Part shown: in pieces, positions 1 to 53,428 of the stretch
Position numbering within the stretch: the first letter of the stretch is position 1
Layout: each line of letters starts with the position of its first letter
Assembly (NCBI GenBank): GCA_001797615.1
Contig: MGPV01000042.1
Span: 1 to 53,428 of the forward strand
Source: Deltaproteobacteria bacterium GWC2_65_14
GTDB lineage: Bacteria > Desulfobacterota > Deferrimicrobia > Deferrimicrobiales > Deferrimicrobiaceae
Length of the DNA: 53,428 nucleotides
Reading direction: 5' to 3'
Notes under the pieces: generated by a model
Database searches by the model: none
Told to the model about the DNA's origin: nothing
What the model saw: the letters and a program-made list of their open reading frames with translations, nothing else
Position numbers and translations under genes: made by a program

Positions 1-18
1 CTCGCTATTCGCTCGGCG

Positions 19-43
19 CCCGGGGACGGTTCGAGTCCCCGGG
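19..43. repeat. 9-bp perfect hairpin at the window edge
   Basis: Positions 19-27 (CCCGGGGAC) pair perfectly with 35-43 (GTCCCCGGG) around the 7-nt loop GGTTCGA. The loop looks like a tRNA T-loop, but the normal TTC register would not give a paired T-stem. No T-tract follows on either strand. It lies just downstream of the leftward tRNA-Leu, so it could protect or end that transcript, or be the remnant of another element cut by the window edge. Confidence 0.45.
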
Positions 44-75
44 GTCGGCTATGGTTGTGAAATGAATCGTGGTGA

Positions 76-162
76 TGGTGCCGAAGGGGGGACTCGAACC
101 CCCACGTGGTTGCCCACACTAGACCCTGAATCTAGCGCGTCTGCCAATTCCGCCACTTCGGC
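76..162 (-). tRNA. tRNA-Leu (anticodon CAG)
   Basis: Read on the minus strand, the acceptor strands GCCGAAG (162-156) and CTTCGGC (86-80) pair, followed by discriminator A and a genome-encoded CCA (78-76). The anticodon stem CTAGA/TCTAG encloses loop TTCAGGG, so the anticodon is CAG (positions 128-126) and reads CUG leucine codons. The long variable arm and the T-arm with GGTTCGAGT are typical of a class II leucine tRNA. CUG is expected to be a major leucine codon in GC-rich DNA. The gene points away from rnr and has its own promoter-like sequence just upstream. Confidence 0.96.
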
Positions 163-182
163 GCCCGGCTGCGGAACTACAA

Positions 183-210
183 AGTATAGCAAAGGGCCCC
201 GGCCAGGCAA
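183..210 (-). promoter_or_regulatory. sigma-70-type promoter for tRNA-Leu
   Basis: On the minus strand TTGCCT (210-205) and TATACT (188-183) are separated by 16 bp. The -10 lies about 20 bp ahead of the mature tRNA 5' end at 162. The near-consensus hexamers and the position make this a good candidate; it has not been tested. Confidence 0.6.
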
Positions 211-312
211 GCGGGAAAACGCCTTCCCCGGGGCCATGGCGCGGGAAACTCATGGACGCAGAGGATTCGCGGGAACGGTCCGCTCCAGCTTCGTTGCGCT
301 CCTTGCGCCGGG

Positions 313-359
313 GGGGGACACTCTTGGTTTTCTCGCTGATCACACAAAGAGTGTCCCCC
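313..359. repeat. 13-bp inverted repeat upstream of rnr
   Basis: GGGGGACACTCTT at 313-325 is exactly complementary to AAGAGTGTCCCCC at 347-359, with a 21-nt loop between. This is the main structure in the 293-bp stretch between tRNA-Leu and rnr, in which I see no gene. The GGGAC...GTCCC ends resemble the repeat cluster at 29948-30260, which suggests a dispersed REP-like element; that link is inference. There is no T-run for a classical terminator. Confidence 0.6.
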
Positions 360-438
360 GCCATCCTCAGTCGCGCGCCTCGCCGGCGCGGCGCATCGAG
401 GCTCTCGGTGCGACACCGTATTTATGAAGCGGAGTACT

Positions 439-452
439 TAGGGACAGCCCTA
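439..452 (+). promoter_or_regulatory. small hairpin over the rnr ribosome-binding site
   Basis: TAGGG (439-443) can pair with CCCTA (448-452) around a 4-nt loop, ending 3 nt before the chosen rnr ATG at 456. The only Shine-Dalgarno-like bases nearby (AGGG) lie in the left arm, so the fold would hide them. This is seen in the sequence; a regulatory role is inferred. Confidence 0.35.
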
Positions 453-455
453 CCG

Positions 456-2684
456 ATGAGGGACAGAAGATTCTGGGAACGGTGGCTCCGGGAGCATGCG
501 GAGACGCTCGCGCCGAAACCCTCCTCGGTGCGGGAATGGTACCGGGCCGCCGGGGTCCGGAAGGGGGAGCGCCGCCACTTCCGGGCGGCCCTGCAGGGGG
601 CCTCCCTGTGGACCTCCCCGCGAAAGCGAGGGAAAGGGCGCAGCCTGCGCGACGGGGAGGAAAAGCCGGGGGGGGGGCATGGAGGCGCGCGTTCCGACGA
701 CACGAGGAGCGAACCGCACGGTCCCCGAAGGGAGGGGAGGCTCCGGTTTACGCGGGAAGGTCGCCCCCTCGTCCTGACGGGCTCTCCGCAGGAGCCTGCG
801 ATCCGGATCCCGGGGAATTCCCTTTCCGGGGCGTGGCCCGGGGACCGGGTGGAGGTGAGGCTGGAAAGAAGGAGAGGGGGCGCCCCTCCGTACGGCCGGG
901 TCGTCCGCATCGTCGAGCGGGGATTCCGGGAGTTCGTGGGACGCTTCACCGCGTCCGGCGATTCCGCGTTCGTCCGGTTCCGCGACCGTGAAGGGGAATT
1001 TCTCGTCCCCGCGACCGTTCCGAACGGTCTGCGGCCGCAGCAGGGGGAGCTGGTCCTCGCGGAGGTATCCGAGTATCCCCGACCCGGAAAGGAAGGAAGG
1101 GCAAGCCTTCTCCGGACCCTGGGGAAGGAGCATACCCTCGAGACGATCGTCCTGTCGGTGGTCTCCGCGAAAGGGGTCCCGTCCCGGTTCCCGGAAGGGG
1201 CCCTGGAGGAGGCGGCGCGCCTGCCCCGATCGGTGCGCCTCCCGCGATCCGGAGGGCGGGAGGCGCCGGGGGAAGTCCGGCGGGTGGACCAGAGGCATCT
1301 GCCCTTTGTGACGATCGACGGGGAGGATGCGCGCGACTTCGACGACGCCGTCTGCATGGTCCGGGAGCGGGGGAGAACCCGCCTTCTGGTGGCGATCGCG
1401 GACGTGTCGCACTATGTTCCCCCGGGGAGCGAGGTCGACCGGGAAGCCTACCGGCGGGGAACCAGCGTGTATTTCCCGGACCGGTGCATCCCCATGCTGC
1501 CGGCCCCGCTGTCCGAGGGGATCTGCAGCCTCAAGCCCGAAGTGAACCGCCTTGCCGTGACGGTGGAGATCCCGATCGGGGAGGGGGGAGAGCCTCTCGC
1601 GGCCTCCTTCTACCCGTCGGTGATCCGCAGCCGGTCCCGGCTCACCTACGCGCGCGTGCATGCCCATCTCGCCGGGGAGGCGTCCGGGCGGAGGGGAGGA
1701 ATCGGGGGCCAGGTCGGGAGGATGCTCCGGGAGATGGAGATCCTCGCCGGCCGGCTCACACGAGCCCGCGCCGGGCGCGGATCCCTGGACCTCGAACTTC
1801 CCGAGACCAGGATCGACGTGGCCGATTCCCTGCCGGTGGGCGTGGTGCACGCGCCCCGCTGGGAGGCCCACCGGATCATCGAGGAGTTCATGCTGCTCGC
1901 GAACGCGGCCGTGGCGGAATTCCTGTCCGCGCGCGGGTTTTCCTTCCTGTTCCGGATCCACGAGCCGCCGGCGGAAGAGCGGGTCGCGGAATTCGAGGAG
2001 ACCGCGGCCAGGCTGCTGCGGCGCTCCCGGGCGACCGGGAGCCGGGAGATTCCCAGGCGCCTCCAGGCCTGGGCCGACGCGGCGAAGGGGGGAAAGTACG
2101 AGAAGCAGGTTCACCTGTCGCTGCTGCGGAGCCTGATGCTCGCCCGGTACGGGCCCGAGGAGAAGGGGCACTTCGGGCTGGCCCTTGCACGCTATGCCCA
2201 TTTCACCTCCCCGATCCGGCGGTACCCCGACCTCGTGGTGCACCGGGTCCTCAAGGCGGCGCTGGGAGATGCGGGGTATCCGGAGTACTCCGGCACGGTT
2301 GCCGCGAAGGGAACGGCGCTTGGCGAGCATCTGAGCGCCCGCGAGCGGGCCGCGATGGAGGCGGAGCGGGACGTCTCCGCCCGCGCGAAAGCGCTCTTTC
2401 TCTCGAAACGGACGGGGGAAACGTTCCCGGGATCGATCGGCTCCGTCACCCGGCACGGGTTTTTCGTGGAACTGGAGGAGATTCCGGTGGAGGGGTACGT
2501 TCCCGTGTCGACTCTCCGGGACGACCTCTACCGGTATTCTCCGGAGCGGGGGGAATGGTACGGGACGGTGCGCGGAACACGGCTTGCGCCCGCGGACCGG
2601 GTCCTGGTCCGCCTGTTCCGGGCGGATCCGGACCGGGGGCAGATCGATTTCCTTTTCGTTGAAAAACTCCCGGAATCCCTCTAG
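456..2684 (+). CDS. rnr: ribonuclease R (RNB family 3'-5' exoribonuclease)
   Basis: A 742-residue hydrolytic 3'-5' exoribonuclease that degrades structured RNA. The N-terminal region is followed by cold-shock-like domains, then the RNB core with the metal-binding aspartate cluster DGEDARDFDDAV near residues 288-299. A C-terminal S1 domain (about 650-735) contains GSIGSVTRHGFFVELEE. I chose the ATG at 456 because the protein there begins with the usual WERWLREHAETL-type segment; an open frame continues upstream to 252 but crosses the hairpin at 313-359 and has no family likeness. The Lys-rich tail of the E. coli enzyme is missing. The stop codon lies inside the -10 of the next gene's promoter. 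Confidence 0.93.
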   Translation: MRDRRFWERWLREHAETLAPKPSSVREWYRAAGVRKGERRHFRAALQGASLWTSPRKRGKGRSLRDGEEKPGGGHGGARSDDTRSEPHGPRREGRLRFTREGRPLVLTGSPQEPAIRIPGNSLSGAWPGDRVEVRLERRRGGAPPYGRVVRIVERGFREFVGRFTASGDSAFVRFRDREGEFLVPATVPNGLRPQQGELVLAEVSEYPRPGKEGRASLLRTLGKEHTLETIVLSVVSAKGVPSRFPEGALEEAARLPRSVRLPRSGGREAPGEVRRVDQRHLPFVTIDGEDARDFDDAVCMVRERGRTRLLVAIADVSHYVPPGSEVDREAYRRGTSVYFPDRCIPMLPAPLSEGICSLKPEVNRLAVTVEIPIGEGGEPLAASFYPSVIRSRSRLTYARVHAHLAGEASGRRGGIGGQVGRMLREMEILAGRLTRARAGRGSLDLELPETRIDVADSLPVGVVHAPRWEAHRIIEEFMLLANAAVAEFLSARGFSFLFRIHEPPAEERVAEFEETAARLLRRSRATGSREIPRRLQAWADAAKGGKYEKQVHLSLLRSLMLARYGPEEKGHFGLALARYAHFTSPIRRYPDLVVHRVLKAALGDAGYPEYSGTVAAKGTALGEHLSARERAAMEAERDVSARAKALFLSKRTGETFPGSIGSVTRHGFFVELEEIPVEGYVPVSTLRDDLYRYSPERGEWYGTVRGTRLAPADRVLVRLFRADPDRGQIDFLFVEKLPESL

Positions 2685-2687
2685 AAT
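2659..2687 (+). promoter_or_regulatory. promoter of the receiver-domain gene
   Basis: TTGAAA (2659-2664), a 17-bp spacer and TAGAAT (2682-2687) make a strong sigma-70-type match. The -10 includes the TAG stop of rnr. Transcription would start near 2694, with a GGAGG ribosome-binding site at 2700-2704 and the ATG at 2709. Confidence 0.65.
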
Positions 2688-2708
2688 GAGGGACAATTTG
2701 GAGGGACC

Positions 2709-3836
2709 ATGGCCAAGAAACTTCTTCTCGCGGAAGACAGCCTGACCATCCAGAAGGTGTTCGCCCTCACCTTCCAACAGTCCGACATCTCGCTGACCAC
2801 GGTGGACAACGGGGAGGATGCCGTACGCCTCGCCGGGGAGATCTCCCCGGACCTCGTGGTCGCCGACGTCACCCTTCCCGACCGGGACGGGTTCGATGTG
2901 GCTACCACGCTGCGCGGCCAGGAGGCGACCCGTTCCTGCCCGATCCTGATCCTCGCCGGAAGCCTTCCCCCGTTCGACGAGGAGAAGTTCCGGAAATGCG
3001 GGGCCGACGGGGTGCTGTTCAAGCCGTTCGAGTCCCAGGAGCTGATCGACAAGGTGGAGGCGCTGCTGCGGAGCGGGGAGGTTCCCGCCGAAGGCCCGAC
3101 GGAAGAGGCGGCTGCGGGCGCGGAGGAACTCTGGGACTTCAGCGACGTCCTGGAGGAGGTGAACGAGGAGACCGGGAAGGGAGCCGCCGCTGCTGCGCCT
3201 ACGGAGAGCCTTCTCCCCGGAGCCGGCGGGATGGCCGGAAAGGGGGAGGAGCTGGGCTCTCTGGAGGAATTCGACGTTTCCCTGGAGGAGATCGCGAGGG
3301 AGGAGGAGCTGGAGTCCGTGCAGGCCGAGGAGGCCGCTCCCGCGGAAGCCGTGGAGGATATCGCCCCGGTGGTCTCCCACGCGGAGGATCTCGCCTACGA
3401 CGATTCTCCCCCCGCGGTGACCGACCTGACCTCCGCGATCGAAGCTGCCGGAGGTTTGCAGATGGAGGAGACGCAGGAGTTTACGGCCGCGACGGAGGAG
3501 GCCGGGCCGGCCGAGGCGCCGGAAACCGCACCGGAGGTCCGGGCGGAGCCCTTCGTTCCGGCGATAACCGCTGTGCAGGCTGCCCCGGAGACGCTCCTTC
3601 CGGCGGAGGACCGGCTCCGGGAGGAATTTTCCGACAGGGCACGGGAGATCCTCGAGCGGGTCGCTGCGGAGACCGTGGAGAAGGTGATGTGGGAGATGAT
3701 GGACCGCCTCTCCGCGGAGATCACGGAGAAGATCCGGGAGGCGGTCGAGGCTGTGGCGTGGGAAGTCATCCCGGCGACCGCGGAGTCGGTGATCCGCGAG
3801 GAGATCGAACGGATCCGCACGAAAACCGGGGAATAA
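2709..3836 (+). CDS. orphan response-regulator-like protein with acidic linker and repeated C-terminal helices
   Basis: A 375-residue protein. Residues 1-118 are a receiver domain: acidic pair E9/D10, phospho-acceptor D53 in VVADVTLPD and conserved K105 in FKPFE. The usual Thr/Ser switch position appears to be A83. Residues about 120-305 form a low-complexity linker rich in Glu, Ala and Pro. The last 60 residues are predicted amphipathic helix with a duplicated motif, VEKVMWE at 323-329 and VEAVAWE at 346-352. There is no DNA-binding or enzymatic output domain, and no histidine kinase nearby. The output is probably a protein-protein interaction, but the function is unknown. It has its own promoter, and valS begins 119 bp downstream. 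Confidence 0.8.
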   Translation: MAKKLLLAEDSLTIQKVFALTFQQSDISLTTVDNGEDAVRLAGEISPDLVVADVTLPDRDGFDVATTLRGQEATRSCPILILAGSLPPFDEEKFRKCGADGVLFKPFESQELIDKVEALLRSGEVPAEGPTEEAAAGAEELWDFSDVLEEVNEETGKGAAAAAPTESLLPGAGGMAGKGEELGSLEEFDVSLEEIAREEELESVQAEEAAPAEAVEDIAPVVSHAEDLAYDDSPPAVTDLTSAIEAAGGLQMEETQEFTAATEEAGPAEAPETAPEVRAEPFVPAITAVQAAPETLLPAEDRLREEFSDRAREILERVAAETVEKVMWEMMDRLSAEITEKIREAVEAVAWEVIPATAESVIREEIERIRTKTGE

Positions 3837-3955
3837 TCCACAGAGCACGAAGAGCGGCCGGAAGGCCTGTCCCTTTCGCGTGGAGCCGGGTGCTCTTGCG
3901 GAAAGGCGAGGGACGCTCCCGCCGGGCGCGGGAAGGATTCCGGGGAGCGGGACGG

Positions 3956-6604
3956 ATGGGTTCGCAGGAGCAGGACAAATCGTACGATCCGGCGAAGGCC
4001 GAATCGAAGTGGTATGAGTACTGGATGGAACAGCGGCTGTTCCACGCCGACCCGTCCGGTCCCGGTGAGGCCTACTCGATCGTCATCCCCCCCCCGAACG
4101 TGACCGGTTCCCTCCACATGGGGCACGCGCTGAACGTGACGCTCCAGGATGTCCTGGTGCGGTACCACAGGATGTGCGGGAAAAACACGCTCTGGCTCCC
4201 CGGCACCGACCACGCGGGGATCGCGACGCAGAACGTGGTCGAGCGGCTGCTCGCGCGGGAGGGGGTGGACCGGCAGACGCTGGGGCGCGATCGGTTCGTC
4301 GAGCGGGTATGGCGCTGGAAGGAGGAGAGCGGCGGGGCGATCCTGAACCAGCTTCGTCGGCTGGGGGCCGCGTGCGACTGGGAACGGGAGCGGTTCACCA
4401 TGGACGAGGGGCTGTCCCGCGCGGTCCGCGAGGCCTTCGTCCGGCTCTACCGGAAGGGGCTCGTCTACCGGGGGCGGTACATCATCAACTGGTGTCCCCG
4501 CTGCCGGACCGCGCTCTCCGACCTCGAGGTCGCCTACGAGGAGACGAAGGGCGCCCTCTACTACATCCGGTACCCGGAGCTTTCGGGCCGCCGCAGCGTG
4601 GTGGTGGTCACGACCCGCCCCGAGACGATGCTGGGGGACACCGCGGTGGCGGTGCACCCCAAGGATGAGCGGTACGCGGGCCGGACCGGCGCGACGCTCC
4701 GCCTCCCCCTGATGAACCGCCCGATTCCGCTGCTCGCCGACGAGATGGTCGACCCGGCCTTCGGGACGGGTGCGGTCAAGATCACTCCCGCCCACGACCC
4801 GAACGACTTCGAGGTGGCCCGCCGGCACGAGCTTCCCTCCGTGCAGGTGATCGACGACTCCGGCGTCATGACGAAGGAGGCGGGCCGCTTCTCCGGGATG
4901 GACCGGTTCCGGTGCCGGGAGGCGGTGGTCGAGGCCCTCCGGGCGGAGAACCTCCTGGAGAGGGAGGAGCCCCATCTCCACAACGTCGGGAACTGCTACC
5001 GGTGCAGGACCGTCGTGGAGCCGATGGAGAGCATCCAGTGGTTCGTGAAGACCGCCCCCCTCGCGGAACCGGCCATCCGGGCCGTCCGGTCGGGGGAGAC
5101 CCGGATCGTCCCCGGGAACTGGGAGCGGACCTATTTCGACTGGATGGAGAACATCCGCGACTGGTGCGTCTCCCGGCAGATCTGGTGGGGGCACCGGATC
5201 CCCGCCTTCCACTGCGACGGGTGCGGGCACACGATGGTGGAGACGGACCGCCCGGACCGCTGCTCCTCCTGCGGATCGGGGGAGGTCCGGGAGGAGGAGG
5301 ATGTCCTGGACACCTGGTTCTCCTCCTCGCTCTGGCCCTTCTCCACGATGGGGTGGCCCGACGCCACGGAAGACCTGGAGCGGTACTATCCCACCTCCGC
5401 GCTGGTGACCGGGTTCGACATCCTCTTCTTCTGGGTCGCCCGGATGATGATGATGGGGATCGAGTTCACGGGGAAGGCCCCCTTCCGCGACGTGGTCATC
5501 CACGCCCTCGTGCGGGACGCGAAGGGGGAGAAGATGAGCAAGACCCGGGGGAACGTGATCGATCCCCTCGAGCTGATGGAGCGGTACGGGACCGACGCCT
5601 TCCGGTTCACCCTGCTGGCGATGGCGGTCCAGGGGCGGGACATCCGGATGGCGGACGACCGCCTGGAAGGGTACCGGAACTTCATGAACAAGATCTGGCA
5701 GGCGGGCCGGTTCGTGCGGATGCATGTCGACGGGAACACGTCCCGGGCGCTTCCGGCCGACCTGCCCGACGTGGACCGGTGGATCCTGTCCCGGCTGACG
5801 CGGGCGGTCGACGGGATCCGGAAGGGGATCGAGGAATACCGGTACAACGACGCGGCTTCCGCCTTCTACCAGTTCACCTGGCACGAGTTCTGCGACTGGT
5901 ACCTGGAGATGATCAAGCCCTCCCTCCTGCAGGAGTCGGATCCGGCGGCACGGGAGAGCCAGCGCGCCGTGCTGCTCCACGTCTTCGAGACGCTGCTGGC
6001 GCTGGGGCACCCCTTCATCCCCTACATCACGGAGGAGATCTGGCACCTGCTGCCGGGGGAGCGGAGGAGCCTCCTGGCGCGGTCCTATCCCGAAGCGGAC
6101 CCGGCCGCGGCGGAGGTGGACGTCGAGGAGCGGATGGGGCGGCTGATGGAGATCGTCCGCGCGGTGCGAAACATCCGGAGCGAGCTGAACGTCCCCCCCG
6201 CGAAGAAGGTGGAGATCCGGCTGAAGGGGCGGGCGGAGGAGATGCGTTTCGTCAGGGCCCACGAGGAGATCCTGCTCCGCCTCGCGCGGGCGGGGCGGGT
6301 GGCCTACAAGGACCCCGAATACATCCCCGTCCAGGACGCGACCGCCGTGGTGAACGACATCGAGGTCTGCATCCCGCTGGCGGGGCTGATCGACTTCGGG
6401 CAGGAGGCGCAGCGTCTCCGGAAGGAGATCGACAAGGCCTCCGCGGAACTGTCGGTCGTCGGCGCCAAGCTGGCGAACGAGAAGTTCGTGGAGAACGCCC
6501 CCCCCGACATCGTCGAGGCGCACCACGAGAGGAGGACGGGGCTGGAGGAGAAGATCGCGAAGCTCTCGAAGAATCTCGAGCTGGTGAGCCGGTACCTCGC
6601 ATGA
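3956..6604 (+). CDS. valS: valyl-tRNA synthetase
   Basis: An 882-residue class I enzyme that charges tRNA-Val. The ATP-binding HMGH is seen near residue 55 (PPPNVTGSLHMGHA) and the KMSKT loop near 528. An editing (CP1) domain lies between them. A zinc-ribbon-like CDGC...CSSC pair sits near residues 420-440. The anticodon-binding region is followed by the C-terminal coiled-coil tRNA-binding arm (last about 65 residues, ending in EEKIAKLSKNLELVSRYLA), a ValRS hallmark. The ATG at 3956 places the family's YDPAKAESKWYEYW segment at the N-terminus. The open frame extends far upstream, but that part runs through another gene. The stop overlaps the nadC start by 4 bp (ATGA). Confidence 0.97.
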   Translation: MGSQEQDKSYDPAKAESKWYEYWMEQRLFHADPSGPGEAYSIVIPPPNVTGSLHMGHALNVTLQDVLVRYHRMCGKNTLWLPGTDHAGIATQNVVERLLAREGVDRQTLGRDRFVERVWRWKEESGGAILNQLRRLGAACDWERERFTMDEGLSRAVREAFVRLYRKGLVYRGRYIINWCPRCRTALSDLEVAYEETKGALYYIRYPELSGRRSVVVVTTRPETMLGDTAVAVHPKDERYAGRTGATLRLPLMNRPIPLLADEMVDPAFGTGAVKITPAHDPNDFEVARRHELPSVQVIDDSGVMTKEAGRFSGMDRFRCREAVVEALRAENLLEREEPHLHNVGNCYRCRTVVEPMESIQWFVKTAPLAEPAIRAVRSGETRIVPGNWERTYFDWMENIRDWCVSRQIWWGHRIPAFHCDGCGHTMVETDRPDRCSSCGSGEVREEEDVLDTWFSSSLWPFSTMGWPDATEDLERYYPTSALVTGFDILFFWVARMMMMGIEFTGKAPFRDVVIHALVRDAKGEKMSKTRGNVIDPLELMERYGTDAFRFTLLAMAVQGRDIRMADDRLEGYRNFMNKIWQAGRFVRMHVDGNTSRALPADLPDVDRWILSRLTRAVDGIRKGIEEYRYNDAASAFYQFTWHEFCDWYLEMIKPSLLQESDPAARESQRAVLLHVFETLLALGHPFIPYITEEIWHLLPGERRSLLARSYPEADPAAAEVDVEERMGRLMEIVRAVRNIRSELNVPPAKKVEIRLKGRAEEMRFVRAHEEILLRLARAGRVAYKDPEYIPVQDATAVVNDIEVCIPLAGLIDFGQEAQRLRKEIDKASAELSVVGAKLANEKFVENAPPDIVEAHHERRTGLEEKIAKLSKNLELVSRYLA

Positions 6605-7425
6605 TCCACCGGCTGGAATTCGAGGAAACGGTCCGGGCGGCGCTCCGGGAGGATGCCCCGTTCGGGGATCCGTTCGGGTCGGCCTTCACGCGGGCCGGCC
6701 GGGGGGTCTTCCTCGCGGGAGCGGAGGGGCTGTTCTGCGGGGGGCCGGTCGCGGTCGAGGTCTTCCGGCAGGTCGACCCGGCGGCCACGGTCTCCTTCCC
6801 GGAGGAAGGGACCCGCATCTCCCCGGGGATGCGGGTGGGGGAGGCGGGCGGACCGCTCTCCTCGCTCCTGAGGGCGGAGAGGACCGCGCTGAACTTCCTG
6901 CAGCGTCTCTCAGGGATCGCCACCGCGACGGGCACGTTCGCCGCGCGTGTCGCCCCCTACGGTACCCGGATCCTGGACACCCGGAAGACCACCCCCCTGT
7001 GGCGGGCGCTCGAAAAGCACGCGGTGCGGACCGGAGGGGGGAGGAATCACCGCTTCACCCTCTCGGACGGGATCCTGGTCAAGGAGAACGGGATCCGCGC
7101 GGCGGGCGGGATCCCCGAAGCCGTCGCCGCCGCGAGGCAGGCGGCCCACCACCTGTCGCGCGTGCAGGTCGAGGTGGAGTCGCTGGAGGACGCGGAAGCG
7201 GCGGTCGCGGCCGGCGCGGACGCCCTCCTTCTCGACAACATGGCCCCCGCGCAGGTCCGCGAGGCGGTCGCCCGGTTCGGGTCGAAGGTCTTTCTCGAGG
7301 CCTCGGGCGGTATCCGCCTCGAGAACGTCGAGGAGTATGCGCGGACGGGGGTTCCGGCTCTCTCGGTCGGCGCGCTGACCCATTCCTCCCCCTCCCTGGA
7401 CATCTCGTTCGAACTGGACCGATGA
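6601..7425 (+). CDS. nadC: nicotinate-nucleotide pyrophosphorylase (quinolinate phosphoribosyltransferase)
   Basis: A 274-residue cytosolic enzyme that makes nicotinate mononucleotide from quinolinate and PRPP, the entry of de novo NAD synthesis. The active-site motif DTRKTTP lies near residue 126, followed by a basic stretch (RTGGGRNHR) and the C-terminal barrel motif LEASGGI. Length is normal for the family. It starts inside the valS stop (ATGA) and ends inside the next start (ATGA), so translational coupling is likely. nadA and nadB are not in the window. Confidence 0.96.
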   Translation: MIHRLEFEETVRAALREDAPFGDPFGSAFTRAGRGVFLAGAEGLFCGGPVAVEVFRQVDPAATVSFPEEGTRISPGMRVGEAGGPLSSLLRAERTALNFLQRLSGIATATGTFAARVAPYGTRILDTRKTTPLWRALEKHAVRTGGGRNHRFTLSDGILVKENGIRAAGGIPEAVAAARQAAHHLSRVQVEVESLEDAEAAVAAGADALLLDNMAPAQVREAVARFGSKVFLEASGGIRLENVEEYARTGVPALSVGALTHSSPSLDISFELDR

Positions 7426-8102
7426 GCGCCCGGACCGTTTTCCCGCTCCTTCTCCTGCTCGCCTTTCTCTCCTCCACCGGCGGGAACGCGGCGTTCGCCG
7501 GGCAGGGGGAAGAGGCCTCCCCTGCCCGTGGATCGCGGGGATATCGGCTCTACGAGGAGACCGCCGCCTCGGTGAACGGCCGGGTTCTCTTCCGGACCGA
7601 ACTGCTCCGGGAGGCCTGCCTTCTGCGCTGCGGGGCCTTCCCCGGGGACGAGCCGGCCGAGCTTCCCCTTCCGGAGGTCCGGGAGCGGAGGATCCGGGAG
7701 ATCCTCGTCCTCCAGGAGGAGGAGAAGCTGGGGCTCGGACAGGTCGACAACGCCTCGGTCCTGGCGGCCGCCGCCGCCGCGAATGCGCGCCTTAAGGCCT
7801 GCCCTTCCCCCTGCGCGCGGGAGATCGACGCATCCGACCTTCGCGCGTTCGTGGAGCACCGGCTGGTCGTCCGGGAGTTTCTTCGGAAGCGGGTCGCCGT
7901 CTTCGTCGACGTGAACGAGGAGGAGGTCCGCCGGGAGATCGCGCGGCGGGTCTCCCGCGGGGAGATCCAGGGGGATCCGCCTACGGAGGAGCAGGTCCGG
8001 CTGGAGCTCTTCGAGGAGAAGGCCTCCCGGGAGATCCGAAACTGGTACGACCGGGTGGCATCGAAATCGAAGATCGTGCGTTCGCCTCTGGAGGAGAAAT
8101 GA
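7422..8102 (+). CDS. small exported protein, SurA-N-terminal-like, without a PPIase domain
   Basis: A 226-residue protein with a clear signal peptide: MSAR, a leucine-rich core at residues 7-16 and a likely cleavage after about residue 26 (AAFAG). The mature part begins with a SurA/PpiD-like segment (ASVNGRVLFRTELL, about 49-62) and is otherwise helical and charged. It has no parvulin isomerase domain. Four cysteines form two CxxxC pairs, C66/C70 and C127/C131, which could make disulfides in the periplasm. It overlaps nadC and queD by 4 bp each. A periplasmic chaperone role is inferred; the exact function is unknown. Confidence 0.7.
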   Translation: MSARTVFPLLLLLAFLSSTGGNAAFAGQGEEASPARGSRGYRLYEETAASVNGRVLFRTELLREACLLRCGAFPGDEPAELPLPEVRERRIREILVLQEEEKLGLGQVDNASVLAAAAAANARLKACPSPCAREIDASDLRAFVEHRLVVREFLRKRVAVFVDVNEEEVRREIARRVSRGEIQGDPPTEEQVRLELFEEKASREIRNWYDRVASKSKIVRSPLEEK

Positions 8103-8491
8103 GCGGCGGAACCTATACCCTGTTGGTCCGCTCCTCGTTCGCGGCGGCCCACCGGCTCCGGGAATACGAGGGGAACTGCGAGCGGCTGCACGGGCACAAC
8201 TGGCGGGTCGAGGCCTCGGTCGAGGCGGACCGGCTGGATTCCCGGGGGATCGCGCTCGACTTCCGGGTGATGAAGCGGGCCCTCAACGAGATCCTGGCCC
8301 GCCTGGACCACGGCTATCTGAACGACCTTCCCCCCTTCACGGAGGAGAACCCCTCCTCGGAGAATCTCGCACGGCACATCTACGAGGAGATGGAACGGAG
8401 GATCCCGGAGCCGGCGAGGGTCTGCCGGGTCGTCGTGTGGGAGTCGGAGGAGGCCCGGGCGGAGTATTCCCGCCCCCGTGGAACGGCCTAA
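8099..8491 (+). CDS. queD: 6-carboxy-5,6,7,8-tetrahydropterin synthase
   Basis: A 130-residue member of the 6-pyruvoyl-tetrahydropterin synthase family that converts 7,8-dihydroneopterin triphosphate to carboxytetrahydropterin, an early step of preQ0/queuosine synthesis. Zinc ligands H18, H31 and H33 (LHGHNW) and the catalytic C27 are present, as are LDHGYLND and ENPSSENLA. The C27 and short length fit QueD better than eukaryotic PTPS. The ATGA overlap with the exported protein upstream suggests co-translation. queA and tgt of the same pathway lie at 28898 and 30263. It converges with the DUF1858 gene 3 bp away. Confidence 0.93.
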   Translation: MSGGTYTLLVRSSFAAAHRLREYEGNCERLHGHNWRVEASVEADRLDSRGIALDFRVMKRALNEILARLDHGYLNDLPPFTEENPSSENLARHIYEEMERRIPEPARVCRVVVWESEEARAEYSRPRGTA

Positions 8492-8494
8492 GGA

Positions 8495-8695
8495 CTAAGC
8501 TTCCGGCACCGATTCGTTCAGCCCCCGCAGGAGCGTCTCCAGGTCGATCCGGTGGACCTTCGCGCCATGCTCCAGGTTCTCGTACTCGGAGAGCTGGCAG
8601 CCGGCGCAATCGATTCCGAACCGCTGGAAGACGGGGATGGTCTGGGGGAAGTTCCGCAGGACATCCTCGATCTTCATGTCCTTGTGGATGCGCAT
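8495..8695 (-). CDS. DUF1858 domain protein (CxxC redox-type)
   Basis: A 66-residue protein of the DUF1858 family, often described as a hybrid-cluster-protein-associated redox disulfide domain. It has the typical helix MKIEDVLRNFPQTIPVFQRFGI followed by C30-A-G-C33. The ATG at 8695 is preferred because GGGAGGG lies about 6 bp upstream; an in-frame ATG at 8731 would add 12 unconserved residues. It is 45 bp downstream of mqnA and may be the last gene of that operon. Its biochemical role is not established. Confidence 0.85.
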   Translation of the reverse strand: MRIHKDMKIEDVLRNFPQTIPVFQRFGIDCAGCQLSEYENLEHGAKVHRIDLETLLRGLNESVPEA

Positions 8696-8740
8696 GATCG
8701 CCCTCCCGGCGGATCTACCCGATTGTACCATGCCGTGCGT

Positions 8741-9580
8741 CTACGGAAGTTCGAGGAAATCCAGCGCGGGGACCGCCGGGATCCGCCCGATCCCGTGCGC
8801 CAGCCGGAAAAACCGTTCCAGCCCTTCCAGCTCCCCGTCGAGGTCGTAGGAGAGGTTCCGCCAGTACTCCCGCAGGAAGTCCGCGGGGATCCAGGACGGC
8901 CCGGGGGGGATGCCGTCGCCGCCGCCGCCGATCTCCGCGAGGGCGTCCCGCTTCGCGTCCAGAAGGGTGCGCGCGAAGGAGAGGACGGAATCCTCGCGCC
9001 CCCGCGTCGCCGTCCGGGAGACGATCCAGAGGGCGAAGACGAACGGGGTGCCGGTCTCCCTGTGCCACCATTCGCCGAGGTCGGTCACGTGCGGGGCGGT
9101 CCCCTCCAGCGTCGACCGGATCGCCTCGTCCCCGATCGCGAGGTAGGCGGGGTGCCGCAGCAGGGCCTCGGAGGGGGGGAGGGAGGTCCGGACCAGCGCG
9201 TTGCGTTTCCCCAGCGATTCCCGCAGCAGGATCTCCAGGAGGACGTTCGAGGTGTCGGATCTCCCCGTGACCGCCACCGGCTCGTCCGGGAGGGAGGAGA
9301 GCGGCATGTTCGAGAGGAGGACCACGCTCATCACCCTCTCCCTCGAGGCGACGGAGATGCCGGGGCAGAGCCGGTAGCTCCCGGGGGAGAGCGCATACTC
9401 GATCGAGGAGGAGGGGGAGATGTCCAGCCTCCCCTCCCGGAGCATCCGGTTCAGGTCGGCGGGATGCCCGGTCACGATGTGGACCTCCCCGGGACGGAGC
9501 CGGTCCTCCAGGATCCGGAAGATCGGGAAGAGGTTCGTGTACGGGATCTTTCCCACCCGCAGCGGAGCGACCCGGCTCAT
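8741..9580 (-). CDS. mqnA: chorismate dehydratase (futalosine menaquinone pathway)
   Basis: A 279-residue member of the MqnA/MqnD family, which has a periplasmic-binding-protein fold but no signal peptide. MqnA dehydrates chorismate to 3-enolpyruvylbenzoate, the first step of the futalosine route to menaquinone. Family features are the start LRVGKIPYTNLFPIF, the segment SPSSSIEYAL and the C-terminal WRNLSYDL. MqnD is the alternative, but the N-terminal GKIPYTN pattern fits MqnA. The ATG at 9580 overlaps the permease stop (ATGA), so it is likely translated with the efflux operon, an unexpected setting. An upstream open extension to 9691 reads through the permease gene and is not used. Confidence 0.88.
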   Translation of the reverse strand: MSRVAPLRVGKIPYTNLFPIFRILEDRLRPGEVHIVTGHPADLNRMLREGRLDISPSSSIEYALSPGSYRLCPGISVASRERVMSVVLLSNMPLSSLPDEPVAVTGRSDTSNVLLEILLRESLGKRNALVRTSLPPSEALLRHPAYLAIGDEAIRSTLEGTAPHVTDLGEWWHRETGTPFVFALWIVSRTATRGREDSVLSFARTLLDAKRDALAEIGGGGDGIPPGPSWIPADFLREYWRNLSYDLDGELEGLERFFRLAHGIGRIPAVPALDFLELP

Positions 9581-10782
9581 TCGTACCTCAGCGCCTCGAT
9601 CGGATTCAGGGCGGCGGCCTTCCGCGCGGGATAGACGCCGAAGAAGATCCCCACGAACACCGAGAAGAAGAAGGCCAGGACGATCGCCCACGGGGGGATC
9701 TCCACCGGGATCTTCGGGACGAGGAGCCGGATTCCCCCCGCCCCCAGCACCCCCGCGAGCATCCCGAGGAAGCCCCCGGTGGCGGCGATCCCGGTCGACT
9801 CCAGGAGGAACTGGAGGAGGATGTCCCGGTGCCTCGCCCCCACGGCCTTGCGGATGCCGATCTCGTTCGTCCGCTCCTTCACGGTCACCAGCATGATGTT
9901 CATGATCCCGATCCCTCCCACCAGAAGCGAGATCGTGGCGATCCCGCCGAGCACGTAGGTCAGGGTGTCCAGGATCGTGTAGAGGGAGGAGAGCATCGCC
10001 GCCTGGTTCGTGATCGTGAAGTCCTCGTGGCGGTTGTGGTTCCTAAACAGGATCGAGCGGGCGAGCTCCCGCCCGCTCTCGATGTCGTTCTTGTTCCGGA
10101 CCGAGAGGATGATCTCCAGGAGGGAGTCGGTGTCGAAGATCTCCTGGGCGGAGCGGACCGGGATGAAGACGATGTCGTCCAGGTCGATCCCGAGGCTCAC
10201 CCCCTTGCGCTCCATGATCCCCACCACCCGGAAGCGGGCGCCGGAGACCTTCACGATCTCCCCGAGCGGGTTCGCGTTTCCGAACAGCTCCCGCTTCAGC
10301 GTCCTTCCCAGGACGCAGACCCTGCGCTTGGCCTCCACGTCGGACTCGGTTACGAAGCTGCCGATCTCCACGTGGAGGTTCCGCACCGCGGAGAAGGCGG
10401 GGTTCACCCCCAGGACCGGGACGTTCCGGGAGCGGGTTCCGGCCCGGACCTCGGCGGTCCCGAAGACCACCGGCGCCACCCCGGCGAAGAGATACCCCTT
10501 CTTCTCCAGCACCCGGGAGTCGTCCAGCGTCAGCTTGTGCCGCGTGGCCCCGATGATCGGCGGGCCTCCCTTGGTCTCGATCTTCCCCGGCGTGACGATC
10601 AGGATGTTGCTCCCCAGCCCCGCGAACTGCTGCTCGACGTAGTTCTTCGTCCCCTGGCCCAGCGACACGAGGAGGATCACTGCCGCGACGCCGATGGCGA
10701 CCCCGAGCATCGTCAGCACCGACCGGAGCCGGTTCGCACGGAGCGCCTCCAGGGAGACGGCCGCCTGCTCGAACAGGTTCAT
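9577..10782 (-). CDS. MacB/LolC-type ABC transporter permease
   Basis: A 401-residue inner-membrane protein. One N-terminal membrane helix (about 20-44, LTMLGVAIGVAAVILLVSL) is followed by a large periplasmic MacB core domain (about 50-250). Three C-terminal membrane helices carry the FtsX domain, including GGIGIMNIMLVTVKERTNEIGIRKAVGA. This mechanotransmission architecture pairs with the separate ATPase just upstream, whereas E. coli MacB fuses the two. Substrate is unknown. It overlaps both neighbours by 4 bp. Confidence 0.92.
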   Translation of the reverse strand: MNLFEQAAVSLEALRANRLRSVLTMLGVAIGVAAVILLVSLGQGTKNYVEQQFAGLGSNILIVTPGKIETKGGPPIIGATRHKLTLDDSRVLEKKGYLFAGVAPVVFGTAEVRAGTRSRNVPVLGVNPAFSAVRNLHVEIGSFVTESDVEAKRRVCVLGRTLKRELFGNANPLGEIVKVSGARFRVVGIMERKGVSLGIDLDDIVFIPVRSAQEIFDTDSLLEIILSVRNKNDIESGRELARSILFRNHNRHEDFTITNQAAMLSSLYTILDTLTYVLGGIATISLLVGGIGIMNIMLVTVKERTNEIGIRKAVGARHRDILLQFLLESTGIAATGGFLGMLAGVLGAGGIRLLVPKIPVEIPPWAIVLAFFFSVFVGIFFGVYPARKAAALNPIEALRYE

Positions 10783-11495
10783 CCCCGGATCTCCCGGAAC
10801 TCGTCGGACGTCACGAGCCGCCCGTCCACGATGTAGACCGTCCGCTTCGCCCGGCGGGCGATCACCGGGTCGTGGGTCACCAGGACGATCGTCGTCCCCT
10901 CTTCATTGAGACGGACGAGGATGTCCAGCAGCTCTTCTCCCGATTTCGAGTCGAGGTTCCCGGTCGGCTCGTCGGCCAGGAGCAGGGAGGGGCGGTTCAC
11001 CAGAGCCCGGGCGATGGCCACCTTCTGCTTCTGGCCGCCGGAGAGCTCGTTCGACCGGTGGTGGCGCCTCTCCCCGATCCCCACCGACTGCAGCGCCTCG
11101 AGCGCCCGCCGCGCCCGCTCTTCCCGCCCCACTCCCGCGTACAGGAGCGGAAGCTCGACGTTGCGCTGCGCCGTGTAGCGCGGGAGGAGGTGGAAGACCT
11201 GGAAGACGAACCCGATCTCCCGGTTCCGCAGGTCGGCCAGCTCGTCCGGAGAGAGGTTCGCGACCGGGGTCCCCCGGATCTCGTAGCTCCCGGAGGTGGG
11301 GACGTCCAGGCAGCCCAGGATGTTCATCAGCGTGGACTTCCCCGATCCCGACGGCCCCATGACCGCGAGAAAGTCGCCGGCCCGGATGGAGAGGTCCACC
11401 CGGTCCAGACCGACGACCTGCTGCGCGCCCGGGTTGTAGATCCGGGTCACCTCCCGCAGCCGGAGTACGGGGTCACTGGCGGGTTCGGATGCCAA
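10779..11495 (-). CDS. MacB/LolD-type ABC transporter ATP-binding protein
   Basis: A 238-residue ATPase that powers the adjacent permease. Walker A GPSGSGKS is at residues 47-54, signature LSGGQKQ near 147, Walker B LLLADEP near 170 with the following GNLDSKSGEE, and H-loop VTHD near 205. The sequence is typical of LolD/MacB (TRIYNPGAQQVVGLDRVDL). The chosen ATG overlaps the end of the HlyD gene by 23 bp; the overlap is large but the N-terminal residues are needed for the first strand. Its stop overlaps the permease start (ATGA). Confidence 0.93.
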   Translation of the reverse strand: MASEPASDPVLRLREVTRIYNPGAQQVVGLDRVDLSIRAGDFLAVMGPSGSGKSTLMNILGCLDVPTSGSYEIRGTPVANLSPDELADLRNREIGFVFQVFHLLPRYTAQRNVELPLLYAGVGREERARRALEALQSVGIGERRHHRSNELSGGQKQKVAIARALVNRPSLLLADEPTGNLDSKSGEELLDILVRLNEEGTTIVLVTHDPVIARRAKRTVYIVDGRLVTSDEFREIRG

Positions 11496-12702
11496 CCCGG
11501 CTCCCGGGGGAGAGGTTCTTGATCTCGAGGGAGGTCACGACGAGGTCCCCCGCCGACAGTCCGGACAGGATCTCGGTCCTGTCCCAGTTCGAGATCCCGG
11601 CGGTCACGTCGGCCCTCTCGGCCTTCCCGTCCCGGACGCGGTACACGAACTTCTGCCCCTCGCGCTCCATCACCGCCGACGAGGGGACCTGGAGCGCCTT
11701 CTCCTTGCTGCCGGTCAGCACCTCCACGTCCACCGACATCCCCAGCCGCAGGGGGCGCGGCGGGGAGAGGACCTTCACCCGGATCGTGTTCGCCCGGGAG
11801 ACCTCCCGGGAGGCCTCGATCGTGGGCTTGACCTCGGAGACGACCCCCGGGAAGGTCTGCCCGAGGTAGGCGTCCGGGTAGAGGCGAACCTCCTGCCCCA
11901 CCCGGACCCTGGCCGACTCCGACTCGTCGATGGGGGCCTCGACGTAGGGGGAGGAGGGGTCCGCCAGCACGAACAGGGGGCTCCCCGGCTGCTTCGTCTC
12001 GCCGGGCTCGGCGCTCCGGCGGATCACCACCCCCGAGGAGGGGGCCAGGATCCGCATCTTCCGCTCTCTCTCCTGGAGCCCCTCCAGGGAGGCGCGCACC
12101 GCCGCGACCCGGGCGAGCAGCGAGTCGACTTCCCGGTCGGCCGCCCGGACCGACAGCTCCCCGATCTCCGCGAGCCGGGCGTCCTCGACGGCGTTCGAGA
12201 GGGCGGCGTCCGTCCGGTCCATCTCCGCCCTGGAGAGGAAGCCGCCGTCGAACAGCGAGGCGGAGCGCCGATGGTCCTCCCGGGCTTTTTTCAGGTTGCT
12301 CTCCGACCGGGTCCTGTCGGAGGCGGCTTTCCTGCGGACCTCCTCCCGGCGCGCCTCCGCCTGGCGGTGAAGCTCCTCCGCCAGCCTCACCTCGGCCCCG
12401 GCGGCCTCGATCTGACGGACCAGCTCCGGATCTTCCATCTGGAGGAGGAGATTCCCCTTCCGGACGTCGTCTCCCTCGTCCACCGCCACCCTCGTCACCC
12501 GGCCCGGCGCCTCGGCGGAGATCGTGGCCTCCCACCGGGACTTCACGGTTCCCGCGGAGACCGAGGTGACGATCTCCTCGATCCTCGCCGGTTTCGCCTC
12601 GAACACGTCCACCTCCAGGATGGACCGGAAGCGGAGATAGACGACCGCCGCCGCCAGGACGAGCAGCAGGACGGCTCCCAGGATCCAGGCCTTCCGTTTC
12701 AT
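11473..12702 (-). CDS. HlyD/MacA-type periplasmic adaptor subunit
   Basis: A 409-residue membrane fusion protein linking the MacB-like transporter to a TolC channel. A single N-terminal membrane anchor lies at about residues 6-23 (AWILGAVLLLVLAAAVVYL). Biotinyl-lipoyl half-motifs follow (ISAEAPGRVTRVAVDEGD and MRILAPSSGVVIRRSAEPGE), enclosing a long helical hairpin (about 85-200). The C-terminal beta-barrel and membrane-proximal domain carry VPSSAVMEREGQKFVY. It has no lipobox. Its ATG overlaps the tolC stop by 4 bp. The high-frame extension upstream of 12702 is a shadow of tolC. Confidence 0.92.
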   Translation of the reverse strand: MKRKAWILGAVLLLVLAAAVVYLRFRSILEVDVFEAKPARIEEIVTSVSAGTVKSRWEATISAEAPGRVTRVAVDEGDDVRKGNLLLQMEDPELVRQIEAAGAEVRLAEELHRQAEARREEVRRKAASDRTRSESNLKKAREDHRRSASLFDGGFLSRAEMDRTDAALSNAVEDARLAEIGELSVRAADREVDSLLARVAAVRASLEGLQERERKMRILAPSSGVVIRRSAEPGETKQPGSPLFVLADPSSPYVEAPIDESESARVRVGQEVRLYPDAYLGQTFPGVVSEVKPTIEASREVSRANTIRVKVLSPPRPLRLGMSVDVEVLTGSKEKALQVPSSAVMEREGQKFVYRVRDGKAERADVTAGISNWDRTEILSGLSAGDLVVTSLEIKNLSPGSRVGIRTRQ

Positions 12703-14234
12703 CGGATCGCGATCCCCTCCTTCGTAAGGATCGTGCCGACGGAGCGCCACAGGCGGGTCTGGGCCGCGCGGGCGTCGGCCTCCGCGCGGACCCGCGCGAG
12801 CAGCGCCTCGGCAACCTCCTGCTGGGAGCGCAGGACGTCGGTCGAGGTCGCCGCACCCAGCTCCCGTTTCTTCTCCTCGGCATCGAGAGACGCCTCGGCC
12901 GCCGCGACCGCAGCCGCTGCGGCCCCGATGCGGGCGATGGCGGACTCGAGGTCCCTGCGGGCCTTGCGGACCTCCGCCCGGATTCCCGCACGGAGCGATT
13001 CCGAGGAGAGCCGCTGCCTCGCCAGCGCGGCTTTCGCCCGGACCCATTCCGCCCGCTCCTTCCGGAGCGTCCAGGGGATCTCGGCCGACAGTCCCAGGAA
13101 CGCGGTGTAGTACCTGCCCGACAGCATCTCGTCGACGCTGTCTCCATAGTCCCCCTCGAACGTGGGGGCTATACCCGGGAACAGGGGGGAGGGGTTCGGG
13201 GTGCCGGACAGGCCGGTGAGCCCCGCGGAAGCATTCAGGGCGAGCGACGGGAGGATCCGGTTCCGGGCGGCGGCCTCCTCGAGCTCCGACTGCCGTGTCC
13301 GTCCGGCGAGTGCGGACAGCTCGGGACGCCTCCGCAGCGCCTCCTCGAAGGTGTCTTCCGGGCCGGGAGGTTCCACCCCGCCGGCGGGAAGGTCCGGAAG
13401 AAGAGGGCGGTCCCAGTCCCCGGCGGAAGGGATCCCCAGCAGGGTTTTCAGGTCGTCTTCCGCGTTCCGGGCCGTCGCCTCCGCCCGGATCAGCTCCTCC
13501 TTCCTGGCGGCTGCTGCGGCCTCCGGGGGAAGCCGCTCGACGGGGGCTCGCGTTCCCGCCTCGATCTCCGCCCGGGTCCGGGCGAGAAGACGCTCCGCGA
13601 GCGCCAGCGCGGTACTCCGGGCCTCGACCTCCCGGAGGGAGGCATGGAGTGCGAAGAACCCGGTCCGCACGGCCGCCACGACATCCATGACCCGGGTCCG
13701 GAAGTCGGAGTCGCCAGCTTCCGCCCCCGCCCGTGCGATCCAAAGCGGCGCCTCCGTCGTCTCCCTTCCCGCGTCCCGGAGGAGCGGGTGGCGGGCGGAG
13801 AGGGTGAGGGAACTGTCGTATTCGGGGGAGAGCAGGGAGACCGCCGAGCCGGACTCCTGGCGAAGGTTGCGGAAGTCGAGCGAAAGGGTGGTGCCGGTGC
13901 GCAGAAGCGTCGAGGCGCCCAGGTCGAACCGGTAGACGCGCTGGTCCAGGGAAAGGTCCCCGGTCAGCGCGGAGCCGCTGGGGGTCTCGGAGCGGGAGAC
14001 GGAGAGCTCCCCGGTGAACCGGGGGAGGAAGGCGGCCTCCGCCGACGGGACGCCGGACCTCGCGATCTCCCGGTCCTCCCGGGAGACGGCGATCTCCAGG
14101 TTTTCCCGCAGCGCCGTTTCCAGGCAATCCCGGACGGTGAGACGGCGGGGGGATGGATCGCCGGCCGATCCCGACAATGCGTGGAGGCAGAGGGAGGCGG
14201 CGGCGAGGGCGGTTACGAGCCGGTAGCTGGTCAT
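12699..14234 (-). CDS. TolC-family outer membrane efflux protein
   Basis: A 511-residue outer-membrane channel protein, first in the leftward operon. It has a signal peptide (hydrophobic core VTALAAASLCLHAL, cleavage near SGSAG). Two OEP repeats follow, with typical features such as RDCLETALRENLEI at the start of the first, SLTLSARHPLL, and long alanine/arginine-rich coiled helices in both halves. The ATG at 14234 has AAAAGGA about 5 bp upstream. With hlyD and the macB-like pair it forms a complete tripartite exporter; no regulator gene is nearby. TACACT at 14270-14265 is a possible -10 on this strand, but no good -35 was found. Confidence 0.9.
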   Translation of the reverse strand: MTSYRLVTALAAASLCLHALSGSAGDPSPRRLTVRDCLETALRENLEIAVSREDREIARSGVPSAEAAFLPRFTGELSVSRSETPSGSALTGDLSLDQRVYRFDLGASTLLRTGTTLSLDFRNLRQESGSAVSLLSPEYDSSLTLSARHPLLRDAGRETTEAPLWIARAGAEAGDSDFRTRVMDVVAAVRTGFFALHASLREVEARSTALALAERLLARTRAEIEAGTRAPVERLPPEAAAAARKEELIRAEATARNAEDDLKTLLGIPSAGDWDRPLLPDLPAGGVEPPGPEDTFEEALRRRPELSALAGRTRQSELEEAAARNRILPSLALNASAGLTGLSGTPNPSPLFPGIAPTFEGDYGDSVDEMLSGRYYTAFLGLSAEIPWTLRKERAEWVRAKAALARQRLSSESLRAGIRAEVRKARRDLESAIARIGAAAAAVAAAEASLDAEEKKRELGAATSTDVLRSQQEVAEALLARVRAEADARAAQTRLWRSVGTILTKEGIAIR

Positions 14235-14326
14235 GACATCCTTTTCCCGGGCGACGCAGCCGATAGTGTACCATGCCTTTCCGACGGATTCGGGCGCGGG
14301 ATCGCGGCCGGCACCGGGAGAGCGCC

Positions 14327-14355
14327 TTGACGAACGGGAGCGAAATTCCAATAAT
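14327..14355 (+). promoter_or_regulatory. promoter of the aldolase-rsmD-coaD run
   Basis: TTGACG (14327-14332), a 17-bp spacer and AATAAT (14350-14355) form a near-consensus sigma-70 promoter in the 151-bp divergent space between tolC and the aldolase gene. A GGAGGA ribosome-binding site (14375-14380) precedes the ATG at 14386. Confidence 0.7.
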
Positions 14356-14385
14356 GAGGGGGCAGATTTTCCCGGAGGAGAACGA

Positions 14386-15474
14386 ATGGACTGGAAACCG
14401 CTGAGAAAGTTCGTGCCCGGGAACGCCGCACGCAGGATTCCCGCGGGGAACCCGGCCTGCCCGCTGAACGGGCACGACGTGTTCCGGGCGCTCGCGCCCC
14501 GGAAGGTCATCGTGATGGCCTGCAACATTCGGATCCCGTCGGTGATCCCCGGGATCATGCGCGCCGCGGAGGAACTGGGCGCCGTCGTCGCCTTCGAACT
14601 GGCGAAGTCGGAAGGGGACCTGGCGGGGGGATATACCGGCATGACTCCGGAGATCTTCGCCTCCACCATTTTCGACTGCGCGAAGAGGACCGGCTTTTCC
14701 CTTCCCTTCCTCATCCACGGCGACCATATCACGGTGAAGAACACTTCCGAAAAGGAGGTCGAGGGTTCCAGGGCCCTCATCGCCGCGGAGATCGAGGCGG
14801 GGTACACCTGCTTCGCCATCGACGCCTCGTTCAACCCGATCCCCGACAACGCGAGGATCGTGGCCGACCTCTCCCGCCCGATCACGGAGCGGGGGCTGGG
14901 GCTGGAGGTGGAGGTCGGGGAGATCAAGGCGGCCGGGAGCGAAGGTGCCCTCTCCACGGTGGAGGAGGCGGTGGAACTGATGGAGCGGCTGGCGGATGGG
15001 AAGGTTCCGGCCGACCTTCTCGCGATCAACAACGGGTCCAAGCACGGGAACTACCTCGACGGGGAGCAGATCTCTCTCGACCTGGACCGGACCGGGCAGA
15101 TCTACGAGGCGGTGTACGGGCGGTTCGGCGTCTCCATCGCCCAGCACGGGATCACCGGGACGCCGCTCCACCTGGTCGGGCGGTTCGCCGACTACGGGAT
15201 CCGGAAGGGGAACGTCGGGACCCAGTGGCAGAACGTCGCCCACGCCGGGCTGCCCCCCGCCCTGATGGGGAAGATGCGCGACTGGGCGAAGGCGGCCGGC
15301 AAGGACATCAAGTTCGCCACGAAGCAGTTCAAGCCGGAGATCGACTCGATCCCGGCGGAATTCGCGCGGAAGATCGAGGAAGGGGCCCGCCGCGAGGCGC
15401 TGGAACTGCTGCGCGCCTTCCGCGCGGAGGGCACCGCGAAGGCGGTGGCGGATCACCTTTCCGTGCGCTCCTGA
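14386..15474 (+). CDS. class II fructose-bisphosphate aldolase family protein
   Basis: A 362-residue zinc-dependent aldolase-fold protein. Expected metal and substrate motifs are visible: FLIHGDHI near residue 110, the EVEVGEI segment near 175, LAINNGSKHGNY near 215 and SIAQHGITGTP near 250. It is somewhat divergent from E. coli FbaA, so fructose-1,6-bisphosphate cleavage is the likely but not certain reaction; tagatose- or other sugar-phosphate aldolases share the fold. The ATG has a strong GGAGGA site. rsmD begins 6 bp after its stop. Confidence 0.82.
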   Translation: MDWKPLRKFVPGNAARRIPAGNPACPLNGHDVFRALAPRKVIVMACNIRIPSVIPGIMRAAEELGAVVAFELAKSEGDLAGGYTGMTPEIFASTIFDCAKRTGFSLPFLIHGDHITVKNTSEKEVEGSRALIAAEIEAGYTCFAIDASFNPIPDNARIVADLSRPITERGLGLEVEVGEIKAAGSEGALSTVEEAVELMERLADGKVPADLLAINNGSKHGNYLDGEQISLDLDRTGQIYEAVYGRFGVSIAQHGITGTPLHLVGRFADYGIRKGNVGTQWQNVAHAGLPPALMGKMRDWAKAAGKDIKFATKQFKPEIDSIPAEFARKIEEGARREALELLRAFRAEGTAKAVADHLSVRS

Positions 15475-15480
15475 TCCGGA

Positions 15481-16047
15481 GTGCGGATCGTCGCGGGAAA
15501 ATGGCGGGGGAGGCCGCTCGCGGCGCCGAAGGGACGCGCGGTGCGCCCGACCTCGGACCGCGTCCGGGAGTCGGTCTTCGGGATCCTCGGATCCCGGGTG
15601 GAGGGAGCCGGAGTGCTCGACCTCTTCGCGGGAACCGGGGCGCTCGGGCTCGAGGCGCTGTCGCGCGGGGCCCGGTCGGCGATTCTGGTGGAGCAGGATC
15701 CGGCCGCCTTCTCCGTCCTGCGCCGGAACGTCGAGACGCTTCGCGCGGAGGGGGCGGAGCTTCTGAACATGGATTCCCTGCGGGCGCTCCGCCACCTGAA
15801 GTCCCGGGGCCGGAGATTCCGGCTGGTCTTTCTGGACCCCCCGTACGGAAGGGGACTTGCCTCCCGGGCGGCCGAAGAGATGGAATCCTGCGGGGTCGCG
15901 GAGCCGGGGGCGATGGTGGTGGTGGAGGAGTCCTCGAGAGAGGCCGTTCCCCAAATGCCGCCCGGGTGGGAAATCGCGGACGACCGGCGGTACGGCGACA
16001 CCCGGGTGATCTTCTACGAAATTCCTGAGGCCAAGGAGACAACATGA
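15481..16047 (+). CDS. rsmD: 16S rRNA (guanine-966-N2)-methyltransferase
   Basis: A 188-residue SAM-dependent methyltransferase for 16S rRNA. The N-terminus MRIVAGKWRGRPL and RPTSDRVRESVF are typical of RsmD. The SAM-binding loop is DLFAGTGALGLEAL near residues 45-58 and the catalytic motif is DPPY near 120. It starts with GTG 6 bp after the aldolase stop. It ends in an ATGA overlap with coaD, a common rsmD-coaD pairing. Confidence 0.95.
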   Translation: MRIVAGKWRGRPLAAPKGRAVRPTSDRVRESVFGILGSRVEGAGVLDLFAGTGALGLEALSRGARSAILVEQDPAAFSVLRRNVETLRAEGAELLNMDSLRALRHLKSRGRRFRLVFLDPPYGRGLASRAAEEMESCGVAEPGAMVVVEESSREAVPQMPPGWEIADDRRYGDTRVIFYEIPEAKETT

Positions 16048-16532
16048 GAACCATCGCGGTCTATCCGGGCTCGTTCGATCCGCCGACCTACGGACATCTC
16101 GACATCGTCGAGCGATCCTCCCGGGTCTTCGCCCGGGTGATCGTGACGGTCGCGAAGAACATCCGGAAGGACGTCATCTTCTCCCCCGCCGAGCGGGTGG
16201 CGATGCTGAAGAAGCTCACCCGCCCCTATCCGAACGTCGAGGTGACCTCCTTCCGGGGACTCCTGGTGGAGTACGTGCAGGGGGTGGGGGCCCACGTCGT
16301 GATCCGGGGGCTGCGGGCGATCTCGGATTTCGAATACGAGTTCCAGATGGCGCACATGAACAAGAAGCTGGCCCCCTCCATAGACACCGTCTTCATGATG
16401 ACGGGAGAGCGGTATTCCTACATCAGCTCGAACATCGCCAAGGAGATCGCCCGGTTCGGAGGGAAGATCGACGACCTCGTTCCGCCGCTGGTCCGGTCCC
16501 AGGTGCTCCGGAAGATCGCGGCGCGGAAATAA
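16044..16532 (+). CDS. coaD: phosphopantetheine adenylyltransferase
   Basis: A 162-residue nucleotidyltransferase that makes dephospho-CoA from 4'-phosphopantetheine and ATP. The N-terminal PGSFDPPTYGHLD contains the T/HxGH ATP-binding motif. VIRGLRAISDFEYEFQMAHMN and the C-terminal ISSN motif are also present. Length is standard. It is coupled to rsmD by a 4-bp overlap. With coaBC at 22491 it covers most of CoA synthesis in this window. Confidence 0.97.
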   Translation: MRTIAVYPGSFDPPTYGHLDIVERSSRVFARVIVTVAKNIRKDVIFSPAERVAMLKKLTRPYPNVEVTSFRGLLVEYVQGVGAHVVIRGLRAISDFEYEFQMAHMNKKLAPSIDTVFMMTGERYSYISSNIAKEIARFGGKIDDLVPPLVRSQVLRKIAARK

Positions 16533-16571
16533 TCCCAACACCCCCCCGGCACGGGGAAGGAGATCGCGACG

Positions 16572-17768
16572 ATGAAGCTTGCAGACAGGGTGGGAAAGAT
16601 CCAGCCGTCCCCGACGCTGGCGATCACGAGCAAGGCGAAGGCGATGAAGGCGCAGGGAATCGACGTGGTCGGCTTCGGGGCGGGGGAGCCCGATTTCGAC
16701 ACCCCGGACCACATCAAGGCGGCGGCCAAGAAGGCGCTGGACGAGGGGTACACGAAGTACACCCCGGTCCCGGGGTCCCCGGAGCTCAAGGACGCGATCC
16801 TGGCGAAACTCTCCCGGGACAACGGCCTCTCGTACAAGCGGGAGAACATCATCGTTTCCGTGGGGGCCAAGCACTCGATCTACAACGTGGCCCAGGCGGC
16901 GTGGCAGAAGGGGGACGAAATCCTCATCCCGGCGCCCTACTGGGTCTCCTACCCGGACATCGCGCTGCTGGCGGACGCCACCCCGGTGATCCTGGAAACG
17001 GGTCAGAAGAACGGCTTCAAGGTGACGCCGAAGCAGCTCGACAAGGCGATCACCAAGCGCACGAAGTGCTTCGTCCTCAACAGCCCTTCCAACCCCACGG
17101 GGGCGGCCTACACGAAGGACGAGCTGAAAGGCCTGGCCGAGGTGATCGTCCAGCGGGACATCACCGTCCTCTCCGACGAGATCTACGAGAAGCTGGTCTA
17201 CGACGGGTTCCAGTTCGCGAGCATCGCCTCCTTCGGGGAGGAGATCCGGAAGCGGACGATCCTGGTCAACGGCCTGTCGAAGGCCTACTCGATGACGGGA
17301 TGGCGGATCGGGTACGTGGCCGCCGACAAGGACCTGGTCGCGGCGATGAACAACATCCAGAGCCAGAGCACCAGCAACCCGGTTTCCTTCTGCGACAAGG
17401 CGTCGGTCGAGGCGCTGAACGGCTCCCAGGAGTTCCTGAAGGGCTGGGTCGCCGAGTTCGACAAGCGGCGGCGTTACATCGTCGACCGGCTGAACAAGAT
17501 CCCCGGCGTCTCCTGCCTGCTCCCGCTGGGGGCCTTCTACGTCTTCCCGAACTTCTCCGGGGCATACGGGAAGAAGACGCCGGCGGGGAAGAAGATCGGC
17601 GGATCCTCCGATCTGGCGGCCTACCTGCTCGACGACCACAAGGTCGCCTCGGTTCCAGGAGTGGCGTTCGGGGACGACGCCTGCCAGCGTCTCTCCTACG
17701 CGACCTCGATGAAGAACATCGAGAAGGGGATCGACCGGATCGAGCAGGCCGTCAAGGCGCTCGCCTGA
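16572..17768 (+). CDS. PLP-dependent class I aminotransferase (aspartate aminotransferase type)
   Basis: A 398-residue fold-type I aminotransferase of the I-gamma/aspartate type. Motifs are GFGAGEPDFDTP near the N-terminus, NSPSNPTGAAY in the middle and the PLP-lysine region NGLSKAYSMTGWRIGY near residue 240. The likely reaction is aspartate + 2-oxoglutarate, though aromatic or prephenate activity occurs in the same subfamily. It has an AAGGAGATC site upstream. It is followed by a 338-bp gene-free stretch, so it is probably the end of its transcript. Confidence 0.9.
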   Translation: MKLADRVGKIQPSPTLAITSKAKAMKAQGIDVVGFGAGEPDFDTPDHIKAAAKKALDEGYTKYTPVPGSPELKDAILAKLSRDNGLSYKRENIIVSVGAKHSIYNVAQAAWQKGDEILIPAPYWVSYPDIALLADATPVILETGQKNGFKVTPKQLDKAITKRTKCFVLNSPSNPTGAAYTKDELKGLAEVIVQRDITVLSDEIYEKLVYDGFQFASIASFGEEIRKRTILVNGLSKAYSMTGWRIGYVAADKDLVAAMNNIQSQSTSNPVSFCDKASVEALNGSQEFLKGWVAEFDKRRRYIVDRLNKIPGVSCLLPLGAFYVFPNFSGAYGKKTPAGKKIGGSSDLAAYLLDDHKVASVPGVAFGDDACQRLSYATSMKNIEKGIDRIEQAVKALA

Positions 17769-18106
17769 CCCGGCGCTGACGGAGACACCAGCCGATCGGG
17801 GACCCTGGCTCGCGGGAGGGGTCCCCTCGGCTACGCTCGCGATCTTCGACCGCTCGCTGCCGTTCCGCTCGCCGAAAAGGCAATGCTCGCTCCACAGGCC
17901 GCCTCGTCGACCCCCCCCGCATCGCTGCGGGTCCCCGGGTGCCGGCGGAGCTGCCGCAGGAGGGGGGATGAGCGGAGATAAAAGGATTGAGCCGGGGGCG
18001 GAGGGCGGGCGAAGCGAAGCCCCCCTCCGAGGCAGCGGAGCCGGTCCCGGGCGCCACTTGGCCGAGGCGGCGGGGGCATTGAGGGACCCTCACCGGTGGT
18101 GCCGCA
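17769..18106. other. 338-bp structured intergenic region
   Basis: No convincing gene is visible here. The stretch holds several strong stem-loops: GGGGACC/GGTCCCC (17798-17804 with 17820-17826), CCCGCA/TGCGGG (17916-17921 with 17926-17931) and GGAGGGCGGGC pairing with GCCCCCCTCC around GAAGCGAA near 18000-18028. None has a T-tract. It lies between the stops of convergent genes, so bidirectional termination or repeat-derived DNA is likely. Confidence 0.5.
17798..17826 (+). terminator. terminator-like hairpin after the aminotransferase gene
   Basis: A 7-bp GC stem (GGGGACC, 17798-17804, with GGTCCCC, 17820-17826) starts 30 bp after the aminotransferase stop. It lacks a following T-run, so it is a weak intrinsic-terminator candidate, perhaps a 3'-end stabiliser. 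Confidence 0.3.
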
Positions 18107-18583
18107 TCACAGCGGCCGCTTCCCGGTCCGGCGGAACCGGAAGTAGTCCGCGAGGATCGCGGCGTGGTCGAAGGCGATCGGCGAGGGAAGGTCGGACTCC
18201 CCGAACAGCCGCGCCTCGGCCGCGTCGTCTCCCGCGGCGGGTGTCCCGCGGGCCCGGCCGATGTAGACGGCGGAGATCGTGTGGCGGCGAGGGTCCCTCG
18301 ACGGGTCGGAGTAGACCCCGAGCAGCGCGGTGAGGGTCACGGAAAGGCCGGTCTCCTCGAGCGCCTCGCGCACCGCGGCATCCCGGGCCCGCTCTCCCTC
18401 GTCGATGAATCCCCCGGGGATGGCCCAGCCCGCGGGAGGATGCTTCCTAAGGACCAGGACGATCCGGTCCCCGACCTCGATGATGACGTCCGCGGTGGGG
18501 GAGGGTCCCCGGAAGGCCCCGGGGCCGGACCCGGACAGCCGTACGGAGGCGGTCGCACTGGGGGAAGCCGGTTTCTTCGCCAT
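18107..18583 (-). CDS. Nudix hydrolase (ADP-ribose pyrophosphatase-like)
   Basis: A 158-residue protein with a complete Nudix box, from GFIDEGE to REALEETGL (about residues 57-79), preceded by PPAGWAIPG. The box hydrolyses nucleoside diphosphates linked to another moiety. The short IPGGFIDEGE form is common in ADP-ribose and general MutT-like enzymes; the substrate cannot be told from sequence. The first 30 residues are Ser/Ala/Pro-rich and probably disordered. Its ATG is 44 bp from the divergent LysE gene, with GGAGGG about 10 bp upstream on this strand. Confidence 0.88.
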   Translation of the reverse strand: MAKKPASPSATASVRLSGSGPGAFRGPSPTADVIIEVGDRIVLVLRKHPPAGWAIPGGFIDEGERARDAAVREALEETGLSVTLTALLGVYSDPSRDPRRHTISAVYIGRARGTPAAGDDAAEARLFGESDLPSPIAFDHAAILADYFRFRRTGKRPL

Positions 18584-18611
18584 GTCGCCCTTTCCCTCCG
18601 CACGGATGTGC

Positions 18612-18617
18612 TATACA
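18612..18617 (+). promoter_or_regulatory. -10 element giving a near-leaderless LysE transcript
   Basis: TATACA lies only 10 bp before the LysE ATG at 18628, within a 44-bp divergent gap. No Shine-Dalgarno sequence is visible ahead of the ATG. No convincing -35 was found. Confidence 0.35.
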
Positions 18618-18627
18618 CTTCAATATT

Positions 18628-19317
18628 ATGATGAATTTCACGACCCCCGCCACCATCTTCGTCTCTTCCTTCATCATCGGCCTCTCCGGGGCCCTCATGC
18701 CGGGGCCGCTCCTCGCCGTGACGATCCGCGACACGTCCCGCCGGGGGTTCGCGGCGGCGCCGCTGCTCGTCCTCGGGCACGGCATTCTCGAGGCCTGCCT
18801 GCTCTCCCTCATCCTCCTGGGGCTCGCGGAATGGGTCCGGGGGGACCTCGCGGTCACGGTGATCTCGCTGGCCGGGGGGGGGATGCTCTTCTGGATGGCG
18901 ATCGGAATGGTCCGGGAGATCCGCACCCTCCGCTTCGACGTGGGAGGGGACGAATCCTCCGCCCCGTCCCGGGAGTCGGCCGGGGAAGGGAAGGGGGGGC
19001 TGGCCCGCTCCGTCCTGAACGGGATCGTGGCCTCGATCTCGAACCCCTACTGGACGATCTGGTGGGCCACGATCGGCCTGGGATACCTCGTCCTCTCGCG
19101 GGAGCTGGGGACCCTGGGGATCCTCCTTTTCTTCGCCGGCCACATCCTGGCGGACTTCGCCTGGTACCTCTTCGTCGGGTTCGCCGTGTCGGCGGGGCGG
19201 AGCCGCTTTTCCGACCGGGCCTACCGCGGGGTCGTGGGGACCTGCGCGGTCTTTCTCTTCTTCTTCTCCCTGTCGTTCGCCGGGTTCGGGTTGAGCAAGC
19301 TGGCCGGGATGGTCTGA
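18628..19317 (+). CDS. LysE-family amino acid exporter
   Basis: A 229-residue inner-membrane protein with about six hydrophobic helices. The family signature GALMPGPLLAVTIRDTSRRG is near residues 21-40, and SISNPYWTIWWATIGLGYL near 138-156 matches the second conserved region. The family exports amino acids or related metabolites; the substrate here is unknown. A central polar loop (about 105-125, Ser/Gly/Glu-rich) is longer than usual. Two adjacent ATGs (18628, 18631) could start it. The next gene follows after 31 bp. Confidence 0.87.
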   Translation: MMNFTTPATIFVSSFIIGLSGALMPGPLLAVTIRDTSRRGFAAAPLLVLGHGILEACLLSLILLGLAEWVRGDLAVTVISLAGGGMLFWMAIGMVREIRTLRFDVGGDESSAPSRESAGEGKGGLARSVLNGIVASISNPYWTIWWATIGLGYLVLSRELGTLGILLFFAGHILADFAWYLFVGFAVSAGRSRFSDRAYRGVVGTCAVFLFFFSLSFAGFGLSKLAGMV

Positions 19318-19348
19318 TGTCCCGGATTTCCGACGAGAGGTACACCGG

Positions 19349-21847
19349 ATGAAGGCTGTCGTGATGGCGGGGGGGTTCGGGACGAGGCTGCGCCCTCTCA
19401 CGGAGAAGCTTCCGAAGCCGATGGCGTACGTGGCGAACCGCCCGATGATGGAGCATGTGGTCCGCCTCCTGGCGCGCGAGGGGATCACCGACCTGGAGGT
19501 CCTGCTCTACTTCTACCCGGACAAGATCACCTCCTATTTCGGGGACGGCTCCCGGTGGGGGGTCTCCATCCACTACATCGGCGCCGAGGCCGACTACGGC
19601 ACCGCGGGGGCGGTCAAGAACGCGGAGTCCCGGATGGACGGGACCTTCCTCGTCATCAGCGCCGACATCATCACCGACTTCGATCTCTCCCGGGCGATCG
19701 AGTTCCACCGGGAGCGCGGCGCCGCCGCCACGATCGTCCTCACCCGCGTCCCCAACCCGCTCCAGTACGGGATCGTCATCACCGCGGAGGACGGGCGGAT
19801 CGTCCGGTTCCTCGAGAAGCCCTCCTGGGGGGAGGTCTTCTCCGACACCATCAACACCGGGATCTACATCCTCGAGCCGGAGGTGCTCTCCCTCATCCCC
19901 CCGGGGAAGAGCTTCGACTTCAGCAAGAACCTCTTCCCGGCGATGCTGGAGCGGGGGGACCGGCTGCTCGGCTACATCGCGGAAGGATACTGGAAGGACG
20001 TCGGAAACCTCGACGAGTACCTGAACGTCCACCTCGACATCCTGGGGGGGAAGGGCGGGATCGAGTTCGACGGGAAGAAGGCGGGCGACGGGAACGTCTG
20101 GATCGGGGAGAATTCCCGCGTCGACTACACCTCCGAGCTCCATAACGTCGTGCTCGGGAAGGACTGCGTGGTGGAGGCGGGGGTCTCCGCGGAGAACGTG
20201 GTCCTGGGGGACGGCTGCGTCGTGGAGGAGGGAGCGGTCCTCCAGTCCACGGTCGTCTGGCCCCGCACGAGGATCCACAAGGGGGCGCGGCTCCTGGAGA
20301 ACGTCATCGGATCGGACTGCGAGATCCGGGGGAGGGCCTTCATCGCCGAGCGGGCGGTGATCAGCGACCACTGCACGATCGGGACCGAGGCGGTGGTGAA
20401 GGCGAACGTCAAGGTCTGGCCCCACAAGACGGTGGAGGACGGCGCGGTGCTCTCCTCCTCCCTCATCTGGGGGGAGAAGTGGGCGCGCTCCCTCTTCGGG
20501 GCCTACGGGGTCTACGGGCTGGCGAACCACGAGATCTCCCCGGAGTTCGCCGCGAAGATCGGCGCGGCCTACGCCGCCACCTTCGGCCGGAAGGTCGTCC
20601 TCTCCACGAGCCGGGACAGCCACAAGACCTCGCGGATGATCAACCGGGCGATCATGACCGGGATGCTCTCGGTGGGGGTCGACGTCCACGACTACGGCGT
20701 GACCCCGCTGCCGGTCGTGCGCTACCTCTCCCGGAGCCACCGTGAGGAGAAGGGGGGGGTGCACACGCGGAAGAGCCCCTTCAACCCCTCCTTCGTGGAC
20801 CTGAAGTTCTTCGACGAGAACGGGCTGAACCTCCCGATGAACGTCGAGAAAAACGCCGAGCTGCTCTTCTTCCGGGAGGACTTCGTCCGGGCGGACAGCG
20901 AGGAGACGGGGGAGATCTCCTTCCCCGTGGGCGGATTCGACACCTACGTCGACGGCTTCATCAAGGCGATCGACGGGAAGGCGGTCAAGGAGCGGGGATT
21001 CAACATCGTGATCGACTATTCCTACGGCTCCTCCACCCTGATCTTCCCCCGGATCCTGGGACGCCTCGGAGTCGAGACGGTCGCCCTGAACGCGAACCTG
21101 GACGCGGCCCGCATCACGAAGACCGAGGAGGAGTTCGACCGCGGGCTGCGCCACCTCACGGCGATCGCCCGCTCCCTCTCGGCCGATTTCGCCGTGATGC
21201 TCGACACCGGCGGCGAGAAGATCTTCCTCGCCGACGAGAAGGGGGAGATCCTCCCGGACTGGGTGGCGCTCCAGGTGGTCGCGCTGCTCGCCTGCCGCAG
21301 GAAGCGGGAGGGAAAGGTCGGGGTCCCGGTCACCGCCTCCCGGAACATCGAGAAGATCGCCGCGAGGTTCGGGATGGAGGTCGTCCGGACGCGGACCCTG
21401 CCGCGCTCCCTGATGGAGACCGCCGCGCGGGAGGGGATCTCCTTCGTGGGCGACGACAACGGCGGCTACATGTTCCCGAGGTTCCAGCCCGCCTTCGACG
21501 GGATGTTCTCGATCGTCCGGCTCATGGAGATGCTCGCGCGGGAATCCCGCTCCCTCTCCGACACCCTGCGGGAGATCCCGCCGACCGTGCTCCTGAAGAA
21601 GAAGATCCCCTGCGCCTGGGAGCACAAGGGGACCCTGATGCGGATGCTGACCGAGCATGCCAAGGGGAAGCAGGCCCAGGTCATAGACGGGGTCAAGATC
21701 TTCCGCGGCGAGGACTGGGCGCTGGTCTACCCCAGCCAGGACGAGGCCTATTTCCACCTCGTCGTGGAGACGGAGGACCGGAACGTCGCGGAGGAGATCG
21801 CCGCCGACTACACCGATCTCTTTTCCTCGTGGGCGCAGAAGCTGTGA
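19349..21847 (+). CDS. sugar nucleotidyltransferase fused to a degenerate phosphomannomutase-like domain
   Basis: An 832-residue fusion. Residues 1-235 are a nucleotidyltransferase with MAGGFGTRLRPLTEKLPKP, likely forming GDP-mannose or another NDP-sugar. About 245-375 is a left-handed beta-helix of hexapeptide repeats. About 380-832 has the fold pattern of phosphomannomutase/phosphoglucomutase, but its catalytic sites are altered: the phosphoserine loop TASHNP is replaced by residues 472-480 HTRKSPFNP, the metal loop DGDADR by DTGGEK (619-624), and the phosphate loop by YPSQDEAY (794-801). The first half looks active; the second is probably regulatory or structural. Similar fusions are annotated as mannose-1-phosphate guanylyltransferase. 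It is coupled by GTGA overlap to the next gene. Confidence 0.88.
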   Translation: MKAVVMAGGFGTRLRPLTEKLPKPMAYVANRPMMEHVVRLLAREGITDLEVLLYFYPDKITSYFGDGSRWGVSIHYIGAEADYGTAGAVKNAESRMDGTFLVISADIITDFDLSRAIEFHRERGAAATIVLTRVPNPLQYGIVITAEDGRIVRFLEKPSWGEVFSDTINTGIYILEPEVLSLIPPGKSFDFSKNLFPAMLERGDRLLGYIAEGYWKDVGNLDEYLNVHLDILGGKGGIEFDGKKAGDGNVWIGENSRVDYTSELHNVVLGKDCVVEAGVSAENVVLGDGCVVEEGAVLQSTVVWPRTRIHKGARLLENVIGSDCEIRGRAFIAERAVISDHCTIGTEAVVKANVKVWPHKTVEDGAVLSSSLIWGEKWARSLFGAYGVYGLANHEISPEFAAKIGAAYAATFGRKVVLSTSRDSHKTSRMINRAIMTGMLSVGVDVHDYGVTPLPVVRYLSRSHREEKGGVHTRKSPFNPSFVDLKFFDENGLNLPMNVEKNAELLFFREDFVRADSEETGEISFPVGGFDTYVDGFIKAIDGKAVKERGFNIVIDYSYGSSTLIFPRILGRLGVETVALNANLDAARITKTEEEFDRGLRHLTAIARSLSADFAVMLDTGGEKIFLADEKGEILPDWVALQVVALLACRRKREGKVGVPVTASRNIEKIAARFGMEVVRTRTLPRSLMETAAREGISFVGDDNGGYMFPRFQPAFDGMFSIVRLMEMLARESRSLSDTLREIPPTVLLKKKIPCAWEHKGTLMRMLTEHAKGKQAQVIDGVKIFRGEDWALVYPSQDEAYFHLVVETEDRNVAEEIAADYTDLFSSWAQKL

Positions 21848-22488
21848 AGAAGCTGCCGTTCCGCGTCCATATCATGGAGGTCGGCCCGCTCGCGGTGAAT
21901 GCCTTCATCGTGGAGGATCCGGCCGCCCGGAAGGCGGTCGTGGTCGACCCCGGGGGGGACGGGGAGTCGCTCCTCCGGGAGATCGGGAATCTCGGCCTAG
22001 CGGTGGAGAAGATCCTGCTGACCCACGGGCACTTCGACCATGTCGGCGCGGTCGGGCTCCTCCGGGAGAAGACGGGCGCCCCCGTGTACGTGCACGCCGA
22101 CGACCTGGAGAGGATGCTCGGGGCCCGCCGGCAGGGGATGCTGTTCGGGCTCTCGGTGCAGAACCCCCCGAAGCCGGATCACCTGGTGGCCGACGGGGAC
22201 ACCGTCTCCTTCGGAGGGGTCGATTTCCGCGTGGCGCATACTCCCGGGCACACCCCGGGCTGCGTCTGCTACATCGCCGGCGGGATGGCGTTCGTCGGAG
22301 ACCTGATCTTCGCCGGGTCGATCGGGAGGACCGACCTTCCGGGAGGATCGTACGAAACGCTGATCGATTCGGTTCGGACCAGGATTTTCACCCTTTCCGA
22401 CGACACGGTGCTGTTCCCGGGCCACGGGCCGGCGACCACCGTCGGGGAGGAGAAGCGGACAAATCCGTTCTTCACGGGAGGAACCTGA
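21844..22488 (+). CDS. metallo-beta-lactamase-fold hydrolase (glyoxalase II-like)
   Basis: A 214-residue hydrolase with the dinuclear metal motif H61-G-H63-F-D65-H66, then HTPGHTPGCVCY (about 138-149), GDLIFAGSIGRTDL and the C-terminal PGHGPAT. This short architecture matches bacterial hydroxyacylglutathione hydrolase-like proteins, which act on thioesters; the natural substrate is uncertain. I chose GTG at 21844 because it forms a GTGA overlap with the gene upstream; another GTG at 21829 would add 5 residues. The ribosome-binding site would lie in the upstream coding end. Confidence 0.9.
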   Translation: MKKLPFRVHIMEVGPLAVNAFIVEDPAARKAVVVDPGGDGESLLREIGNLGLAVEKILLTHGHFDHVGAVGLLREKTGAPVYVHADDLERMLGARRQGMLFGLSVQNPPKPDHLVADGDTVSFGGVDFRVAHTPGHTPGCVCYIAGGMAFVGDLIFAGSIGRTDLPGGSYETLIDSVRTRIFTLSDDTVLFPGHGPATTVGEEKRTNPFFTGGT

Positions 22489-22490
22489 CC

Positions 22491-23687
22491 GTGGGCATCT
22501 TGTCGGGGAAGGAAATTGTCCTGGGGGTGACGGGGGGGATCGCCGCCTACAAGGCCTGCGAGATCCTCCGGGAACTGACGGCGGAGGGGGCGAACGTCCG
22601 GACGATCCTGACGGCGTCGGGGGCGAAGTTCATCACCCCGCTGACGCTGCAGACCCTGTCGAAGAACCCGGTCGTCACCGACCTGTTCGACCTCTGGTCC
22701 GAGGCGGAGATCGGGCACATCTCCCTCGCCCAGCGTGCGGATCTGCTCCTGATCGCGCCCGCCACCGCGAACATCCTCGGAAAGATCCGCGGGGGGATCG
22801 CGGACGACATGCTCTCCACCGTGGTCACGGCGACCGACGCTCCGGTGCTGCTTGCCCCGGCGATGAACGACCGGATGTACGCCTCGGCGGCGGTCCAGGA
22901 GAACCTCGGAGTCCTGCGCGCCCGCGGGTTCCACTTCGTGGAGCCGGACGTGGGGGATCTCGCCTGCGGGACGCACGGGCCGGGGAGGCTGGCGGCGGTC
23001 GGGAAGATCGTGGAGATGTCCCGGATCGTCCTGACGGAGAAGATTCTCTCGGGGAAAAAGGTCGTCGTGAGCGCGGGACCGACCGTGGAGCCGCTGGACC
23101 CCGTCCGGGTCCTCTCGAACCGGTCGTCGGGAAAAATGGGGTACGCGATGGCCCGCGTCGCCCGGAGGTTCGGCGCGGAGGTCACGCTGGTGGCCGGGCC
23201 CGGCGCGCTGCCGGACCCCCCGTTCATCGACACGGTCCGCGTCCGGTCGGGGGAGGAGATGAAGCGCGCGGTCGAGAAGGCCGCGCGGGAGGCCGACGCG
23301 GTGGTGATGTGCGCGGCGGTGGCCGATTTCCGTGCCGCGAAGGTCTCCCGCTCCAAGATCAAGAAGGAGGGCTTCTCCTGGCGGCTCGATCTCGCCCCGA
23401 CGGCGGACATCCTGGAATCGCTGGGGAACGACAAGGGGAAGAAGGTCCTGATCGGGTTCGCCGCCGAGACCGAAGACATCGTCCGCCACGCGGGAGAGAA
23501 GATGCGGCGCAAGAACCTGGACGCGATCGTCGCGAACGACGTCTCCCGCACCGATATCGGATTCGAGTCGGACGACAACGAGGTGAGGATCCTCTTCGCC
23601 GACGGCGAGGTGCGGGAGCTGCCTCTCTCCTCGAAGGAGGGGATCGCCGTGGGCGTCTGGATCGCCGTCAAGGGAAAGCTGCTGTAG
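22491..23687 (+). CDS. coaBC: bifunctional phosphopantothenoylcysteine decarboxylase/phosphopantothenate-cysteine ligase
   Basis: A 398-residue two-domain enzyme of CoA synthesis. The N-terminal flavin-dependent decarboxylase (about 1-180) has GVTGGIAAYKACE, the catalytic-His region IGHISLA and the ACGTHGPGR loop. The C-terminal CTP-dependent ligase (about 185-398) has VVSAGPTVEPLDPVR and NRSSGKMGYA. It starts with GTG two bases after the previous stop. The downstream uracil-DNA glycosylase begins 2 bp after its stop. With coaD it supplies three CoA steps. Confidence 0.96.
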   Translation: MGILSGKEIVLGVTGGIAAYKACEILRELTAEGANVRTILTASGAKFITPLTLQTLSKNPVVTDLFDLWSEAEIGHISLAQRADLLLIAPATANILGKIRGGIADDMLSTVVTATDAPVLLAPAMNDRMYASAAVQENLGVLRARGFHFVEPDVGDLACGTHGPGRLAAVGKIVEMSRIVLTEKILSGKKVVVSAGPTVEPLDPVRVLSNRSSGKMGYAMARVARRFGAEVTLVAGPGALPDPPFIDTVRVRSGEEMKRAVEKAAREADAVVMCAAVADFRAAKVSRSKIKKEGFSWRLDLAPTADILESLGNDKGKKVLIGFAAETEDIVRHAGEKMRRKNLDAIVANDVSRTDIGFESDDNEVRILFADGEVRELPLSSKEGIAVGVWIAVKGKLL

Positions 23688-23689
23688 CC

Positions 23690-24334
23690 GTGGTGAAGCG
23701 GATCCCCCGGAAGATGGTGGCGGCCTGGCTCCGCGAGATCGGGATCGACTTCGTCCCCGTGCCTCCCGCCTCGGTGGCCCCCGGGGAGAGCCTCGAGGAG
23801 ATCCGCGACGAGCTGCTGGCATGCCGGGGATGCGCGCTCTGCTCCGGGAGGAGGACCGTCGTCTTCGGGACGGGGAGCCCGAAGGCCCGCCTGATGTTCG
23901 TGGGCGAGGGCCCCGGGGAGGAGGAGGACCGCCAGGGGGAGCCGTTCGTCGGCGCCGCGGGGAAGCGGCTGAACCGGTGGATCGCCCGGATCGGGCTTTC
24001 GCGGGAGGAGGTCTACATCGCGAACATCGTCAAGTGCAGGCCCCCCGGAAACCGGGCCCCGCTGCCGGAGGAGGCCGCCTCCTGCCTTCCCTACCTCCGG
24101 CGCCAGATCCGGGCCGTCCGGCCGGACGTTCTCTGCACGCTGGGGGGCGTGGCGTTGAATCACCTGTTCGGGATCGACGAACGGATCACCCGCGTACGGG
24201 GACGGTGGCGGGATCTGGACGGGACCCCGGTGCTTCCCACCTACCATCCCGCCTACATCCTCCGCAACGCCTCGAAGGAGGAAGAGGTGTTCGAGGATTT
24301 CGGCCGGATCGCGGAGAAGCTCGGATTCCGCTGA
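23690..24334 (+). CDS. family 4 (Fe-S) uracil-DNA glycosylase
   Basis: A 214-residue thermophile-type uracil-DNA glycosylase that removes deaminated cytosines. Cysteines 45, 48 and 51 (CRGCALC) and the KCRPPGNR segment supply the 4Fe-4S ligands. GEGPGEEEDRQGEPFVGAAG is motif 1 (about 76-95) and HPAYILRN near the C-terminus is motif 2. Start is ambiguous: GTG at 23690 or 23693, or ATG at 23714 (residue 9); the first is given because it lies 2 bp after coaBC. The first 40 residues resemble linkers seen in proteins annotated as phage SPO1 polymerase-like domains, a historical name for the same family. Confidence 0.9.
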   Translation: MVKRIPRKMVAAWLREIGIDFVPVPPASVAPGESLEEIRDELLACRGCALCSGRRTVVFGTGSPKARLMFVGEGPGEEEDRQGEPFVGAAGKRLNRWIARIGLSREEVYIANIVKCRPPGNRAPLPEEAASCLPYLRRQIRAVRPDVLCTLGGVALNHLFGIDERITRVRGRWRDLDGTPVLPTYHPAYILRNASKEEEVFEDFGRIAEKLGFR

Positions 24335-24336
24335 AG

Positions 24337-25530
24337 ATGCCCCCTTCCCTTCCGGAAATCCGGCTCGGCCGCAAGGGCGAGGAGCGGGTGCGAAGCGGAC
24401 ACCTCTGGGTGTTCGGGGACGACCTTCGGGAAGTCCCCGCGGGGATCCCCCCCGGCGAGTGGGTCCTGGCGCGCTCCCGCTCCGGCGATCTCCTCGGGAC
24501 GGGCACGCTGAACCTCTCCAGCAGAATCTCCCTCCGGATCGTCTCCCGCGGCGCCGTCTCCCCGACGGAGTCGTTCGTCTCGGAAAGGATCGGGGAGGCC
24601 CTCCGCCGCCGGAACGAGGCCGGAATGGGCGGGCTGTCCGCCCTGCGGCTCCTCTACTCGGAGGGCGATTTTCTCCCCGGGGTGATCGCGGACCGCTACG
24701 GGGGCGTCCTCGTCGTGCAGATCCTCACCGCGGGGATGGAGCGGGTCCGGGAACAGATCGTGTCCGCCCTCGTTGCGGCCTGTTCCCCCCGCCTGATCTT
24801 CGAGCGGTCGGAGGGCGGGGGAAGGAGGCAGGAGGGGCTTTCGGAGCGGCGGGGTCCCCTGTACGGGGAGGGGGACACGGCCGAGGAGGTCGAGATCGAC
24901 GGCTGCCGGTTCCGGGTGGACGTCGAGACGGGCCCCAAGACCGGCTTCTTCCTGGACCAGCGGGAAAACCGGAGGATCGTCCGGGAGATGGCGGGGGGAA
25001 GGACGGTGCTCGACGGGTTCTGCTCGACCGGGGCCTTCGGGATCCTGGCGCTTGCGGGGGGCGCCCGGAATGTCCTCGCGGTGGACGCCTCCGAGCCGGC
25101 GGTCCGGGCGGCCGGGGAGAACGCCGCGCGGAACGGGTTCGGCGGACGGTGGGAAGGCAGGGCGGGGGACCTCTTCCGGGAGATGCGCGCGATGCTCGAG
25201 GCGGGACGCCGGTTCGGGCTCGTGGTGCTCGACCCGCCGTCGTTCGCCAAGTCGCGGGAGGGGAGGGAGGGGGCGCTGCGGGGATACCGGGACATCAACC
25301 GGCTCGGCTTCCTGCTGGCGGAGCCGGGGGGGATCGTCGCCACCTCGTCTTGCACGCAACTCATCGATATGGCCAAATGGATGGAGGCCCTCCGGGACGC
25401 GGCGGCGGACGCGGCTGTCGACGCCCAGCTCCTGCGCCGGGGAGGGCAGCCGGCGGACCACCCGGTGCTGCTGGGGATGCCGGAGACCGAGTACCTGAAG
25501 TTCGCCGTGTTCCGGAAGAGGGAGCCGTGA
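24337..25530 (+). CDS. class I SAM-dependent 23S rRNA methyltransferase (RlmI/RlmK family)
   Basis: A 397-residue methyltransferase. The N-terminal PUA domain (about 1-80) contains GRKGEERVRSGHLWVFGDD. The catalytic Rossmann domain includes GPKTGFFLDQRENR (about 205-218), VLDGFCSTGAFGILAL for SAM and VLDPPSFAKS for the catalytic DPPxF loop. This arrangement matches RlmI, which makes m5C1962 of 23S rRNA in E. coli. A short insertion of charged residues lies near 160-185. It starts 2 bp after the glycosylase stop and overlaps the NfeD gene at GTGA. Confidence 0.88.
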   Translation: MPPSLPEIRLGRKGEERVRSGHLWVFGDDLREVPAGIPPGEWVLARSRSGDLLGTGTLNLSSRISLRIVSRGAVSPTESFVSERIGEALRRRNEAGMGGLSALRLLYSEGDFLPGVIADRYGGVLVVQILTAGMERVREQIVSALVAACSPRLIFERSEGGGRRQEGLSERRGPLYGEGDTAEEVEIDGCRFRVDVETGPKTGFFLDQRENRRIVREMAGGRTVLDGFCSTGAFGILALAGGARNVLAVDASEPAVRAAGENAARNGFGGRWEGRAGDLFREMRAMLEAGRRFGLVVLDPPSFAKSREGREGALRGYRDINRLGFLLAEPGGIVATSSCTQLIDMAKWMEALRDAAADAAVDAQLLRRGGQPADHPVLLGMPETEYLKFAVFRKREP

Positions 25531-26831
25531 AGACCCGTTCCTGCGCATTCCTCCTGCTGTTGCTTTCCGCCGCCGCCGCTCCCGCGTGGGGGCAGAAGAG
25601 CGCCTCCGCGCCCGGGGTGCTGGTCGCCACGATCTCCGGCTCGATCAACCCCGTGAGCGCCGAGTACCTCGTCTCCGCGATCGAGCGCGCGGAGGAGGAG
25701 GGCGCCGCGCTGCTCGTCGTGGAGCTGGACACCCCGGGGGGGCTCGACAGCTCGATGCGGCAGATGGTCCGGGAGATCCTCCGGACCGACGTCCCCGTGG
25801 CCGTGTACGTCTCCCCGTCCGGGGCCCGGGCCGCCTCCGCGGGGGTGCTGGTCACCATCGCCTCGGACGTGGCCGCCATGGCGACGGGGACGAACATCGG
25901 CGCCGCCCATCCGGTGAGCATGGGGGGCGGCCAGATGGACAACACGATGGCGAAGAAGGTGGAGAACGACGCCGCGACCTATGCCCGCTCCCTCGCGGAG
26001 AAGAAGGGGCGCAACGGCGACTGGGCCGAGAGCGCCGTCCGGGAGAGCGCGTCGCTCACGGCGACCGACGCCCTCGAGAAGAAGGTGATCGACCTGGTGT
26101 CCCCCTCCCTCGAGGCGCTGCTCGACCGGATCCACGGGCGGAAGATCGAGAAGAACGGGAAGACGGTCGTGCTTTCGACCCGCAGTGCCCGGGTCGTCCG
26201 CTACCCGATGGGACTGCGGCACCGGATCCTCTCCTCGCTGGCCGACCCGAACATCGCCTACATCCTCATGATGATCGGCGTCTACGGAATCTTCTTCGAG
26301 CTCTCCAACCCCGGGGCGGTCTTTCCGGGGATCGTCGGCGGGATCGCACTGATCCTCGGCTTCTACTCCCTGCAGACCCTCTCGGCGAACTACGCCGGGT
26401 TCCTGCTGATCGCGCTCGCGTTGATCCTGTTCATTCTCGAGGTCAAGATCGCCTCCCACGGAGCCCTGACCATCGGGGGAATCATCGCCCTCGTTCTCGG
26501 GAGTCTCATGCTGTTTCGTTCCTCGGTGGATCCATACCTTCGCATCTCCTGGGGAGTCATTCTCGCGATGGTCGGCATCTCCGCGGCGTTCTTCGGGACC
26601 GTGGTCACCCTCGCGGTGCGCAGCCAGCTCCGCAAGCCTGTGACGGGGTCGGAGGGGCTGATCGGGGAGATCGGGGCGGCCGTGACGGACTTCACGGGGA
26701 AGGGGAAGGGGAAGGTCTTCGTCGTGGGGGAGCTGTGGGACGCGTCCTGCGATACGCCGCTTCGGAAAGGGGAGGAGGTGACGGTTACGCGGAGAGAGGG
26801 AATGACGCTTGTGGTGAAGCCAAAATCGTAG
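25527..26831 (+). CDS. NfeD-family membrane serine protease (ClpP-class)
   Basis: A 434-residue protein starting with GTG inside the preceding stop (GTGA). A signal peptide (about 1-22) leads to a ClpP-like protease domain with the catalytic-serine region [11 protein letters not shown] near residue 95 and a lysine-rich catalytic region near 150. Several membrane helices follow (about 245-360), then a C-terminal OB-fold domain (about 370-434, GEELWDA-like end). The archaeal homologue cleaves stomatin. Slipin directly downstream supports the same partner relation here, which is established for this pair in other organisms. Confidence 0.92.
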
Positions 26832-26874
26832 CCGCACCGGTTCCGGCGGGACACTATTTCCAGAGGAGAGAAGA

Positions 26875-27675
26875 ATGATTCCTTACGCTGCCATTGTGGT
26901 CATCGCGGTTCTGTTCCTGTACAGCGCCATCAAGATCCTGAACGAGTACGAGCGGGGTGTGATCTTCCGGCTGGGCCGGGTGATCGGGGCAAAGGGGCCG
27001 GGGCTGATCCTCCTCATCCCCATGATCGACAAGATGGTCCGGGTCGACCTTCGCGTGGTGGCGATGGACGTCCCGCCCCAGGACGTGATCACGCGGGACA
27101 ACGTCTCCGTGAAGGTGAACGCCGTCCTCTACTTCCGGGTGCTGGATCCCAACCGGGCGATCCTCACCGTCGAGAACTACCTGTACGCCACCTCCCAGCT
27201 CGCGCAGACGACGCTCCGGTCGGTGTGCGGTCAGGGAGAGCTCGACGACCTGCTCTCCGAGCGCGAGAAAATCAACACGCACATTCAGGAGATCCTCGAC
27301 AAGGATACGGATCCGTGGGGGATCAAGGTGGCGAAGGTGGAGATCAAGCATATCGACCTGCCGCAGGAGATGCAGCGCGCCATGGCGAAACAGGCGGAGG
27401 CGGAGCGGGAGCGGCGCGCCAAGGTCATCGGGGCGGAAGGGGAGTTCCAGGCGGCGCAGAAGCTGTCCGACGCGGCGGGGATTCTCAGCAAGCACTCGAT
27501 AGCGCTGCAGCTCCGGTTCCTGCAGACGCTTCGGGAAGTGGCGACGGAGAACAACTCGACCATCGTTTTCCCGGTTCCCATCGACCTGTTCACTCCGTTC
27601 ATGGAGCTGGCAAAGATCGCCAAGGGGCAGATGGGAACGGACAGGACCCTGGAGAAGGAAGAGGGCGGGGCATAA
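26875..27675 (+). CDS. slipin (stomatin-like SPFH/band 7 protein)
   Basis: A 266-residue membrane scaffold protein. One N-terminal hydrophobic segment (about 3-20) is followed by the SPFH domain starting [35 protein letters not shown] is near residue 63. The C-terminal helix is rich in Ala, Glu and Arg ([14 protein letters not shown]). The family forms oligomeric membrane rings and is a substrate of the NfeD protease encoded just upstream. GAGGAGA lies about 6 bp before the ATG. Confidence 0.95.
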
Positions 27676-27692
27676 GCCGCTTCCTGAACTCC

Positions 27693-28901
27693 ATGACGGT
27701 TGGCGGGAAAGGGGGCGCGCGGATCGTCGCGCTCCTTCTCGTTTTTGCCGGATGCGCGGCCCCCCCGCGCCGGGCGGAGCCGCCGGCTCCGATTCCGTCT
27801 CCCGCGCCCCCGGTCGCGCTCCCGGCTCCGGCGCCCCCGCCTCCCCCGGTTCCCTCCGAGCGGCCGGTCCGCGTCCGGATCGCGGCGGACCGCAAGGAGC
27901 TGCACCTCTCGGGGGAATCGATCCGGGCGTGGGCCCCCCGGGGGGAGCTTCTCGCGATGTCGGACGGACCCGTTTCGGTGTCGGCCGAGGGGACGCGGAT
28001 TTCGTGGGGCGGAGGCCGGACGTTCGAATCGCCGATCGACGCGTGGGCTCCCGGGGGGTTGCGGATCGACGGAAAACCGCTCCGCGGGAGGGTCCGGCTG
28101 ACCGCGTCGGCCGGGTCTCTCCAGGCGGTGATCCCCGTCCCGCTCGAGGAGTATGTGGCGGCGGTCCTTTCGAAGGAAGCCGCCCCGTCCTTCCTCCCGG
28201 AGGCGCTCGCCGCCCAGGCCGTCGCCGTGCGGACCTATGCCCTCCTGGGGATGGCCCGGCCCCGCAGTCCCGACTACGACCTGGTCTCCGACGTGGAGGA
28301 CCAGGTCTTCGACGGAAACGACGGCGTGCGCGATCTCTTCCTCCGGGCGGCGGAATCCACGCGGGGGGAGGCGATTACCTACCGCGGGGAGCTCGCCCGG
28401 GCGGTCTACCACTCCACCTGCGGCGGGAGAACCGAGAGCGCGGCCAACGCATGGGGACAGGAGGTCCCCTATCTCCGGTCGGTCTTCTGCGACGATTGCC
28501 GGGGAAGTCCGGTGTGGCGGTGGGCCTACCGGATGGGAAGCGAGGAAGGCCGGCGCGTCGCGAAGTCGCTGGGGATCCAGCCGGCCGGCCGGCTGCTCCT
28601 GGAGGTGACGGAGCGGAACTCCACGGGGAGGGCGTCCCGGGTGAGAATCTCCTCCGGGGGGGTCTCCCGGGACATGAAGGCCTCCCTCTTCCGGCGGGCG
28701 GCGGGATACGCGAAGGTCCGGAGCCTGAAGATGGAGATCGTTCCGAAGGCGGACGGATGGGACATCTCGGGGGAAGGATACGGGCACGGAGTGGGGATGT
28801 GCCAGTGGGGGGCGAACGGGATGGCGAAGGCGGGGAAGGGCTACCGGGAGATCCTCCTGCGCTACTACCCGGGCACCGATATCCGGGGGGGAGGACGCTG
28901 A
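27693..28901 (+). CDS. SpoIID/LytB-domain lipoprotein
   Basis: A 402-residue exported protein. The lipobox LLLVFAGC gives a lipidated Cys near residue 20, followed by a proline/alanine-rich linker (about 22-55). The SpoIID domain covers about 140-395, with PLEEYVAAVLSKEAAPSF, AQAVAVRTYAL, YHSTCGGRTES and the C-terminal GYGHGVGMCQWGANGMA. SpoIID proteins are peptidoglycan lytic transglycosylases in sporulation; non-sporulating Gram-negatives carry relatives that likely act in wall remodelling or division. Its stop lies inside the start of queA (CTGA). Confidence 0.9.
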   Translation: MTVGGKGGARIVALLLVFAGCAAPPRRAEPPAPIPSPAPPVALPAPAPPPPPVPSERPVRVRIAADRKELHLSGESIRAWAPRGELLAMSDGPVSVSAEGTRISWGGGRTFESPIDAWAPGGLRIDGKPLRGRVRLTASAGSLQAVIPVPLEEYVAAVLSKEAAPSFLPEALAAQAVAVRTYALLGMARPRSPDYDLVSDVEDQVFDGNDGVRDLFLRAAESTRGEAITYRGELARAVYHSTCGGRTESAANAWGQEVPYLRSVFCDDCRGSPVWRWAYRMGSEEGRRVAKSLGIQPAGRLLLEVTERNSTGRASRVRISSGGVSRDMKASLFRRAAGYAKVRSLKMEIVPKADGWDISGEGYGHGVGMCQWGANGMAKAGKGYREILLRYYPGTDIRGGGR

Positions 28902-29947
28902 ACACCGGACGGCTGGACTACCCGCTGCCAAAGCGGCTGGTCGCGCAGATCCCCGCCGCACGGAGGCGGGATGCGCGCCTGATGGTGGTCCGGCGCGCGC
29001 CGGAAGAGATCCTGCACCACCGGTTCGCGGAGCTGCCGAGGTTTCTTCGCCGGGGGGACCTGCTGGTCCTGAACGACACGAAGGTGATCCGGGGGCGTCT
29101 GCGGGCGACGAGGGAGACGGGGGGCGCGGTCGAGATCTTCCTGCTTGCGGCCCGGGAGGAGGGCGGTAGGGAAGAAGTCTGGGAAGCGCTGGCGCGCCCC
29201 TCCCGGAAGCTTCGGGAGGGGATGGAGTTCCGCGTCGGGGAGACGCTGCGGGCGACCCTGCTCGGCCGAAACGTGGAGGGAACCTGGAACGTCCGGCTTG
29301 CGGCGGAAGGCGGCGTCCAGGAGGCGCTCGAGCGTGGGGGCGACGTCCCGCTGCCCCCCTACATCCGCCGGACCGCGGGGGACCCCGCGGCAGCGGTGGA
29401 CAGGGAACGGTACCAGACCGTGTACGCGGAGGTACCCGGCTCCGTGGCCGCCCCCACCGCCGGGCTCCACTTCGACCGGGAGATGCTGGAGGAGGCGGCC
29501 CGGGCCGGCGTCTCCATCGCGAAGGTCACGCTCGCGGTGGGATACGGAACCTTTTCCCCGATCCGGACGGAGAATGTGGAGGAGTTCCGCATCCACCCGG
29601 AAAAATACCGCCTCGGGCCGGAGGCCGCGCACGCGGTCGCCGACGCGAGGGACAGAGGGGGACGGGTGGTCGCGGTCGGAACGACCTCGGCGCGGACGCT
29701 GGAGAGCTGCGGCCGGGAGGACGGCCGGGTCGACCCGTCGGATGGGACGACCCGGCTTTTCCTTTATCCCGGCTGCCGATTCCGCGTCGTGGACGCGATG
29801 GTCACGAACTTCCACCTTCCGCGCTCCAGCCTCCTCGCGCTCGTCATGGCCTTCGCGGGGGAGGATCTCGTCCGGAAGGCCTACGCGCAGGCGGTGGAGC
29901 GGGAGTACCGGTTCTTCAGCTACGGCGACGCGATGCTCTTGCTGTAG
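28898..29947 (+). CDS. queA: S-adenosylmethionine:tRNA ribosyltransferase-isomerase
   Basis: A 349-residue enzyme that transfers and rearranges the ribosyl group of SAM onto preQ1 in tRNA, giving epoxyqueuosine. Motifs include LDYPLPKRLVAQIP, LVLNDTKVIRGRL, PPYIRR, VAAPTAGLHF and DAMVTNFHLPRSSLL. No ATG, GTG or TTG fits the start. CTG at 28898 aligns with the family's first residue, has GGGAGG just upstream, and makes a CTGA overlap like the ATGA/GTGA joints seen elsewhere here. I therefore call a CTG start. A repeat cluster separates it from tgt. Confidence 0.95.
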   Translation: MNTGRLDYPLPKRLVAQIPAARRRDARLMVVRRAPEEILHHRFAELPRFLRRGDLLVLNDTKVIRGRLRATRETGGAVEIFLLAAREEGGREEVWEALARPSRKLREGMEFRVGETLRATLLGRNVEGTWNVRLAAEGGVQEALERGGDVPLPPYIRRTAGDPAAAVDRERYQTVYAEVPGSVAAPTAGLHFDREMLEEAARAGVSIAKVTLAVGYGTFSPIRTENVEEFRIHPEKYRLGPEAAHAVADARDRGGRVVAVGTTSARTLESCGREDGRVDPSDGTTRLFLYPGCRFRVVDAMVTNFHLPRSSLLALVMAFAGEDLVRKAYAQAVEREYRFFSYGDAMLLL

Positions 29948-30260
29948 GGACGGTCCTGTGGAGGGGGATGACGAAGGCACAGGGGACCGAAGTCCACGAC
30001 AGCGGGATGGCGATGGGCGGAGTGTTCTCCAGGACCGTCCCTGTTTTTATCGTCCTGTGGCGAGGCGTGAAGATGGTACTGGGGATCGCAGTTCACGACG
30101 GAGGATTGTTTATGGATGGAGCGATTTCCAGGAACGTCCCTGTTCTTTGCGAGGCGGAAATGGCACCGGGGATCGAAGTCCACGACAAAGGGTGATGAGG
30201 GGCGGAGCGTTCTCCAGGACCGTCCCTGTTCTTAGGAACGTCCCTGTTCTCAGGAGTCGC
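29948..30260. repeat. cluster of three degenerate 86-99-bp direct repeats between queA and tgt
   Basis: This 315-bp gap has no credible gene. A motif like GGGGATCGAAGTCCACGAC occurs at about 29982, 30081 and 30168, and CCAGGACCGTCCCTGTT-type sequence at 30029, 30128 and 30214. The period is 99 bp then 86-87 bp. AGGGACGGTCCTGTGG at 29947-29962 is the inverted form of the second motif. The last copy (AGGAACGTCCCTGTTCT) runs up to the tgt ribosome-binding site. Open frames through the repeats exist but look incidental. A REP/REPIN-like element is likely. Confidence 0.7.
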
Positions 30261-30262
30261 AT

Positions 30263-31372
30263 ATGCCGCTTTCCTTCACCGTGACGGCGCGTGACGCCGG
30301 GTCCAACGCGCGGACCGGGGCGATCCGGACGGAGCACGGGGAGTTCCCGACGCCGGCCTTCATGCCGGTGGGGACCTCCGCCGCCGTCAAGGGAACCTGG
30401 CCGGACCAGCTCCGGGGCATGGGGTACGGGTGTGTGCTCGCGAACACCTACCACCTGTACCTTCGGCCGGGGCACGAGCGGATACGCCGGCTCGGGGGGC
30501 TGCACCGCTTCATGGGATGGGACGGGACGATCCTGACCGACAGCGGCGGCTTCCAGGTCTTTTCCCTGGCCGCCCTGCGGAAGGTGACCGACGAGGGGGT
30601 TTCCTTCCGGTCCCATCTGGACGGGTCGCTCCACTTCCTGACCCCGGAGCTGGCGGTCGAAATCCAGGAGGCGCTGGGCTCGGACATCCGGATGGCGCTG
30701 GACGAGTGCGTGGAGCTTCCGGCCGGGCGGCGGGAGGCGGAGGAGGCGGTCCGCCGGACCACGGACTGGGCGCGGCGGTGCCGCGCCGCCTCGCGCCGGG
30801 AGGAGGGGGGGCTCTTCGGGATCGTCCAGGGGGGGCTGTTCCCGGACCTGCGCCGGCGGAGCGTGGAGGAGATCTGCTCCATTCCGTTCGACGGGTACGC
30901 GATCGGGGGGGTGAGCGTGGGGGAGGGGAAGGAGCACCAGCGGGAAACGGTGGGGGGTACGGCCCCGCTGCTCCCCGGGGAGAAGCCGAGATACCTGATG
31001 GGAGTGGGCACCCCGGAGGACATCCTGCACGCCGTGTCCTGCGGGGTGGACCTCTTCGACTGCGTGATTCCCACCCGCAACGCGCGCAACGGGATGCTCT
31101 ACACATCCGACGGGCCGATGTCGATCAAGCAGGCCCGGTACGCGGACGATCCCCGGCCGCCGGACGAATCTTGCACATGCCCGACCTGCAGCTCCTTCTC
31201 CCGAGCCTACCTCCGGCACCTGTACCTGTCGGGGGAGATCCTCTCCTCGATGGCGCTGACGGTCCACAACCTCCAGCATTACGCGGCGCTTATGGGACGG
31301 ATCCGCGAGGCAATTTCTGTTGGAAATTTCCCGGGAACTATGAAAGAATCACTAGTTTCGAGAGACCGTTAA
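30263..31372 (+). CDS. tgt: queuine tRNA-ribosyltransferase (tRNA-guanine transglycosylase)
   Basis: A 369-residue TIM-barrel enzyme that swaps guanine 34 of tRNAs with GUN anticodons for preQ1. Catalytic and substrate residues sit in TDSGGFQVFSL (about 91-101) and DCVIPTRNARNG (about 262-273). The zinc site is CTCPTC (about 303-308) with a downstream His. The ATG has AGGAG about 6 bp upstream, at the border of the repeat cluster. It works on the product pathway of queD and precedes queA's step; yajC-secD-secF follow, a common order. Confidence 0.97.
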   Translation: MPLSFTVTARDAGSNARTGAIRTEHGEFPTPAFMPVGTSAAVKGTWPDQLRGMGYGCVLANTYHLYLRPGHERIRRLGGLHRFMGWDGTILTDSGGFQVFSLAALRKVTDEGVSFRSHLDGSLHFLTPELAVEIQEALGSDIRMALDECVELPAGRREAEEAVRRTTDWARRCRAASRREEGGLFGIVQGGLFPDLRRRSVEEICSIPFDGYAIGGVSVGEGKEHQRETVGGTAPLLPGEKPRYLMGVGTPEDILHAVSCGVDLFDCVIPTRNARNGMLYTSDGPMSIKQARYADDPRPPDESCTCPTCSSFSRAYLRHLYLSGEILSSMALTVHNLQHYAALMGRIREAISVGNFPGTMKESLVSRDR

Positions 31373-31398
31373 GTATTTTCCAGGAGGTACACGGGGAC

Positions 31399-31746
31399 AT
31401 GATCTTCCTGTTCAGCGGGGTTGCGCACGCATTGGGTGGAAAAGGGGACGGAGGGGCCGGCGGGCTCGCGGGGATGGTCCCCCTTCTGCTGATGTTCGTC
31501 GTCTTCTATTTTCTCCTGATCCGCCCGCAGCAGAAGACGGCAAAGAAGCTCCGGGAATTCATCCGGAGCCTGAAGGTGGGGGACCGGGTCGTGACCACCG
31601 GGGGGCTTCACGGCGAGGTCAAGGGGATGACCGACACCACGGTCACCCTCGAGATCGCGGACAAGGTCCGGGTGAAGGTGACCCGCACCGCGATCGGGGG
31701 CTCCAGCCAGGACGCGGCGGCTTCCGCCGAGACGAAGTCCGGCTGA
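31399..31746 (+). CDS. yajC: Sec translocon accessory protein YajC
   Basis: A 115-residue inner-membrane protein. After a short N-terminal segment rich in glycine, one membrane helix (about 27-43, MVPLLLMFVVFYFLLIRPQ) leads into a cytoplasmic domain with GDRVVTTGGLHGEV. It associates with SecDF. AGGAGG precedes its ATG by about 13 bp. It is next to tgt and upstream of secD, as in many bacteria. A 6-bp hairpin (31746-31763) lies between its stop and secD. Confidence 0.93.
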   Translation: MIFLFSGVAHALGGKGDGGAGGLAGMVPLLLMFVVFYFLLIRPQQKTAKKLREFIRSLKVGDRVVTTGGLHGEVKGMTDTTVTLEIADKVRVKVTRTAIGGSSQDAAASAETKSG

Positions 31747-31786
31747 GCCTGCCGGGACAGGCTGCGAAAGGAGCGACCGGCAGATC

Positions 31787-33382
31787 ATGAGGAAGAGCAT
31801 CGCGTGGAGATTCACCCTCATCGCCGTGCTGACGGCGGCTTCTATCATCCTCGTGCTTCCCAGCCTCACCGACCGGCTACCCGATGCCTGGCGGGACCGG
31901 GCCCCGAAGATCCACCTCGGGCTGGACCTGCAAGGGGGGGTGTTCCTGCGGCTGGCCGTGGAGATCGACAAGGCGATCGAGAACACCGCATCGCGGTACG
32001 CGGACGACGCCCGGGCCAGGCTGCGGGAAAAGGGGATCCCGGTCCTCGGCTTCGAGAAGGAGGGATTCGACGGGTTCCTTCTCCGGCTTCCCCCGGGCGA
32101 CTTCGCGGAGCGGGCGCTTTCCCTCCTCAAGGAGGATGTGGGCTCCCTCGACTTCTCCCTGGGGCAGGTGACCTCCGGCGGGTCTTCCGTCCGGGGAAAG
32201 ATGACTCCCTCCGAGGTGCAGGCGATCCGGGCGAACGCCGTGACGCAGGGGGTGGAGACGATCCGGAACCGGATCGACCAGTTCGGCGTCCGGGAGCCGC
32301 AGATCGTCGCCGAGGGGGACGACCGGATCGTCGTCCAGCTCCCGGGGATCAAGGACCAGCAACGGGCGATCGAGCTGGTGGGGAAGACTGCGCTGCTGGA
32401 GTTCAAGCTCGTCGACGAGGGGGCGAGCGTCGAGGAGGCGATGAAAGGGAACATCCCCGAGGGGGACGAGCTGCTCTACCAGAAGTCGGTCGACCCGCAG
32501 ACCGGCCGGGTCTCGAAGTCGCCGATGCTGGTGAGGAAGCGGGCGCTGCTGACCGGCGAGACGATCAAGACCGCACGGGTGAGCTTCGAGTCCAACCGGG
32601 GGGGGGCCTATGTGTCGCTCTCCTTCAACGCGCGGGGGGCCGAGATCTTCGACCGGGTGACCGCGGAGAACGTGAAGCGGCGCCTGGCGATCGTCCTGGA
32701 CGACACCGTCTACTCGGCTCCGGTGATCCAGGAGCGGATTTCGGGCGGGGACGCCCAGATCACCGGGTCCTTCACGGCCGAGGAGGCCACCGACCTGGCG
32801 ATCGTCCTTCGGGCGGGATCCCTTCCGGCGCCCGTGAAGGTCATCCAGAACGTGTCGGTGGGGCCGTCGCTCGGCCGCGACTCCATCGAGAAGGGGGTCC
32901 GGGCCGCTCTCATCGGGGCCCTGCTCGTCGTGGTTTTCATGGTGGTCTACTACCGGTTCGCGGGACTGATCGCCGACTTCGCCCTCGTCTTCAACATCCT
33001 TTTCCTCCTGGCGGGGATGGCGGTGCTCGAGGCGACCATGACGCTTCCCGGAATCGCGGGGATCATCCTCGCCATCGGGATGGCGGTCGACTCGAACGTG
33101 CTGATCTACGAGCGGATCCGGGAGGAGATCCGGGCCCGGAAATCGGTGCGGGCCTCGATCGACGCCGGGTACGACAAGGCGTTCTGGACCGTGGTCGATT
33201 CCCACGTGACCACGCTGATCACCGCGATGATCCTCTTCCAGTTCGGGACCGGCCCGATCAAGGGGTTCGCCGTCACCCTCTCCATGGGGGTCGCGATCAA
33301 CCTGTTCACCGCGCTGGTCTGCACGAAGGTGATCTTCGACTACATCAACGCGAAGCGCCCGATGCAGGCGCTCAGCATCTGA
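31787..33382 (+). CDS. secD: protein translocase subunit SecD
   Basis: A 531-residue inner-membrane protein that, with SecF, uses the proton motive force to pull exported proteins across the membrane. An N-terminal membrane helix (about 9-26) is followed by the conserved LGLDLQGGVFLRL (about 43-55), a large periplasmic P1 domain and five C-terminal helices with GIILAIGMAVDSNVLIYERIREE. An AAAGGAG sequence lies about 14 bp upstream of the ATG, slightly far. SecF follows after 52 bp. Confidence 0.95.
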   Translation: MRKSIAWRFTLIAVLTAASIILVLPSLTDRLPDAWRDRAPKIHLGLDLQGGVFLRLAVEIDKAIENTASRYADDARARLREKGIPVLGFEKEGFDGFLLRLPPGDFAERALSLLKEDVGSLDFSLGQVTSGGSSVRGKMTPSEVQAIRANAVTQGVETIRNRIDQFGVREPQIVAEGDDRIVVQLPGIKDQQRAIELVGKTALLEFKLVDEGASVEEAMKGNIPEGDELLYQKSVDPQTGRVSKSPMLVRKRALLTGETIKTARVSFESNRGGAYVSLSFNARGAEIFDRVTAENVKRRLAIVLDDTVYSAPVIQERISGGDAQITGSFTAEEATDLAIVLRAGSLPAPVKVIQNVSVGPSLGRDSIEKGVRAALIGALLVVVFMVVYYRFAGLIADFALVFNILFLLAGMAVLEATMTLPGIAGIILAIGMAVDSNVLIYERIREEIRARKSVRASIDAGYDKAFWTVVDSHVTTLITAMILFQFGTGPIKGFAVTLSMGVAINLFTALVCTKVIFDYINAKRPMQALSI

Positions 33383-33434
33383 TGGGGCCGGGAGTGGCAC
33401 GGGAGATCCGGGAGGGACAGGGGCGTCGACGGCG

Positions 33435-34349
33435 ATGAGGGAACTGATCCGGAAGACCGAGATCGATTTCATGGGGCTGAGGCGCTACACGATGGTGGTG
33501 TCCGGGCTGCTGATGGCGCTGGGGTTCTTCGGCGTGTTCCAGATCTTCACCGGAAACGCCAACCTCGGGATCGAGATCGCCGGGGGAACCTCCATCCAGG
33601 TGCGGTTCGAGAAGCCGTTCCGGATGGAGGAGATGCGGAAGGCCCTTGCGGACGGCGGGTACCGGGAGGCGGCCCTGCAGGCGGTCCCGGGGGAGAACAT
33701 CCTGATCGTCAAGGTGGGAGCGCACGGGAAGGAGGAGAAGATGGTCGCGGAGCGGATCGTCGAGCTGCTCCGGAAGCAGTTTTCCTCCAATCCCCTCACC
33801 GTGGAGAGCACGAGCGAGATCGGGCCGGCGATCGGGAAGAAGCTGCGGAGCGACGCGCTCTTCGCCCTCGCGATCTCCGCCCTGGCGATCGTGTCCTACA
33901 TCGCCTGGCGGTTCGAGTTCAAGTTCGGGGTGGCCGCCACCCTGGCCACCTTCCACGACGTGGTCGGCCTGACCGGGATATTCTACCTCCTGGGGAAGGA
34001 GATCGACCTGCTCTTCATCACCGCCCTGCTCACCATCGGGGGGTACTCCCTGACCGACACGGTGGTGGTCTTCGACCGGATCCGGGAGAATCTCCGCCTC
34101 CGGAAGAAGGGGACCTTCTCGGAGACGATCAACGTAAGCGTGAACGAGGTCCTGAGCCGGACCATCATCACCGCCCTGACGACCCTGCTGGCCTCCCTGG
34201 CCCTGCTCTTCTTCGGCGGGATCGTCCTGAAGAGCTTCGCCCTCGCCCTCGCGGTCGGCATCGTGATCGGCACCTACTCCTCCGTGTTCGTGGCCAGCCC
34301 GATCGTGGCGGCCTGGAGGGGGGAGAAGATCGCCCAGGTGAGGAAATGA
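33435..34349 (+). CDS. secF: protein translocase subunit SecF
   Basis: A 304-residue partner of SecD. An N-terminal helix (about 16-36) precedes GIEIAGGTSIQVRF, the periplasmic domain, and the C-terminal helices with SLTDTVVVFDRIREN near residue 200. LSRTIITALTTLLASLALLFFGG is a conserved helix near 240. Length is normal. The ATG at 33435 gives the usual short cytoplasmic start (RELIRKTEIDFMGLRR). Confidence 0.95.
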   Translation: MRELIRKTEIDFMGLRRYTMVVSGLLMALGFFGVFQIFTGNANLGIEIAGGTSIQVRFEKPFRMEEMRKALADGGYREAALQAVPGENILIVKVGAHGKEEKMVAERIVELLRKQFSSNPLTVESTSEIGPAIGKKLRSDALFALAISALAIVSYIAWRFEFKFGVAATLATFHDVVGLTGIFYLLGKEIDLLFITALLTIGGYSLTDTVVVFDRIRENLRLRKKGTFSETINVSVNEVLSRTIITALTTLLASLALLFFGGIVLKSFALALAVGIVIGTYSSVFVASPIVAAWRGEKIAQVRK

Positions 34350-34413
34350 CCGCCCGCCGCTCCCACCGGGTCGCCGGGACCGGAGGCGCGGCCGGGGGAC
34401 GAGCGATCGAGGA

Positions 34414-36153
34414 GTGAGAACGCGGTTCGAGAGGGGATGGGTGCTCCGGACCCCGGAGGCCCGGCAGGTCCGGGAGATCCGGGAGGCGACCGGCCTTTCC
34501 GAACCGTCGGCCAGGGTCCTCGTGAACCGGGGGATCACCGATCCCCTCGGGGCGAGGGATTTCCTCTCCGGAACTCTCCGGGAAGTCACTTCCCCGTTTC
34601 TGATGAAGGATCTCGAGAAGGCGGCCGCGCGGGTCGTGGATGCGGGCCGGCGGAACGAGAAGGTTCTCATCTACGCCGACTACGACGTGGACGGGGCGAC
34701 CGGGGCCGCCGTCCTGCACCTGTTCCTCGGGGAGGTCTTCCCCGGCCTTCCGGTCCGGATCCACCAGAACCACCGGGTAGACGACGGGTACGGCCTGCGG
34801 ATCCCGCACCTCGCCGCCGCGGCGGAGGAGGGTTTCCGGCTGGTCGTCACGGTGGATTGCGGCATCTCCGACGAGGAGGCGATCCGGCAGGCCGCGGGGC
34901 TGGGGATGGATGTGATCGTGACGGATCACCACACCCCGGGAGAGCGGCTCCCTCCCGCCTATGCCGTCCTGAACCCGAAGCAAAACGACTGTCCCTACCC
35001 GGAGAAGGAGATCGCGGGGGTCGGTGTGGCCTTCCTCCTGGTGTGCGGCGTGCGCCGCCTGCTGCGGGACGGAGGGGGGTTCCGCGGGGAGGGCGACGAG
35101 CCGAACCTGCGCAGGTACCTCGACCTGGTCGCCCTGGGGACCGTCGCCGACATGGTTCCTCTTCGGGGGGACAACCGGCTCTTCGTGAGGGCGGGGATCG
35201 AGGAGATCCGGAAACGGCCCAGGCCGGGGATCCGGGCCCTGCTCGCGCTGGCCGGGGTCGACCCGGAGCATGTGACGGAGGCGGACCTCGGCTTCCGCGT
35301 GGGGCCGCGCCTGAACGCGGCGGGGCGGATGGGGGATTCCCGGCGCAGCTCCGAGCTGCTTCTCGCGGGAGATCCGGAAACGGCGGGGAGGATCGCCCGC
35401 GAGCTTCACGCGGACAACGCGAGGAGGCAGCGGGAGGAGGAGCGGGCGGTCCGGGAGGCCGAGGAGGCCCTTCGCGCCGGCTTTCCGTCCGGCGTCCCGG
35501 GGGCGATCGTGCTGGCCGACCCCGGATGGCCCTTGGGAGTGCTGGGGATCGTGGCCTCGAAGTTCGCCGAGCGGTACTTCCGCCCCTCGGCCTTTCTGAC
35601 GTTCAAGGATGGGGAGGCGACCGGCTCGCTGCGGAGCGCGGACGGCTTCCCGCTCCTTACGGCGCTCTCCGAGCTCTCCCCGCTGCTGAGCCGCTACGGG
35701 GGACATTCCCAGGCTGCGGGGGTCTCTCTTCCCGCGGAGAACCTCCCGGCCTTCCGGGAGGGGCTGGACCGGCTGGCCGGCCGGTACGCGCAGGGACGCG
35801 ACACATCTCCCGCGACCCTGGTCGACGCGGAGGTCCCGCTCGGGGAGGTCTCCCCCCGCCTCCTGGAGGAGTTCGACCGTCTGCGCCCGTTCGGGATGGG
35901 AAACGAGGAGCCGGTGCTGGCGGCCCGGAACCTCTGGGTGGAGAGGAAGACCCCCTTCGGAGGGAACGGGCAGCATCACAGGCTCGAGCTTTCGGAGGGG
36001 ACCCGACGGTTCGATGCGGTCGCCTTCCAGGGCGCTTCGATCCCCGCGGAGCCGGGCGAGGCGGTCGACATCCTCTTCACCCCCCAGTGGTCGGTCTTCC
36101 GGGGGTCCCGGTCGATCCGCCTCCTGGTCCGGGGGGCGAGGCCCCCGGCGTAG
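34414..36153 (+). CDS. recJ: single-stranded-DNA-specific exonuclease RecJ
   Basis: A 579-residue 5'-3' exonuclease of recombination and mismatch repair. DHH-family motifs are ADYDVDGATG (about 89-98), VTVDCGISDEE (about 147-157) and VTDHHTPGERLPP (about 169-181). The DHHA1 domain includes RYGGHSQAAGVSLP near 430. A C-terminal OB domain follows (about 460-579). It starts with GTG preceded by GAGGAG. DUF2062 begins 13 bp after its stop. Confidence 0.96.
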   Translation: MRTRFERGWVLRTPEARQVREIREATGLSEPSARVLVNRGITDPLGARDFLSGTLREVTSPFLMKDLEKAAARVVDAGRRNEKVLIYADYDVDGATGAAVLHLFLGEVFPGLPVRIHQNHRVDDGYGLRIPHLAAAAEEGFRLVVTVDCGISDEEAIRQAAGLGMDVIVTDHHTPGERLPPAYAVLNPKQNDCPYPEKEIAGVGVAFLLVCGVRRLLRDGGGFRGEGDEPNLRRYLDLVALGTVADMVPLRGDNRLFVRAGIEEIRKRPRPGIRALLALAGVDPEHVTEADLGFRVGPRLNAAGRMGDSRRSSELLLAGDPETAGRIARELHADNARRQREEERAVREAEEALRAGFPSGVPGAIVLADPGWPLGVLGIVASKFAERYFRPSAFLTFKDGEATGSLRSADGFPLLTALSELSPLLSRYGGHSQAAGVSLPAENLPAFREGLDRLAGRYAQGRDTSPATLVDAEVPLGEVSPRLLEEFDRLRPFGMGNEEPVLAARNLWVERKTPFGGNGQHHRLELSEGTRRFDAVAFQGASIPAEPGEAVDILFTPQWSVFRGSRSIRLLVRGARPPA

Positions 36154-36166
36154 CGGTGGGAACGCG

Positions 36167-36622
36167 ATGGCGGGATTCCGGAAGATCCGTCAGAAGTTCC
36201 AGGACGCCCTGGAGGGGGATTTCGAAGTCAGGGCGATCGCGGGTGGATTCGCCGTAGGGGTCTTCTTCAGCTTCACCCCGCTGTTCACGCTCCACATGCT
36301 GCTGGCCCTGCTCGTGGCGATCCTGTTCCGGTTCAGCAAGGCGGCCGCGATGGCGGGTGCCTGGGTGAACAACCCCTATACGATGCCCTTCGTGTTCTAC
36401 GGCTGCTTCCGGCTGGGGGAGCGGATCCTGGGGATCGACATCCCGCCGCCGAATTTCGAGGAGATCACGGCGACGACCCTGCTGCAGGCGGCGGCCCCCT
36501 ATGCCGCCCCCCTGTTGCTGGGAACCACCCTCGTGGGGATCCTGGCCGCCGCGGTCGCCTACCTGGTTGTCTACCGGGTCGCGATCAGGATACAATCGGC
36601 GCGACGGAACGCGCAGGAATGA
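36167..36622 (+). CDS. DUF2062 membrane protein
   Basis: A 151-residue protein of the DUF2062 family. Two or three hydrophobic helices are visible: about 26-57 (AGGFAVGVFFSFTPLF and the following helix) and about 115-142. The family's WVNNPYTMPFVFYGCFRLG lies near residues 65-83. The N-terminus is basic and amphipathic. The function is unknown; relatives are often fused to or near glycosyltransferases. Here it sits between recJ and speB, 13 bp from each, and is probably co-transcribed. Confidence 0.85.
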   Translation: MAGFRKIRQKFQDALEGDFEVRAIAGGFAVGVFFSFTPLFTLHMLLALLVAILFRFSKAAAMAGAWVNNPYTMPFVFYGCFRLGERILGIDIPPPNFEEITATTLLQAAAPYAAPLLLGTTLVGILAAAVAYLVVYRVAIRIQSARRNAQE

Positions 36623-36635
36623 AGGAGGTACTCCC

Positions 36636-37523
36636 GTGAAGCCATACTCCGTCAGTTTCGGGGGGATCCCGGACAAATACTCCGGATGGAAGAACTCCGC
36701 CTTCGTCGTGATCCCCTTTCCGATCGACTTTACCACCACCTACATGGCGGGAGCCCGGAACGGCCCCCGGGCGATCATCGAGGCCTCCGGGCACATGGAG
36801 CTCTTCGACGAGGAGAACAAGATCGAGCCCTACCGGGCGGGGATCTTCGTCTCCCCCGAGATTCCCTCCCTGACCAGTCCGCTCGCCATGCTGAAGGCGG
36901 TGGAGAAGCGGGTGAACGCGGTGCTCCGGGTGGGGAAGTTTCCCGTCCTGCTCGGAGGGGAGCACTCGGGGACCTGCGGCGCGGTGACGGCGCTCCGGAA
37001 GCGGTACGAGGATCTCACCGTGATCCAGTTCGACGCCCACGCGGACCTGCGGGACAGCTACCTCGGGACCCCGTGGAACCATGCCTGCGTCGGCCGGCGG
37101 ATGGTGGACGCCGGCGCGAAACTGGTGCAGGTGGGGGTCCGCAGCATCTCCGAGGAGGAGGACCGCTATCTCCGGAAAGCCGAGACGATCAAGACCTTCT
37201 ACGCCTCGGAGATGCGGGACAACCTCGCGGACGTGACGCGCGGGATCGTCAGCAGCCTCTCCGGAAACGTCTACATCTCCATCGACCTGGACTGCTTCGA
37301 CCCCGGGATCATGCCCGCGGTGGGAACGCCGGAGCCGGGCGGTCTCTCCTGGTTCGAGGCGATCGACATCCTCCGGGACGTGATGCGGGCGGACTGCAAC
37401 GTCGTGGGGTTCGACATCATGGAGCTTTCCCCGATTCCCGGAATGGTCGCCCCCGACTTTTTCGCCGCGAGGCTCTGCTACCGCCTGATGGGGTGGATCC
37501 TCGCCCGCAGGGAAGAGAAATAG
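36636..37523 (+). CDS. speB: agmatinase (ureohydrolase family)
   Basis: A 295-residue manganese enzyme that hydrolyses agmatine to putrescine and urea. Metal ligands occur in GGEHSGT (about 108), [10 protein letters not shown] (about 131-140) and [14 protein letters not shown] (about 218-231). It starts with GTG 7 bp after GGAGG. Arginase and formiminoglutamase are alternatives in the same family, but the arginine decarboxylase gene 11 bp downstream makes agmatinase the best call. Confidence 0.93.
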
Positions 37524-37534
37524 GGACGCCGCCG

Positions 37535-38074
37535 ATGTTCGTGCCTTCGAAGGTTTTCTTCACCAAGGGGGTCGGGCGCCACCGGGAGCAGCTCACCTCC
37601 TTCGAGCTCGCCCTCCGGGACGCCGGGATCGAGAAGTTCAACCTCGTCCAGGTGTCGAGCATCTTCCCGCCCAAGTGCAGGATCATCAAGAAGGAGGCGG
37701 GGCTCAAGCAGCTCTCCCCCGGGGAGATCGTCTTCGTCGTGATGAGCCGCTGCCAGAGCGACGAGCCGCGCAGGCTGGTCGCCGCCTCGGTGGGATGCGC
37801 GCTCCCCTCCGACCGCTCCGTGTACGGGTACCTGAGCGAGCACCACGCCTACGGGCAAACCGAAAAGGTGGCGGGCGACTACGCCGAGGATCTCGCGGCG
37901 GCGATGCTCGCCTCCACTCTGGGGATCGAGTTCGACGAGGAGAAGAGCTGGGACGAGAAGAAGGAGGTCTGGAAGATCAGCGGGAAGATTTACCGGTCTT
38001 TCAACATCACCCAGTCGGCGATCGTGAAGGACGAGTATGCCACGGTGATCGCCGTTGCGGTGTTCGTCCTGTGA
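37535..38074 (+). CDS. pdaD: pyruvoyl-dependent arginine decarboxylase
   Basis: A 179-residue proenzyme that converts arginine to agmatine. The self-cleavage site is the serine pair S41-S42 in VQVSSIFPP; cleavage turns S42 into the catalytic pyruvoyl group. [10 protein letters not shown] and the C-terminal [14 protein letters not shown] are family features. It is the partner of speB just upstream: arginine to agmatine to putrescine. This archaeal-type enzyme is also found in some bacteria. The next gene, fabH, follows after 10 bp. Confidence 0.94.
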
Positions 38075-38084
38075 GGGGGAGAAG

Positions 38085-39077
38085 ATGAGGGGAGCCAGGA
38101 TCCTGGGGACCGGGCGGGCGCTGCCGCCCCGGGTCGTGACGAACGCGGAGCTCACCACCCTGATGGACACCACGGAGGAGTGGATCGTCCAGCGGACCGG
38201 CATCCGGGAGCGGAGGTTCGTCGATCCCGGGACCGGTTCGTCGGACCTCGGGGTCGAAGCGTCGCACAAGGCGATCGCGGCGGCGGGGATCACCACGAAG
38301 GAGATCGATTTCCTGGTCTTCGCGACCCTCTCCCCGGATTATTTCTTTCCCGGCTGCGGCGTCCTCGTCCAGGAGAAGATGGGTATGGAGACGATCGGAG
38401 CGCTCGACGTCCGGACGCAGTGCACAGGTTTCCTGTACGGGCTCTCCGTGGCCGAGGCCTACGTCAAGGGGGGATTCTACGACCATGTCCTCGTGATCGG
38501 CTCCGAGGTGCAGAGCACGGGGATGGACCTGAGCACCGCGGGGCGCGATATCTCGGTGATCTTCGGCGACGGGGCCGGAGCGGCCGTCGTGGGGCCCGCC
38601 GAACCCGGGACGGGGATCCTCTCCTCCCACCTCCACTCGGAGGGGAAGTATGCGCGGGAGCTGATGGCGGAGGCGCCCGCCTCCATCGAGCACCCCCGGA
38701 TTTCCCACGAGATGCTCGACGCAGGGAGGCATTACGGCCGTATGAACGGGCGCTACGTGTTCACCCACGCCGTGCGGCGGTTCCCCGAGGCGATCCGGGA
38801 GGCGCTCGCGGCCAACGGCAGGACGATGGAGGAGCTCGCGCTGGTGATCCCCCACCAGGCGAACCTCCGGATCACCCAGGCGGTGGTGAACGCCCTCGCC
38901 GTTCCCGCGGAGCGTGTCTATTCGAACGTCGAGAAGTACGGAAACACCACGGCGGCCTCGATCCCGATCGCGCTGGACGAGTGCCTCGAGCAGGGGAGGA
39001 TCCGGGAGGGGGATCTCGTCTGCCTCGCGGCGTTCGGGTCGGGCTTCACCTGGGGCTCGACCCTGATCCGCTGGTAG
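38085..39077 (+). CDS. fabH: 3-oxoacyl-[acyl-carrier-protein] synthase III
   Basis: A 330-residue condensing enzyme that starts fatty-acid chains from acyl-CoA and malonyl-ACP. The Cys-His-Asn triad is C113 (TQCTGFLYGL), His in VIPHQANLRI (about 257) and Asn in YGNTTAAS (about 287). The segment KYARELMAEAP is also typical. It is away from other fatty-acid genes, between polyamine and pyrimidine genes, so it may serve a specialised role; classical FabH is still the best call. rimI starts at the next base after its stop. Confidence 0.9.
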   Translation: MRGARILGTGRALPPRVVTNAELTTLMDTTEEWIVQRTGIRERRFVDPGTGSSDLGVEASHKAIAAAGITTKEIDFLVFATLSPDYFFPGCGVLVQEKMGMETIGALDVRTQCTGFLYGLSVAEAYVKGGFYDHVLVIGSEVQSTGMDLSTAGRDISVIFGDGAGAAVVGPAEPGTGILSSHLHSEGKYARELMAEAPASIEHPRISHEMLDAGRHYGRMNGRYVFTHAVRRFPEAIREALAANGRTMEELALVIPHQANLRITQAVVNALAVPAERVYSNVEKYGNTTAASIPIALDECLEQGRIREGDLVCLAAFGSGFTWGSTLIRW

Positions 39078-39554
39078 GTGGCGCCTCCCCCGAAGGTCGT
39101 CGTCCGGGACCTCGCCCAGGAGCATCTGGACGGCGTGATGGAGATCGAGCAGGCGTCGTTTCCCACCCCCTGGGCCCGCGCGCTGTTCGAAGAGGAGATC
39201 GGGAGGGAGTTCTCACATTCGATCGTGGCGGTGGAGGAGCCGGGAGGAGCCGTGCAGGGATACGCCGTCTGCTGGACGGTGGCGGAGGAATCCCACCTCC
39301 TGAACATCGCGGTCCGCCCCGGGGCTCGGGGAAAGGGGATCGGCGGGACCCTCCTGGAGGAATGCATCCGGAGGGGCGTGCGGGCGCGCTCCCGGAGCAT
39401 CTATCTTGAGGTTCGCCCGGGGAACGAGGCGGCTCTCCGGCTGTACGGGCGCGAAGGGTTCCGGTTCGTCGGGATACGGAGAGGATATTACACGGACACG
39501 GGCGAGGATGCGATCGTCCTGGCCAAGGGGATCGGGAGCGGGAATGCCGGGTAG
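39078..39554 (+). CDS. rimI: GNAT N-acetyltransferase, RimI-like
   Basis: A 158-residue GNAT protein that probably acetylates the N-terminal alanine of ribosomal protein S18. The acetyl-CoA-binding loop is RPGARGKGIGGTLL (about 80-93), preceded by HLLNIAV, and followed by VRPGNEAALRLYGREGF, the classical RimI segment. It starts with GTG right after the fabH stop and overlaps pyrK by 11 bp. Substrate is inferred from the family. Confidence 0.88.
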   Translation: MAPPPKVVVRDLAQEHLDGVMEIEQASFPTPWARALFEEEIGREFSHSIVAVEEPGGAVQGYAVCWTVAEESHLLNIAVRPGARGKGIGGTLLEECIRRGVRARSRSIYLEVRPGNEAALRLYGREGFRFVGIRRGYYTDTGEDAIVLAKGIGSGNAG

Positions 39555-40365
39555 CGGGATGCGGTTCGTCGCCGGAAGGATCCTGCGGAACGAGGAGCGT
39601 GGGGGGATCTTCTACCGGCTCGTTGCGGAGATCCCCGCCCCGGTGCGCTTCGTCCCGGGTCAGTTCGCGATGGTCTCGGGATGGCCCGGGAACGACCCGC
39701 TGCTTCCCCGCCCCCTGGCGGTCTTCCGTTCCGGAAAAAAAAAGGAGTTCGGGACGGTGGAATTCGTCTACAAGGTGGTGGGCAGGGGGACCGCCCTCCT
39801 CTCCGGCCTTCACCACGGGGATTCCCTTTCCCTGACCCTTCCGCTCGGGAGAGGCTTCGACCTCGCGGAGGAGGGACGCCGGTTCTGGCTCGTGGGGGGA
39901 GGGGTCGGATTCTCCAGCGTGTTCCCGGCCGCGGTCTCTCTCGGCAGGAGGCGGATCGGGCACGAGATCTTCCTCGGCGCGAAGGCGCGGGCGCACCTTC
40001 CCCCGCGGGAGTGGACCCCGGGCGGGGCCGGGCCGGGAAGGATCCACCTCTGCACGGAGGACGGAAGCGCCGGCTTCCGGGGACGCGTCACCGAAGCCGT
40101 GCTCGAGCGGCTCTCTTCGCTTTCCGAAGGGGAGGCCGCCCGCCTGACGATCCTCGCCTGCGGGCCCTGGCCGATGCTGAAGGAGCTGGCCGCCTCGGCG
40201 CTCCGGAAGGGGGTGTCGATCCAGGTGGCGCTGGAGAACCACATGGCCTGCGGGTTCGGGGTCTGCTGGGGATGCGTGGTCTCCCTCCGGGACGGGGAGG
40301 GGACCGCCTACCGGCGCGTCTGCCGGGAGGGGCCGGTGTTCGACGGGAGGGAGGTCGTCTGGTGA
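39544..40365 (+). CDS. pyrK: dihydroorotate dehydrogenase electron transfer subunit
   Basis: A 273-residue FAD- and 2Fe-2S-containing subunit that passes electrons from PyrD to NAD+. The FAD site is RPLAVFR and the NAD-binding loop GGGVGFSSVFPA. The iron-sulfur cysteines are in CGFGVCWGC and a further Cys near the end (RRVCREG). The ATG at 39544 has GGGAG 5 bp upstream and overlaps rimI; an in-frame ATG at 39559 is the alternative. It overlaps pyrD at GTGA, supporting a heterotetrameric class 1B enzyme. Confidence 0.93.
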   Translation: MPGSGMRFVAGRILRNEERGGIFYRLVAEIPAPVRFVPGQFAMVSGWPGNDPLLPRPLAVFRSGKKKEFGTVEFVYKVVGRGTALLSGLHHGDSLSLTLPLGRGFDLAEEGRRFWLVGGGVGFSSVFPAAVSLGRRRIGHEIFLGAKARAHLPPREWTPGGAGPGRIHLCTEDGSAGFRGRVTEAVLERLSSLSEGEAARLTILACGPWPMLKELAASALRKGVSIQVALENHMACGFGVCWGCVVSLRDGEGTAYRRVCREGPVFDGREVVW

Positions 40366-41276
40366 AGCCGGACCTGTCCGTCACGCTCGGGCCGCTGACG
40401 GTGCGGAACCCGGTGATGAGCGCCTCGGGGACCTTCGGGTACGGGCTGGAGTTCTCCCCTTTCTACGACATCTCCCGCCTCGGCATGATCGTCGTGAAGG
40501 GGCTCTCCCTCGCGCCGACCGCCGGAAACCGGCCGGGACGGATCGTGGAGACCCCCGCGGGGATGCTGAACGCCATCGGCCTGCAGAACATCGGAGTCGC
40601 CCGGTTCGTCGCCGACGTCGTCCCCCGCCTGGAGGAGGCGGGGGCCTCCTACGCGGCGAACATCTACGGCAAGACGGTCGAGGAGTACGAGGAGTTGGCC
40701 TCCCGCCTGTCGGAGGTAGCCTCCCTGTCCGCGATCGAGGTGAACGCCTCCTGTCCGAACGTTCAGGAGGGAGGGATGGCGTTCGGCGCCACGCCGGAAG
40801 GGATCCGGGAGCTGACCGCTCGGGTGCGCCGGAGGACCTCGAAGCCGCTCTGGGTGAAGCTGACCCCGAACGTGGCCGACGTGGGCCGCATCGCGAAGGC
40901 CGCCCAGGAGGGCGGGGCCGATGCCGTGTCCCTGATCAACACCCTCGTGGGGATGGCGGTCGACCATCGGACCCGCAGGCCGCTTCTGTCGAACGTGACG
41001 GGAGGGCTCTCCGGTCCGGCGATCAAGCCGGTGGCCCTCCGGATGGTCTGGGAGGCGGCGCGGGCGGTCTCGATCCCGGTGATCGGCATCGGGGGAATCC
41101 AGACCGCGGCGGACGCGCTGGAGTTCATCCTCGTCGGGGCGAAGGCGGTGCAGGTGGGAACCGCGAACTTCAGGAATCCCGGGGTCTGCATCGAGATCCT
41201 GGAGGGAATCGAGGCGTTCCTGCGGGAGGAGCGGATCGCCCGGCTGGAGGACTACCGGGGTGCCCTTTCCACGTAA
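40362..41276 (+). CDS. pyrD: dihydroorotate dehydrogenase, class 1B catalytic subunit
   Basis: A 304-residue FMN enzyme of pyrimidine synthesis that oxidises dihydroorotate to orotate. Motifs are NPVMSASGTFGYG near the start, VNASCPN with the catalytic Cys (about 130), and IGIGGIQTAADALEF near 244. The catalytic cysteine and the adjoining pyrK mark class 1B. It starts with GTG inside the pyrK stop. The stop TAA is followed by a promoter and a terminator-like hairpin ahead of rimP. Confidence 0.95.
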   Translation: MKPDLSVTLGPLTVRNPVMSASGTFGYGLEFSPFYDISRLGMIVVKGLSLAPTAGNRPGRIVETPAGMLNAIGLQNIGVARFVADVVPRLEEAGASYAANIYGKTVEEYEELASRLSEVASLSAIEVNASCPNVQEGGMAFGATPEGIRELTARVRRRTSKPLWVKLTPNVADVGRIAKAAQEGGADAVSLINTLVGMAVDHRTRRPLLSNVTGGLSGPAIKPVALRMVWEAARAVSIPVIGIGGIQTAADALEFILVGAKAVQVGTANFRNPGVCIEILEGIEAFLREERIARLEDYRGALST

Positions 41277-41285
41277 AGAAAACCC

Positions 41286-41315
41286 TTGTTCTTGTAAGGG
41301 CGGACCGTGTAGAAT
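41286..41315 (+). promoter_or_regulatory. candidate promoter for the rimP-nusA-infB operon
   Basis: TTGTTC (41286-41291), an 18-bp spacer and TAGAAT (41310-41315) lie just after pyrD. The -10 is good, the -35 moderate. A start near 41322 would put the hairpin at 41342-41362 in the leader. Confidence 0.5.
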
Positions 41316-41341
41316 GATGCCGTTGGGGGGGGGTTCAAGGG

Positions 41342-41369
41342 AAGTGGGCCGGCAGCCCACTTTTTTTTT
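41342..41369 (+). terminator. intrinsic terminator between the operon promoter and rimP
   Basis: An 8-bp stem, AAGTGGGC (41342-41349) with GCCCACTT (41355-41362), has a 5-nt loop and runs into nine T residues (41361-41369). It is the clearest intrinsic terminator in the window. It can end pyrD transcripts. If the promoter at 41286-41315 is used, it also acts as a leader attenuator for rimP-nusA. Confidence 0.85.
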
Positions 41370-41380
41370 CGACCGCGCCG

Positions 41381-41869
41381 ATGAAGGTGGATACCGAAAA
41401 AATCACGGCTCTCGCCGAACGGCTCGCCCTGGACGAGGCGCTGGAACTGGTGGACGTCGAGATCGGCGCGGTGGGTCCGCGCGCGGTGATCCGCATCTAT
41501 CTCGACAGGGAAGGCGGGATCCGGCTCGGGGACTGCGAATCCTTCAGCCGGCGGATCAGCGCGCTGCTGGAGGTCGAGGATCCCGTCCCGGGTTCCTACC
41601 TGCTGGAGGTCTCCTCCCCCGGGCTGGAGCGGAAGCTGGTTCGCCCCTCTCACTTCCATGGCTGTCGGGGCAGGACGCTGAAGGTCTCGCTGACCGAATT
41701 CCTGGAGGGAAGCCGGAATTTCCGGGGAAGGCTGCTGGCCAGCGACGACGAGGGATTCGAGCTCGAACGGGACCATACGGTCTACCGGATTCCCTACCGG
41801 CTGGTGCGGAAGGCGAATCTCGAAGTCAACCACGAAGAACTTTTCGGAACAGGGAAGAGGAAGCGATGA
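41381..41869 (+). CDS. rimP: ribosome maturation factor RimP
   Basis: A 162-residue factor for 30S subunit assembly. The N-terminal domain has ELVDVEIGAVGPRAVIRIYL, then the conserved SRRISALLEVEDPVPGSYLLEVSSPGLERKL-type stretch (about 68-93) and a C-terminal SH3-like barrel. No clear Shine-Dalgarno precedes the ATG; the terminator T-tract ends 11 bp upstream. It overlaps nusA by 4 bp (ATGA), the usual order. Confidence 0.93.
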   Translation: MKVDTEKITALAERLALDEALELVDVEIGAVGPRAVIRIYLDREGGIRLGDCESFSRRISALLEVEDPVPGSYLLEVSSPGLERKLVRPSHFHGCRGRTLKVSLTEFLEGSRNFRGRLLASDDEGFELERDHTVYRIPYRLVRKANLEVNHEELFGTGKRKR

Positions 41870-43155
41870 TTCTGGATATCGGACAGATAATCTCCCAGCT
41901 GGGGAAGGAAAAGCGGATCGAGAAGAACCTGATCGTCGACGCGATCAAGGAGGCCCTCGAGAGCGCCGCGCGGAAGAAGTTCGGGATGAACAAGCGGGTC
42001 GAGGCGACCTACGACGAGGGGACGGGAGAGTTCGAGGTCCTCGAGTTCCGCACCGTCGTGGAGATGGTCCAGGACAAGGACCTGGAGATCTCCCTGGAGG
42101 AGGCGCAGAAGCTGGATCCCGTGGCGATCCTGGGGGACTCCATCGGCTTCCGGACGAGCACCCGGGATCTCGGACGGATCGCCGCGCAGACCGCCCGGCA
42201 GATCATCATGCAGAAGGTCAAGGATGCCGAGCGGGAGGTGATCTACAATGAGTTCATCACCCGCAAGGGGGAGATCATCAACGGGATCGTCCAGCGGTAC
42301 GAGCGGGACACCCTCGTCGTCGACCTGGGGAAGACGGAGGCGGTGATGCCGCCGGCCGAGCAGATCCCGAGGGAGCGGTACCGGCAGGGCGACCGGATCC
42401 GCGCCTACATCAAGGAGGTCTCCAAGACCAGCCGGGGTCCGGAGATCCTGCTGTCGCGCTCGGACCCACGGATCATTCTGAAGCTCTTCGAGCAGGAGGT
42501 CCCGGAGGTCTACGAGGGGGTCGTGTCGATCCTGGCCGTGGCGCGGGAGCCCGGCTTCCGCACGAAGATCGGCGTGCGCTCCAAGGACCGGGCGGTGGAC
42601 CCGGTGGGGGCCTGCGTCGGGATGAAGGGGTCCCGGGTCCAGAGCATCGTGCAGGAGCTCCGCGGGGAGCGGATCGACATCATCGCCTGGGACGAGGACC
42701 CCGCGAAGTTCGTCTGCAACGCCCTCCAGCCTGCCGAGATCATCCGCGTCCTGGTGAACGAGTCCGAGAAGAACATGGAGGTGATCGTCCCGGAGGAGCA
42801 GCTCCTGCTGGCGATCGGGAAGCGGGGGCAGAACGTGAAGCTGGCCTCCAAGCTGGTCGGATGGTCGATCGACGTCCGGGCGGAAGGGCAGGTCGAGGAC
42901 GCGCTGAAGAAGGCGGAGGGGCTCTTCGCCCCGAAAAAGCCGGTGGATGATCCGGAAGGTGCGCCCGAGGCGGAGGCGGCCGGCACGACGGCGGAAGAAA
43001 GCACGGAGCCGACCGGAGAGGCTGCGGAAACGCCGGCTCCGGAAAGCGGGGTTCAGGATCCCGCGGAGGAAGCGCCTGCGGAGGAAGCGCCCGGGGAGGA
43101 AGCGCCCGGTGAGAAGGACCCTTCCGGAACGCCGGAGAATGCTCCTCCCGCGTGA
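41866..43155 (+). CDS. nusA: transcription termination/antitermination protein NusA
   Basis: A 429-residue RNA polymerase-binding factor. The N-terminal domain (about 1-125) contains AIKEALESAARKKFG; the S1 domain spans about 130-200; KH domains span about 225-350 with GACVGMKGSRVQSIVQEL and AIGKRGQNVKLASKL. There are no C-terminal acidic AR1/AR2 domains as in E. coli. Instead the last 75 residues are a low-complexity Glu/Ala/Pro tail, including three 5-residue repeats from a 15-bp tandem repeat. NusA stimulates intrinsic terminators, so the terminator ahead of rimP may give feedback control. Confidence 0.96.
   Translation: MILDIGQIISQLGKEKRIEKNLIVDAIKEALESAARKKFGMNKRVEATYDEGTGEFEVLEFRTVVEMVQDKDLEISLEEAQKLDPVAILGDSIGFRTSTRDLGRIAAQTARQIIMQKVKDAEREVIYNEFITRKGEIINGIVQRYERDTLVVDLGKTEAVMPPAEQIPRERYRQGDRIRAYIKEVSKTSRGPEILLSRSDPRIILKLFEQEVPEVYEGVVSILAVAREPGFRTKIGVRSKDRAVDPVGACVGMKGSRVQSIVQELRGERIDIIAWDEDPAKFVCNALQPAEIIRVLVNESEKNMEVIVPEEQLLLAIGKRGQNVKLASKLVGWSIDVRAEGQVEDALKKAEGLFAPKKPVDDPEGAPEAEAAGTTAEESTEPTGEAAETPAPESGVQDPAEEAPAEEAPGEEAPGEKDPSGTPENAPPA
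43066..43110 (+). repeat. three 15-bp tandem repeats in the nusA tail
   Basis: GAGGAAGCGCCTGCG is followed by GAGGAAGCGCCCGGG and GAGGAAGCGCCCGGT. They encode EEAPA, EEAPG and EEAPG. Copy-number change would keep the nusA frame. Confidence 0.85.
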
Positions 43156-43432
43156 GCGTAGCGCCCCCCGGCGGACCTGCGTGACCTGCGGGCGGACGGG
43201 GGAAAAGGGAAGTTTCCTCCGGATCGCGGGACGGCCCGGGGAGCGTTGGGAGATAGACCCGGAGGGGAGAAGGCCCGGCCGAGGGATCTACCTGTGCCGG
43301 GCGGAGGCGTGCGTGCGCGGACTCTCCCGCAGGCTGGGCACCCGGAAGGGGGCCGGCCGGTGGAGGATGGGAACGCATGCCGTCGCGCTCGCCGGGGAGC
43401 TGGAAACCTGGTGGTCCTCCCGGGAGGAATAG
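43139..43432 (+). CDS. ylxR: YlxR/DUF448 RNA-binding protein
   Basis: A 97-residue basic protein of the YlxR family, found between nusA and infB in many bacteria. RRTCVTCGRTGEKGSFLRI (about 12-30) and GRGIYLCRAEACV are diagnostic. The ATG at 43139 overlaps nusA by 17 bp; the open frame continues upstream but that part is a shadow of the nusA tail. Relatives bind RNA and in some species RNase P. infB starts 58 bp after its stop. Confidence 0.88.
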   Translation: MLLPRERSAPRRTCVTCGRTGEKGSFLRIAGRPGERWEIDPEGRRPGRGIYLCRAEACVRGLSRRLGTRKGAGRWRMGTHAVALAGELETWWSSREE

Positions 43433-43490
43433 ACGCGGTGAGGCGGAAACGGAATACGGCGGGGGACCGCAATCGTTGCAGGGGGAGTGG

Positions 43491-45968
43491 ATGGAGAAGG
43501 TTCGCGTAAGGGAGTTGGCCAAGGAGTTGGGGATGTCCTCGAGCAAGGAACTCCTGGCGTTCCTGGAACGGATCGGCCAGAAGGGAAAATCCGCCTCCAG
43601 CAACATCGAGGGTGAGGTGATCGAGCGGGTTCGGACCCATTTCCGCAAGGGCACGCCGGCCCCTCCGCCCCCGCAGAAGCCGGTCGAGGTCCAGCGCTCC
43701 GACGGATCTCTGGAGAGGATCTCGAAGCGGGTGGTCCTGCGGCGCAGCGCGCCTGAGCCTTCTCCGCCACCGCCGGGCGAAGAGCTCCCCGAACCTCCCC
43801 TGGAAGTCGGAGCGCCGCAGGAGCTTCCGGCGGCCGAGGAGAAATCCCTGGAGGCGGCCGAAATCGCCGTTCCGGAGTTCGAGGTGGATCCCGTGTCCGA
43901 GCCCGCGGAGAAGCCGGCCGAGCCGGATGTCCGCGTCGTGGAGGCTCCCGCGCCTCCCCCGAAGCCGGAAGAGGAGCGGAAGGAGAAGAAGTGGAAGAAG
44001 GCCAGGCCCCAGGAGAAGAAGGTCCAGAAGGGGATTCTGAAAAAGCACATCATCCAGGAGATCGTCGAGGAGCCTGAGGCCGCCAAGATCGCCGGAGAGA
44101 AGGTCGTTCCGGAGGCTGACCCGGCCGTCGTCCGGCAGTTCCACCCGGTGCGCGTGCAGCGGAAGAGGGGACGGGCCGTCCGCGAAAAGAAGGCCCCCTC
44201 GACGATTCCTCCGAAGGCCAGCAAGCGGGTCCTGAAGATCGAGGAGGTGATCACCGTCGGCGATCTGGCGCACCGGATGGGGATCAAGGCGGGAGAGGCG
44301 GTAAAGAAGCTGATCGAGATGGGGATGCCCACCACGGTGAACCAGCTGCTCGACACGGACACGGCCAGGATCCTGGCCCAGGAGTACGAGTACGAGGTGG
44401 AGAACGTGACCCCGGAGATGGAGGGGCTGATCGACCAGGAGGAGGACCGGGAGGAGGACCTGGTTTCCCGGCCCCCCGTGGTCACGATCATGGGGCATGT
44501 CGACCACGGAAAGACCTCCCTGCTCGACGTGATCCGGGCCAGCAACGTGATCGACACCGAGGCGGGGGGAATCACGCAGCATATCGGGGCCTACGAGGTC
44601 GAGCATGCCGGGAGGGCGCTCGTCCTGCTGGACACGCCGGGCCATGAGGCCTTCACCGCGATGCGGGCCCGTGGGGCGCAGGTGACCGACATCGTGGTCC
44701 TGGTGGTCGCGGCGGACGACGGCGTGATGCCGCAGACGGTCGAGGCGATCGACCATGCGAAGGCGGCCGGGGTCCCGATCGTGGTGGCGGTGAACAAGAT
44801 CGACAAGTCCGGGGCCCAGCCGGACCGGATCCGGCAGCAGCTTTCCGAGCATGCTCTCGTCCCGGAGGAGTGGGGGGGGCAGACGCTCTACGCGAACGTC
44901 TCCGCGAAGAAGAAGACCGGGATCGACGCGCTGCTCGAGCTGGTCCTGCTCCAGGCGGACCTCCTCGAGCTGAAGTCCAATCCCTCCAAGATGGCCCGGG
45001 GGACGGTGATCGAGTCCCGCCTGGACAAGGGGCGCGGGGCGGTCGCCACCGTGCTCGTCCAGGAGGGAACGCTGAGGGTGGGCGACCCGATGGTGATCGG
45101 CGTCCACTACGGCCGCGTCCGTTCCCTCACGGATTCCAAGGGGAAGCGGCTTTCGGAGTGCCTCCCGGGAAAACCGGTGGAGATCCAGGGCCTGAGCGGC
45201 CTCCCGGAGGCGGGACAGAAATACGCCGTCCTGAAGGACGAGCGGACCGTCCGGCAGATCGCGATGCACCGGCTCGAGAAGGAGCGGGAGCGGGCGGTGG
45301 TTCGCCCGAAGTTCAGCCTGGACGAGCTTCACCGCAGGATCGAGGAGGGGGATCTCAAGGAGCTGAACATCGTCTGCAAGTGCGACGTGCAGGGATCGAT
45401 GGAGGCCCTCCTCTTCTCCCTGAAGAAGCTTCCCACCGAGAAGGTGAAGGTGAACGTCATCCACGCCGGGGTCGGCGGGATCTCCGAGTCCGACGTGATG
45501 CTCGCGTCGGCGTCGACCGCCGTGGTGATCGGGTTCAACGTCCGCCCCGAGCCCAAGGGGGCGGAACTGGCCGAGCGGGAGCGGGTCGACGTCCGTCTCT
45601 ACACGGTCATCTACGAGGTGGTGGAGGATATCCGGAAGGCGATGGAGGGGCTGCTGGAGCCCTCCTTCCGGGAGGCCACCACGGGGCGGGCGGAGGTCCG
45701 GAACACCTTCCACATCTCCCGGCTCGGCACGATCGCGGGATGCTTCGTGCTCTCCGGCAAGATCGCCCGGAGCGCGAACGCCCGGCTGCTGCGGGACAGC
45801 GTCGTGATCCACGAGGGGAAGTTCGCCTCCCTCAAGCGCTTCAAGGACGACGTCCGCGAGGTGGTCGAGGGGTACGAGTGCGGAATCGGGCTGGAGAGCT
45901 TCAACGACATCAAGATCGGCGACCAGATCGAGGCGTTCGTGATGGAGAAGGTCGTCGAGACCCTGTAG
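43491..45968 (+). CDS. infB: translation initiation factor IF-2
   Basis: An 825-residue GTPase that places initiator tRNA on the 30S subunit. IF2-N begins [17 protein letters not shown] long Pro/Glu/Lys-rich linker spans about 60-245, followed by a second IF2-N-like segment ([19 protein letters not shown]). The G domain carries GHVDHGKTS (near 335), [13 protein letters not shown] and SAKKKTG, then domains II-IV. The ATG at 43491 is chosen because residues EKVRV match the family start; GGGGGAG lies just upstream. An open extension to 43377 is not used. Confidence 0.96.
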
Positions 45969-46008
45969 CGCCCCAGGCGCCCTTTCCCGATTTCGTACGG
46001 AGACCGGA

Positions 46009-46311
46009 ATGCTGGTCGCGGTGCTCGTAGCGGAACTTCGCATCCCCGACGCCCTGTCGCTGAAGGACAAGCGGAGGAGGATGAGCGCCCTGACCGGAAG
46101 GATCCGCGCGAAGTTCCCGGTTTCGGTGGCCGAGGTCGGCTGCCGGGACCTGCTGCAGCGGGGGCGGATCGGCGTCGCGCTGGTGACGACCGACGCCCGG
46201 CTGGCCCAGTCGATGCTTGACAGGATCACCGACATTCTCGGCGGGGACGGCGAGGTGGAGATGACCGACCGCACGATCGAAATTCTCCGGATCGATGACG
46301 AAGCGCGATGA
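46009..46311 (+). CDS. DUF503 (YlxP-like) protein
   Basis: A 100-residue protein of the DUF503/YlxP family, usually encoded between infB and rbfA. Conserved parts are AELRIPDALSLKDKRRRMSAL and the C-terminal RTIEILRID. The fold is ferredoxin-like; no function is proven, though its genomic position suggests ribosome assembly. It overlaps rbfA by 4 bp (ATGA). Confidence 0.88.
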   Translation: MLVAVLVAELRIPDALSLKDKRRRMSALTGRIRAKFPVSVAEVGCRDLLQRGRIGVALVTTDARLAQSMLDRITDILGGDGEVEMTDRTIEILRIDDEAR

Positions 46312-46676
46312 AGGGACGAGGGGACCGGCATGTCCGCGTCGCGGAGCGGATCCGGGAGGAGGTCTCCCTGCTTCTCCTGAACCGGGTGAAGGACCCCGGG
46401 ACCGGCCCCGTCACCGTGACCGACGTGACGGTGACGCCCGATCTCCGGATGGCGCGGATCTTCTATTCCGTGCTCGGAGGGGAGGAGGAGCGGGCGGCCG
46501 CCCGGAAGGGCCTTCGGCGGTCGAAGGGTTTTCTCCGGCGGGAGCTGGGGCGCGTCCTGCAGATCCGGTACTCCCCCGACCTGACCTTCCTGTACGACGC
46601 CTCCTACGAGAAAGGGGCCCGGATCGACAGCCTCCTGAGGGAAGCCGGGTCGGACGGGGTCGCCGATGAGGAATGA
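46308..46676 (+). CDS. rbfA: ribosome-binding factor A
   Basis: A 122-residue KH-like factor for 16S rRNA 5'-end maturation. Features are RVAERIREEVSLLLL at the N-terminus, VTVTDVTVTPDLRMARIFYSV in the middle and LRRELGRVLQIRYSPDLTFLYD near the end. It overlaps DUF503 by 4 bp and nrnA by 11 bp, suggesting strong translational coupling. Confidence 0.94.
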   Translation: MKGRGDRHVRVAERIREEVSLLLLNRVKDPGTGPVTVTDVTVTPDLRMARIFYSVLGGEEERAAARKGLRRSKGFLRRELGRVLQIRYSPDLTFLYDASYEKGARIDSLLREAGSDGVADEE

Positions 46677-47628
46677 CCTCGAGCGGATCGTCCGCCTGTT
46701 CCGGGAGCGGGACCGGTTCCTGATCGCCTGCCACGAGAATCCGGAGGGGGACGCCATCGGGTCGGAGCTGGCGCTCGCCCTGGCGCTGCGGAAGACGGGG
46801 AAAACGGCGACGGTGCTGAACTCCGATCCCGTACCCGCGAACCTGAAGTTTCTGCCGGGGGCGGACACGGTCGTCTTCGACGGGGACGGGGACGGGTACG
46901 AGGTGGCGGTGGTGCTGGACTGCGGATCGCCCGAGCGGACTGGCCGGGTGGGGGCGGAGCTGCGGAAGTGCCCGCTGACGGTGAACATCGACCACCATGT
47001 GACGAACGGGCGGCACGGCGAGGTTTGCCTGGTCGATCCGGAAGCCGCGGCCACCGGCGTGCTGGTCTACCGGGTCCTGGACGCGATGGGGGTTCCGATC
47101 GATCCGGAGATCGCCGTGAACCTGTACGTGTCGATCCTGACGGACACGGGGTCGTTCCACTATTCCAACGCCAACCCGGAAGCCTTCGAGATCGCGGCGG
47201 AGATGGTACGGCGCGGAGTCGATCCCTGGAGCGTGTCGGAGCAGGTCTACGAGACCCGGAGCCGGGAAAGCATCGGGCTGCTCGGGAGGGTCCTCTCCTC
47301 CCTGGAGACGTCGCCGTCCGGGAAGATGGCGGCCATCACGACGATGCGGAAGGATCTGGAGGATTTCCGTGCGAGGAAGGACAGCCTGGAGGGCTTCATC
47401 AACTATCCCCGCTCCATCGCGGGTGTCGAAGTCGCCGTGGCCTTCCGCGAGGAGGGAGACCGGGAGTTCCGCGTGAGTTTCCGCTCGAAGGGACGGGTGG
47501 ATGTCGCGCGGGTCGCGGCCGCCTTCGGAGGAGGGGGGCACCGGAACGCGGCCGGGTGCACCGTGACGGGGACCCTTTCCGAGGCGAAGCGCAGGGTATT
47601 CGCGGCGCTGGAGGAGGCCCTCTCGTGA
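46666..47628 (+). CDS. nrnA: DHH-family phosphoesterase (NrnA-like oligoribonuclease/pAp phosphatase)
   Basis: A 320-residue DHH/DHHA1 protein that degrades short RNAs and 3',5'-pAp. Motif I reads ACHENPEGDAIGS, with Glu where the first aspartate of HxxPDxD is common. NIDHHVTNG is motif III and FGGGGHRNAAGC the DHHA1 signature. It sits in its usual place between rbfA and truB and may finish RNA fragments produced by PNPase downstream. It overlaps truB at GTGA. Confidence 0.9.
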   Translation: MRNDLERIVRLFRERDRFLIACHENPEGDAIGSELALALALRKTGKTATVLNSDPVPANLKFLPGADTVVFDGDGDGYEVAVVLDCGSPERTGRVGAELRKCPLTVNIDHHVTNGRHGEVCLVDPEAAATGVLVYRVLDAMGVPIDPEIAVNLYVSILTDTGSFHYSNANPEAFEIAAEMVRRGVDPWSVSEQVYETRSRESIGLLGRVLSSLETSPSGKMAAITTMRKDLEDFRARKDSLEGFINYPRSIAGVEVAVAFREEGDREFRVSFRSKGRVDVARVAAAFGGGGHRNAAGCTVTGTLSEAKRRVFAALEEALS

Positions 47629-48515
47629 TCGACGGAGTGGTCGTTCTCGACAAACCGCCGGGGATCACCTCCTTCCGGGCCGTCGAGCAGGTGCGGAGGG
47701 TGTTCCGGGAAAAGAAGGGCGGGCATGCCGGCACGCTCGACCCGATGGCCACGGGGGTTCTGCCGATCTGCCTGGGGCGGGCCACCAAGATCGCGGGGTA
47801 CCTGGCCGGGCAGGAGAAGGAGTACGACGTCCTCTTCCGGTTCGGCGCGGAGACGGACACGGGAGACCGCGAGGGGAAGGAGACCGCCTCGGCCCCGGGA
47901 GCCTTCGCGGACGAAGGAGCGGTCCGGGCCGCGGTGGAAAGGCTCGAAGGGAACTGGGCCCAGGTCCCCCCGGCCTATTCCGCCGTGAAGGTGGGCGGAA
48001 AGCGGGCCTACGTGCTGGCCCGCCAGGGGAAGACTCCGGAGCTCGCCCCCAGAAGCGTCACCGTCTACGAGGCTCGGCTGCTCGGGTGGAGCCGGGAGGG
48101 GTTCCGCCTGCTTCTGCGGACCTCGAAGGGGTTCTACGTCCGTGCGCTCTCCCGGGACATGGGAAGGGAGTTCGGCGTTCCGATGACGGTGGCGGCGCTG
48201 TCCCGCCTCCGGTGCGGCCCGTTCCGACTGGAGGAATCGGTCTCCCTCGACGAACTGGCCGAGGCCGGGCGGCGGGAGGAGGCCCGGAAGCACCTGCTTC
48301 CGATCACGAAGGCCCTCGAGGGATTTCCCCAGGTGAGGATTCCCCACGAGGCGGTCGCGGCGATCCGTACCGGACGCGGCCCCGGCCCCTGGCTCGCGAG
48401 TGAGACGATCCCGGCGGGGTTGGGGGTGGTCCTGCTGACGGGGGCCGACGGCGGCCCGGTCGCCCTGGTCGGGCGCAGTCCGGAAGGGATCTGGAGGATC
48501 GTCCGGGGGTTATGA
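47625..48515 (+). CDS. truB: tRNA pseudouridine-55 synthase
   Basis: A 296-residue synthase for pseudouridine 55 in the tRNA T-loop. The catalytic aspartate is in GHAGTLDPMATGVLPI (near residue 40). DKPPGITSF and TSKGFYVRALSRDMG are also typical. It begins with GTG inside the nrnA stop. A C-terminal PUA-like domain is present but short. The rpsO promoter begins 1 bp after its stop. Confidence 0.95.
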   Translation: MIDGVVVLDKPPGITSFRAVEQVRRVFREKKGGHAGTLDPMATGVLPICLGRATKIAGYLAGQEKEYDVLFRFGAETDTGDREGKETASAPGAFADEGAVRAAVERLEGNWAQVPPAYSAVKVGGKRAYVLARQGKTPELAPRSVTVYEARLLGWSREGFRLLLRTSKGFYVRALSRDMGREFGVPMTVAALSRLRCGPFRLEESVSLDELAEAGRREEARKHLLPITKALEGFPQVRIPHEAVAAIRTGRGPGPWLASETIPAGLGVVLLTGADGGPVALVGRSPEGIWRIVRGL

Positions 48516-48516
48516 T

Positions 48517-48545
48517 TTTACTTCCCCCGGGCGATATGATATAAA
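48517..48545 (+). promoter_or_regulatory. promoter of rpsO-pnp
   Basis: TTTACT (48517-48522), a 17-bp spacer and TATAAA (48540-48545) make a good sigma-70 match right after truB. It would give a leader of about 53 nt before rpsO, containing a small AATAA/TTATT hairpin near 48549-48563. Other operon promoters would read through as well. Confidence 0.55.
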
Positions 48546-48604
48546 CGAATAATCGAGTTATTCCGCGGATTTCATGACACCCTCGACAGGAGAAGGATGG
48601 GGAA

Positions 48605-48874
48605 ATGAGCCTGGTGACGGAGAAGAAAAAGGACCTGATCGGAAAGTTCCGGTTGCATGAGTCGGACACCGGCTCGCCCGAGGTGCAGATCGCGCTCCTG
48701 ACGGAGCGGATCAACATGATCACCGATCACCTCAAGACCCACTCCAAGGATTTCAATACCCGGCGCGGCCTACTGAAGCTGGTCGGCCAGCGGCGCCGGC
48801 TTCTCGATTACCTGAAGGCGAAGGAATCGCTCCGCTACAAAGCGGTGCTGGAATCGCTGGGCCTGCGGAAGTAG
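48605..48874 (+). CDS. rpsO: 30S ribosomal protein S15
   Basis: An 89-residue primary 16S rRNA-binding protein. [21 protein letters not shown] and [15 protein letters not shown] are family signatures. Full length for the family. AGGAGAAGGATGGGGAA precedes the ATG. In E. coli S15 represses its own translation through a leader structure; whether the leader here does so is not clear. pnp follows after 69 bp, the classic pair. Confidence 0.97.
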
Positions 48875-48906
48875 TCCGGCAACCCGCTCTCGACCGACAC
48901 ACTCCA

Positions 48907-48921
48907 GGCCGGTTCCCGGCC
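48907..48921 (+). promoter_or_regulatory. hairpin in the rpsO-pnp gap
   Basis: GGCCGG (48907-48912) pairs with CCGGCC (48916-48921) around a 3-nt loop, 22 bp before the pnp start. There is no T-run. In E. coli an RNase III-processed hairpin in this gap controls pnp; this one is much shorter, so the analogy is inference. Confidence 0.4.
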
Positions 48922-48943
48922 GAACAGAAGGGAAAACAATACC

Positions 48944-51151
48944 GTGGGAAACGTGTACGAAACGGAACTGTCCGGCAGGAAACTTTCCATCGAAACGGGA
49001 GATCTGGCGAAGCAGGCGGGCGGCTCGGCCGTCGTCCGGTACGGGGATTCCGTCGTCCTGGTGACCGCCTGCGCGAGCGAGACCCCGCGTCCCGGGATCG
49101 ACTTCCTCCCGCTCGTGGTCGACTACGTGGAAAAGACGTTTGCCGCGGGGAAGATCCCCGGCGGCTTCTTCAAGCGGGAGGGGCGGCTTTCGGAGTACGA
49201 GGTGCTCACCTCCCGCCTGATCGACCGGCCGATCCGGCCGCTCTTTCCGAAAGGGTTCTACAACGAGATCCAGGTCATCGCCACCGTGCTCTCCGCCGAC
49301 AAGGAGAACGATACGGGGGTGATCGCGATGATCGGGGCGTCGGCCGCCCTGTCCATCTCCGACATCCCCTTCGCCGGACCGATCGCAGGCGCGCGGGTGG
49401 GGAGGATCGACGGCGAGCTCGTCATCAATCCGAGGATTCCCGACATGGAGAAGAGCGACATGAACATCTTCGTCTCCGGGAGCCGCGAGGCGATCCTCAT
49501 GGTGGAGGGGGAAGCCTCCGAGGTTCCCGAAGGGGATGTCCTCGACGCCATTCTCTTCGCGCACCGCTCCCTGGTTCCCCTCCTGGACATGCAGGATCGG
49601 ATGGCGAAGGAGACGGGGAAGGCCAAGCGGATCTTCGCGAAGGAGGAACTGGGGGACGAGGAGATCCGCAGGATCACCCAGACGGCGGAGAAGGAGCTCC
49701 GGGAGGCGTACGCGATCGTCGGGAAGCAGGATCGCCGCAAGCGGATCGAGGAAATCGCCGAGGCGGTGCGGAACCTCTTTCCCGAGGAGGAGCGACTGGC
49801 GAAGAGGAACCTCATCGCGGGGGCCTTCAAGAACATCGAAAAGAAGATCGTCCGCGGGAAGGTCCTCGCGGAAAAGCGGCGGATCGACGGAAGGGGGCTC
49901 GCGGACGTCCGGGCGATCGACTGCCGGGTGGGCATCCTTCCCAGGACACACGGGTCGGCCCTCTTCACGCGCGGGGAGACCCAGGTCCTCGTCACCGCCA
50001 CCCTGGGGACTTCGCAGGACGAGCAGAGGATCGACTCGCTCCTCGGGGACACGACAAAATCGTTCATGCTCCACTACAACTTTCCACCCTTCTCCGTGGG
50101 AGAGGTGAAGATGCTGCGGGCCCCCGCCCGCCGGGAGGTGGGACACGGAGTCCTCGCCGAGCGGGCGGTTTCCAAGGTCCTCCCGCCCGAGATGGATTTC
50201 CCCTATACGATCCGGCTCGTCTCCGAGGTCCTGGAATCGAACGGCTCCTCCTCCATGGCCACGGTGTGCGGGTCGTCGCTGGCGATGATGGACGCGGGGG
50301 TCCCCACGAAGGGGAGCGTCTCCGGCATCGCGATGGGGCTGATCAAGGAGGGGGACGATGTGGCGGTCCTCTCCGACATCCTGGGGGACGAGGACCACCT
50401 GGGGGACATGGACTTCAAGATCGCGGGGACCGCGAAGGGGATCACCGCCATCCAGATGGACATCAAGATCGGCGGGGTGAGCCGGGAGGTCCTGCTGTCG
50501 GCGCTGAAACAGGCCAGGGAAGGCTGCCTGCACATCCTCGGGAAGATGGACGCGGCGCTCGCGACGCCCCGACAGGAGCTCTCTCCCTTCGCTCCCAGGA
50601 TCTACGTGATGACGGTCAAGACCGAGAAGATCCGCGAGATCATCGGCCCGGGAGGCAAGGTCATCCGGGGGATCCAGGAGCAGACCGGCGTCAAGATCGA
50701 CATCGACGACGACGGCACCATCAAGATCGCGGCGGTGGACGCCGAGGCGGCGAAGGCGGCGATCTCCATCATCGAGGGGATCGTCCAGGAGGCGGAGGTC
50801 GGGAAGGTGTACGAGGGGAAGGTCCGCCGCATCATGGACTTCGGCGCCTTCGTGGAGCTGTTCCCCGGGACCGACGGCCTCCTGCACATCTCCCAGATCA
50901 GCAAGAACCGGGTCCGCTCCGTGTCGGACATCTACAAGGAGGGAGACCCGGTCACGGTGCGGGTGATCGAGGTCGACCGGGATGGGAAGATCCGCCTCTC
51001 CCACAAGGAGTTCGAGAAGGGGGGGGAGAACCCCTACGTGGAAGGGGAGGGGGGAGAGCCTCCGCCGAGACCGGAACCGGCGGACCGCGGCGACAGGGAT
51101 CGTCCCCGGGACGGGGAGCGCGGACGCGGCGGCCGGAGAGGCCGCCGGTAG
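48944..51151 (+). CDS. pnp: polyribonucleotide nucleotidyltransferase (PNPase)
   Basis: A 735-residue phosphorolytic 3'-5' exoribonuclease. The first RNase PH domain starts SGRKLSIETGDLAKQAGGS. The second (about 305-530) has GRGLADVRAIDCRVG and SSMATVCGSSLAMMDAGVP. KH (about 550-612, IREIIGPGGKVIRGI) and S1 (about 620-690, YEGKVRRIMDFGAFVEL) domains follow. The end is an Arg/Gly/Asp-rich tail (about 705-735). It starts with GTG. It may cooperate with nrnA upstream for final RNA turnover. Confidence 0.97.
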   Translation: MGNVYETELSGRKLSIETGDLAKQAGGSAVVRYGDSVVLVTACASETPRPGIDFLPLVVDYVEKTFAAGKIPGGFFKREGRLSEYEVLTSRLIDRPIRPLFPKGFYNEIQVIATVLSADKENDTGVIAMIGASAALSISDIPFAGPIAGARVGRIDGELVINPRIPDMEKSDMNIFVSGSREAILMVEGEASEVPEGDVLDAILFAHRSLVPLLDMQDRMAKETGKAKRIFAKEELGDEEIRRITQTAEKELREAYAIVGKQDRRKRIEEIAEAVRNLFPEEERLAKRNLIAGAFKNIEKKIVRGKVLAEKRRIDGRGLADVRAIDCRVGILPRTHGSALFTRGETQVLVTATLGTSQDEQRIDSLLGDTTKSFMLHYNFPPFSVGEVKMLRAPARREVGHGVLAERAVSKVLPPEMDFPYTIRLVSEVLESNGSSSMATVCGSSLAMMDAGVPTKGSVSGIAMGLIKEGDDVAVLSDILGDEDHLGDMDFKIAGTAKGITAIQMDIKIGGVSREVLLSALKQAREGCLHILGKMDAALATPRQELSPFAPRIYVMTVKTEKIREIIGPGGKVIRGIQEQTGVKIDIDDDGTIKIAAVDAEAAKAAISIIEGIVQEAEVGKVYEGKVRRIMDFGAFVELFPGTDGLLHISQISKNRVRSVSDIYKEGDPVTVRVIEVDRDGKIRLSHKEFEKGGENPYVEGEGGEPPPRPEPADRGDRDRPRDGERGRGGRRGRR

Positions 51152-51187
51152 CCGGACCGGCCGGGAAGAACCGGTGAGCGGCGCGGC

Positions 51188-52435
51188 ATGAAGGTCGCCA
51201 GGACGGTTCTGGACAACGGCGTCACGATCCTCTCAGAGCAGGTTCCCCACCTGGTGTCGACGACGGTGGGAATCTGGGTGCCCGCCGGCTCGAGGGGCGA
51301 ATCTCCCGCCGAGAACGGGATCGGCCACTTCATCGAGCATATGCTCTTCAAGGGGACGGTCCGGAGGAAGGCGCTCGACATCTCCCGGGAGATCGAGTCG
51401 GTCGGCGGAAACATGAACGCCTGCACCGACCGGGAGTATGTCTACTTCTTCGCGAAGGTCCTTTCCCGGGATTTCTCCCTGGCCGTCGATATCCTCTCCG
51501 ACATCTACCTGAACTCCTGCTTCGACTCCCTGGAGCTGGAGCGGGAAAAAGGGGTCGTCCTGCAGGAGATCCTGATGGTCGAGGACAACCCCGAGGAGTT
51601 CCTGCACGACTTCTTCCATGAATCCTACTGGGGAGGGCATCCCCTCGGGCTCCCGGTGCAGGGCACCGCGGGGAACGTCTCCGAATTCTCGAAGGGGAAG
51701 GTCATCGGGTACTTCCGGGACCGCTTCCGGCGCGAGGGGCTCGTCGTGACGGTGGTCGGCAACCTCCCGCACGAGCGGGTCGCGGAGGAGCTGGAGCGCG
51801 CCTTCGGTCCGCTCCGGCTGGGGGAGCGCCACCGGCCGGACGCGTCGCCGTCCCCCCGGCGGGAGACCTTCCTCCGGCAACGTCCGATCGAGCAGGTCTG
51901 CCTGTGCCTCGGCGCGCCCGCGGTTCCGCGGACCAGCGACCGGAAGTACATCGCACTGATCCTGAACGCCATCCTCGGCGGCAGCATGAGCAGCCGGCTC
52001 TTCCAGGAGATCCGCGAGCAGCGGGGGCTCGCCTATTCCGTCTACTCCTCCCTTTCCGCCTACACCGATTCCGGGATCCTGAAGATCTGCGTCGGCACGA
52101 CGCCGGACAAGGTTCCGGAGGTGCTGCAGGTGACCTCCGGGGTGGTGGAGGCGCTGTGCGCCGGACGGTTCGGCGACGAGGAAGTGGCCTTCGCACGCGA
52201 CCTGATCAAGGGGAACATGCTCCTCTCGCTGGAGAACGCCGAGTTCCGGATGAGCCGGATGGCGATGTGCGAGATGTTTCTCGGGCGGTTCGAGACGCCC
52301 GAGGAGACCCTGGGGAAGGTGGACGCGGTGACCCCCGACGCGGTGCGGGAGCTCGCGGCGGAGATGCTGTGCCGGGAGAGATTCACGCTGGCCGCGGTGG
52401 GGGAGCTTCCGGACGCCTCCCGCCTCTCCTTCTGA
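51188..52435 (+). CDS. M16-family zinc metallopeptidase
   Basis: A 415-residue peptidase of the pitrilysin/processing-peptidase family. The inverted zinc motif H47-F-I-E50-H51 is intact, and the downstream ENPEEF-type acidic region supplies the third ligand. The C-terminal half has [24 protein letters not shown], the substrate-binding RxxxYS segment. It has no clear signal peptide. The position after pnp is conserved in many bacteria; the substrate is unknown. Confidence 0.92.
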
Positions 52436-52439
52436 CGGG

Positions 52440-52907
52440 ATGGAGCCCGGCCTGACCGTCCCGGTGCGGTTCGTGCGGGAGGGAAGCCGCGGGCTTCTCC
52501 CGGCGTACCAGACCGAAGGGGCCTCGGGGATGGACCTGTTCGCGGACCTGGAGGGGGAGGTGGTTCTACCGCCTGCCGGAAGGGCGCTCGTCCCGACCGG
52601 GATCGCGGTGGCGATCCCCCCGGGGGTGGAGGGACAGGTGAGGCCGAGAAGCGGGCTTGCCGCCCGCAGCGGGATCACCTGCCTGAACAGCCCCGGGACC
52701 ATCGATTCCGACTACCGCGGGGAGATCCGCGTTCTCCTGGTCAACCTCGGGGAGGAACCCTTCGTCGTCCGGAGGGGAGACCGGATCGCCCAGCTGGTCT
52801 TTTCCCCCGTCCTGCGGGCCACCCTGCGGGAGGTGGGGACGCTCGACGGGACACCCCGCGGGGAGCGGGGGTTCGGACACACCGGTGAACGGGGAGGCGG
52901 GCGGTGA
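52440..52907 (+). CDS. dut: dUTP diphosphatase
   Basis: A 155-residue trimeric enzyme that hydrolyses dUTP to dUMP. Its five motifs are visible: SGMDLFADL (1), [11 protein letters not shown] (2), [11 protein letters not shown] (3), [11 protein letters not shown] (4) and [10 protein letters not shown] (5). Length is normal. The ATG is 4 bp after the M16 stop, and the gene overlaps purB at GTGA. It complements the uracil-DNA glycosylase at 23690 in keeping uracil out of DNA. Confidence 0.96.
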
Positions 52908-53428
52908 TCGAACGGTACACGAGACCCGGGATGGCGGCGGTCTGGCAGGCGGAAAACCGGTTCCGGATCTGGCTCGATATCGAGCTGTTGGCCATGGAGG
53001 CGATGGTCCGGCAGGGGAGGATTCCCGCGGACGCCCTTGCGCGGGTCCGCCAGCGGGCGGGCTTCGACGCGGCCCGGATCGAGGAGATCGAAAAACGGGT
53101 CAAGCACGACGTGATCGCCTTCCTGACCTCGGTCGCGGAGCATGTCGGGGACGACTCCCGGTTTCTTCACGTGGGGATGACGAGCTCCGACGTGCTGGAC
53201 ACCTCCTTCGCCGTCCAGATGCGCCAGGCACTCACCCTGCTGATCCGGGAGGCGGAGAAGGTGTTCGAGGTGCTCCGGGCCCGTGCCCTCGAGCACAAGG
53301 ACACCGTGATGATCGGGCGCACCCACGGGGTTCACGCGGAGCCGGTCACCTTCGGGCTGAAGTTGGCCATCTGGGCGGACGAGATGCGCCGGAACATTTC
53401 CCGCCTGCGTCGCGCCCGGGAGGTGATC
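52904..53428 (+). CDS. purB: adenylosuccinate lyase (partial, cut by window end)
   Basis: The first 175 residues of adenylosuccinate lyase, which acts twice in purine synthesis (SAICAR to AICAR, adenylosuccinate to AMP). The start [19 protein letters not shown], the [12 protein letters not shown] segment and [14 protein letters not shown] (catalytic His region) are typical. It starts with GTG inside the dut stop. The C-terminal signature and the remaining domains lie beyond the window, so it is incomplete only because of the edge. Confidence 0.95.

Follow-up and report, generated by a model that had tools for sequence, protein, structure and literature searches.

The window, the whole 53,428-nt stretch of Deltaproteobacteria bacterium GWC2_65_14 analyzed here (contig MGPV01000042.1), carries on its plus strand an open frame for a protein of 375 aa (2709..3836, stop codon included), a homolog of the polarity protein RomR. 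The gene lies between rnr (252..2684, plus strand) and valS (3956..6604, plus strand). Both neighbors are open frames identified by eye from sequence, rnr as a member of the RNase R family, with a true start probably further in, and valS as a valyl-tRNA synthetase. The order rnr–romR–valS is found in most of the window's family (f1) and in its sister family f2, and the order romR–valS extends to families f13, f15, f24, f32, and f47. Unlike Myxococcus xanthus romR, romR of the window's lineage thus adjoins valS and rnr.

Domain architecture of the window protein

The protein opens with a receiver domain (residues 1–121; 2709..3071, plus strand; Pfam PF00072, 6.5e-20), followed by an acidic, mostly disordered linker (residues 122–297; 3072..3599, plus strand) and by RomR-C, predicted to form one helix (residues 298–374/375; 3600..3833, plus strand) and matched by our RomR-C profile, HMM A1. 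In an AlphaFold2 model of the 375-aa protein built with eight homologs, the receiver was confident over residues 1 to 122 (pLDDT about 93), and the linker was mostly of low confidence (pLDDT <50 at residues 125–141, 152–191, and 207–296). Structure prediction of the tail, suggested in an initial annotation made from sequence, gave a single continuous helix over residues 298 to 374 (pLDDT about 78–89). RomR-C has 18 Glu in 78 residues and includes W351 and P355.

The translation confirms D53 and K105 in the receiver and, where the switch Thr/Ser usually stands, A83, with G84–S85 next to it. The initial annotation noted the switch Ala and considered a phosphorylated or a pseudo-receiver. The Ala is no sign of a pseudo-receiver, because a RomR of presumed Myxococcaceae origin shares the same LAGT/LAGS stretch and because changes at D53 of M. 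xanthus RomR alter reversals (PMC3441718). A catalytic or DNA-binding output domain had been reported as lacking, and searches after the receiver agree: Pfam detected only Response_reg, and no NCBIfam model came near its cutoff. Against the tail, Pfam and NCBIfam returned only subthreshold chance matches; RomR-C is a published domain without a Pfam model. Comparison of a tail profile with solved structures yielded nothing beyond methionine synthase and some designed helices (E ≥ 0.15), which we discount as chance helix matches, and the idea of a PopZ-like polar scaffold, raised by a likeness of the end motif, found no support in Pfam.

The linker is as acidic as initially described (~176 aa, 41% Glu plus Ala, net charge −41), but it is not featureless. 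It contains three conserved short motifs: WDFSDVL (residues 142–148; 3132..3152, plus strand), kept in most f1 and both f2 homologs and absent from the other families checked; EFDVSLEE (residues 187–194; 3267..3290, plus strand), kept in most f1 homologs with the consensus EFDVSxEE; and AVTDL (residues 236–240; 3414..3428, plus strand), kept in part of f1. The conservation of these elements in f1, and of part of them in f2, suggests that they may serve as additional docking sites.

RomR homology and the partner genes

In gliding and twitching bacteria, the polarity protein RomR helps to distinguish the front of the cell from its back. It is described as a receiver, a disordered linker, and a Glu-rich C-terminal helix with an invariant Trp and Pro (PMC3441718, PMC10329633), the same order of domains as in the window protein. 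With a RomR from the Myxococcaceae (L203, membership presumed) as the query, the window protein was the best match in its genome (5.8e-31; next receiver, 8.2e-19) and was alone in giving a second match, in the tail. The two proteins are 46% identical over the receiver, and the match over the tail is 40%. Tail matches were obtained in 31 of 59 relatives, mostly from the window's family, in which every homolog uncut by a contig end opens with a receiver. More distant homologs show the three-part layout published for RomR. An HMM search of the tail, also proposed initially, placed RomR-C in 105 of 247 genomes of the phylum and in 170 of the 193 genomes searched in the phylum to which a Myxococcota metagenome-assembled genome (MAG) belongs, where it almost always occurs once per genome. 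On domain order and sequence match, we assign the protein as a RomR homolog.

In M. xanthus, the roadblock protein MglC is held at nanomolar affinity by the C-terminal helix of RomR, and no complex forms with the W394A variant (PMC12719032). MglC in turn bridges to MglB, the GAP of MglA (PMC10329633). Genes for these partners are present in the window's genome, together with pilT (PilT above the cutoff), in line with the polarity or motility setting that had been envisaged. mglB and mglA are adjacent, and their products match the M. xanthus structures PDB 6h5b (MglB, 9.5e-44) and 6h17 (MglA, 1.2e-99). An MglC-like protein is encoded on another contig; by itself it matches M. xanthus MglC (7ct3) over its full length at 1.5e-4, and a profile of proteins from the window's class, constructed with M. 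xanthus MglC left out, retrieved 7ct3 first among all solved structures (1.2e-11). The protein keeps the RomR-binding K104/R106/R110 patch (K-x-R-x3-R); in the MglB-binding F25/D26/I28 patch, D26 is kept, and the residues at 25 and 28 are Ala and Leu.

These results bear on the original proposal, in which an orphan pseudo-receiver would dock through its tail to an unknown partner. The lack of any Pfam or NCBIfam model for the tail and the Ala at the switch position would fit such a protein, but RomR is matched in both the receiver and the tail residues, the partner genes are present, D53 and K105 are kept, and the same Ala occurs in a Myxococcaceae RomR. The RomR match has already largely refuted the proposal, which we now consider highly improbable. 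The idea of a docking module survives, since the tail is most likely a docking tail; its partner would be MglC, which is known and encoded in the genome.

The resemblance to M. xanthus RomR (MXAN_4461) covers the receiver with D53 and Ala at the switch position, the disordered linker, and the Glu-rich C-terminal helix with an E-x-x-x-W-E-V-x-P motif ~25 residues from the C-terminus, and the M. xanthus genome likewise encodes mglA, mglB, mglC, and type IV pilus genes. The M. xanthus linker is Pro-rich, whereas that of the window protein is acidic and has three linear motifs of its own. RomRs of Geobacter/Pelobacter, Acidobacteria, Deferribacterales, and Aquificales share the three-part architecture with lineage-specific linkers (PMC3441718). 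Bdellovibrio bacteriovorus RomR (Bd2761, PMC6428892), likened here by description, is also polar and has a receiver and a conserved C-terminal region, but differs in its partners and in its role in predation.

Two further features of the partner loci were observed. A second MglA-like GTPase (G000 contig C23:30251-30829), 58% identical to the first, is encoded by an open frame of 376 residues that may include an additional domain; many relatives have a comparable second copy. The gene that lies directly upstream of mglC, both in the window's genome and in nearly all f1/f2 genomes checked (L089–L106, L108–L113), is the 3-dehydroquinate synthase gene aroB (L052:33-1475, G000 contig C8), whose product has a C-terminal TPR extension (Pfam TPR_19, 2.7e-10). 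At the f18 and f27 loci (L116 and L118), the aroB part is followed by a separate TPR-like frame and then by mglC. The extension may be a TPR protein that partners with MglC, here fused to an enzyme of metabolism.

The doubled tryptophan motif and its co-distribution with MglC

Two motif copies, VEKVMWE (copy 1, residues 323–329; 3675..3695, plus strand) and VEAVAWE (copy 2, residues 346–352; 3744..3764, plus strand), lie in the helical tail at an offset of exactly 23 residues; the translation and the AlphaFold2 model uphold the initial annotation here. Copy 2 contains W351 with E347 (−4), P355 (+4), and E359 (+8). Copy 1 contains W328 with E324 (−4) and K325 (−3), and lacks Pro at +4 and Glu at +8. 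The presumed Myxococcaceae RomRs end ...DGGEALLREALSKASREVIEKIAWEVVPQLAETIIREELERLIKDRETQH, and counting back from the C-terminus of these tails gives D371, E390, K391, W394, E402, and H420, exactly as numbered in M. xanthus (PMC12719032). The M. xanthus contacts E390, W394, and E402 correspond in copy 2 to E347, W351, and E359, and K391 is replaced by Ala, such that three of four MglC-contact residues are present, including W394, the one shown to be essential. Together with the best match of the window protein to RomR, this agreement in numbering argues that copy 2 (E347, W351, P355, E359) represents the general RomR-C motif. M. xanthus RomR has one Trp motif, whereas the window protein has two; the passages of PMC3441718 that name the invariant Trp and Pro of RomR-C make no mention of a doubled motif.

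Judged from the window tail alone, the evidence for duplication is weak and modestly above shuffled sequence. The score of the 23-residue self-match was reached at some offset from 15 to 34 in 58 of 10,000 shuffles, and offsets 8 and 31 outscore offset 23 owing to general helix periodicity. The real evidence is conservation. The repeat is present in close homologs, with Trp in both copies in 20 of the 21 tails found in the window's family, and also in both f13 genomes. Duplication is evident in f13, where the copies (LAAETFEKVAWEVVPDLVDRLV / MVKERIEKVAWEVVPDLAERLI) have a mean identity of 13.5 of 22 residues; the corresponding value in the window's family is 6.2 of 22, still above shuffles. 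On the Myxococcota side, all 30 tails read have a single Trp in their last 90 residues. In the f2 homologs (G024 and G025), copy 2 no longer has its Trp (KEVSASVVP and REVAADVVP), but copy 1 does (EKILWEVLP and EKVLWDVIP), and MglC is kept. Conversely, G018 has lost the copy-1 Trp and kept copy 2 and MglC. The copy-1 Trp was counted in register only, leaving out out-of-register W at −14 and −32 (f21, f10, and f43).

Phylogenetic profiling with polarity genes, another of the initial suggestions, showed that the Trp-bearing tail tracks MglC. One set of 247 genomes from the phylum was searched for RomR-C, MglC, and MglA alike, and tails were read in 90 genomes including the window's; the ~15 genomes with the weakest RomR-C matches, none of which has strong MglC, lie outside this set of 90. 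With strong MglC defined as 60 bits or more, a threshold chosen after the scores were seen, it was found in 38 of 45 genomes with an in-register Trp and in 0 of 45 with a Trp-less tail (Fisher 3e-18, although genomes within a family are not independent). Counted by family, the values are 17 of 20 with Trp versus 0 of 19 without; when only proteins in which a receiver was detected are counted, 37 of 43 versus 0 of 17. The association also holds within f27, where four Trp-bearing members have MglC and one Trp-less member does not. Seven Trp-bearing genomes have only weak MglC (four of f23, one each of f46 and f89, and G110, which is 89% complete), and three genomes (G060, G084, and G146) have MglC of at least 60 bits and no RomR-C match. 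In the literature on RomR, mostly open-access papers, we found neither this co-distribution nor a doubled docking motif, and both appear to be new points.

Trp-less RomR-C-like sequence also occurs outside receiver proteins. Six open frames of ~90 to 150 aa without a receiver (L035, L128, L131, L147, L152, and L165), in families without strong MglC, end in such a sequence (e.g., IVERITREMVPEIAERVIREEIEKIK). A 321-residue frame, L175 (G144 contig C6, 15359–18144), has three RomR-C profile matches, of which two or more are clearly copies of the motif without Trp.

A proposed docking model and its alternatives

We consider it very likely that the window protein is the RomR polarity scaffold of an MglA/MglB module, with a tail that docks MglC and a copy 1 that most likely docks too. 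In such a module, the receiver would be the input, presumably controlled by phosphorylation as in M. xanthus. The C-terminal helix would dock MglC, and docked MglC would hold the MglA GAP MglB, thereby placing it at a pole. Copy 2 (W351, P355, E359) would be the general MglC-docking motif, and copy 1 (E324, K325, W328), its in-register duplicate, most likely a dock for MglC as well. Each RomR chain would thus offer two docking sites on one helix; by simple geometry, W328 and W351 lie ~34 Å apart and ~140 degrees around a straight helix. The analysis establishes the homology, the presence of the partner genes, and the shared distribution of Trp and MglC; MglC binding in the source organism, localization at a pole, and simultaneous use of both copies are predictions of the model.

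The missing Pro at +4 and Glu at +8 in copy 1 and the missing Lys at −3 in copy 2 count against the model, as do the Trp-bearing genomes with weak MglC and the three MglC-bearing genomes that gave no RomR-C match. Copy 1 probably docks nonetheless, because f2 has Trp only in copy 1 and yet keeps MglC. With G018, which keeps MglC with copy 2 only, this suggests that each copy seems able to suffice, the main argument for docking by copy 1. A bivalent RomR in the window's lineage and f13, with two MglC-docking motifs per helix and a docking Trp that moves between copies (as in f2), is a reading that we hold tentatively, at slightly under even confidence. Alternatively, only copy 2 might bind MglC, and copy 1 might build or stabilize the RomR oligomer. 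M. xanthus RomR-C is necessary and sufficient for oligomers up to trimers (PMC10329633), copy 1 has neither the Pro nor the +8 Glu, and G018 keeps MglC despite loss of the copy-1 Trp. This division of labor is harder to reconcile with f2, where the sole Trp is that of copy 1 and MglC is kept, and with the E-K-x-x-W core kept in copy 1, whose counterpart in M. xanthus RomR is modeled as facing MglC (PMC12719032); we regard it as a serious possibility that we lean against.

It is improbable, in our estimation, that the tail is instead a generic pole-targeting or self-assembling helix, shared by many proteins and not specific for MglC. The Trp-less motif does end small receiver-free proteins (L035, L128, L131, L147, L152, and L165) and recurs several times in L175, and RomR-C alone targets the pole (PMC3441718, PMC10329633). 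The Trp version, however, follows MglC closely across the phylum (38/45 versus 0/45), and M. xanthus RomR no longer binds MglC once W394 is changed to Ala (PMC12719032).

As a RomR homolog, the protein is largely already explained, and the doubled motif and the co-distribution of Trp with MglC are modest additions. The assignment places a previously unannotated receiver protein, with a tail that has no Pfam model, in the MglA polarity switch of bacteria that are known through metagenome assemblies labeled Deltaproteobacteria. The match between Trp and MglC across a phylum provides an evolutionary test of a docking residue found by mutagenesis in Myxococcus. If RomR is bivalent, two layers of MglC/MglB could assemble on a RomR oligomer. 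RomRs with one motif and with two, both found in nature, lend themselves to studies of how polarity depends on docking valence.
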